Source of the DNA: Rhodopila globiformis
GTDB lineage: Bacteria; Pseudomonadota; Alphaproteobacteria; Acetobacterales; Acetobacteraceae
NCBI RefSeq assembly: GCF_002937115.1
Contig: NZ_NHRY01000064.1
Location: 1 to 35,636, forward strand
Reading direction: 5' to 3'
Length of the DNA stretch: 35,636 bases
The stretch's first letter is position 1. Each line of letters opens with the position of its first letter. Positions 1 through 35,636 of this stretch are shown piece by piece. A program made the translations under genes and the position numbers. The notes below the pieces were generated by a model. It had not been told where the DNA came from and made no database searches. It saw nothing but the letters and a program-made list of their open reading frames with translations.

Positions 1-2
1 TC

Positions 3-83
3 GAGGCCTTCATCGCCTACTTCAACCGCACCCTCGCCAAGCCGTTCAAGTGGACCATGACCGGCAAGCCGCTCGCTGCGTGA
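3..83 (+). mobile_element. IS630-type transposase, C-terminal end (partial)
   Basis: This is an open frame entering from the left edge and ending in TGA. The 26 residues contain FIAYFNRTLAKPFKW and GKPL, the usual tail of IS630/Tc1-mariner DDE transposases. Only the C-terminus is in the window, so whether the element is intact cannot be judged. No clear right-end inverted repeat was identified in the following bases. Confidence 0.7.
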
Positions 84-264
84 GCGGCCGTCGAAATGGG
101 GTTCGTTCTTCCGGCGAGGTGTACTAGGGGACTGGTTTCCTGATGATCTGGCTTGATTGGCGCGAAGAAGACCCGGCGCCAGGGCCACCAGTGTGAGAGG
201 CCGAGTCTGCCGCTACAGTTCTCGGACAGGACAGTCGTATCGAGCGTAAGCGGCGCAAACGACT

Positions 265-561
265 TCATCCTGCCGCCTGCTTCACCGCCGCAAGCCGCCG
301 CAGCCCGTCGAGCTGGCTATAGCGAACGACGTCAATCACCGTGACAACGTCCTCCTGCCGCCTTACGAGCACGCGCAGGTCGGCGCCGACGCGCAGCGAG
401 TAAAGATCGTTCTGATCGCCTTCAAGCCGTTGCAGGCGCGTTTCACCAAGGCGATCCCACGCCATCGGAAGACGCCCAACTGCATGCAGTACCTTTGCCC
501 GCTCCTCCGGGGAGAGTTGGTCGAGGTATGACTCCGCCGTAAAGGTCCATTCCAGCTTCAT
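265..561 (-). CDS. RelE/ParE-superfamily toxin-like protein (orphan)
   Basis: A 98-residue protein with the look of a RelE/ParE-fold toxin: an N-terminal strand (MKLEWTF), two helices around LSPEERAKVLHAVGRL, then a beta sheet carrying YSLRVGADLRVLVRR and VVTVIDVVRYS. Toxins of this family usually act on ribosome-bound mRNA (RelE) or gyrase (ParE); which applies here cannot be told. The start at 561 is preceded by a purine-rich GAGAAGAG at suitable distance; the frame stays open upstream but without a better start. The usual partner would be a small antitoxin gene directly upstream or downstream. None is visible in the 165 bp up to ntrX or in the 181 bp down to the IS630 tail, so the toxin looks orphaned, perhaps by an IS event. 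Confidence 0.65.
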   Translation of the reverse strand: MKLEWTFTAESYLDQLSPEERAKVLHAVGRLPMAWDRLGETRLQRLEGDQNDLYSLRVGADLRVLVRRQEDVVTVIDVVRYSQLDGLRRLAAVKQAAG

Positions 562-726
562 TGTGCGCTCTTCTCGCTGTACCAACCGGAACCAGCCACT
601 CCAATGCGTCTGCGTCACGCGCTCAAGAGGAAGCCGAACTGCCCAACGTCTGCCTCGGATTGGCGGCGGAAGCTGGTAATACGGTGGCAATGCCCCCGGT
701 CGCGCATTCCTGTCCGGATCGGCCCC

Positions 727-2124
727 CTAACCCCCGACCCTTTCCTCCGAATTCACCCCCAGCTGCTTCAGCTTCCGGTGCAGCGCCGACCGCTCCATGC
801 CCACAAACTGCGCGGTCCGCGAGATATTCCCCCCGAACCGTAGCAACTGCGCATGCAAATACTGCGTCTCGAACAGATCCCGCGCCTCCCGCAGCGGCAG
901 CGACATGATATCCGCCGTCGGGTCGATATTCAGCAGCGCCGGCGCGCGCGAGCCGATCTCCGGCGGCAGCATGTCCGCCCGGATCGGGTCGCCGGCCTGG
1001 CCCGGCGCCATGATCAGCAGCCAGTCCATCAGGTTGCGCAACTGCCGCACGTTGCCCGGCCAGTCATACGCCTGCAGCGCCGCCAGCGTATCCGCCGACA
1101 GCGCCCGCACCGGAATGCCGGAACTCTCCGCCGAGCGCGCAATGAAGTGCAGCGCCAGCGACGGCACGTCCTCCCGCCGCTCGCGCAGCGCCGGGATCCG
1201 CACCGGCACCACCGCCAGCCGGTAGAACAGGTCCTCCCGGAACCGCCCGGCCGCGATCTCCGCCTGCAAATCCCGGTTGGTGGTGGATAGCACGCGCACA
1301 TCGACCTTGATGCGCGAGGTGCCGCCCAGCCGCTCGAACGTCTGGTCCTGCAGCGCGCGGACGATCTTGCCCTGCGTCTCCAGCGGCATGTCGGAAACCT
1401 CGTCCAGCAGCAGCGTGCCGCCGTGCGCCCGTTCCAGCACGCCGGCGCGGCGCGGATGCGCGGCGGGGTCGCTGCCGGCCTCGATGCCGAACAGTTCCTC
1501 CTCGAACCGCGCCGGGTTCAGCGTGGCGCAGTTCATCACCACGAACGGCCCGCTGTTGCGGCGGGACCGGGCGTGGATCATCCGCGCCACCACCTCCTTC
1601 CCCGAGCCCGCCGGGCCGGAGATCAGCACGCGCGATCCCGTCGGCGCCACCCGCTCGATCTGCGAGCGCAACTGCCCGATCACGCCGGAGTCGCCGATGA
1701 GCGTCGCCTCCGGGCCGGCGCGCAGGCGCAGCTCGGCGTTTTCCCGCGCCAGGGCGGCGGCCTCCAGGGCGCGGCGCACCACCAGCAGCAGGCGGTCGGA
1801 CTGGAACGGCTTCTCGATGAAGTCGTAGGCGCCCTGCTGGATCGCGCCCACGGCCATCTCGATCGTGCCGTGACCGGATATCATCACCACCGGGATGGAC
1901 GGTTCCTCGGCCTTGTAGGTCTCCAGCACCGCCAGCCCGTCCATCCGGCTGCCCTGCAGCCAGACGTCCAGGATGACCAGCGACGGGCGGCGGGTGCGGA
2001 AGGCGTTGATCGCCCCCTCGGCATCGCCGGCGCCGCGCGTCTCGTAGCCCTCGTCCCGCAGGATCCCCTCGATCAGCATGCGGATGTCGGGTTCGTCGTC
2101 GATGATCAGGATGTCATGCGCCAT
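727..2124 (-). CDS. ntrX: Nitrogen regulation response regulator NtrX
   Basis: A 465-residue response regulator, partner of the kinase NtrY encoded just upstream. Residues 1-120 are the receiver domain with acidic pocket DDEPD (9-13), phospho-acceptor D53 and K105. Residues about 140-370 are an AAA+ domain with Walker A GPAGSGKE (170-177) and Walker B GGTLLLDE (235-242). The C-terminus has a Fis-type helix-turn-helix (NISRTAQFVGMERSALHRKL). After ELFG (about 210-213), where sigma54 activators carry GAFTGA, the protein reads IEAGSDPAAH, so the sigma54-contact loop is missing. This is typical of alphaproteobacterial NtrX and suggests that it does not activate sigma54 directly. The start at 2124 has AGGTG 5 bases upstream and overlaps the end of ntrY by 11 bases, which suggests translational coupling. 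A GTG-like start 8 codons further upstream is less likely. Confidence 0.95.
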   Translation of the reverse strand: MAHDILIIDDEPDIRMLIEGILRDEGYETRGAGDAEGAINAFRTRRPSLVILDVWLQGSRMDGLAVLETYKAEEPSIPVVMISGHGTIEMAVGAIQQGAYDFIEKPFQSDRLLLVVRRALEAAALARENAELRLRAGPEATLIGDSGVIGQLRSQIERVAPTGSRVLISGPAGSGKEVVARMIHARSRRNSGPFVVMNCATLNPARFEEELFGIEAGSDPAAHPRRAGVLERAHGGTLLLDEVSDMPLETQGKIVRALQDQTFERLGGTSRIKVDVRVLSTTNRDLQAEIAAGRFREDLFYRLAVVPVRIPALRERREDVPSLALHFIARSAESSGIPVRALSADTLAALQAYDWPGNVRQLRNLMDWLLIMAPGQAGDPIRADMLPPEIGSRAPALLNIDPTADIMSLPLREARDLFETQYLHAQLLRFGGNISRTAQFVGMERSALHRKLKQLGVNSEERVGG

Positions 2125-4408
2125 GAGGCACCTGTCTTGGCTCGGCATTCGCCGGTTGTTGCTGGGCGGCCATCGGCGATGTCCGCGGGAGAGTCAGGCT
2201 GGCGACCGCGCCAGGACCGTCCGGACGATCCCCGAGTGTCAGAGTGCCGCCATGGTCTTCCATGATCTTTTTCACGATTGCCAACCCCAATCCGGTTCCT
2301 TTCGGCTTGTGAGTCACATATGGCTCGGTCAGCCGGGCACGATCCTCCTGTGGCAGGCCGACTCCATCGTCGGCCACCGAAATCCTCACCTCGTCGGGCA
2401 GTTCCGTCACCGTCAATGCGATATGCCCGGCGCCTTCCCGCATCGCCACCGCATCGGCGGCGTTCTGCAGCAGGTTGGTCAGCGCCTGGCGCAGCATCCG
2501 CCGGTCGCACGGGGCGACCGGGCCACGCTCGGGGATTTCGCTGACCCATTCGATGCCCGGCCGCGCGGTCTTCTGCAGCACCAGCGCGTCGCGGGCGATG
2601 CGGCCGACATCCTCCTTGCTGATCACCGGGTGCGGCATGCGGGCGAAGGCCGAGAATTCGTCAACCATCCGCCCGATGTCGCCGACATGGCGGATGATGG
2701 TGTCGGCGCACTGCGCGAAGGTTTCGCGATCCGACTGGATCTCCTTGGTGAACCGCCGCTTCAGCCGCTCCGCCGACAGCTGTATCGGCGTCAGCGGGTT
2801 CTTGATCTCGTGCGCGATGCGGCGGGCGACGTCGGCCCAGGCGGCCTTGCGCTGCGCCGATTGCAGCTCGGTGATGTCGTCGAAGGTGACGACGAACCCG
2901 TCGGTGCGGCCGCCCGACAGCTCGGCGCCGATGCGCACCAGCAGGGTGCGGCGGTGGTTCGGCGGGCCGATCTGGATTTCCGCGGTGCGGGCCTTGTCGG
3001 GCGCGCCGGTGACTTCGCGGTACAGGTTGGCGAATTCCGGCACGATCTCGCTCAGCGGATGGCCGATGGCGGCCAACAGGTCCAGCCCGAGCAACTCGTC
3101 CGCGGCACGGTTCGGCAGTTCGATGCGGCCGTGCGCGTCCAGGCCGATGACGCCGGCCGAGACGCCGGCCAGCACCGTCTCGGTGAAGCGGCGGCGCTCG
3201 TCGATCTGGCTGTAGGCGTCCATCAGCTCGGTGCGCTGGGCGGCAAGCTGGCCGGTCATGCGGTTGAAGGCGCGCGACAGGCCGGCAAGCTCGTCGCCGG
3301 TGTTGGGTTCCCGCACCCGCACGCCCAGTTCGCCGCTGCGCACGCGCTCGGCGGCGTTGATCAGCATGCCAACGGGGCGGGCGATGGTGTTGGCCATGAC
3401 CAACCCGATCAGTCCGGCGGCGAGCAGCACCAGCAGGGCAACGATGGCGAAGATCCAGGCGAAGGCGATCTGCAGCCAGGAGCGGTTCTCATCCAGGCGC
3501 TTGTATTGCGCCACCGCCTGCTCGGTCCGCTGCATGTAGCCCAGGATCGTCGGGTCGATCGGCCGGCCGATCATCAGGATCAGCGGCGGGATGGATTCCA
3601 GGCGGACCACGGCCTTCACCCGCGTGCCATCGCCGCCATTCAGCACCGCGACGTCGCCGCGCATCGCCTGCTGGATGACGGCCTGCGGCGGCGGCTCGAC
3701 GCCCATGCCGACGAAGATGCCGGCGGCGGCCAGCACCTGGCCGGTGGTCGGCTCGAAGATCACGGCCTCGGTCAGGCCGCGCAGCGTGGTCTGGGTTTCC
3801 AGCACTTCCGCGAACACGGTGGGATCCGCGGACAGGAAGCGGCCGGCGCGGGTCAGGTCGTTGGCCATTTCCAGCGCCACCGAGCGGATGTTGTCGCGAT
3901 GCTCCTCCAGGTAGCCGCGCGAAACCTGCAGCGATTCGTTCAGCGACGTGCGCACCGGGTCGTTGAACCAGGTCTGGATGCCGAAATGGAAGAAGGCGAC
4001 GGCGAAGCAGCACACCACAATGGTGGGCGCGACGGCGACGCCGCTGAACAGGAACACCAGCCGGACATGCAGGCGCGATCCGGCCGAGCCGCGCCGGCGC
4101 TCCACCCAGACCCGGGTCAGCCGCCCGGCCAGCACGGCGCCCAGCATCAGCAGGGTGGACAGGTTGGCCAGCACCAGGCCAACCCCGACCCCCGGCTTCC
4201 AGCCCAGCGGCGAGCCGCGGGCGAGGATGATGAAGGTCGCCAGGCCGACCATCAGCGCCAGCGCGGTCAGGGCGAATGTGACGCCCTTGCCAAGCGCGAA
4301 ATCCCCGAACTGGCCCAGGCGGGAGGATCGCGGTTCCGAAATGATATCCGGCGCGGCCCGCCGCTTCAGTCCGGTCCGCCGCGTCGAGACGGTGATGTCG
4401 TCTGCCAT
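2114..4408 (-). CDS. ntrY: Sensor histidine kinase NtrY
   Basis: A 764-residue membrane sensor kinase that phosphorylates NtrX, linked in alphaproteobacteria to nitrogen and redox control. Membrane segments lie near residues 43-63, 74-96 and 117-141, followed by a probable periplasmic region (about 142-310) and a fourth segment near 312-339. Next come a HAMP linker (about 340-395), a PAS domain (about 405-515), and the HisKA box RRIAHEIKNPLTPIQL with phospho-acceptor H533. The ATPase domain has an N box around LTNLLQNAADAV, DDGVGL (680-685) and GTGLGL (704-709). The start at 4408 is preceded by GGGAAG and sits 19 bp after the ntrC stop, in the same operon. A proline/glutamine-rich tail ends the protein inside the ntrX start region. 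Confidence 0.95.
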   Translation of the reverse strand: MADDITVSTRRTGLKRRAAPDIISEPRSSRLGQFGDFALGKGVTFALTALALMVGLATFIILARGSPLGWKPGVGVGLVLANLSTLLMLGAVLAGRLTRVWVERRRGSAGSRLHVRLVFLFSGVAVAPTIVVCCFAVAFFHFGIQTWFNDPVRTSLNESLQVSRGYLEEHRDNIRSVALEMANDLTRAGRFLSADPTVFAEVLETQTTLRGLTEAVIFEPTTGQVLAAAGIFVGMGVEPPPQAVIQQAMRGDVAVLNGGDGTRVKAVVRLESIPPLILMIGRPIDPTILGYMQRTEQAVAQYKRLDENRSWLQIAFAWIFAIVALLVLLAAGLIGLVMANTIARPVGMLINAAERVRSGELGVRVREPNTGDELAGLSRAFNRMTGQLAAQRTELMDAYSQIDERRRFTETVLAGVSAGVIGLDAHGRIELPNRAADELLGLDLLAAIGHPLSEIVPEFANLYREVTGAPDKARTAEIQIGPPNHRRTLLVRIGAELSGGRTDGFVVTFDDITELQSAQRKAAWADVARRIAHEIKNPLTPIQLSAERLKRRFTKEIQSDRETFAQCADTIIRHVGDIGRMVDEFSAFARMPHPVISKEDVGRIARDALVLQKTARPGIEWVSEIPERGPVAPCDRRMLRQALTNLLQNAADAVAMREGAGHIALTVTELPDEVRISVADDGVGLPQEDRARLTEPYVTHKPKGTGLGLAIVKKIMEDHGGTLTLGDRPDGPGAVASLTLPRTSPMAAQQQPANAEPRQVPHGA

Positions 4409-4427
4409 CGTGGACCGCTTCCCGTGA

Positions 4428-5888
4428 TTACATCAAGCCGCGCACGACCGGGATCTCCAGATCGCGGATCTTCTTGCGCAGCGTGTTGCGGTTGAGGCCG
4501 AGCATCGAGGCCGCCTTGATCTGGTTGCCGCGGGTGGCGGCCAGCGTCAGGCGGATCAGCGGACGTTCGACCTCGGCGATGATCTTGTCATAGACGTCGG
4601 TGACGCCCAGGCCGTCGTTGTGGGCGGCGAGGAAGTCCTTGATGTGGCGCTCCACTGCGCTGGACAGCGTCTCCGGCCCGTTGCCGGCGGCAGCGGCGAC
4701 GCTGGCCTGCCCGGGCGCGGACGCCGGCTCGGACAGTTCCGGCGCGATGGCGTCGGCGGTGATCACCTCGTCCGGGCACAGCGCGGCCAGGCGGCGCATC
4801 AGGTTTTCCAGTTCGCGCACGTTGCCCGGCCAGCTGTGCTGGCGCAGGCGGTCGATCGCGCCCTGGTCCAGGCTTTTCGCCGGCAACCCGTCCTCCCGCG
4901 CGCGCTCGAGGAAGTGGCGGGCGAGCAGCGGGATGTCCTCGACCCGCTCGCGCAGCGGCGGCAGGCGGATGGGGACGACGTTCAGGCGGTAGAACAGATC
5001 CTCGCGGAACTGGCCCTGGCGGATGGCGTTGCGCAGGTCGCGGTGCGTCGCGGCGATGATGCGGACGTTGGCCTTGATCGGCTGGCGGCCGCCGACGCTG
5101 GTGAACTCGCCTTCCTGCAGCACGCGCAGCAGGCGGGTCTGCGCCTCGGGCGGCATGTCGCCGATTTCGTCGAGGAACAGGGTGCCGCCGTTGGCCTGTT
5201 CGAACCGGCCCTGGCTGCGGTTGGTGGCACCGGTGAAGGCGCCGCGCTCGTGCCCGAACAGTTCGCTCTCGATCAGTTCGCGCGGGATGGCGGCCATGTT
5301 GATGGCGACGAACGGGCCGGACCGGCGCTTGCCGTAGTCGTGCAGGGCGCGGGCGACCAGTTCCTTGCCGGTGCCGGATTCGCCGTTGATCATCACCGTC
5401 AGGTCCGCCGTCGTCAGGCGGGCGATGGTGCGGTAGATCTCCTGCATCGACGGGCTGCGGCCGATCAGCGGCAGGCGTTCCTCGGAGTCCGCGGCTTCCG
5501 GCACGCTGATGATGGGTTCGGTGGGCGCCGCCAGGGCGCGGCCGACGACGGCGAGCAGTTCGCGCAGGTCGAACGGCTTGGGCAGGTACTCGAACGCGCC
5601 GCGCTGGGTGGCCTTCACGGCGGTGATCAGCGTCGATTGCGCGCTCATGACCACCACGCGCAGGTCGGGGCGGACCTTCTTGATGCGCGGGATCAGGTCC
5701 AGGCCGTTCTCGTCCGGCATCACCACGTCGGTGATCACCAAGTCCCCTTCCCCGTCCTCCACCCAGCGCCAGAGCGTGGCGGCATTGCCGGTGCTGCGCA
5801 CCTGGTAGCCGGAGCGGCCCAACGCCTGGGTCAGCACCGTCCGGATCGAGCGGTCGTCGTCTGCAATGAGTACCGTCGGCAGGGTCAT
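4428..5888 (-). CDS. ntrC: Nitrogen regulation response regulator NtrC
   Basis: A 486-residue sigma54-dependent activator. The receiver domain (1-120) has phospho-acceptor D54 and K104. The AAA+ domain (about 140-380) contains Walker A GESGTGKE (169-176), the sigma54-contact loop GAFTGA (216-221) and Walker B GGTLFLDE (234-241). The C-terminal Fis-type helix-turn-helix ends in [16 protein letters not shown]. All signature motifs are intact, unlike the paralogous NtrX in the same operon. It is phosphorylated by NtrB under nitrogen limitation and activates genes such as glnA and transport systems in related bacteria. Its start overlaps the ntrB stop by 4 bases (ATGA), a classic coupled arrangement. 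Confidence 0.96.
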
Positions 5889-7015
5889 AGATCGGCGTCT
5901 TTCTCGGTGACCACCGGAAGGTGAAGGCGGAATTCCGTGCGGCCGGGGCGGCTGTCGACCTCGATCAGCCCGCCATGGTCGCCGACGATCTTGGCGACCA
6001 GCGACAGGCCGAGGCCGTTGCCGGTGGATTTGGAGGTCACGAATGGCTCAAACAGATGCGGCCGGATGTCGTCGGGAATGCCCGGCCCGTTGTCGCGGAC
6101 CGACAGGAACAGCGGCAGGTCGAGGCGCGTGGTGCTGCCCGGGATGGCGACGCGCATGCCGTGCTGGAAGCCGGTGGACAGCACGATCTCGGGATGCGCC
6201 ACGCCTTCCTGGGTGACGGCCTCGGCGGCGTTCTTCACCAGGTTCAGCACCACCTGGATCAACTGGTCGCGGTTGGCCCAGACCGGCGGCAGTGAGGGGT
6301 CGTAGAATTCCTGGAAGCGGATATGCGCGGCGAAGCCGTTCTGCGCCAGCTTGCGCACGTGCTCCAGCACGCGGTGGATGTTCACCGCCGTGCGGGCGAT
6401 GGGCTTCTCGCCGAACGCCTCCATGCGGTCCACCAGGCCACGGATGCGGTCGGCCTCGTCGCGGATCAGTTCCGCCAGTTCGCGGTCGGACGGGGCGACG
6501 CTGGATTCCAGCAACTGGGCGGCGCCGCGGATGCCGGACAGCGGGTTCTTCACCTCGTGCGCCAGGATCGCCGCCATGCCGGTGACGCTGCGGGCGGCGC
6601 CGCGGAACGCCAGTTGCCGGTCGAGCGCGCGGGCGGCCGAGGCGTCCTGCAGGACCAGCAGCACCATGTCCGGCTCCTCGGGCAGCGAGGCGCCCTGCAC
6701 GGTGATGCCCTTCTTGTGCAGCCGGGGCGAGTCCAGCGTCAGGTCGTGATCGGCGATGGTGGCCTCGCTGTTGCGCACCTGAGCGATCAGCAGGAACACC
6801 GGATTGTCCGCCGGCACCAGGTCCTCCAGCCGCAATGACGCCAAGCCGGCGGCGGAGATGCCGAAGAACTGCTCGGCCGCCTGGTTGACGTGGCGGAAGC
6901 GGTTTTCCGGATCCAGCAGCACCACCGGGATCGGCAGGGCACTGAGGATCGCGGCGGTGTCGACGGGACGGACGCGGCTGGCGGGGCGCAGCGCGCGGGT
7001 AATGACATTGGTCAT
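5885..7015 (-). CDS. ntrB: Nitrogen sensor histidine kinase NtrB (GlnL)
   Basis: A 376-residue cytoplasmic kinase/phosphatase that controls NtrC, normally under PII protein control. It has no membrane segment. An N-terminal PAS domain (about 20-130) precedes the phospho-acceptor H153 in [20 protein letters not shown]. The C-terminal ATPase domain carries an N box ([12 protein letters not shown]), DNGPGIP and GNGLGLSL. Its ATG overlaps the dusB stop by 4 bases and its stop overlaps the ntrC start by 4 bases, so the three genes are almost certainly co-transcribed and coupled. Confidence 0.96.
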
Positions 7016-8118
7016 GCAGCCTCCGCCGTCAGGCTGTCGTCATTGGTCATGGTATCTTTGGAAGGCGTCGCGCGGACGGCGCCGCGGGCGATCAGCGGGT
7101 CGTAGAAGGAGTCGATCAGGCGCAGTACGGATGCCACGTCCGGCAGGCGGTTCATGGTGGCGCGGAACTCGGCGGAGCCCGGCAGGCCGCGGGAATACCA
7201 GGACAGGTGCTTGCGGGCGAGGCGAACGCCGGGGCCGGTGCCGAACTGGCTGAGCATCAGGGCGTAGTGGTCCAGCAGGATGGATTTCTGCTCGGCCAGC
7301 GACGGCTCGGGCAGCTTCGTGCCGGTGCACAGGTAGTGCGCGGCCTGGGCGAGGAACCACGGACGGCCGTAGCAGCCGCGCCCGATCATCACGCCGTCGG
7401 CGCCGGAGAGGGAAAGGGCGGTGGCGGCGTCGTCCTCGGTCAGGATGTCGCCGTTGACGATGACGGGGATGTCCACTGCCTCCTTCACTTGGCGGATGAA
7501 GGCCCAGTCGGCGGTGCCGGTGTAGAATTGCTGGCGGGTGCGGCCGTGCACGGTGACCATGCGGATGCCGGCCTCCTGCGCAATGCGGGCGAGGCGCGGG
7601 GCGTTCAGGCTGGCGTGGTCCCAACCCATGCGCATCTTCAGCGTGACCGGGACCGGGACGGCCTTGACCGTGGCCTCCAGGATGGCAGCGGCGGTGGTTT
7701 CATCACGCATCAGGGCGGAGCCGGCGGACTGGCCGACGGCGACTTTCTTGACCGGGCAGCCGAAGTTGATGTCGACCAGGTGGGCGCCCTTGCCGACGGC
7801 GACGCGCGCGGCCTCGGCCATGGCGGTAGGGTCGCAACCGGCCAGTTGCACGGCGGAGAGGCCGCCGGCGCTGTCGATCTCGGCCATGTCGAGCGTCTTG
7901 CGGTTCTCCCGGATCATGGCCCAGGAGGCGATCATCTCGGACACCACCATGCCGGCGCCGAGTTGCTTGGCGGTGCGGCGGAACGGCAGGTCGGTGACGC
8001 CGGACATGGGCGCGAGGATCACAGGTGTCTCAATCTCGACACCATCGCCGAGACTGATGGGGCTCAGACCGATTGATCCGAGGGCAGTAGGTGTGATGTG
8101 TGAACGACAGTTGCCCAT
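7012..8118 (-). CDS. dusB: tRNA-dihydrouridine synthase DusB (NifR3)
   Basis: A 368-residue FMN-dependent enzyme that reduces uridines in the tRNA D-loop. It has the TIM-barrel signatures of Dus proteins: APMSGVTDLPFRR near residue 36, NFGCPVKKV with the expected catalytic C121, and a C-terminal FMN-phosphate segment GADGVMIGRGCYGRPW. In alphaproteobacteria dusB (nifR3) is the usual first gene of the ntrBC-ntrYX operon, as here. The only reasonable ATG is at 8118. No Shine-Dalgarno sequence precedes it, and a promoter-like sequence ends just upstream, so the message may be nearly leaderless. Confidence 0.95.
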   Translation of the reverse strand: MGNCRSHITPTALGSIGLSPISLGDGVEIETPVILAPMSGVTDLPFRRTAKQLGAGMVVSEMIASWAMIRENRKTLDMAEIDSAGGLSAVQLAGCDPTAMAEAARVAVGKGAHLVDINFGCPVKKVAVGQSAGSALMRDETTAAAILEATVKAVPVPVTLKMRMGWDHASLNAPRLARIAQEAGIRMVTVHGRTRQQFYTGTADWAFIRQVKEAVDIPVIVNGDILTEDDAATALSLSGADGVMIGRGCYGRPWFLAQAAHYLCTGTKLPEPSLAEQKSILLDHYALMLSQFGTGPGVRLARKHLSWYSRGLPGSAEFRATMNRLPDVASVLRLIDSFYDPLIARGAVRATPSKDTMTNDDSLTAEAA

Positions 8119-8127
8119 GATTTGGGC

Positions 8128-8156
8128 AATCTAGCGACACATCCGCGGGGGCGCAA
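8128..8156 (-). promoter_or_regulatory. Candidate sigma70-type promoter for dusB-ntrBCYX
   Basis: On the minus strand TTGCGC (8156-8151) and TAGATT (8133-8128) are separated by exactly 17 bases. The -10 element matches the consensus at 4 of 6 positions and the -35 at 3 of 6. Transcription would start about 3 bases before the dusB ATG, which agrees with the absence of a ribosome-binding site. This is a prediction from spacing and similarity only. Confidence 0.35.
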
Positions 8157-8230
8157 TCCGGGAAACGCAACCGGACTGCAACTTGTGCCCCAGCGCGGTC
8201 GTTTCGTTGCGAACGGGGCGGAGGAGTGGC

Positions 8231-9943
8231 ATGGCGCGGGCGGTGTCGCAGCGGGATACGTCCATACAGGCGTATCAGAAAAAGCGCGATTTCACGGCGA
8301 CATCGGAGCCGGCGGCGGGGCGGCAGGGGCCGGCGTCCGGCGCGCCGCTGTTCGTGGTGCAGAAGCACCAGGCGAAGCGGGCCGGGCTGCACTGGGACTT
8401 CCGGCTGGAACACGATGGCGTGCTTTGGAGCTGGGCGGTGCGCAAGGGTCCGTCGCTCGACCCGAAGGACAAGCGAATTGCCGTGCATGTCGAGGATCAT
8501 CCGCTGGATTATGCCGGCTTCCAGGGCTCGATTCCGGACGGCGGCTATGGCGCCGGGACGGTGGAGACGTGGGATCGCGGGACGTGGCGGCCGCTGGTTG
8601 ATCCGGACGCGGGGATGCGCGACGGGGAGATCCGGTTCGTGCTGTCGGGGCAGCGGCTGCGCGGGCGGTTCACCCTGGTGCGGATGAAGGCGCGGCGCGC
8701 GGGGCAGGACAACTGGCTGCTGATCAAGGGGCACGACGCCGAGGAACGGCCGGGCGCGGACGCGGCGGCACTGGAGGCGGCGGCGGCAGCGCCTCCGGCG
8801 GATGCATCACGTTTGCCTGGACGGGCGGCTGCACCACGGTTGCCTGGACGGGCGGATGCAGCCGCCTCGCCGGAGACAGGGCGCGGCAGGATGCCCAAGG
8901 CTTCGGCGGCGCAACCGGCCCAGGTCACCGGGGCGCAGCCGGAGGACGGGCCGGCCAAGGCGGCTGCCCCGCGGAAGAGGCGCTCCAGCGTGACCGCCAA
9001 GGCCCTGGACGCCGGGACGGAGACGATCGAGGGCGTGGCCCTGACCCATCCCGACCGCGAACTGTGGCCGGGGATCGGCAAGCGGGACCTTGCCGCCTAC
9101 TGGCAGACGGTGGCGGACCGTGCCCTGCCTGGGCTGGCGCACCGCCCGCTGTCGATCCTGCGCTGCCCGGCGGGGATCGGCGGGGAACACTTCTTCCAAA
9201 GACATGGCCACGGCGCCATGTCGCCCGGGGTGCGGACGGGCACCGCCGGCAAGGTGCCGTTCCTGGCGATCGACGGGCTGCAGGGGCTGGTGGCGATGGC
9301 GCAGATGGCGGCGATCGAACTGCACGCCTGGGGCGCGGCCGAGGCCGATCCGCTGCATCCGGACCAGTTGGTGTTCGACCTCGATCCCGGCGAGGGGGTG
9401 GCGGTGCCGGACATCGTTGCCGCCGCGCTGGATGTGCGGGAGCGGCTGGAGGCGGCCGGGCTGGCCTCGTTCTGCCGCACCAGCGGCGGCAAGGGGCTGC
9501 ACGTGGTGGTGCCGCTGGTGCCGGGGCCGGCGTGGACCCCGGTGCGGGCGTGGTGCAAGGCGTTCGCGGAGGCGCTGAGCGAGGCCAGCCCGGACAAATA
9601 CCTCGCCCACGTGAAGATCGCCGATCGGCGCGGGCGGGTGTTGATCGACTGGCTGCGGAACGGGCTGGGGGCGTCGGCGGTGGCGTCATACTGCCCGCGG
9701 GCGCGGCTGGGGGCGGGCGTGGCGACGCCGCTGGCGTGGGCGGAGGTGGCGGCGGCGTTGGACCTGGGGGCGTTCACGCTGCGGACGGTGCCGGGGCGGT
9801 TGGCGGGGTTGAAAGCCGATCCGTGGGAGGGGTTCGACGCGGCGCGGCGGCCGTTGCCGGCGGCGAAGAAGGCGGCTGCGTCATCGGCCGGGAAGGCGCG
9901 GCGCGTGACGGCGGCGGCGCCGAAGCCGCGACGGCGGCCGTAG
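8231..9943 (+). CDS. ligD: LigD-like protein: 3'-phosphoesterase joined to polymerase domain, no ligase domain
   Basis: A 570-residue protein of bacterial non-homologous end joining. Residues about 38-170 are the LigD 3'-phosphoesterase domain with all expected metal and catalytic residues: H46, then H54, D56 and R58 in LHWDFRLEHDG, and H90 and Y94 in DHPLDY. Residues about 263-535 are the primase-polymerase domain with D383 and D385 (VFDLDPGEG), SGGKGLH with H424, and D473 (LIDWLRN). Between them (about 172-262) lies an Ala/Pro/Arg-rich linker with a 9-residue tandem repeat, in place of the roughly 300-residue ATP-dependent ligase domain of Pseudomonas-type LigD. The C-terminus is a Lys/Arg/Ala-rich tail. 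The start at 8231 is set by GGAGGAG 5 bases upstream. No ku gene is in the window. Sealing would need a separate ligase elsewhere. Confidence 0.88.
   Translation: MARAVSQRDTSIQAYQKKRDFTATSEPAAGRQGPASGAPLFVVQKHQAKRAGLHWDFRLEHDGVLWSWAVRKGPSLDPKDKRIAVHVEDHPLDYAGFQGSIPDGGYGAGTVETWDRGTWRPLVDPDAGMRDGEIRFVLSGQRLRGRFTLVRMKARRAGQDNWLLIKGHDAEERPGADAAALEAAAAAPPADASRLPGRAAAPRLPGRADAAASPETGRGRMPKASAAQPAQVTGAQPEDGPAKAAAPRKRRSSVTAKALDAGTETIEGVALTHPDRELWPGIGKRDLAAYWQTVADRALPGLAHRPLSILRCPAGIGGEHFFQRHGHGAMSPGVRTGTAGKVPFLAIDGLQGLVAMAQMAAIELHAWGAAEADPLHPDQLVFDLDPGEGVAVPDIVAAALDVRERLEAAGLASFCRTSGGKGLHVVVPLVPGPAWTPVRAWCKAFAEALSEASPDKYLAHVKIADRRGRVLIDWLRNGLGASAVASYCPRARLGAGVATPLAWAEVAAALDLGAFTLRTVPGRLAGLKADPWEGFDAARRPLPAAKKAAASSAGKARRVTAAAPKPRRRP
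8804..8857 (+). repeat. 27-bp tandem repeat in the LigD linker
   Basis: Two adjacent 27-bp units (8804-8830 and 8831-8857) share 24 of 27 bases, including TTGCCTGGACGGGCGG. They encode two copies of a 9-residue unit around RLPGRA. The repeat keeps the reading frame and lies within the linker between the phosphoesterase and polymerase domains. Confidence 0.8.
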
Positions 9944-10226
9944 CGGGAAGATCCGGATTGCGTCAGGCTCCAGATCGAAAAGGCCTTGAACCCGCCAATA
10001 AGTCTTCGTTGATCACGGTGGACAGAGCCTTGTTCTTGTCCCACGTCGATGGACATGACGAATGCCTCCCGCGCGGCGGGTTGAACGAGTTCTGGAGGGC
10101 GTTCGCCGGAATGCGGTTGTTGGTCAGGGACGTTCGGTCACACGCAGGCGGGATTTCGTCGTCTGGAGTTACGTGACCGCAGGCAGGGAAGTAGCCCCAG
10201 CGTCGGCCGCACAATTCAGGCAGCGA

Positions 10227-10856
10227 TCACTTCCTCACCCCCAGCCCGCGCATGAACTGGTCCCGGATCCGCGCCGGGTCGCGTTCCGTCGTATCCGCCG
10301 GCTTCCCCGCATCGATCCGGCAGCCAATCAGCCACGGCCCGTCCTCCTGCAGCGCCAGCCCGGCCAGTTCCGTGAACGACGCCTCATCCGCCGCCCACGC
10401 GCTCTGCGCCAGGCCCGAGGCGCGGGCGATGCCGACGATATCCGTCCCCTGCCCCGCTGCCGTCGCCTGCCCGCCGGTGATCTGGTAGGCGCCGTTGTCC
10501 ATGATCACGATGCACAGGTTTGTCTGCCGCCGCGCCGCCACGGTGGACAGACAGCCAAGCTGCATCAGGATCGATCCGTCCCCCTCCAGCGCGAACACCT
10601 TTCGACGTGGCTGCGCGATTGCCACGCCCAGCGCAATCGGCACCGCCAGCCCCATGCTGCCCAGCATGTAGAAATTCGGCTGCCGTCGCCCCTGCCGCCC
10701 GGCCGAGGCGGCCCAGAGGTCGAAATTCGTATAGCCGATACCGCCGATGACCGCCTCGTCCTGGTGCAGCAGGCCGACAAGGCGGAGGGTGATGTCGTAG
10801 CGGTTCATCACCTTGGCCTGGTCCCGGGTGGCCGGATGGTTCGCCAATACTGCCAT
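10227..10856 (-). CDS. ThDP-dependent decarboxylase, beta (ThDP-binding) subunit, sulfopyruvate/phosphonopyruvate decarboxylase type
   Basis: A 209-residue C-terminal-type ThDP domain. The ThDP/Mg motif is clear: GDGS at 92-95 followed by DNGAY with N121. NFYMLGSMGLAVPIALGVAIA is also typical of the beta subunit of two-subunit 2-oxoacid decarboxylases such as ComE. The start at 10856 follows GGGGCGGG and lies 11 bp after the stop of the alpha subunit gene, so the two form an operon and presumably a heteromer. The substrate is not determined by the sequence: sulfopyruvate, phosphonopyruvate and other 2-oxo acids with a charged group are possible. Its stop converges with the end of ligD across about 280 bp without a recognisable gene. 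Confidence 0.8.
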   Translation of the reverse strand: MAVLANHPATRDQAKVMNRYDITLRLVGLLHQDEAVIGGIGYTNFDLWAASAGRQGRRQPNFYMLGSMGLAVPIALGVAIAQPRRKVFALEGDGSILMQLGCLSTVAARRQTNLCIVIMDNGAYQITGGQATAAGQGTDIVGIARASGLAQSAWAADEASFTELAGLALQEDGPWLIGCRIDAGKPADTTERDPARIRDQFMRGLGVRK

Positions 10857-10867
10857 GTCCCGCCCCG

Positions 10868-11386
10868 TTATTTCGAAAATACCTTGCCGCCGGTCAGCAG
10901 CGGCGACAGGATGAAGCACACCGGCGCCATCGTGGCGTAGGCCTGCACCAGGCTGCGGTCGAGGATGAAGTCCGTCTCGTCCAGCCGCGTCATCGTGTGG
11001 TGCTCGATCGCCAGCGCGTCCAGCACCGGGCGCATAGTCTTTGCCACCAACGACTGGCCGATGTTGAATTCGCCGAGCGTGCCGCGCTCCGACACCATCA
11101 TCGCCACCGGGACCCGGAACGGCAGCGCCAGCGAGGCAATCACGTTCGACAGGGTGGCGAAGCCGGAGGTCTGCATCAGCACGATCCCGCGCGTGCCGCC
11201 CATCCAGGCGCCGGTAACGATGCCAAGCGCCTCTTCTTCGCGTGTGCAGGCGAAAGCGGTGAAGAACGCGTCGGCTTCGACGCCCTCGATCAGGGGACGT
11301 AGCACGTTGTCCGGCACGTAGGTGACCAGGCGCACGTCATGGCGTTTCAGCACGTCGCGCACGATGCCGTGCCAGGTCTCGGCCAT
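10868..11386 (-). CDS. ThDP-dependent decarboxylase, alpha (pyrimidine-domain) subunit, sulfopyruvate/phosphonopyruvate decarboxylase type
   Basis: A 172-residue N-terminal-type ThDP domain. CTREEEALGIVTGAWMGG supplies the conserved Glu that activates the cofactor pyrimidine ring, and MQTSGFATLSNVIASL is characteristic of the ComD/phosphonopyruvate decarboxylase family. The start at 11386 has AGGGAGG 6 bases upstream, which excludes the longer frame that begins 20 codons earlier. The gene is divergent from the tcuA-like gene with 92 bp between starts, suggesting joint regulation and a shared pathway. Real sulfopyruvate decarboxylase activity is not established. Confidence 0.78.
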   Translation of the reverse strand: MAETWHGIVRDVLKRHDVRLVTYVPDNVLRPLIEGVEADAFFTAFACTREEEALGIVTGAWMGGTRGIVLMQTSGFATLSNVIASLALPFRVPVAMMVSERGTLGEFNIGQSLVAKTMRPVLDALAIEHHTMTRLDETDFILDRSLVQAYATMAPVCFILSPLLTGGKVFSK

Positions 11387-11478
11387 CGCGACCTCCCTGT
11401 CGTTCCAACCCGTCCCCGGCTTCGCACGCCTTGCGCGATCCGGCAACCGTCCGTAGGACTCCCCGGCGGAGGAAGCGG

Positions 11479-12879
11479 ATGCCGATCAGGGACAAGACCT
11501 ATGACGTGCTGGTCGCGGGCGGCGGCAATGCGGCCCTGTGCGCCGCCATCACCGCGCGGCAGGCCGGCGCCTCGGTCATCCTGGTGGAAAGCGCGCCGAA
11601 AGCGTTCCGCGGCGGCAACAGCCGCCACACGCGCAACCTGCGCGCCATGCACGACAAGCCGAACGCCGTCCTGACAGATGCCTATACGGAGGATGAATAC
11701 TGGGACGACCTGCTGCGCGTCACCGGCGGCAACACGGATGAATCGCTGGCTCGCATGACCATCCGCGCCTCGTCCGGCCTGTTCGGCTGGATGCGGGCCA
11801 ACGGCGTGCGTTTCCAGCCGTCGCTGACCGGCACGCTGAACCTCGGCCGCACCAACGCTTTCTTCCTCGGCGGCGGCAAGGCGCTGGTGAACGCCTACTA
11901 CCTGACGGCGGCACGGCTGGGCGTAGAGATTCTGTACGACTCAGAAGTGATCTCGCTGAACATGGACAACGGTGCGGTGCGTTCGATCGACATCACCTGG
12001 CGCGGCTTCCCCGAGACGCTGCACGCCCGGTGCGTCGTGGCCTCCGCCGGCGGCTTCCAGGCCAACCTCGACTGGATGCGGCAGTACTGGGGCGACGCCG
12101 TGGACAACTTCGTCATCCGCGGCACGCCGTACAACCGCGGCGGCGTGCTGAGGAACATGCTCGGCCAGGGCGTCGCCGCCATCGGCGATCCCACCCAGTG
12201 CCATGCCGTGGCGCTGGATGCGCGCGCGCCGAAATTCGACGGCGGCATCACCACAAGGCTCGACAGCGTGCCGTTCAGCGTCGTGGTCAACCGCAACGGC
12301 GACCGGTTCTACGACGAAGGCGAGGACGTCTGGCCGAAGCGCTACGCCATCTGGGGCCGCCTGATCGCGCAGCAGCCGGAGCAGATCGCCTATTCGATCT
12401 GCGACGCCAGGGCGTTTCCGCTGTTCATGCCTTCGGTGTTTCCGGCGATCGTGGCGGACACGCTGGAGGAACTGGCGATGAAGCTGAAGCTGGACCCGGC
12501 GAAACTGCGCGACACCATCGACGCCTTCAACAAGGCGGTGAAGCCCGGCCAGGTGTTCGACGGTTCGAAGCTGGACGGCAACGCCACCGAGGGCCTGGCC
12601 CCGAACAAGACCAACTGGGCGCGCGCGGTGGACAAGCCGCCGTTCTACGGCTACCCGCTGCGTCCCGGCATCACTTTCACCTATCTCGGCGTCCGGGTGA
12701 ACGACAAGGCGCAGGTGCTGATGGACAACGGCAAACCCACCGGCAACCTGTTCGCCTCGGGAGAGATCATGGCAGGCAACATCCTCGGCAAGGGCTACCT
12801 CGCCGGGTTCGGCATGACCATCGGCACCGTGTTCGGCCGCATCGCCGGCCAGGAGGCAGCGCGCCGTGCGCGAAACTGA
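11479..12879 (+). CDS. tcuA: FAD-dependent tricarballylate dehydrogenase-like protein TcuA
   Basis: A 466-residue flavoprotein of the fumarate reductase/succinate dehydrogenase flavoprotein superfamily. The N-terminus is a Rossmann fold (YDVLVAGGGNAALCAAITA, residues 8-26) with the acidic end of the second strand at E37 (VILVE), then FRGGNSRHTRN. The C-terminus has GEIMAGNILGKGYLAGFG, typical of TcuA-like members. In Salmonella TcuA oxidises tricarballylate to cis-aconitate and passes electrons to TcuB. Here the same pair is present with a 14-bp overlap, so the redox chemistry is well supported, but the neighbouring ThDP decarboxylase suggests the substrate may differ. GGAGGAAG just upstream fixes the start at 11479. 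Confidence 0.85.
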   Translation: MPIRDKTYDVLVAGGGNAALCAAITARQAGASVILVESAPKAFRGGNSRHTRNLRAMHDKPNAVLTDAYTEDEYWDDLLRVTGGNTDESLARMTIRASSGLFGWMRANGVRFQPSLTGTLNLGRTNAFFLGGGKALVNAYYLTAARLGVEILYDSEVISLNMDNGAVRSIDITWRGFPETLHARCVVASAGGFQANLDWMRQYWGDAVDNFVIRGTPYNRGGVLRNMLGQGVAAIGDPTQCHAVALDARAPKFDGGITTRLDSVPFSVVVNRNGDRFYDEGEDVWPKRYAIWGRLIAQQPEQIAYSICDARAFPLFMPSVFPAIVADTLEELAMKLKLDPAKLRDTIDAFNKAVKPGQVFDGSKLDGNATEGLAPNKTNWARAVDKPPFYGYPLRPGITFTYLGVRVNDKAQVLMDNGKPTGNLFASGEIMAGNILGKGYLAGFGMTIGTVFGRIAGQEAARRARN

Positions 12880-13975
12880 CGCCGTCATCAACGCCCGCCG
12901 CGAAATCGAGGTCTGCAACGCCTGCCGCTACTGCGAGGGCTTCTGCGCCGTGTTCCCGGCGATCGAGCAGCGCCGCGACTTCACCGCCGGCGACATCAGC
13001 TACCTGGCGAATCTCTGCCACAACTGCCGCGGCTGCTACTACGCCTGCCAATACGCGCCGCCGCACCAATGGGGCATCAACATCCCCGCCACCCTGGCCG
13101 AGGTGCGCAATGAAAGCTACGCCGAATACGCCTGGCCGCGGCCGCTGGCCCGGACGTTCCAGCGCAACGGCACGCTGCTGTCGCTGGCCGCCGCGCTGTG
13201 CCTGGCGCTGGTGCTGTTCCTGGGCATCCGGTTGAACAGCGCGACGAATTTCTTCGGCGCCCATGGCACACAGCCGGAGTCGTTCTACACGATCATTCCA
13301 CTGCCGGTGCTGCAGGCCGTCGGCATCGCCTCGTTCGGCTTCTCGCTGCTGGCGCTGGCGATGGGCGCGCGCAGTTTCTGGCGCGATGCCGGGCCACGAG
13401 ACAAGGTGACGCCGTCCGCGCTCGGCATCGCGCTGTGGGACGTGCTGACGCTGAAGAACCTGGGCGGCGGCGGTAATGGCTGCAACGACAATTCCGAGGC
13501 GTTCTCGATGCGCCGGCGGTACCTGCACCACGCCATGTTCTACGGCTTCCTGCTGTGCTTCGCCGCGACCTGCACCGGGTTCGTCTACCACAGCTTCCTG
13601 GGCTGGCCGGCGCCGTACCCGTTCCTCAGCCTGCCCGTGCTGCTCGGCACCGTCGGCGGCATCGGGCTGATCGCCGGCAGCGTCGGCATGGTGGCGATGC
13701 GCTTCGCCGACGACCCGGTACCGAACGTCGCACGCCTGCGCGGCGGCGACGTGGCGCTGTTGCTGCTGCTGGCGCTGATCGCCGTCACCGGCCTCGTGCT
13801 GCTGGCGGTGCGCGCCACCGGCGCCATGGGCCTGGCGATGTCGATCCATCTGGGCTTCATCCTGGCGTTCTTCCTGATGCTGCCCTACTCCAAGATGGTG
13901 CACGGGGTGTACCGCACCGCCGCGCTGCTGCGGCGGGCCGTGGAGCGTACGATGAAACCGCTGGGCGGCGAGTGA
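12866..13975 (+). CDS. tcuB: TcuB-like Fe-S/membrane electron-transfer protein (CitB family)
   Basis: A 369-residue membrane protein that re-oxidises the TcuA flavin and feeds electrons to the quinone pool. The N-terminal soluble part has two four-cysteine clusters: C17, C20, C23, C27 (CNACRYCEGFC) and C51, C54, C57, C61 (CHNCRGCYYAC), consistent with two 4Fe-4S centres. About six hydrophobic segments follow from residue 112 onwards, with membrane histidines (for example HHAMFYGF) that may bind haem, as in the CitB/TcuB family. The start is GTG at 12866 with AGGAGG 9 bases upstream inside tcuA, so the two are translationally coupled. The stop directly abuts the stop of the convergent nitroreductase (TGA/TCA). 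Confidence 0.87.
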   Translation: MRETDAVINARREIEVCNACRYCEGFCAVFPAIEQRRDFTAGDISYLANLCHNCRGCYYACQYAPPHQWGINIPATLAEVRNESYAEYAWPRPLARTFQRNGTLLSLAAALCLALVLFLGIRLNSATNFFGAHGTQPESFYTIIPLPVLQAVGIASFGFSLLALAMGARSFWRDAGPRDKVTPSALGIALWDVLTLKNLGGGGNGCNDNSEAFSMRRRYLHHAMFYGFLLCFAATCTGFVYHSFLGWPAPYPFLSLPVLLGTVGGIGLIAGSVGMVAMRFADDPVPNVARLRGGDVALLLLLALIAVTGLVLLAVRATGAMGLAMSIHLGFILAFFLMLPYSKMVHGVYRTAALLRRAVERTMKPLGGE

Positions 13976-14536
13976 TCAGCCCGCCCAGGTGGTGACGTGC
14001 TCGCCCGCCTGCGGCCGCGGGGCGGGCGACGAGCCGCCGGCGTTGGTGCCGAGATACAGGAAGCCGAGAATCGCATCGTCCGCCGACAGCCCCAGCGCGG
14101 TCTTCACCGCCGGGTCATAGGCGGCCGCGCCGGTCTTCCACATCGCGCCGTAGCCCAGCGCCGGCGCCGCCAGCATGATGGTCTGGGCGGCGGCGGCGGT
14201 CGAGGCGATCTGCTCGACCTCGGGGATCCGGTGCCCTTTCTGCACCCTGGCCGCGACCACGACGATCGTCGGCGCGCGCAACGCCTTGTCGCGCTCCCGC
14301 TGCAGTTCCGGCTCGGAGACGTCCGGCTTCTGCCGCCGCAGCGAGTCCGCCAGCACCTGCCCGAACGCGGCACGCTGGTCGGTGCCGATGACGACGAACT
14401 GCCAGGGCCGCAGCCGCCCGTGGTCCGGCGCCCGCACGGCGCTGGCGAGGATCCGTTGCAAATCGGCTTCCGAGGGGCCGGGCGGCGCCAGCTTCAGGGC
14501 AGACTCACGGCTCAACATCAGGTCCAGGGCATCCAT
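13976..14536 (-). CDS. YdjA-like nitroreductase family protein
   Basis: A 186-residue FMN-binding protein of the minimal nitroreductase type (the YdjA family is about 183 residues). SAVRAPDHGRLRPWQFVVI (about 34-52) and LGYGAMWKTG are family hallmarks for FMN binding and dimer contacts. It probably uses NAD(P)H to reduce an unknown compound. The start at 14536 is set by GAGGAG; a longer open frame upstream lacks such a site. The 5' leader contains a perfect 11-bp hairpin 24 bases before the ATG. Its stop touches the tcuB stop head-on, so the two messages must overlap at their 3' ends. Confidence 0.85.
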   Translation of the reverse strand: MDALDLMLSRESALKLAPPGPSEADLQRILASAVRAPDHGRLRPWQFVVIGTDQRAAFGQVLADSLRRQKPDVSEPELQRERDKALRAPTIVVVAARVQKGHRIPEVEQIASTAAAAQTIMLAAPALGYGAMWKTGAAAYDPAVKTALGLSADDAILGFLYLGTNAGGSSPAPRPQAGEHVTTWAG

Positions 14537-14559
14537 GATCGATCTCCTCGACAGCAGGA

Positions 14560-14594
14560 TAGGCACCGCGCGGGCTTTCGTCACGCGGTGCCTA
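14560..14594 (-). promoter_or_regulatory. Hairpin in the leader of the nitroreductase gene
   Basis: A perfect 11-bp inverted repeat (TAGGCACCGCG at 14560-14570 and its complement at 14584-14594) encloses a 13-base loop. On the minus strand it ends 24 bases before the nitroreductase ATG. It has no following T-run, so it is not a simple terminator; it may affect translation, mRNA stability or processing. Confidence 0.5.
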
Positions 14595-14626
14595 CCTGCC
14601 GTGCTATCACCCTGACAGGCAAGGGC

Positions 14627-14654
14627 CGGCTCACGCACAGAAGTCCGTGAGCCG
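14627..14654 (-). promoter_or_regulatory. Hairpin just downstream of the 26-codon small ORF
   Basis: A perfect 9-bp inverted repeat (CGGCTCACG at 14627-14635 and its complement at 14646-14654) has a 10-base loop. On the minus strand it begins 11 bases after the stop of the small ORF. It could protect or end that message, although the bases that follow are not T-rich. Confidence 0.45.
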
Positions 14655-14665
14655 ACCCGTCCCGC

Positions 14666-14746
14666 CTACTTCGGCTTGCGAATGATCTTGATTTTTATCA
14701 CCAGGATCACCACTATCCGTCGCAGGTGGTTTCGATGTGTCCTCAT
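14666..14746 (-). CDS. Small cationic hydrophobic peptide (26 residues), possible type I toxin-like
   Basis: A 26-residue ORF with a near-ideal ribosome-binding site: AGGAGG, 5 bases, ATG at 14746. The peptide has a basic N-terminus (MRTHRNHLRR), a core of about 12 mostly Ile/Val/Leu residues (IVVILVIKIKII) and a basic C-terminus (RKPK). This resembles membrane-acting small proteins such as type I toxins, but I do not recognise a family. It is flanked by a leader hairpin and a downstream hairpin, and a terminator-like sequence on the other strand lies just beyond its ribosome-binding site. It is not PqqA, as it lacks the Glu and Tyr needed there. It may instead be a leader peptide for the nitroreductase gene 130 bp downstream. 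Confidence 0.5.
   Translation of the reverse strand: MRTHRNHLRRIVVILVIKIKIIRKPK
14688..14716 (+). promoter_or_regulatory. Weak candidate promoter for an antisense RNA
   Basis: TTGATT (14688-14693) and CACTAT (14711-14716) are 17 bases apart on the plus strand within the small ORF. RNA from here would start near 14723 and stop at the hairpin ending at 14802, giving about 80 bases complementary to the start codon, ribosome-binding site and leader of the small ORF. The match is weak (4/6 and 3/6). Confidence 0.22.
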
Positions 14747-14764
14747 CGTGTCCTCCTGTCAGGT

Positions 14765-14802
14765 ACGCCGGTCGGACCCATTCCGACCGGCGTTCTTGTT
14801 TT
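14765..14802 (+). terminator. Rho-independent terminator-like hairpin, also the leader hairpin of the small ORF
   Basis: A perfect 12-bp stem (ACGCCGGTCGGA at 14765-14776 and its complement at 14782-14793) with a 5-base loop is followed on the plus strand by TTCTTGTTTT. This is a strong intrinsic terminator for plus-strand RNA. Yet no plus-strand gene ends here: the next upstream plus gene is tcuB, 790 bp away. On the minus strand the same stem lies in the 5' leader of the small ORF, 8 bases before its AGGAGG. Confidence 0.7.
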
Positions 14803-14936
14803 CGCAGGGAAAGGTAAAGAAAGTGTAACCGGCGTCGCGGCCCGGCGACTCGGCTGCACACGCCGCTGGTCAACTTCCTCGCCGACGGGCCGCATGCCGC
14901 CTTGAGCAACAGCGGCCGCAATGCGCACTATGGTCC

Positions 14937-16196
14937 ATGCCCTCCGCCCAGCCGACCGACAGCCGCACCGTCAGCCGCGTGATGTGGTTCTTCGCCATCG
15001 TGTACGCGGTGGAAGGCATCGGCCAAGCCAAGTCCGGGATCATGTGGCAGCCGCTGGTCTATTTCCTGAAGCAGACCCGCGGCTGGGATACGGTGACGAT
15101 CAGCGTCTCGCTGGCCGTGCTGGACCTGCCCTGGATCATCAAGCCGCTGTGGGGCGCCATATCGGATTTCGTGCCGCTGTTCGGCTATCGCCGGCGGCCG
15201 TACCTGGTCATCGCCAACCTCGCCGGCGTGCTCGCCTTCGCCTGGGTCGCCACGCTGAGCGACACGGCCACACTGGTCCCGGCACTGACTGTCACCGCCG
15301 TCGCCATGGCAATCTCCAGCACGCTGTGCGGCGCGCTGCTGGTGGAGACCGGACAGAAGCACAACGCCTCGGCCCGCTTCGTCAACCAGCAATGGCTGTG
15401 GTTCAACATCGCCCAGATGCTGGCGACGCTGCTGGCCGGCCACCTGATCGAGATCCTCTCGCCCATCGGCGCCCTGCATGCCGCCGCGTGGATCGCCGCC
15501 GTGGCGCCGCTGTCGATCATCGCCGGGCTTTGGCTGGTGCATGAACCGCGCACAGGCATCGACCTCCCGGCGCTGCGGCAGCGGCTTGCCGCGCTGCTGT
15601 CGGCGTTCCGCAACCGCAATCTGTGGTTCGTCGCCGGTTTCCTGTTCCTTTACTACTTCAGCCCCGGCTTCGGCACGCCGCTGTACTTCCAGATGAGCGA
15701 TCGGCTGGGGTTCTCCCAAGGCTTCATCGGCGTGCTGGGGTCGATCAGCGCCGGCGGCTGGATCCTGGGCGGCCTGCTGTACAAGTGGCGCCTGCACCGG
15801 CTCGACGGCCCGGCCCTGCTGCGCCTGAGCATCCTGGGCGGAGTGGTTACCACCCTGTCCTACCTGCTGCTGTTCAACGCCGCCTCGGCCGTGGCGATCT
15901 GGCTATTGAGCGGCGTCGCCGGCATGATCGCGATGATCGCGACCCTGGCGCTGGCGGCGGATTCCTGTCCCGAAGGCGCGGAAGGCTTCGCCTTCGCCGG
16001 GATGATGTCGATCATCAACCTGGCCAATCCGCTGTCGGACACGCTGGGCTCGGCGCTGTACCAGCACGTGTTCCACCAGCAACTGGCCCCGCTGATCGTT
16101 ATTTCCGCTGCGGCGACGGGGCTGGTGTTCTTCCTGATCCCGCTGCTGGCCTACAGGCACCGATCGCCCGCGCTGACGAGCGAGCCGGCGCGTTGA
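14937..16196 (+). CDS. BT1/FBT-like major facilitator transporter
   Basis: A 419-residue integral membrane protein with about 12 hydrophobic segments. KPLWGAISDFVPLFGYRRRPYL near residues 67-88 is the characteristic loop of the folate-biopterin transporter (BT1) branch of the major facilitator superfamily, and GTPLYF and ADSCPEGAEGFAFA are further family-like stretches. In plants, cyanobacteria and protozoa such proteins move folates or pteridines; the substrate here is unknown. No ribosome-binding site precedes the ATG at 14937. TTGAGC (14902-14907) and CACTAT (14926-14931), 18 bases apart, would start transcription almost at the ATG, so the message may be leaderless. Confidence 0.8.
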   Translation: MPSAQPTDSRTVSRVMWFFAIVYAVEGIGQAKSGIMWQPLVYFLKQTRGWDTVTISVSLAVLDLPWIIKPLWGAISDFVPLFGYRRRPYLVIANLAGVLAFAWVATLSDTATLVPALTVTAVAMAISSTLCGALLVETGQKHNASARFVNQQWLWFNIAQMLATLLAGHLIEILSPIGALHAAAWIAAVAPLSIIAGLWLVHEPRTGIDLPALRQRLAALLSAFRNRNLWFVAGFLFLYYFSPGFGTPLYFQMSDRLGFSQGFIGVLGSISAGGWILGGLLYKWRLHRLDGPALLRLSILGGVVTTLSYLLLFNAASAVAIWLLSGVAGMIAMIATLALAADSCPEGAEGFAFAGMMSIINLANPLSDTLGSALYQHVFHQQLAPLIVISAAATGLVFFLIPLLAYRHRSPALTSEPAR

Positions 16197-16448
16197 CCGT
16201 GCGCTGGCCCGCAGCATGAACAGAAAAGAGCGTTCGTCCGATTGCCATGGCGCGGCTTGTCCTGGCCACCTCAAGCGCTGGTGGCATCGGCCCGGCAAAT
16301 CGCAGCAGATGCGCTGGTCGCGACGAGGAGCCGACGTTCTGCTCCAGGTCCGCTGCGCCGTCTACATCGGCACGTTCTGTTCCGGCTTCGAATAGATATT
16401 TCACCGTGTCAACGATCCGCCTCCGCAAGCAGCGGGTGCGGCCTGACG

Positions 16449-17420
16449 TCAGGTTCTCATCCGCAGAACGATCTTGCCGCGCGGATGCGGGTGCAGGCCG
16501 TCCAGCATTTCATGGGCGATTCGAGCGGCTGCAAGAGGCAAGACGGCACCGACCATGGTTTTCAGCCTGCCTTGTTCCAGCATGACGGCAATCCGGGTCA
16601 GGCGTTCGTCCGTGACGTCAACCAGAAAGAAGGCGGCTCTGACACCGTGCTGCGCGGCGCGCGCCTGATCGGGCGGGGCGACGGTCGAAATCAGGCTGCC
16701 GCCCCGTCGCAACACGGTGAAGGATCGTGTCTGGGTTTCCCCGCCGACGAGATCGATGACGGCATCGACGCCGGAGGCCTCGTCCTCGAACCGCGCGGCG
16801 CGATAGTCGATGGCGGTCTGCGCGCCGAGGCTGCGGACGTCGTCGATGTCCTCGGCACTCGCCGTCGCGATCACGTTCAGGCCGGCGTCGTGGGCCAACT
16901 GCACGGCGAAGCCACCGACATTGCCCGCCGCGCCATGGATCAGCACCGTCTGGCCTCGGGTCAGTCCGGCCTGCTCGAACAGGGCCTGCCAGGCCGTAAC
17001 GGCCACAACAGGAACCGAGGCGGCGTCGATGTCATCGAGACCGGGTGGCTTCTTCACGACCATGGTGGCCTTGGCGACGGCATATTCGGCGTACGCGCCG
17101 GTGAAGTGAGGGTTGGTGACGCCAAAGAGGGAGTCACCCGGTTGGAACCTGGTCACGTCGGGGCCGATCGCCGCGACGACGCCGGACAGATCGGAGCCGA
17201 GCGTCAAAGGCAAAGGCTGCGGCAGGGCACTCTTGCCGGCGCGGACCAAGGCGTCCCACGGGCCGACGCCCGCGGCATGGACGCGCACCAGGACCTCGCC
17301 GGTGTCGGGGGTCGGCCGGTCGATATCGTCCACGCTCAGGACCTCTGGCGCGCCGTAGTGGTGAACGCGCACCGCCCTGATGCGGGCGGGCAGGTTTGTC
17401 GCTATGTTCGCGTGGGACAT
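16449..17420 (-). CDS. NADP-dependent oxidoreductase (zinc-free MDR, quinone oxidoreductase type)
   Basis: A 323-residue medium-chain reductase. The N-terminal GroES-like domain has the proline-rich start (YGAPEVLSVDDIDRPTP) and GSDLSGVVAAIG. The cofactor domain carries HGAAGNVGGFAVQLA, the nucleotide-binding loop of quinone-oxidoreductase-like members, and the C-terminus ends in HPRGKIVLRM. The catalytic and structural zinc cysteines of alcohol dehydrogenases are absent, so it most likely reduces quinones or enones with NADPH. I place the start at 17420 because GGGAAAG precedes it; an ATG 7 codons upstream has a poor site. No regulator gene is seen in the 475 bp upstream. Confidence 0.85.
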   Translation of the reverse strand: MSHANIATNLPARIRAVRVHHYGAPEVLSVDDIDRPTPDTGEVLVRVHAAGVGPWDALVRAGKSALPQPLPLTLGSDLSGVVAAIGPDVTRFQPGDSLFGVTNPHFTGAYAEYAVAKATMVVKKPPGLDDIDAASVPVVAVTAWQALFEQAGLTRGQTVLIHGAAGNVGGFAVQLAHDAGLNVIATASAEDIDDVRSLGAQTAIDYRAARFEDEASGVDAVIDLVGGETQTRSFTVLRRGGSLISTVAPPDQARAAQHGVRAAFFLVDVTDERLTRIAVMLEQGRLKTMVGAVLPLAAARIAHEMLDGLHPHPRGKIVLRMRT

Positions 17421-17895
17421 TTTCGTGCTTTCCCAATGCATGCCGTTCGGTGGGCGACGCCGGCTGACAGGTGGCCGGGTTTGTGCAGCGGAAGGGCGGC
17501 GATCAACGCCGCACCCGGCAGGTGGAGCGTGTCGCCGAAAGCCTTGACGGTCGCCTACTCGCGAATCCTCAGGCCAATCGCGACGATGACACGGTGCGCC
17601 GCTTCGGCCTGATCACAGATGCCACGGGTCAGGAAATGGCTTGTCAGATTCGCGATATGGCACGCTATGGGCTCGTCGGGGAATAACCGCGTCATTGGGT
17701 GCAGGGCACCGGCCCCTCCGCGTCGTGCAGCCGGCCTCTCCATGAGTGCGCCACATGGGCCGCGGCTGTTCCCTGACGAGCCCCTATGCGCGTTTCAACG
17801 GGCATAGGGGCGTAACGGCGCCGGTAGGGGCGGCTGGGCATAAGTCACGGGCTCTGGAGAACGCCCATCGTTCCACTGCTTATCGCGAAAATGCG
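17421..17895. other. 475-bp region without a recognised gene; holds inverted repeats
   Basis: Short open frames occur on both strands but none has a good ribosome-binding site together with recognisable protein sequence. The right part holds a pair of imperfect inverted arms (17665-17692 and 17761-17789) and a perfect 10-bp hairpin (17780-17811). Confidence 0.5.
17665..17811. repeat. Inverted repeat pair with overlapping hairpin
   Basis: The arms 17665-17692 and 17761-17789 are inverted copies that share GGGCTCGTC and about 24 of 29 bases. The right arm overlaps a perfect hairpin with stem GCCCCTATGC (17780-17789, complement at 17802-17811) and a 12-base loop. This could be a small non-autonomous element or an RNA structure. 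Confidence 0.55.
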
Positions 17896-18564
17896 TCAGG
17901 CTGTCGATCGCAGCACCGCCAGCGTTTCTTCTGGCTCTGGCCGGCGCGTGTAATCTGGATCTGCCTCGATTGACAGCACCGTCCCCCCTTTCGCCATCAC
18001 AATGCGGGCAGGAACCGGCAAGCGCCAACTGCTGTCGCCGTCGAATGTCGGCAGGTCGATGCCGAAGCCGGCATAGACCTTGATCAGGTCGTCGGGCAGT
18101 TGCATTGCGATCCCGTAGGCTTCAGCCACCTTGTTCCCGGCGTCGAACAGCAGGCCGAAGGCAAGCTTCATCTGCGCGCGCATCTCGTGCGAGATCGCCG
18201 GCAACTGCGGTGAGATCACCACCAGTTCGGCACCAAGAGCATGAATTTCCGGCAGGACTGCGTTCAGAGCTGACAGCTCATGTCGGCAGTAGGGTCACCA
18301 TCGGCCGCGGAAGAAGGAAACAACCAGCGGCCCGCGCGCGACCAGAGCCGCCGAGGACACGTCCGTGCCATCCTGATTGGCCAACGTGAATGCCGGGCCG
18401 GGTTGCCCGACCTTGGGCATGTTTGCCTGGTAGCCCGAGGCACGCTGCTCCGCCGTCACGCGATGCATGATTGCCAGGGCCTCGGGCGGGATCCGACCGG
18501 GCTTGCTGCCGTCGCCTTCCGCTGCGCGGCGGGTGGTGTCGAGGGAGTCCTTGAGAGAGACCAT
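17896..18564 (-). CDS. Peroxiredoxin-like protein with in-frame UGA at the peroxidatic Cys (probable selenoprotein)
   Basis: Read through the UGA at 18297-18295, this gives a 222-residue protein of the AhpC/TSA 'peroxiredoxin-like' family at its normal full length. Before the UGA (residues 1-89) are the family helices and the strand PLVVSFFRGRW. After it come PYCRHELSALNAVLPEI, then FGIDLPTFDGDSSWRLPVPARIV and PDYTRRPEPEETL. The family motif is RGxWCPYC; here the first Cys (residue 90) is UGA and the second is kept, giving a U-P-Y-C redox motif. Both flanks are in the same frame with no other stop or frameshift, and a SECIS-like hairpin follows the UGA. The start at 18564 has GAAAGG upstream. 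The likely role is thiol/selenol peroxide or disulfide reduction. The alternative is a pseudogene made by one TGC/TGT-to-TGA change. No selA, selB, selC or selD gene is in the window. Confidence 0.72.
18257..18297 (-). promoter_or_regulatory. UGA codon with candidate bacterial SECIS hairpin
   Basis: On the minus strand, UGA (18297-18295) is followed by a lower stem ACTGC/GCAGT (18290-18286 with 18261-18257), an internal loop of 6 and 5 bases, and an upper stem GAGCT/AGCTC (18279-18275 with 18271-18267) capped by the loop GUC (18274-18272). The apical G lies 21 bases after UGA and starts the loop. This agrees with known bacterial SECIS rules: a loop G within the first bases, a stem of at least 4 bp, and about 16-37 bases from UGA. 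Confidence 0.6.
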
Positions 18565-18714
18565 CACGGTGCCTTTCGCAGTTGCGCCAACGGTAGAAGG
18601 TCCAGCGGTGGCCGGCAAGCCATGAGGATGAAGGCGCGCCGTCGAGCCGTCTCAACCTACCTGCGATTTGCTGGAGCACGCCAGGAAGGACCTCGACCGC
18701 GGCCAGCGACGGTG

Positions 18715-19290
18715 TCAGCGTGGCTCGGTCCAGCTCTCGGAAAACGCCAGGGCGCAGGTGCTGAACGGTCTGCCCTCGCGCTGGGTCGGAAACGGGTGAC
18801 CCTTCGCCTGAACCCCATTGACCGTCAGACGCGCCCCGAGAGCCGGGATCAGCACCGTGCAGACCCCGTACTTGCGTGCCGGCGGAGGGCCTGGTTGGGT
18901 ATGAATCAGCAACGGATCGCCGATGTCATACCACGTGAGCGTAACCGCCTCATCGCGCGATACTGCTCTCTCGGTCCAGAAATCGCGCGCATCGCCCGCT
19001 TTGTCGAACGCCGCGTCGGTCACGGGGATGGCGGTGTCCGCAAGTTCCTCATTGAGCATGCCCTGGACGGTCTTTTGCAGCCAGCGCGCCATGGCGATGT
19101 TGTCGGAATAGATCTTCCATCGGTCCTGGGTCAGCTCGCTTTTCAGGTAGAGCACATGGCCAGCACCGGCGGGCGAGATCAGGATCCGCCAGAAACTCGC
19201 GTTGGTGATGATCGCGCCGCCATCGGTTTCGCTCAGGCGGATGAAAGGATTTTCGCCGGTGAGGATCAGCCGGTTCGGATCGGGCGACAT
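18715..19290 (-). CDS. Hypothetical protein, 191 residues
   Basis: I do not recognise a family. The frame has a ribosome-binding site (AGGA about 8 bases before the ATG at 19290), and its composition is that of a soluble globular protein without signal peptide or membrane segment. It starts SPDPNRLILTGENPFIRLSE, has a Trp/Asp-rich middle (TLTWYDIGDPLLIH) and a C-terminal part with FSTCALAFSESW. Two cysteines lie in the last third. It lies 150 bp upstream of the peroxiredoxin-like selenoprotein gene on the same strand, so co-transcription is possible. Confidence 0.6.
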   Translation of the reverse strand: MSPDPNRLILTGENPFIRLSETDGGAIITNASFWRILISPAGAGHVLYLKSELTQDRWKIYSDNIAMARWLQKTVQGMLNEELADTAIPVTDAAFDKAGDARDFWTERAVSRDEAVTLTWYDIGDPLLIHTQPGPPPARKYGVCTVLIPALGARLTVNGVQAKGHPFPTQREGRPFSTCALAFSESWTEPR

Positions 19291-19618
19291 CGGATTTCCT
19301 GAAAAACGGTGGCGTCAGTTGAGCCTACCGGTCATTCGGTGCCACACGCAATTGGGTTGGCGGTGCGCGACCAACGGACCCCGGTCCGAAGCCAGGCGGT
19401 TCTCGCAAAGCGGCCGCGGCTGCGCCCGCACCGCGACATCTCGCAAGACAAACCGCCGCTGTGTCTCGGTTTCCTTCAATTCGTGCATAACGCCCGCCGT
19501 CGCGGCAAAGCTCTGCTCGGCGCCCACGCCAGAGGCCTGGTCGGGTAAAGCATGCCACTACCCTGAAAACCAACAGGAGCCTCCGCGGTTTGCTGCAGGA
19601 TGCTCTTGAGCCTGGTCG
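19291..19618. other. 328-bp gap without a recognised gene
   Basis: This lies between the start of the 191-residue hypothetical gene and the end of the MarR gene, both on the minus strand. Overlapping short minus-strand frames exist, but none has a convincing ribosome-binding site or recognisable sequence. It probably holds the promoter of the hypothetical/selenoprotein pair, although no clear -35/-10 pair was found. Confidence 0.4.
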
Positions 19619-20047
19619 TCAATACTCGATCTCGCGCAGCCGCCTGAGCGATTCCACGAGCAGACGCTCATGTCGCAGCAGTTCCCGGCGATGAATGAAG
19701 GCCAGATGCCGGAGAAGCCCCTCGCCTTTCCTGGTGAGCGCAACAAGCACGCTGCGCCGGCCAGTTGTTGAGTTGCGGCGTGTCACCAATCCCGCACGAG
19801 CCATGCGGTCGACGAGCTGCACGGCGCCATGGTGCTGCAACAGCATCGCCTTGGTGAGCTCCCGGATCATGATGCCGGCAGCGGGATGAGTCCTGATCAC
19901 AGGAAGCGCCTGATATTGTGCCGGCGTGACATCCGCGTCCCGGCTTGCGGAGTCACTGAATGCAAGAAAGCGCCGCAGCGCGAAGCGGAATGCCGCCAGG
20001 CTCTCGTAGTTGCTCCTGGCAAGTCCGGTAACCCGGCTTTGAGACAT
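19619..20047 (-). CDS. MarR family transcriptional regulator
   Basis: A 142-residue regulator with the MarR winged helix-turn-helix: a helical N-terminus (ESLAAFRFALRRFLAFSD), ALPVIRTHPAAGIMIRELTKAML, the recognition helix region HHGAVQLVDRMARAGLV, and the wing RNSTTGRRSVLVALTRKG. Such proteins bind palindromic operators as dimers and usually respond to small aromatic or oxidising ligands. The start at 20047 follows GGAGGG 6 bases upstream; an in-frame ATG 6 codons earlier lacks a site. It is divergent from an MFS transporter, a common pairing, with a candidate operator at 20195-20209 between them. Confidence 0.88.
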   Translation of the reverse strand: MSQSRVTGLARSNYESLAAFRFALRRFLAFSDSASRDADVTPAQYQALPVIRTHPAAGIMIRELTKAMLLQHHGAVQLVDRMARAGLVTRRNSTTGRRSVLVALTRKGEGLLRHLAFIHRRELLRHERLLVESLRRLREIEY

Positions 20048-20194
20048 GGCGTCCCTCCACGTCACAAAGGTCGATCACTGCGTCATTTTGTCGTTCAGGC
20101 GCCAAATCGGCGGATGGCGGTCCCGGCGGCGATGGCGCCGCGGGCAATCGGCTCAGTGCACAATCCCGTTAGCCGCTTGCCTGCCACGCATATG

Positions 20195-20209
20195 TATCAT
20201 AGCGTGATA
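20195..20209. promoter_or_regulatory. Candidate MarR operator
   Basis: A perfect 5-bp inverted repeat, TATCA and TGATA, with a 5-base centre (TAGCG). On the minus strand it overlaps TATGAT, a 5/6 match to a -10 element facing the MarR gene. The position suggests that the regulator represses its own gene. Confidence 0.35.
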
Positions 20210-20272
20210 TGAACAGGGCGTACCGAACATCGCGAACATGCTTTCCCGTCATGTTTGCCATGCACGTGACGG

Positions 20273-20278
20273 TATAAT
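20273..20278 (+). promoter_or_regulatory. Consensus -10 element upstream of the MFS gene
   Basis: An exact TATAAT lies 193 bp before the ATG at 20471. No good -35 is found 16-18 bases upstream, so activation or an unusual promoter would be needed. The resulting leader would be about 185 bases. Confidence 0.3.
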
Positions 20279-20470
20279 GACGTGCGCCGGAGTTGCCTGC
20301 CCAATCGTTACTATTACTAACCGTTGGCCTCCAGGCGAGGTCTCTGCACTTGAATGCGTGATCGCTATCGGAGTGGATCCCTGCGGGTTCGCCGGCCGAC
20401 GGGCAGCTCGCAGCCCTACCGCCTCCATGCGCGCGATACAGGGAATATTAACAAAACGGGGAACAAACAA

Positions 20471-21769
20471 ATGCCAAAGCCAGGCGATTCTATCGGCGCC
20501 ACGCGAGCAGCGACGCAGCCAATCGCCTGGTGGAAGGAGCCGACCAGGGACCAGTGGTTTGCGTTCATTGCGGCCTGGCTGGGCTGGACCCTCGATGCCT
20601 TCGATTTCACGGTCTTCCTGCTGATCATGCATCCGATCGCTCAGGAGTTCGGCGTGTCGATGACGTCCGTGACGTTCGTGTTCACGATCACCCTGTGGAT
20701 GCGACTGGTGGGCGCCACCGCGGCAGGCTGGGTTGGCGACCGGATGGGCCGCAAGAAGCCCCTTATGATCGCGATCCTCGGCTATTCACTCTGCAATTTC
20801 GCCGCAGGCTTCTCGCCGACATTCCTGTTCCTGTTCACTGCCCGTGCCGTGCTTGGCCTGTTCATGGGCGCGGAATGGCCCGCTGGATCGGCCCTTGCGA
20901 TGGAAACCTGGCCGCAGCGCTCCCGCGGCCTCATGGCTGGCGTCCTGCAGGGATCATGGGGACTGGGTTTCCTGATTTCCTTTGCACTCTACGGCCTGTT
21001 CTACAATTCGATCGGCTGGCGCGGCATGCTGTGGGTTGGTGTGCTGCCAGCCCTGGCCGTCGTCTACGTGCGCTATTTCGTGAAAGAGCCCGAGGTCTGG
21101 GTCGAAAACCGTCGCAATCAGCGTCTGCAACAGCGTGAGGTCAAGGCGCCGCTCGTCAGCATCTTCAGGCGGGGCATGTTGCTCAACACGCTCAATGCCT
21201 GCTGGGTCCTGGCAAGTGGTTTTATACTGTATTACTCGATCAACGTGCTGTTCGCGACGCATTTGCAGGTTGATCTGAAGCTTTCGCCCGGCGCCATTGG
21301 CGAGATCGGCGTGGCGGCCAACCTCGTGGTGTTCCTGGCAAGCATCGGCTGGGGCTGGGTCGCCGACCGCTACGGCCGCAAGGCCGCGCAGATCCTGCCC
21401 GCCGTGCTCGCGATTCCGGTCGCGCCGCTCTACCTCCTGACCGGCAATTTCACCCTGATCTGGTGGGCCTATGTGCTGCAGGGGGCATTTGGCAGCGGCG
21501 GCTTCGCGAGTCAGGCCCCGAGCTACCTGAATGAACGGTTCCCGACCGAGGTCCGCGCCACGGCAGCCGGCTTCTGCTACCATCAGGGCGCAATCTGGGG
21601 TGGCCTCGTGGCCCCGGTGCTGGCGTACTTCGCCACGGCCTGGGGACTTGGCTATGCCATCCCGATGCTGGTCGGAACGATTACCGCCGCCCTCAGCTTC
21701 GCCATCGCAGTCGCGCTTGGTCCCGAAACAAAGGACGTCGAGCTCACCTCCGAGGTGGTCCTCGCCTGA
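20471..21769 (+). CDS. MFS transporter, sialate/carboxylate:H+ symporter-like
   Basis: A 432-residue carrier with 12 predicted membrane segments. DQWFAFIAAWLGWTLDAFDF near residue 26 and the loop motifs GDRMGRKKP and ADRYGRK are typical of the metabolite:H+ symporters (SHS/AAHS-like branches), which import small organic acids such as lactate, sialate or aromatic acids. The exact substrate cannot be read from the sequence. The start at 20471 follows GGGGA about 8 bases upstream; the frame is open for another 39 codons but lacks a site. It is divergent from the MarR gene and probably controlled by it. Confidence 0.88.
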   Translation: MPKPGDSIGATRAATQPIAWWKEPTRDQWFAFIAAWLGWTLDAFDFTVFLLIMHPIAQEFGVSMTSVTFVFTITLWMRLVGATAAGWVGDRMGRKKPLMIAILGYSLCNFAAGFSPTFLFLFTARAVLGLFMGAEWPAGSALAMETWPQRSRGLMAGVLQGSWGLGFLISFALYGLFYNSIGWRGMLWVGVLPALAVVYVRYFVKEPEVWVENRRNQRLQQREVKAPLVSIFRRGMLLNTLNACWVLASGFILYYSINVLFATHLQVDLKLSPGAIGEIGVAANLVVFLASIGWGWVADRYGRKAAQILPAVLAIPVAPLYLLTGNFTLIWWAYVLQGAFGSGGFASQAPSYLNERFPTEVRATAAGFCYHQGAIWGGLVAPVLAYFATAWGLGYAIPMLVGTITAALSFAIAVALGPETKDVELTSEVVLA

Positions 21770-22027
21770 GCCGCAGTGCCTGATCGCCGGGAAATCGTCC
21801 GGCATCCACGAAGGGGGTCGGGGCCACGGCAGGGAACGGGGTGCTGACGGCTTCCGGCGATCAGGCCGCAAGCACGAACCGGCACCGAGCAGGTCGAGAC
21901 GGGGGCGCCCATGCATCGGGCGCCTGATGGTTCCGGAACGCGCCCTCAGGTGACATGCGGCCTGAAGCGCTTTTTTCTCCGCATCCCCCCAGGCGAGTGG
22001 GCAGGGCGAACCGTTGCTTCCGTCACG

Positions 22028-22067
22028 GCGGCCTCCCCGGCCAAGGCCGGGAAGGCCGGGAAGGCCG
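22028..22067. repeat. GC-rich hairpin with tandem AAGGCCGGG units
   Basis: GGCCTCCCCGGCC pairs with a nearby GGCCGGGAAGGCC (one mismatch), and the latter unit is repeated in tandem with a 9-bp period. It resembles intergenic REP-like hairpins of GC-rich proteobacteria. Confidence 0.5.
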
Positions 22068-22201
22068 CCGTCCACGCCTTTCTGCGGCATGGACACCGCC
22101 ACGCGTGGATGCCGCGCCTGAGCGCGGCCCGACGGGGTTGCAACGACCGCGCCCTGTGCTCCGCAATGTCAGCGCCTGTATCACACGCCATGACGGATGA
22201 G

Positions 22202-22222
22202 CGGCAGGCCCTCCGCCTGCCG
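22202..22222 (-). terminator. Weak hairpin downstream of the XRE regulator gene
   Basis: A 7-bp stem (CGGCAGG with CCTGCCG, 7-base loop) lies 23 bases past the XRE stop. There is no T-run on the minus strand, so intrinsic termination is doubtful. Confidence 0.25.
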
Positions 22223-22245
22223 GCCCTCTTCCATGCCGCGGCTTG

Positions 22246-23136
22246 CTACGATACCGGCGACACCACGTTCAGCAGCTGCCGCAGCCGCGCCGCGCCGGCC
22301 GGGCCCTTGATGGCTTCCCGCCAGCCTGCCTCGGCCACCCGCTGGTGCGCCGCGATGGCCTCGTCGGCGCCGGTGATCATCGCCACCCCGGTGTGCACCC
22401 CGGGATGCGAATCGGTGCGGAACGGATTGATCGCCAGGCTCACCCGGTCCCGCGCCCGCAGTATCTTGAACGCCGACGTCGGCGGCGCCCCGGTCAGCAG
22501 ACCGAACTGCAGCCCCATCGGCTCGGCTTCCATCAGGTTGGCGATGTTCTCGACCTCCGACATCGCCACGTCGCGGCAGATCCGCCGGACGCGTTCGGAA
22601 GCATGGCCCCCGTTGACGATCCCGACCTCGATCAGCCGCTGCACCGCCGGCAGCGAGATCATGGCGATGATCGTCGGACGGCGCATGACATACATCCGCT
22701 TGCGCGCAGCCAGGATGCCCATCACCTGCTCGGCCATGCTGCGCATCGCCACCCGCTCGGGTCCGCCCTGGTCCGCGGCTTCGTCGAACGCCTCGGCCAG
22801 GGCCGAATCATAGGCTTCGGACGTCGTCAGGTAGCACAGCGGCCCCGACAACTGCAGGATCTGATCGGCCGTCTCCTCGATCTGCCGGATGCGCTCGAAG
22901 TAGCCGATCGGCCGGTTGTAGTACTCGACGCCGATGCCAAGCAGCGACAGCGGGGAAATCTTCAGCAATTCCGCCAGCCGCTTGATGGTGTCGAGCTTGA
23001 TCACCTCGCCTTTTTCATAGCGGTACAGCGCAGCGCGGGAGACGCCGAGCCGGGCGGCAATCTCCTCGGCACGAAGCCCCGATTCCAGGCGGTACGCCCT
23101 GAGCTGCTGCCCGATCTCCGTAAAACGCATCGACAT
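22246..23136 (-). CDS. XRE-family helix-turn-helix regulator with C-terminal effector domain
   Basis: A 296-residue regulator. Residues about 8-65 are an XRE-type helix-turn-helix (LRAEEIAARLGVSRAALYRY, then LDTIKRLAELL). The remaining 230 residues have no recognised enzyme motif but look like a globular ligand-sensing domain with helices and a Gly-rich segment (GLLTGAPPTSAFKIL). It lies downstream of glxR and hyi on the same strand, so it probably controls the glyoxylate genes. A perfect palindrome about 120 bp upstream of its start is a natural operator. GGAGGG precedes the ATG at a rather long distance (about 12 bases); a second ATG 2 codons later would have an even longer spacing. Confidence 0.85.
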   Translation of the reverse strand: MSMRFTEIGQQLRAYRLESGLRAEEIAARLGVSRAALYRYEKGEVIKLDTIKRLAELLKISPLSLLGIGVEYYNRPIGYFERIRQIEETADQILQLSGPLCYLTTSEAYDSALAEAFDEAADQGGPERVAMRSMAEQVMGILAARKRMYVMRRPTIIAMISLPAVQRLIEVGIVNGGHASERVRRICRDVAMSEVENIANLMEAEPMGLQFGLLTGAPPTSAFKILRARDRVSLAINPFRTDSHPGVHTGVAMITGADEAIAAHQRVAEAGWREAIKGPAGAARLRQLLNVVSPVS

Positions 23137-23254
23137 CGATTACCGGCCCTCCCCCCACGGATGCGGGTCGTTAGTGAACTGACTCATGCAAAGCAGCCGT
23201 GCAACATGTCGGAATCCGGCAAGAGCTGTCTCAGAATCGTCTTTCCGGCCTCAG

Positions 23255-23276
23255 TTTAGAGTCACCTCACTCTAAA
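23255..23276. promoter_or_regulatory. Perfect palindromic operator candidate upstream of the XRE gene
   Basis: TTTAGAGT (23255-23262) and ACTCTAAA (23269-23276) form a perfect 8-bp inverted repeat with a 6-base centre. It is AT-rich in a GC-rich setting and lies in the 191-bp gap between glxR and the XRE gene. It fits a dimeric helix-turn-helix repressor site. Confidence 0.55.
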
Positions 23277-23327
23277 ATTCAACCCCCTTTCATGCTATGG
23301 GACTCATTCCGTCGTTCTTCTCCGTTA

Positions 23328-24215
23328 TTATTTCTTATCACGAATTGAATGCGCGGCCAGCCCTTCGGTCACCTGAATCAGCGCCGAATGATCCTGCTCC
23401 GCTCCGCCGTGGGCGATGCAGGACGCAAACAGCTGCTGCACGACGGCGGTGTTCGGCAGCGCGAGGTCCAGGGCCTTGGCCGAGGACAGCGCCAAGTTGA
23501 GGTCCTTCTGGTGCAGCTTTATCTTGAAGCCGGGATCGAAGCTGCCCTTGATCATCCGCTCGCCGTGCAGTTCCAGCACGCGCGAGGCTGCGAATCCGCC
23601 GCTGATCGCCGCCCGCACCTTCGCCGGATCGGCGCCGGCCCTGGAGGCGAACACCAGCGCCTCCGACACCGCCTGGATGTTCAGCGCGACGATGATCTGG
23701 TTGGCCACCTTGCAGACCTGGCCGGCGCCGTTTTCCGGGCCGACATGGGTGATGGTCTTGCCCATCAGCTCGAACAGCGGCTTCGCCCGCTCGAACGCCG
23801 CGTCCGGGCCGCCGATCATGACGGTCAGCGTCGCCTGCTTGGCGCCGACCTCGCCGCCGGACACCGGAGCGTCCAGGTAGTCGCAGCCCTTGGCGTTGAT
23901 CCGCTTCGCGTAGTCCCTGGTCTCGATCGGGCTGATCGAGGACATGTCGATCACCAGCGTGCCTTTGCGCAGCCCCTCGGCCGCGCCGTTCTCGCCGAAC
24001 AGCACGGTCTCGACGTCGGGGGTGTCCGGCAGCATCAGGATCAGGGTCTCCGATTCGGCCGCCACGTCGCGCGGAGTCGCGACGACCCTGGCAGCTTCGC
24101 GGACGTCCCCGGTCAGGCTGGCCCGCTCGGGCACGATCAGCTCATGGCCGCCCTTCTTCAGGTTGAGGGCCATGGGGCGGCCCATGATGCCAAGGCCGAT
24201 GAATCCGATTTTCAT
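23328..24215 (-). CDS. glxR: 2-hydroxy-3-oxopropionate (tartronate semialdehyde) reductase
   Basis: A 295-residue member of the beta-hydroxyacid dehydrogenase family. The NAD(P) Rossmann motif GFIGLGIMGRPMALNL starts at residue 4, the substrate loop is DAPVSGGEVGA, and the catalytic Lys lies in VCKVANQIIV. The enzyme reduces tartronate semialdehyde to D-glycerate with NAD(P)H, the second step of glyoxylate assimilation. The neighbouring hydroxypyruvate isomerase supports this assignment over other family members. The start at 24215 follows AGGGAG by 8 bases; a GTG 3 codons upstream is embedded in that site and unlikely. No gcl gene is in the window. Confidence 0.9.
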   Translation of the reverse strand: MKIGFIGLGIMGRPMALNLKKGGHELIVPERASLTGDVREAARVVATPRDVAAESETLILMLPDTPDVETVLFGENGAAEGLRKGTLVIDMSSISPIETRDYAKRINAKGCDYLDAPVSGGEVGAKQATLTVMIGGPDAAFERAKPLFELMGKTITHVGPENGAGQVCKVANQIIVALNIQAVSEALVFASRAGADPAKVRAAISGGFAASRVLELHGERMIKGSFDPGFKIKLHQKDLNLALSSAKALDLALPNTAVVQQLFASCIAHGGAEQDHSALIQVTEGLAAHSIRDKK

Positions 24216-24270
24216 GTCGTTCACTCCCTATGGTGACTGGCGTGTCGTTGCGTCCGGGGTCGTGCCCCCC

Positions 24271-24497
24271 GTCATGGCCGGGCGTGTCCCCATGCGTATC
24301 AGGATAGGACGTCGGGCGGAGCAAGGGCTTCTCCCTATCGTCATGGCCCGGCGTGTCCGGGCCATCTACCCCCAACCGTCGAAGCGCAGATGGCCGGGAC
24401 GCGCCCGGCCATGACGGTGAGGCAACGGACCGGGCACCAGATCCTTCTCCAAGCGGTGCCCTATCCTGATAGCCATGGGGACACACCCGGCCACGAC
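24271..24497. repeat. Nested inverted-repeat element, full copy
   Basis: The outer arms 24271-24308 and 24460-24497 are inverted copies with about 34 of 38 matches. Inside, arms 24340-24367 and 24388-24415 (25 of 28 matches) form a long hairpin whose loop contains the family core. It fills most of the 308-bp gap between glxR and hyi, where no gene is seen. Parts of the same sequence recur near 32071-32137 and 34002-34155. Confidence 0.8.
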
Positions 24498-24523
24498 AGA
24501 GGGACAACGGACCCGGAGCCGTC

Positions 24524-25303
24524 TCAAACGCCGAACGTCTCGCGCCAGCCCAGTCCGGCGGTCGTCTCGCCGGCGGGGCGGTATTCGCAGCCGACCCAAC
24601 CCTGGTAGCCGAGCGCGTCCATGCGGCGGAACACGAAGGACCAGCCGATCTCCCCGGTGCCGGGCTCGTTGCGTGCCGGGACATCGGCGATCTGCATGTG
24701 CGCGATGATCGGCATGAACTGCTCCATGCGCCGGGTGATGTCCCCTTCGGTGATCTGCACGTGGTACACGTCGAACTGCAGCCCCAGGCGGTCGCGGCCG
24801 ATGGCCTCGACGATCGCGGCCCCCTGGGCCTGGGTGTGCAGGAAATACCCGGGCATGTCGCGGTGATTGATCGGCTCGATCACCAGCCGCACGCCGGCCG
24901 GCTGTGCGTGCTCGGCCGCCCAGGCGAGGTTCGCGGCATACACCGCGGTCGCCGTGGTCAGCGACACCTCGGCGGGCACGATGCCAGCCATGCAGTGCAG
25001 CAGGCGGCAGTCCAGCGCGGCGGCATAGTCCAGCGCCTTCTTGACCGACTCGCGAAACTCCCCCTGGCGGCCGGGCAGGCTGGCGATGCCGCGCTCGCCC
25101 TGCGACCAGTCGCCCGGCGGCATGTTGAACAGCGCCTGGGTCAGGCCCTCGCCGTTCAGCCGGGTGCGCAGTTCCGCCGCCGGCCAGTCATAGGGGAACA
25201 GGAACTCGACGCCCTCGAACCCCGCCTTCCGGGCGGCGGCGAAGCGGTCGAGGAACGGGATTTCGTTGAACATCATGGATAGATTTGCGGCGAAGCGCGG
25301 CAT
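24524..25303 (-). CDS. hyi: Hydroxypyruvate isomerase
   Basis: A 259-residue TIM-barrel sugar-isomerase-type protein. Metal ligands typical of Hyi are visible: the Glu in LVIEPINHRD, the Asp in QFDVYHVQ, the His/Asp of HMQIADVPARNEPGTGEI and the Glu in GCEYRPAG. It interconverts hydroxypyruvate and tartronate semialdehyde, the substrate of the adjacent GlxR. The length matches the family (about 258). The start at 25303 follows GGGAGG. Together with glxR and the XRE regulator it forms a glyoxylate/glycerate unit on the minus strand, interrupted only by a repeat element. Confidence 0.92.
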   Translation of the reverse strand: MPRFAANLSMMFNEIPFLDRFAAARKAGFEGVEFLFPYDWPAAELRTRLNGEGLTQALFNMPPGDWSQGERGIASLPGRQGEFRESVKKALDYAAALDCRLLHCMAGIVPAEVSLTTATAVYAANLAWAAEHAQPAGVRLVIEPINHRDMPGYFLHTQAQGAAIVEAIGRDRLGLQFDVYHVQITEGDITRRMEQFMPIIAHMQIADVPARNEPGTGEIGWSFVFRRMDALGYQGWVGCEYRPAGETTAGLGWRETFGV

Positions 25304-25514
25304 GGCGGACCTCCCTGATTTCCTTTAGGCCCTGACTCCCCCTGGGCCGAACCGTCTGCGGTTGGGGCCGTGCAAACATGCCCCTTGCCTGCCCGTCCGA
25401 AACACGCAACCACTGGACCTACCTTTAACAAGATAGGCATCGGCCGGGACGGAGGCTACAGGCGAGCGGTGGGCTTGGCTAGCCGCCGGCTGGGCTGACC
25501 TCGTTCAACCGCGG

Positions 25515-26576
25515 ATGGTGAGCATGATCGCCGAACGGATCCTGATGGGCCTGCTGCTGGGCGGGGTGGCGGTCGGCTGCATCCTTGTGTTGTATCCGTT
25601 CCTGTCGGCGCTGCTGTGGGCCGGCATCCTGGTGTACACCACCTGGCCGGTCTACGAGCTCCTGCGCGAGCGCCTGCGCCTGAACCGCGTGTCGGCGGCG
25701 TCGGCGATGGTGGCGCTGACCGCGGTGGTCCTGGTGCTGCCGATTGCCGTGGCGGCGCCGAGCAGCGCCGACGACGTCTCGAACCTGCGCCACATCGTCA
25801 TGGGCGCCCTGCGCGCCGGGCTGCCCAGCGCGCCGCCGTGGGTGTTCGACATCCCGCTGGTCGGCCACACCTTCGGTGGTCTCTGGGATCGCTGGGCGGC
25901 CGACATCAGCGTGATGCTGGAAGCGCTGCGCCCCTATTTCGGCATCGTGCTGGAGAACGGCCTGAGCCTGCTGCTGGGCATCGCCAACGGCGTGCTGATG
26001 TTCCTGCTGGCGCTGTTCGCCGGCTTCTTCTTCTATGTCTATGGCGAGCCGATTGCCGAGCGCCTGCGCCTGATCCTGCACCGTATCGCCGGCGTCCAGG
26101 CCGATCGGCTGATCACGGTGACGGGGGCGACGGTGCGCGGGGTGGTGTACGGCATCCTGGGCACAGCGGTCGTGCAGGGGCTGCTGACGGCGTTCGGCCT
26201 GTGGATCTCCGGCGTGCCGCGGCCGCTGCTGCTGGCGGGCGTCGCCGGAGTCCTGGCACTGCTGCCCATCGGCGCGCCGCTGGTGTGGATTCCGGCTGCG
26301 ATCTGGCTGATGACCAGCGGCCATCTCGGCTGGGGCATTTTCCTCGGCACCTATGGCCTGGTGGCGATTTCGGGCTCCGACAGCCTGATCCGGCCTTGGT
26401 TCATCGCCCGCGGCGCGCAACTTCCCTTCCTGCTGACGGTGCTGGGCGTGCTGGGCGGCGCGCTGAGCTTCGGGCTGCTGGGGATCTTCCTCGGGCCGGT
26501 GCTGCTGGGGATCGCCTTTACCTTGGTCAACGAATGGGCGCGTGGCACCGATCCCCGGGCGGCGGCGGACGAGTAA
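25515..26576 (+). CDS. AI-2E family (PerM/YdiK-like) membrane transporter
   Basis: A 353-residue membrane protein with about eight hydrophobic segments. The central region VRGVVYGILGTAVVQGLLTA and the C-terminal GALSFGLLGIFLGPVLLGI are typical of the AI-2E/PerM family, members of which export autoinducer-2 or act as Na+/H+ antiporters. The substrate cannot be assigned here. The start could be 25515 or the ATG 3 codons later (25524), and neither has a strong ribosome-binding site. It is divergent from hyi with about 210 bp between starts. Confidence 0.85.
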   Translation: MVSMIAERILMGLLLGGVAVGCILVLYPFLSALLWAGILVYTTWPVYELLRERLRLNRVSAASAMVALTAVVLVLPIAVAAPSSADDVSNLRHIVMGALRAGLPSAPPWVFDIPLVGHTFGGLWDRWAADISVMLEALRPYFGIVLENGLSLLLGIANGVLMFLLALFAGFFFYVYGEPIAERLRLILHRIAGVQADRLITVTGATVRGVVYGILGTAVVQGLLTAFGLWISGVPRPLLLAGVAGVLALLPIGAPLVWIPAAIWLMTSGHLGWGIFLGTYGLVAISGSDSLIRPWFIARGAQLPFLLTVLGVLGGALSFGLLGIFLGPVLLGIAFTLVNEWARGTDPRAAADE

Positions 26577-26635
26577 GCGGCATCGTGGCCCGGGATGGAC
26601 GATGCGCGCCATGCGACCGCGGCGACGGGCCGGCG

Positions 26636-27379
26636 TCACTTCGCGTCGTGGAAGATCACCCCCAGCGTGTGCCGCTGCCCGCTGCGGATCCGGCTGACGC
26701 CATGCCGCATCGCCACTCGGAACGCGCCGCGCGTGCCCTGCGCCGGCCGCTGGTTGACGGCGAAGATCACGCCCTGCCCGCGCGTCAGCGGCACCACCTC
26801 GGCACGCACCTGCATGCGTGGCCGCTGCTCGGTCAGCAGGAATTCGCCACCGGTGAAGTCCTCGCCGGGACGGTTGAGCAGGAAGGCGACCTGGAGCGGG
26901 AAGCACAGGTCGCCGTACAGGTCCTGGTGCAGACGATTGTAGTCGCCGGGACCGTAGCGGAGCAGCAGCGGCGTCGGCCGGGTCTGGCCGGCGGCATGGC
27001 AGCGGGCGCGGTAGGCGGCGTGGTCCGGCGGAAACGCCGGCGGACGGCCGAGCGCCCTTTCCCACCGGTTCGCCACCTCGGCCAGGCGCGGATACAGCGC
27101 GGTGCGCAGGCCCTCGATCAGCGGCGGCAACGGGTAGCTGTAGTAGCGGTACTCGCCCTGGCCGTAGCCGTGGCGGGCCATTACGACCCGGTTGCGGAAG
27201 GCGGCGTCGGTATCGAAGCCGGCGCTGAGCCCGGCGCATTCGGCCACGGTCAGCAGCGGCCCGATGACGACGTAGCCGTCGGCGTCCAGGGCGGCGCCGA
27301 TCCCCGGCCAGTCCAGGGCGTCAAGCCGATCGGCGATGGGACGGTCGTCGGCTTCGGGATGCAGGGTGAGGTCGTGCAT
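26636..27379 (-). CDS. 2OG-Fe(II) oxygenase, Oxygenase-NA/DUF2086 (COG3826) type
   Basis: A 247-residue oxygenase with the double-stranded beta-helix iron ligands H151 and D153 (LHQDLYG), distal H226 (MRHGVSR) and the 2-oxoglutarate Arg near 236 (GQRHTLGVIF). The stretches GEYRYYSYPLPPLIEGLR and RCHAAGQTRPTPLLLRYGPG match my memory of PF09859, a family proposed to act on nucleic acids; that function is weakly supported experimentally. Start 27379 follows GGAGAT; an ATG 13 codons upstream lacks a site. It converges with the AI-2E gene. Confidence 0.8.
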   Translation of the reverse strand: MHDLTLHPEADDRPIADRLDALDWPGIGAALDADGYVVIGPLLTVAECAGLSAGFDTDAAFRNRVVMARHGYGQGEYRYYSYPLPPLIEGLRTALYPRLAEVANRWERALGRPPAFPPDHAAYRARCHAAGQTRPTPLLLRYGPGDYNRLHQDLYGDLCFPLQVAFLLNRPGEDFTGGEFLLTEQRPRMQVRAEVVPLTRGQGVIFAVNQRPAQGTRGAFRVAMRHGVSRIRSGQRHTLGVIFHDAK

Positions 27380-28103
27380 GGCGGATCTCCGGCGCGGCGG
27401 CAACAATGAGGCTGACATAGGCTTTCGCGGCGCATGACACAGTGCCGGTCGCTGGAAGAACCGGCCCTGTTGGACGTGGCGGAAGGTATTTCGCCGCTTG
27501 CCTTGGCCATGACCTGCAACGACTGGGGGCTGGGTCCTTGGCGGGTGGTGCCAGGGTCATCCGGAACCGTCCGTGCCCGTTCATCCTTCCGCGATTCTCA
27601 ACACGGAGAAAGCGGAGGACCGCGAAGGGTCACGAAGACCGGACCTTGCTGGCGCATCGGGACCTGACCAGCCACATGATCGGGCTGGCGCATCAGCGCC
27701 GCTACAGGCCTGCCTGGATACCATGTGCCTGAAGAAGGGGCCGTGCTCTTCATCGCCTGAGTCGTTCACACCCCTTCATGGCCCTCGGAGGTCCTCCGTC
27801 GTCCTCCGTGTTGAAAATCGTTAGGCGATCCAGGCTCCGCCGCCGCTTAGACCCGCCCAGGACGGTGCCGCACATGTCGCCCCACCGGGCCGAGACGGAA
27901 CCCCTTTGCCCTTTGGCCTGCCAAGATCGGCAAGGGCCGAGGGTATCTCCGGCGGGCGGCAGTAGCCTGCAACGAATGGCGACCTGGACGCCTTCCGGGT
28001 CTTGCCGTGGCCGCACTGGCGCACGCACGCATATCGCGACTGGCGGACCGCCGGGTAACCGACCATGATGACGCCGGCGCCGCCAGCGCAGGAGGTTCAG
28101 GCC
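27380..28103. other. 724-bp region without a recognised gene; contains an inverted-repeat element
   Basis: Several frames are open but none shows recognisable protein sequence with a good start. The middle is occupied by inverted arms at 27591-27620 and 27791-27820. The rest appears to be non-coding spacer and the upstream region of the kinase gene. Confidence 0.45.
27591..27820. repeat. Inverted-repeat element with CAACACGGAG arms
   Basis: The left arm 27591-27620 and the inverted right arm 27791-27820 share CGATT-TCAACACGGAG and CGGAGGAC with few differences (about 26-27 of 30). The 170 bp between them has no gene. It is probably a non-autonomous repeat. Confidence 0.6.
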
Positions 28104-28190
28104 ATGGTCGCCGTCATCACCGCGGTCAGCGCCCGCCCCGGGCCGCTGGGTCGGCGCCACGCGGGCGCGCCGCCGGGGCTGTCGCCGTGA
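28104..28190 (+). CDS. Possible 28-codon upstream ORF coupled to the kinase gene
   Basis: ATG at 28104 has AGGAGG 8 bases upstream, the best ribosome-binding site in the area. The frame ends in TGA at 28188-28190, overlapping the GTG start of the kinase (28187) as GTGA. The peptide begins MVAVITAVSARPGP and resembles no known family. It may serve only to deliver ribosomes to a kinase start with a weak site of its own. Confidence 0.35.
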   Translation: MVAVITAVSARPGPLGRRHAGAPPGLSP

Positions 28191-29665
28191 CGGTTCCGCC
28201 GGAGCAGGCCGAAACCGCGCGCTTCCTCAGCCAGCTTGCCGGCGGGCCGCCGCGGGAGACGCATATTTCCGCGGTCTTCATCGGCGCCGACACGGTCTGG
28301 AAGCTCAAAAAAGCGGTCCGCATGCCGTTCCTGGATTTCACCACGGTGGCGGCGCGGCATCATTTCCTGCGGCGCGAGCTGGCGCTGAACCAGCCGCATG
28401 CGCCCGGTATCTACCGCGACGTCGCCGCCGTGGGGCGGCGCCCGGACGGTAGCCTGGCGCTGACCGCCGAGGACGAAGCTGCCGTCGATTGGGTGCTGCG
28501 CATGGCGCCGGTGCCGGAGCAGGACTTCCTCGACGTCATTGCCGCGGCAGGCGGGCTGACCCTGGCGTTGCAGGATGCGTTGGGCGACTGCGTGGCACGC
28601 TACCACGCGCCGCTGCCGCCAGTGACGGACTGGGACAGCGCCGCCGCGCTGCGGCGCATCACCCGCGGCAACGTCCAGTCGGCGCTGGCGGCCCGCCTGC
28701 CCGAGGCAGAGGTCCGCCGCTGGCAACAGGGGATGGAATCCGCGATCATGGCGCGCGCCGCCTGGCTCGCCGGACGCGCCGGCGGCGGGTTCGTCCGGCG
28801 CTGCCACGGCGACCTGCACCTGGGCAACCTGTGCCTGTGGCAGGGCGTGCCCGTCGCCTTCGACGCCCTGGAGTTCGACGAGGCGATGGCGACGATCGAT
28901 GTCGGCTACGACCTGGCCTTCCTGCTGATGGACCTCGACCACCGCGTCGGGCGGGCGGCCGCGAATCGGGTGATGAACCGCTATGTTGCCCGCACCGGCG
29001 ACGCCGGCCTGACCGCCGGGTTGCCGGTGTTCCTGTCGCAGCGGGCGATGGTGCGCGCCCACGTGCTGGCGGCGATGGAGCGTGGTGAGGAGGCGCAGGT
29101 GTACCTGCAGGCGGCGAGCGCCTACCTGTCGCCGCCGCCCGCCCGGGTACTTGCCATCGGCGGCCTGCAAGGCACCGGCAAGAGCACCATCGCACGGGCG
29201 ATCGCCCCGGACTTCGGCCCGGCGCCGGGCGCGCTGGTACTGCGCAGCGACGAGCTTCGCAAGCGCCTGCACGGCGTGGCGCCGGAGGCGAAACTGCCGC
29301 CGGAGGCATATTCCCAATCCGCCAACGCGGCCGTGAATCACGCCCTGATCGACCTGGCCCGCACCGGTGCGGCCGGTGGCCACGGCGTCATCGTGGATGC
29401 GACGTTCCTCGACAGGGCAATGCGCCACGACCTGGGCGCTGCCATCCGGGCCGAATCGATCCCGTTCACCGGCGTCTGGCTGCAGGCGCCGCTGGCGGTG
29501 CTGGAGCGGCGCATTGCGGCCCGGCAGGGCGATGCCTCCGACGCCACGGTCGCGGTGCTGCGCCAGGCGGTGGCGGCTGATCCCGGCGCGGGCGACTGGC
29601 GGGCGGTGGATGCGCGCGACGGCGCGCAGGCGGTGCGGGACATCCGTGCCGCCGTCGCCGGATAG
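28187..29665 (+). CDS. Bifunctional APH-like / P-loop (AAA_33) kinase
   Basis: A 492-residue fusion. The N-terminal part (about 1-310) resembles aminoglycoside/choline kinases, with the substrate and catalytic loop HGDLHLGN (207-214) and a downstream acidic IDVGYDLAFLLMDLD. The C-terminal part (about 320-490) is a P-loop nucleotide kinase with Walker A GLQGTGKS (326-333) and RSDELRKRLHG. Such fusions occur widely in proteobacteria as 'AAA family ATPase/aminoglycoside phosphotransferase', with unknown substrate. I choose the GTG at 28187 because homologous sequence (PPEQAETARFLSQL) begins there. An ATG 60 codons earlier would add a low-complexity Ala/Arg/Gly stretch with no site. Confidence 0.8.
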   Translation: MTVPPEQAETARFLSQLAGGPPRETHISAVFIGADTVWKLKKAVRMPFLDFTTVAARHHFLRRELALNQPHAPGIYRDVAAVGRRPDGSLALTAEDEAAVDWVLRMAPVPEQDFLDVIAAAGGLTLALQDALGDCVARYHAPLPPVTDWDSAAALRRITRGNVQSALAARLPEAEVRRWQQGMESAIMARAAWLAGRAGGGFVRRCHGDLHLGNLCLWQGVPVAFDALEFDEAMATIDVGYDLAFLLMDLDHRVGRAAANRVMNRYVARTGDAGLTAGLPVFLSQRAMVRAHVLAAMERGEEAQVYLQAASAYLSPPPARVLAIGGLQGTGKSTIARAIAPDFGPAPGALVLRSDELRKRLHGVAPEAKLPPEAYSQSANAAVNHALIDLARTGAAGGHGVIVDATFLDRAMRHDLGAAIRAESIPFTGVWLQAPLAVLERRIAARQGDASDATVAVLRQAVAADPGAGDWRAVDARDGAQAVRDIRAAVAG

Positions 29666-30194
29666 CGGCACGCCGCACGGGCATCGGGACAAGGTGGCGG
29701 ATCGACAACGATTTCGTGCCATGTCCGTTGCCGCTCCGCCATGCCCCCCGAAAGCGCCCACATGATGGGACGCGGGAGCACGGCCACCGCGTCATGGCCC
29801 GTGCCGGATTCACCGCTCCATTCCGGTTGGCCGGACGCCAGGCGCACCGCCCGGACCCGTGGCGGCGCTGCCGGGACCAGATGCGCGGCCCGCTGACCGC
29901 AGTTCGGATTTTCGTGCCAACTCCGAACCTTGATCGATTCGACTCAGCCCACAACGGTGTGAGCGACGTTCAATTCTTCGACGGTCTGTTTTGAATGCGG
30001 TACTGCCGCGCTGACCTCGCCGCCGTCCTGGATCCGGCCAGGCGGCGCCGGCAGGCTACAGCAGACCGCAGGTTGGTTGGGACGCAAAGACGGCAGGTCT
30101 CGACCGGCCGGCGGTCTGCTGTAGCCAAGCGGAACTGGCCACGGCCCCCGCGGCGCGCCCACCGGGTGGCCGTGGCCAATGCAGGCTGCGCGGG
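29666..30194. other. 529-bp region without a recognised gene; contains a long hairpin
   Basis: No protein gene is supported. The right half contains a 16-bp perfect inverted repeat (30054-30126) described separately. The left half shows only short frames of biased composition. Confidence 0.45.
30054..30126. repeat. 16-bp perfect stem with a 41-base loop
   Basis: GGCTACAGCAGACCGC (30054-30069) is perfectly complementary to 30111-30126. The loop contains GGTTGGTTGGGACGCAAAG and then CGGCAGGTCTCGACCGG. GGGACGCAAAG also occurs in c-di-GMP-I riboswitches, but the other conserved parts are missing. It lies between two genes that both point away from or towards it without obvious downstream control. 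Confidence 0.6.
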
Positions 30195-30386
30195 CTATTC
30201 CTGCCGCTCTTCCCGCGCCGAGCCGTCGGCCTCCGCCCCGGTAAAGGGATTCAACGCGTCGTTCCGGCCGTTCATCCGCGTCCAGGCGATCTTGTGGGCC
30301 GCGCGGTTCAGATCGGACTGACTCTCCATCCGTTCGGGCTCACGATCAGCCTTGGCCTGCTTGCTCTGCGATTTGCTCTTATTCAT
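30195..30386 (-). CDS. Small hydrophilic hypothetical protein, 63 residues
   Basis: A 63-residue, highly charged protein with no hydrophobic core: it starts MNKSKSQSKQAKADREPE, continues NRAAHKIAWTRMNGRNDAL and ends acidic. GGGAGGG lies 4 bases before the ATG, which supports translation. Its composition suggests a disordered or stress-related protein, but I recognise no family. A TATAAA on the minus strand (30475-30470) could be its -10 element, with no clear -35. Confidence 0.6.
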   Translation of the reverse strand: MNKSKSQSKQAKADREPERMESQSDLNRAAHKIAWTRMNGRNDALNPFTGAEADGSAREERQE

Positions 30387-30469
30387 TCGACCCTCCCGTT
30401 CAGTGTGTAGCCGGCGGATCGCCGCAGAGGACAGAATAGTGCGGGTCTCGGCGAGGCCGGCAGCGGCGC

Positions 30470-30475
30470 TTTATA
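30470..30475 (-). promoter_or_regulatory. Candidate -10 element for the 63-residue gene
   Basis: TATAAA on the minus strand lies 84 bp before the ATG at 30386. No -35 of good quality is found at the expected spacing, so an alternative sigma factor or activator may be involved. Confidence 0.25.
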
Positions 30476-30584
30476 GCTTCTACTGAACAGCAGCGCGATC
30501 ATCGAAGTCAAACGATCGCCATCCGGCGGCCGCACCGTGCGCCCGCCGCAACAACGAACCGCACCGGCAGCAGCGCTCGGGCCC

Positions 30585-31916
30585 TCAGGCGCCGGCCATC
30601 GTCATGCCGTCGATCCGCACCGTCGGTGAGTCGGTGCCGCGGCGGAACCGCAGGTCCGAGGCGGGGGTCAGGTTGGCGAACATGTCCATCAGGTTTCCCG
30701 CCACCGTCACTTCGGCCACCGGCTCGGCCAGGGCGCCGTCGCGGATCATGAAGCCGGCGGCGCCGCGGCTGTAGTCGCCAGTCACGCCGTTGATGCCCAT
30801 GCCGATCAACTCGGTGACGTAGAAGCCCAGCTTGATGTCGGCCATCAGTTCGGCCGGGCTCAGCGTGCCCGCGGCGAGGTACAGGTTGGTGGTGGAGGGC
30901 GACGGCGGGCCGCTGGTGCCACGCGCCGCATGGCCGGTCGACGCCAGCTTCAGCTGCCGCGCCGATCGGCTGTCGAGCAGCCAGGTGGTGAGAATGCCGT
31001 CCTCGATCAGGGCCCAGGCCTTCGTCGGCGTGCCCTCGCCGTCGAACAGCCGCGAGCGCAGGCCACGGACGCGCCGCGGGTCGTCGTGGATGGAGATGCC
31101 GGGGGCGAACACGCGCTGGTGCAGCTTCTCCTTCAGGAAGCTGGTGCCGCGGGCGATGCTGGCGCCGTTGATGGCACTGGCGAAATGCCCGATCAACCCG
31201 CCGGCGACGCGCGGATCATACACCACCGGGATCTTCGCCGTCGCCGGCCGGGTCGGGTGCAGCCGCGCCACTGCCCGCTCGCCGGCGCTGCGGCCGATGC
31301 CGGCCGGGTCGTCCAGGTCCGAGAGATGTACCGTGCCGTGGTAGTCGTAGTCACGCTGCATTTCGGTGCCGCTGCCGGCCACGGCGGTGGCGGAGATCGA
31401 GTGGCTGGTGCCGACGCGGCGTCCGGCGAACCCGGCGGAGGTCACCAGGACGATCTCGTTGCGGCCATAGCTCGCGTCGCCACCCTCGGAGTTGGTGACG
31501 CCCGGCACGGCGAAGGCCGCGTCCTCGGCGGCGATGGCGCGGGCGGCCAGGTCGTCCGGCGACGGCTCGACCGGGTCGTCCATGTCGAGGTCGAGCGCCG
31601 CGGGCGGCGCCCAGGTGTCGGCCAGGCCGGTGAACGGGTCCTCGGGCACCACCCGCGCCATCGCTACCGCCCGCTCGGCCAGGTCGGGGAAGTGCGCCGG
31701 GTCCAGGGTGGAGGAGGAGACGATCGAGGCCCGCTTGCCGACGAACACCCGCAGGCCGAGGTCGTGGCCCTCGGACCGTTCCAGGTGCTCGGTCTTGCCG
31801 TGGCGGGCGGACACCGACAGCGCGGTGCCGTTGATCAGCACGGCGTCGGCGGCGTCGGCCCCGGCGGAGCGCGCCTGCCGGATCAGGTCGGACAATAGGG
31901 TCAGGGAGTCGGTCAT
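30585..31916 (-). CDS. pmbA: Metallopeptidase PmbA (TldE)
   Basis: A 443-residue protein of the TldD/PmbA family. The N-terminal domain carries the family's LLSDLIRQARSAGADAADAVL start, and the C-terminal half has IPVVYDPRVAGGLIGHFASAINGASIARGTSFL and TGDYSRGAAGFMIRDG. In other bacteria PmbA pairs with TldD, which holds the HExxH zinc site, to process peptides such as microcin precursors or CcdA. PmbA itself lacks the HExxH motif, as here. No tldD is in the window. GAAGGAAG precedes the start at 31916. Confidence 0.92.
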   Translation of the reverse strand: MTDSLTLLSDLIRQARSAGADAADAVLINGTALSVSARHGKTEHLERSEGHDLGLRVFVGKRASIVSSSTLDPAHFPDLAERAVAMARVVPEDPFTGLADTWAPPAALDLDMDDPVEPSPDDLAARAIAAEDAAFAVPGVTNSEGGDASYGRNEIVLVTSAGFAGRRVGTSHSISATAVAGSGTEMQRDYDYHGTVHLSDLDDPAGIGRSAGERAVARLHPTRPATAKIPVVYDPRVAGGLIGHFASAINGASIARGTSFLKEKLHQRVFAPGISIHDDPRRVRGLRSRLFDGEGTPTKAWALIEDGILTTWLLDSRSARQLKLASTGHAARGTSGPPSPSTTNLYLAAGTLSPAELMADIKLGFYVTELIGMGINGVTGDYSRGAAGFMIRDGALAEPVAEVTVAGNLMDMFANLTPASDLRFRRGTDSPTVRIDGMTMAGA

Positions 31917-32273
31917 CAGGCGCTTCCTTCGCTGCGGCTGGCAAATCATACCGGGTTCGAGGGTTCGTCCATAGATGGGATGCGCGCGGCGGATTGCAGC
32001 GGTAGGCGGCCCGCCGTGGCGATCAGAACGGGGCGGCGGATCGAGCGGGATCCGGCGGCCTGGTCCGTTGCCTCACCGTCGTGGCCGGGTGTGTCCCGGC
32101 CATCTGCGCTTCAACGGCGGGGGGTGGATGGCCGGCCAGGACGAGAGGGAGACGACCTTGCGCCGCCACATTCCGTGTCCCGAGACGCATGGGACGACCC
32201 GCCGCCTTGCCTGACGGGCCGCCCGGCGGTTTCATCGTCCCGAAGCCACGGGGACAACCAAGGGGAGCGGAAC
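31917..32273. other. 357-bp gap with a partial repeat element
   Basis: No gene is supported in this divergent gap between pmbA and the FMN dehydrogenase gene. It contains a partial copy of the nested inverted-repeat family around 32071-32137. Confidence 0.5.
32071..32137. repeat. Nested inverted-repeat family, truncated copy
   Basis: The left inner arm (32081-32104) and the core GTGTCCCGGCCATCTGCGCT... (32091-32117) are identical over 27 bases to the copy at 34011-34037. The right arm is cut short after GATGGCCGGCC (32127-32137). Confidence 0.75.
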
Positions 32274-33458
32274 ATGGCGGCGCTTGACCATTGCTACAAC
32301 GTCTTCGACCTGCGCGAGGCCGCCCGGCGGCGCCTGCCCCGGGGCGTGTTCGAGTTCGTCGACCGCGCCACCGAGGACGAGCTGGCATTGCGCAACAACC
32401 GCGCGGCGTTCGAGAAAATCAAGCTGCTGCATCGGGCGCTGGTGGACGTGTCGGGGCGCGCGACGACGACCACCCTGTTCGGCAAGGAGATCGCCCTGCC
32501 GATGGCGATCGCCCCCACCGGCGCGGCCGGGTTGTGCTGGCACGAGGGCGAACTGGAACTGGCCAAGGCCGCGGCGCGGGCGAAGATCCCCTTCACCCTG
32601 GCAACCGGGGCGATGACCGCGATGGAGAAGATCGCCAAGGAGGCGAATTTCCGCCTGTGGTTCCAGCTTTATGTCTGGAAGCGTCGGGAGCTGTCGTACC
32701 AGTTGATCGAGCGCGCGAAGGCCAACGGGTTCGAGGCGCTGATCGTCACCACCGACACGATCGTCTCGCCGAACCGGGAGTACAACGCGAAGAACGGCTT
32801 CCTGCTGCCGTTCCACCCGACCTGGCGCTTCACCTGGGACATCATGCAGCACCCAACCTGGTTCGGCACGGTGCTGCTGAAGTACTTCACCACCATCGGC
32901 ATGCCGCGCAACGAGAACTATCCGGACCCGTACCGCCGCCCGGTCACCAGCGACGCCAGTACGCAGGAGGTGATGCGGCAGGACTCGCTGTGCTGGGACG
33001 ACATCCGGATCTTCCGCGACAAGTGGCCGGGCATCCTGATGCTGAAGGGCATCAACCGGGTGGACGATGCGCTGAAGGCAATCAGCTACGGGGTGGACGG
33101 GCTGATCGTCTCCAACCACGGCGGCCGCAACATGGACAGCGCGGCGGCGACGATCGACATCCTGCCGGACATCGCGCAGGCGGTGGGGGACAAGGCGACG
33201 GTGATCCTGGATTCCGGGGTGCGCCGCGGCTCCGACATCGTCAAGGCGGTGGCGCTGGGGGCGAAGTGCGTGCTGACCGGGCGGGCGACGCTGTATGGCA
33301 CCGCGGTGGGCGGCGAGGCGGGGGCGGCGAAGGCGGTGAGCATCATCCGCGGCGAAATGGACAAGACCATGGCCTATACCGGCTGCAACCGGGTGGACGA
33401 GATCACACCGGACATCTTCTTCGCCAGCCGCGACAGCAACCGGCTGGTCGCCGAGTAG
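32274..33458 (+). CDS. lldD: FMN-dependent alpha-hydroxy acid dehydrogenase (L-lactate dehydrogenase-like)
   Basis: A 394-residue TIM-barrel flavoprotein that oxidises an L-2-hydroxy acid and passes electrons to the respiratory chain. Active-site residues of the family are present: Tyr in WFQLYVW (about 133), K258 (LMLKGI), H282 as base and R285 in SNHGGRNMD, and D313 in ILDSGVRRGSD. L-lactate is the commonest substrate, but mandelate or glycolate enzymes share these residues, so the symbol is provisional. AGGGGAG before the ATG at 32274 fixes the start. Confidence 0.87.
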   Translation: MAALDHCYNVFDLREAARRRLPRGVFEFVDRATEDELALRNNRAAFEKIKLLHRALVDVSGRATTTTLFGKEIALPMAIAPTGAAGLCWHEGELELAKAAARAKIPFTLATGAMTAMEKIAKEANFRLWFQLYVWKRRELSYQLIERAKANGFEALIVTTDTIVSPNREYNAKNGFLLPFHPTWRFTWDIMQHPTWFGTVLLKYFTTIGMPRNENYPDPYRRPVTSDASTQEVMRQDSLCWDDIRIFRDKWPGILMLKGINRVDDALKAISYGVDGLIVSNHGGRNMDSAAATIDILPDIAQAVGDKATVILDSGVRRGSDIVKAVALGAKCVLTGRATLYGTAVGGEAGAAKAVSIIRGEMDKTMAYTGCNRVDEITPDIFFASRDSNRLVAE

Positions 33459-33467
33459 CGGTGTGCC

Positions 33468-33481
33468 TTGACATGGATCAA
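33468..33481. promoter_or_regulatory. FNR/FixK-type box upstream of the DUF6455 gene
   Basis: TTGAC-ATGG-ATCAA matches the consensus TTGAT-N4-ATCAA at 9 of 10 positions. It lies 60 bp before the DUF6455 gene start and only 10 bp after the preceding stop, a natural spot for an activator site. It suggests induction at low oxygen. Confidence 0.6.
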
Positions 33482-33540
33482 GGCTTTTTCCGGCCCGCCG
33501 TGCCAGTGTCCGCGTGGTTTTATTTCAGAGGACGCTTTCG

Positions 33541-33948
33541 ATGTCGGCATCCGGCGAGTCGAGCCTGCTTTCCAGGGTGCTCGACTGGATCAAGGCGCGG
33601 CTCGCGCAGGACTCGGAACTGGCGGCCATGTCGTACCAGGACCTGCAGTTCCTCGCGTCGGATATCGGCGTCAGCGTGTCGGACCTGCGGGCGATCGGGC
33701 CGCGGATCACCGATCACGACGCACTGATGAAACAGATGATGCTGGCGCGTGGGCTGGACCCGGACGTGGTGCGGCTGGCGTTCAGCGGCGTGATGCGCGA
33801 CATAGAGGTGACCTGCGCCCGCTGCCGGGATGCGAGAGCCTGCCAGCGCGAGCTTGCGGCCGGTTCGGCGGCGGAACATTGCCATGAGTTCTGCCCGAAC
33901 GCCCCGGTGATGGATGAGTTGCTGGAGATCAGGTCGCAGCCGCACTGA
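33541..33948 (+). CDS. DUF6455 family protein
   Basis: A 135-residue soluble protein. LARGLDPDVVRLAFSGVMRDIEVTCARC followed by cysteines in ACQREL, HCHEFC and the PNAPVMDEL ending is the DUF6455 pattern as I remember it. The cysteines (CARC, C, C, C) may bind a metal or an Fe-S cluster. The N-terminal helix (SLLSRVLDWIKARL) is amphipathic. AGAGGA precedes the start at 33541. With the FNR/FixK-type box upstream, a role under low oxygen is likely, but no function is established. Confidence 0.78.
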   Translation: MSASGESSLLSRVLDWIKARLAQDSELAAMSYQDLQFLASDIGVSVSDLRAIGPRITDHDALMKQMMLARGLDPDVVRLAFSGVMRDIEVTCARCRDARACQRELAAGSAAEHCHEFCPNAPVMDELLEIRSQPH

Positions 33949-34001
33949 GCGGGACGCCCGACCGCTGGCGGAAAAAGGCAGCGGCCGTTGCCCCGCCGCC
34001 A

Positions 34002-34155
34002 TGGGCGGGCGTGTCCCGGCCATCTGCGCTTCAACGGTTGGGGGGTGGATGGCCGGGATACGCCCGGCCAGACGGATAGAGAACGACCGCGGCGCCAAAT
34101 CCTCCTCCACCCATTGCCCCATCCCGATGCACATGGGGACACGCTCGGCCATGAC
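34002..34155. repeat. Nested inverted-repeat family, second partial copy
   Basis: Inner arms 34002-34024 and 34048-34070 form a stem of about 23 bp with few mismatches, and 34119-34155 corresponds to the right outer arm of the full copy at 24460-24497. It fills most of the 276-bp gap between the DUF6455 and RutA-like genes. Confidence 0.75.
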
Positions 34156-34224
34156 GAGAGGGAGAACGGCCGCGACGACGGAAATCGTCGCCATCCGCTC
34201 CAGTTCGTCTCGGACCGCGCCCCG

Positions 34225-35289
34225 CTACCGCCGGCGGCTTGCCATCAACGGCTGAATCCGCTCGCCAAAATTCCGCAACCCGGCGATGAAATCGTCGAAC
34301 GTCAGCATGACGCCGGCCAGCCCGTCGATGCTTTCAAGCTGATCCAGCATCGCCGCAACCGAGGCGTACGACCCGACGATCGTTCCCATGTTGAAATTCA
34401 CCGCCGATACCGGATTGCTGATGCTCTGCGCGGTGCCGCCGGCGTCCGCCTTGTCATCGGCCGCTGCCTGGTCGCCCAGCCACTTCAGCGCGTCGAGGTC
34501 CTTGCCGGCCTTGTAGCTCTCCCATTTCCCCTGAGCCGCCGCGTCGGTTTCATCCGCGATCACCATGAACAGCGCGTAGGCACCGACCTTGCGGCCGGTC
34601 CCGGCGACTGCCTGCATCAGCCGGGCGATCGTTGCGGAACATTTTGCGGGAGTGTTGACGCCCTCGCCGAGGCAGAAGTTGTAGTCGGCGTATTCAGCGG
34701 CGAATGCCATGCCGACGTCGCTCTGCCCGGCCGAGACGATTGACGGCATCGCTGCCGGGCGCGGGCTGAGCTTGCAGTCTTCCATCCGGAAATACCGGCC
34801 CTTGTGGTTCGACGTGCCGGTCGCCCACAGGTCCTTCATCACGGTGACGTATTCCGCGCTGTATTCGTAGCGGCGCTCGTAATGCTCCTTGCCCGGCCAC
34901 AGGCCCATCTGCGCGTACTCGGCCTCGGCCCAGCCGGAGACGATGTTGATGCCGAAACGGCCTGGCGCGATGCTGTCGATGGTCGAGGCCATGCGCGCGA
35001 CGATCGCCGGCGGCAGGGTCAGCACGGCGGTGGAGGCGTACAGCCTGATCCGCTGGGTCACCGCGGCGAGGCCGGCCATCAAGGTGAAGCTTTCCAGCGC
35101 ATGATCCCAGAACTCGGTCTGGCCGCCGAAGCCGCGCAGCTTGACCATCGACAGCACGAATTCGAAGCCGTAATGTTCGGCCAGCAGCGTGACGTCGCGG
35201 TTCAGCGCGAAACTGGGTTGGTATTGCGGCGAGGCCTTGGAGATCAACCAGCCGTTGTTGGCAATGGGAATGAAGACGCCAAGCTCCAT
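34225..35289 (-). CDS. rutA: RutA-like flavin-dependent pyrimidine monooxygenase
   Basis: A 354-residue luciferase-like (LLM) monooxygenase with a TIM barrel. [21 protein letters not shown] at the N-terminus, the FNINIVSGW-like stretch [16 protein letters not shown] and [25 protein letters not shown] are close to RutA, which opens uracil with FMNH2 and O2. RutA normally works with a flavin reductase (RutF) and other rut genes; none is seen here. Downstream is only a repeat element. CAGGAG precedes the ATG at 35289. Confidence 0.85.
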
Positions 35290-35322
35290 CGATGCGCTCC
35301 TGTGACAATCAGGAGGTCAGTC

Positions 35323-35385
35323 ATGCATGTGGCATGCCATGCCGCGCCTGGCCTTGCCGATCATGGCCTCGCCTTCGCTGATTGA
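35323..35385 (+). CDS. Possible 20-codon small ORF divergent from rutA
   Basis: ATG at 35323 has AGGAGG 6 bases upstream. The 20-residue peptide starts MHVACHAAPG and ends LAFAD. It is too short to recognise; it could be a leader peptide with a single Cys. The downstream plus-strand sequence up to the transposase start has no other gene. Confidence 0.35.
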   Translation: MHVACHAAPGLADHGLAFAD

Positions 35386-35576
35386 CTGCGGGGCAGCGGC
35401 TTGATGGGCCACCTCAGCATGGTGCCGGCAAGATGCCAGCCATGACGACAGCACAATCGGGACAATGCGCTTGGCTCACGACCATGTCAGCGGATCCCGC
35501 CGGGACTGTCTGAAGATTGGGGGTGCGGACGACGGCGCGATAGTTTCGTGTCTGTTCTCTGATTGGGGGTGGACGC

Positions 35577-35636
35577 GTGGCTTGGATTGTGCGGTTGGTG
35601 AAAACCGACGCTGACGGTGAGCAGCGGTCCGTTGAC
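35577..35636 (+). mobile_element. Transposase N-terminus, probably ISKra4 type (partial)
   Basis: A frame from GTG at 35577 runs off the window with VAWIVRLVKTDADGEQRSVD. This resembles the start of ISKra4-type transposases as I remember them, but 20 residues are too few to be sure. A 10-bp direct repeat GATTGGGGGT occurs at 35516-35525 and 35561-35570 just before it, possibly part of the IS end. Confidence 0.45.

Follow-up and report, generated by a model that had tools for sequence, protein, structure and literature searches.

A probable selenoprotein gene of the AhpC/TSA peroxiredoxin-like fold, with a UxxC active site, in Rhodopila globiformis

The stretch of DNA analysed here (the window, 35,636 nucleotides) carries on its minus strand a frame that runs from an ATG at 18564 to a TGA stop at 17898..17896, 223 codons including the stop, with a sole internal TGA at codon 90 (18297..18295). 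An earlier note on this DNA had described such a frame, and its coordinates, codon count and single TGA all stand. The plus-strand reading of 17896..18564 meets three stops in frame and holds no gene. The residues that it had reported around the TGA, FFRGRW before and PYCRHEL after, are indeed those encoded on either side of codon 90. The features of the locus are the following.

17896..18564, minus strand: predicted selenoprotein coding sequence, AhpC/TSA peroxiredoxin-like with a UxxC active site, 222 residues plus the TGA stop
18295..18297, minus strand: TGA codon 90, predicted selenocysteine (Sec), first residue of U-P-Y-C; among 62 distinct homologues, TGA in 22 and a Cys codon in 40
18286..18288, minus strand: TGC codon 93, encoding the Cys that closes UxxC, invariant in the homologue alignment
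18257..18290, minus strand: extended predicted SECIS fold (minimum free energy structure), with ACUGC/GCAGU as its outer stem and a single unpaired U in its inner stem
18267..18279, minus strand: putative SECIS core, a hairpin of GAGC, a 5-nt loop beginning U-G, and GCUC
17896..18222, minus strand: downstream ORF from mechanical calling, 108 aa with a GTG start; a mis-annotation risk and no separate gene

Read through the TGA, the protein (about 24 kDa, judged by its length of 222 residues) matches PF00578 (AhpC-TSA) over residues 52-180 with 79.5 bits against a cut-off of 26, and PF08534 (Redoxin) over residues 51-156 with 59.4 bits against a cut-off of 26.6. Both matches cross the TGA, so the domain spans it. 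None of the NCBIfam models scores above its own cut-off for the window protein. Mechanical ORF calling of the window splits the gene in two, and the first in-frame ATG, GTG or TTG after the TGA lies at 18222, 72 bases downstream.

The gene is flanked by a zinc-type alcohol dehydrogenase, an unassigned ORF, a MarR-type regulator and an MFS transporter. Nine ORFs beside five other TGA copies encode TauD, a phosphorylase, a luciferase-like monooxygenase, GST (twice), EamA (twice), a winged-helix protein and a lipocalin. Across these and the window flanks no operon partner is common to most TGA copies, the only recurrences being GST (G001, G010), EamA (G010, G023) and a winged-helix regulator (the window, G041), each in two. 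Proximity to sel genes was seen only in genome G125 and, more loosely, in G157, where the TGA gene lies about 8 kb or less from selA. In G125 the TGA gene lies on the opposite strand, no more than 0.3 kb beyond an AIRS-domain (selD-like) gene, selA and selB, with tRNA-Sec about 5 kb off on the same contig.

Homologues were drawn from four sources: the own genome with 58 relatives (a match at 1e-20 in 19 of 59); genomes of the window's class (at 1e-45 in 27 of 385); genomes of the phylum (at 1e-45 in 12 of 398), the relatives, class and phylum sets sharing members; and a scan of named genomes, of whose 69 loci the best two were used, the other 67 (L045-L111), short or distant, being left out of the codon-90 count. 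Because the class and phylum searches were run at E 1e-45 with at most seven candidates scored per genome, weaker copies may be missed there. From 63 loci examined we removed L043, which is the same gene as L018, and in the 62 that are distinct codon 90 is TGA in 22, TGC in 29 and TGT in 11. The same codon being TGA in 22 loci and a Cys codon in the other 40 excludes a chance origin of the TGA. In each TGA copy codon 90 is the only stop within the aligned stretch. Stray stops occur in two Cys copies, neither on the active-site codon: L034 has one at residue 16, and L141 (G348:C114:8619-9221) has a TAG at residue 85, a position that is Tyr in many homologues, while Cys is kept at 90. The genome that holds L141 has a tRNA-Sec and no SelA match at 1e-60.

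Immediately downstream of the TGA lies a candidate bacterial SECIS element. In TGA copies the hairpin occupies codons 6-10 past the TGA, usually GAG CTG xxx GCT yTG, with GAGC pairing across a 5-nt loop to GCYY, and the consensus GAGCUGNNNGCYYUG is found in 20 of the 22. The core is fully paired (4/4 pairs) in 19/22 TGA copies versus 0/40 Cys copies (Fisher p 4e-13); restricting the comparison to copies that share the peptide E-L-x-A leaves 19/22 versus 0/25 (p 2e-10), although in both tests the motif was defined after inspection of the data and the sequences, being related, are not independent. The three TGA copies that fall short (L138, L143, L148) have one mismatch each. The Ala codon within E-L-x-A is GCT in 21/22 TGA copies versus 1/25 Cys copies.

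Taken alone, the window hairpin is modest: its z-score against dinucleotide shuffles is -2.04 when 40 nt are folded and -0.41 when 59 nt are, and against synonymous recodings drawn from the gene's own codon use it is -2.0, at a borderline p of 0.050. The weak shuffle result makes a comparative test necessary. Across all copies the mean z against synonymous recodings is -1.87 for TGA and -0.44 for Cys (p 4e-6), and the native sequence folds better than its recodings at p<0.05 in 12/22 TGA and 4/40 Cys copies. RNAalifold recovers the same hairpin from 20 distinct TGA sequences, with a loop starting U-G in all 20, and no structure from 39 distinct Cys sequences. Synonymous-codon identity points to the same place, its mean in the 14 codons after the site being 0.69 in TGA copies (0.41 elsewhere) and 0.49 in Cys copies (0.43 elsewhere). 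The six most conserved windows of the TGA set begin -1 to +4 codons from codon 90 (best 0.75, median 0.43), and those of the Cys set are located elsewhere. A stem-loop just 3' of the UGA with a small apical loop containing G, as PMC1088965 describes for bacterial selenoproteins, is therefore present, without two-sided covariation: no two-sided compensatory change occurs in the core among the TGA copies, because its 5' arm is invariant in them. Support for the hairpin thus comes from contrast and conservation and not from covariation.

The earlier note had named selA, selB, selC and selD as the genes to look for, and the own genome (G000, 98.6% complete) has all four, the combination taken as a criterion for a bacterial selenoprotein: SelA (549 bits), SelB (420 bits), SelD (290 bits) and tRNA-Sec, or selC (72.9 bits, with anticodon tca according to ARAGORN). 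The tRNA search found none within the window; selC sits on another contig, C266, directly adjoining selA. Elsewhere in this genome a formate dehydrogenase-N alpha gene (L163, G000:C76:31610-34615, minus strand) has one in-frame TGA, in the context ARI-stop-HSASVPSL. It is probably a second selenoprotein gene, as judged from that codon, and another Sec user in the genome is thereby probable.

Among 40 genomes tested, tRNA-Sec is found in 20/20 with a TGA copy and in 5/20 that have Cys copies only, and SelA in 20/20 and 4/20. Seven of 12 further Cys-only relatives, which lie outside the SelA test, also have tRNA-Sec, bringing the Cys-only total to 12/32. SelB was tested in the own genome and 58 relatives, plus two more. 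In those 59, tRNA-Sec is present in 30 and SelB in 28, and the six TGA genomes have both, but 7 of 13 Cys-only genomes in this set have tRNA-Sec as well, so the contrast in machinery is weaker among close relatives. The Sec machinery accompanies TGA copies throughout, and many genomes have the machinery without a TGA copy. Within the window's genus, eight genomes (G004, G007, G009, G011, G016, G022, G027 and G032) each have two SelB matches above the cut-off on separate contigs, one of the two being partial in G004, G009 and G027; G027 has no tRNA-Sec match.

Purifying selection is seen upstream and downstream of the TGA: five pairs of TGA copies give dN/dS ratios of 0.06-0.27 both for the part preceding the TGA and for the part beyond the hairpin, apart from one upstream comparison that is saturated in dS; several of the dS values are above 1. 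In a tree of 62 rows, with the Sec/Cys column masked, 21 of the 22 TGA genes form one clade (support 98/95) that extends, within the window's class, over ten family codes. The minimum number of label changes is two, though a single change may have sufficed; the tree is unrooted, which makes gain and loss of Sec indistinguishable. The remaining TGA gene, L044 (CAMYND010000034.1), comes from a genome labelled Thermodesulfovibrionia (Nitrospirota) in which SelB is present. It falls away from the main Sec clade, in a group with 17 Cys rows (92/84, not starred), which would be explained by a second origin, a transfer or mis-binning. L036 (G000:C52:18015-18659) is a Cys paralogue of the window gene in its own genome, at 47% identity, and so forms a natural Sec/Cys pair with it, and L142 and L148 (G332:C11:4742-6275) are a tandem pair of TGA copies.

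Could this be a pseudogene, its Cys codon turned into a stop not long ago? One base suffices to turn TGC or TGT into TGA, and the TAG of L141 shows that a stray in-frame stop can occur in a relative, but a nonsense mutation would hardly recur at one codon in 22 distinct genes, in a clade of ten family codes, with selection maintained on both flanks and a hairpin associated with just those copies. We consider this explanation extremely improbable, and the gene is very probably a selenoprotein gene rather than one with a nonsense mutation. Equally far-fetched is the decoding of UGA as a standard amino acid, Trp or some other, through a code change or a suppressor. One database protein from a 1142-base contig (P0034) does read RGVWWPYC, with W at the site, and may come from a TGA copy whose UGA was rendered as Trp under another code. 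However, TGA terminates 12 of 20 long ORFs picked in the window, as well as the selenoprotein gene itself, the homologues that lack TGA have a Cys codon in 40 of 40 cases, and the tRNA with anticodon tca in this genome is its tRNA-Sec.

That two proteins are made, by a stop at UGA90 and a restart downstream, agrees with mechanical ORF calling and with the database entry of the nearest relative, which is a C-terminal half. The break would nevertheless cut through the active-site motif of one predicted fold, the restart in the window copy could come no sooner than 72 bases past the TGA, and 40 Cys homologues cross the codon in one frame, so that we regard a split gene as very unlikely. We instead favour, with a probability of roughly 95%, a redox selenoprotein of 222 residues and AhpC/TSA fold in which UGA90 would be read as Sec by way of the SECIS hairpin and SelB. 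The selenoprotein reading of the earlier note thus gains support from the presence of the Sec machinery and from the UGA/Cys exchange in relatives, where homologues at codon 90 show no frame decay. We infer that insertion would proceed as follows: the mRNA would carry a SECIS hairpin starting 15 nt past UGA90, SelA would make Sec-tRNA-Sec from the selenophosphate of SelD, and SelB with Sec-tRNA-Sec would bind the hairpin, so that UGA90 is decoded as selenocysteine without termination.

As to what the enzyme does, typical peroxiredoxins have the peroxidatic motif PxxxTxxC, which is missing from the window protein, where the sequence is RGRW-U-PYC. Alignment to the solved structure 2cx3 puts Sec90 opposite the Ser of FSPVC and Cys93 opposite its Cys, which we take to be the peroxidatic Cys. 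The predicted Sec90 thus occupies the Ser/Thr position of the peroxiredoxin (T/S)xxC and begins a thioredoxin-like UxxC; it does not take the place of the peroxidatic Cys, to which it was assigned in the earlier note. Its other statement about the site, that the UGA takes the first place of a CxxC-type centre whose second Cys is retained, holds, Cys93 being invariant. An AlphaFold model with Cys for Sec (pLDDT 96.1) has a peroxiredoxin fold and places residue 90 just ahead of a helix at 91-102.

At the N-terminus of this active-site helix, Sec90 would be the nucleophile of the U-P-Y-C motif, most likely attacking a peroxide or an oxidised thiol or disulfide substrate, after which a Sec90-Cys93 selenenylsulfide would form and be reset by a thioredoxin-type reductant. 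A variant compatible with this account is that the selenoprotein acts mainly as a thiol-disulfide oxidoreductase, or as a reductase of some other substrate, and not as a peroxidase. In the alignment the UxxC falls opposite the CxxC of ResA-like and thioredoxin-family chains, the structural matches of the model include chains of the ResA type, and the peroxidase motif is absent, yet the predicted fold is that of a peroxiredoxin. We put this variant a little short of even odds.

When about 5.8 billion proteins were searched, 461 matched at 1e-30, and among the best 120 of these no full-length protein comes closer to the window protein than about 54%. At the Sec site these 120 have C in 116 and W in one, with three outside the pattern, where a Sec protein whose U had been entered as C would look identical to a Cys protein. 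Two C-terminal pieces are nearer: P0109, 90% identical across 41% of the query, and P0024, a 'redoxin domain-containing protein' of 126 residues that matches the part of L018, the nearest relative, after its TGA. Since this search admits only proteins of 0.55-1.75 times the length of the query, an N-terminal piece of about 89 residues would have escaped it. The earlier note's forecast of mis-annotation fits this single entry seen for the nearest relative, and the recurrence of the same TGA arrangement in about twenty related genomes indicates that the gene is intact despite the half-length database entry. The strings WUPYC, RGxWCPYC, GWCPYCN and WUPYCN were not found in literature text, a search whose scope excluded figures and supplements, so printed alignments may show the group.

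Whether the RGxWUPYC proteins form a distinct, unrecognised peroxiredoxin-like subfamily is a question on which we lean, by a small degree, towards yes: in the window's class one lineage appears to have been kept as Sec over at least ten families, with its own conserved SECIS sequence and, in some of these cells, with a Cys paralogue alongside, and the separate Nitrospirota-labelled Sec copy would reflect a second origin or a transfer. Formate dehydrogenase containing Sec is given in PMC8124441 as the primary Sec role in Alphaproteobacteria, and to this class a well-supported, broadly conserved selenoprotein group would now be added. Natural Sec/Cys pairs, including the window gene and its C52 paralogue in one genome, offer a test of what Sec buys the enzyme, and the gene group is one prone to truncation under automatic annotation.

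What is new is the gene, and perhaps the subfamily; the kind, Prx-like UxxC, is already known, and to that extent the 'new selenoprotein' of the earlier note does not stand. Several Cys homologues bear the name 'peroxiredoxin-like family protein', and the window protein is presumably cd02970, the family of that name. It shares an AhpC/TSA domain with the Sec-containing peroxiredoxin PrxU (NF040737), but that family has TxxU in place of UxxC, and the window protein scores 23.1 bits against a cut-off of 270. To the SelL-related redox proteins (NF040769) there is a distant Prx-like similarity of 29.6 bits, below the cut-off of 120. Selenoproteins of the Prx-like UxxC kind had been published by 2005. 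PMC1088965 describes 22 Prx-like sequences with UXXC replacing TXXU; the Global Ocean Sampling (GOS) survey has Prx-like 1 of PF00578 with UxxC in 225 sequences (PMC2398784), and Table 1 of PMC13188914 gives PF00578 with UxxC/UxxU and the cd02970 peroxiredoxin-like family protein with UxxS. The window protein, with UxxC, differs in this residue from the UxxS of cd02970 given there. It has PF00578 with UxxC in place of TxxU, and resembles the Prx-like thiol:disulfide oxidoreductase selenoproteins (Sargasso Sea 'Prx-like', GOS 'Prx-like 1') in its domain, in Sec as the first residue of UxxC and in a bacterial SECIS, here putative, directly downstream. Compared with the published description of that group, whose representative is WP_010940744.1, it would be set apart by the RGxWUPYC carried by the present clade.
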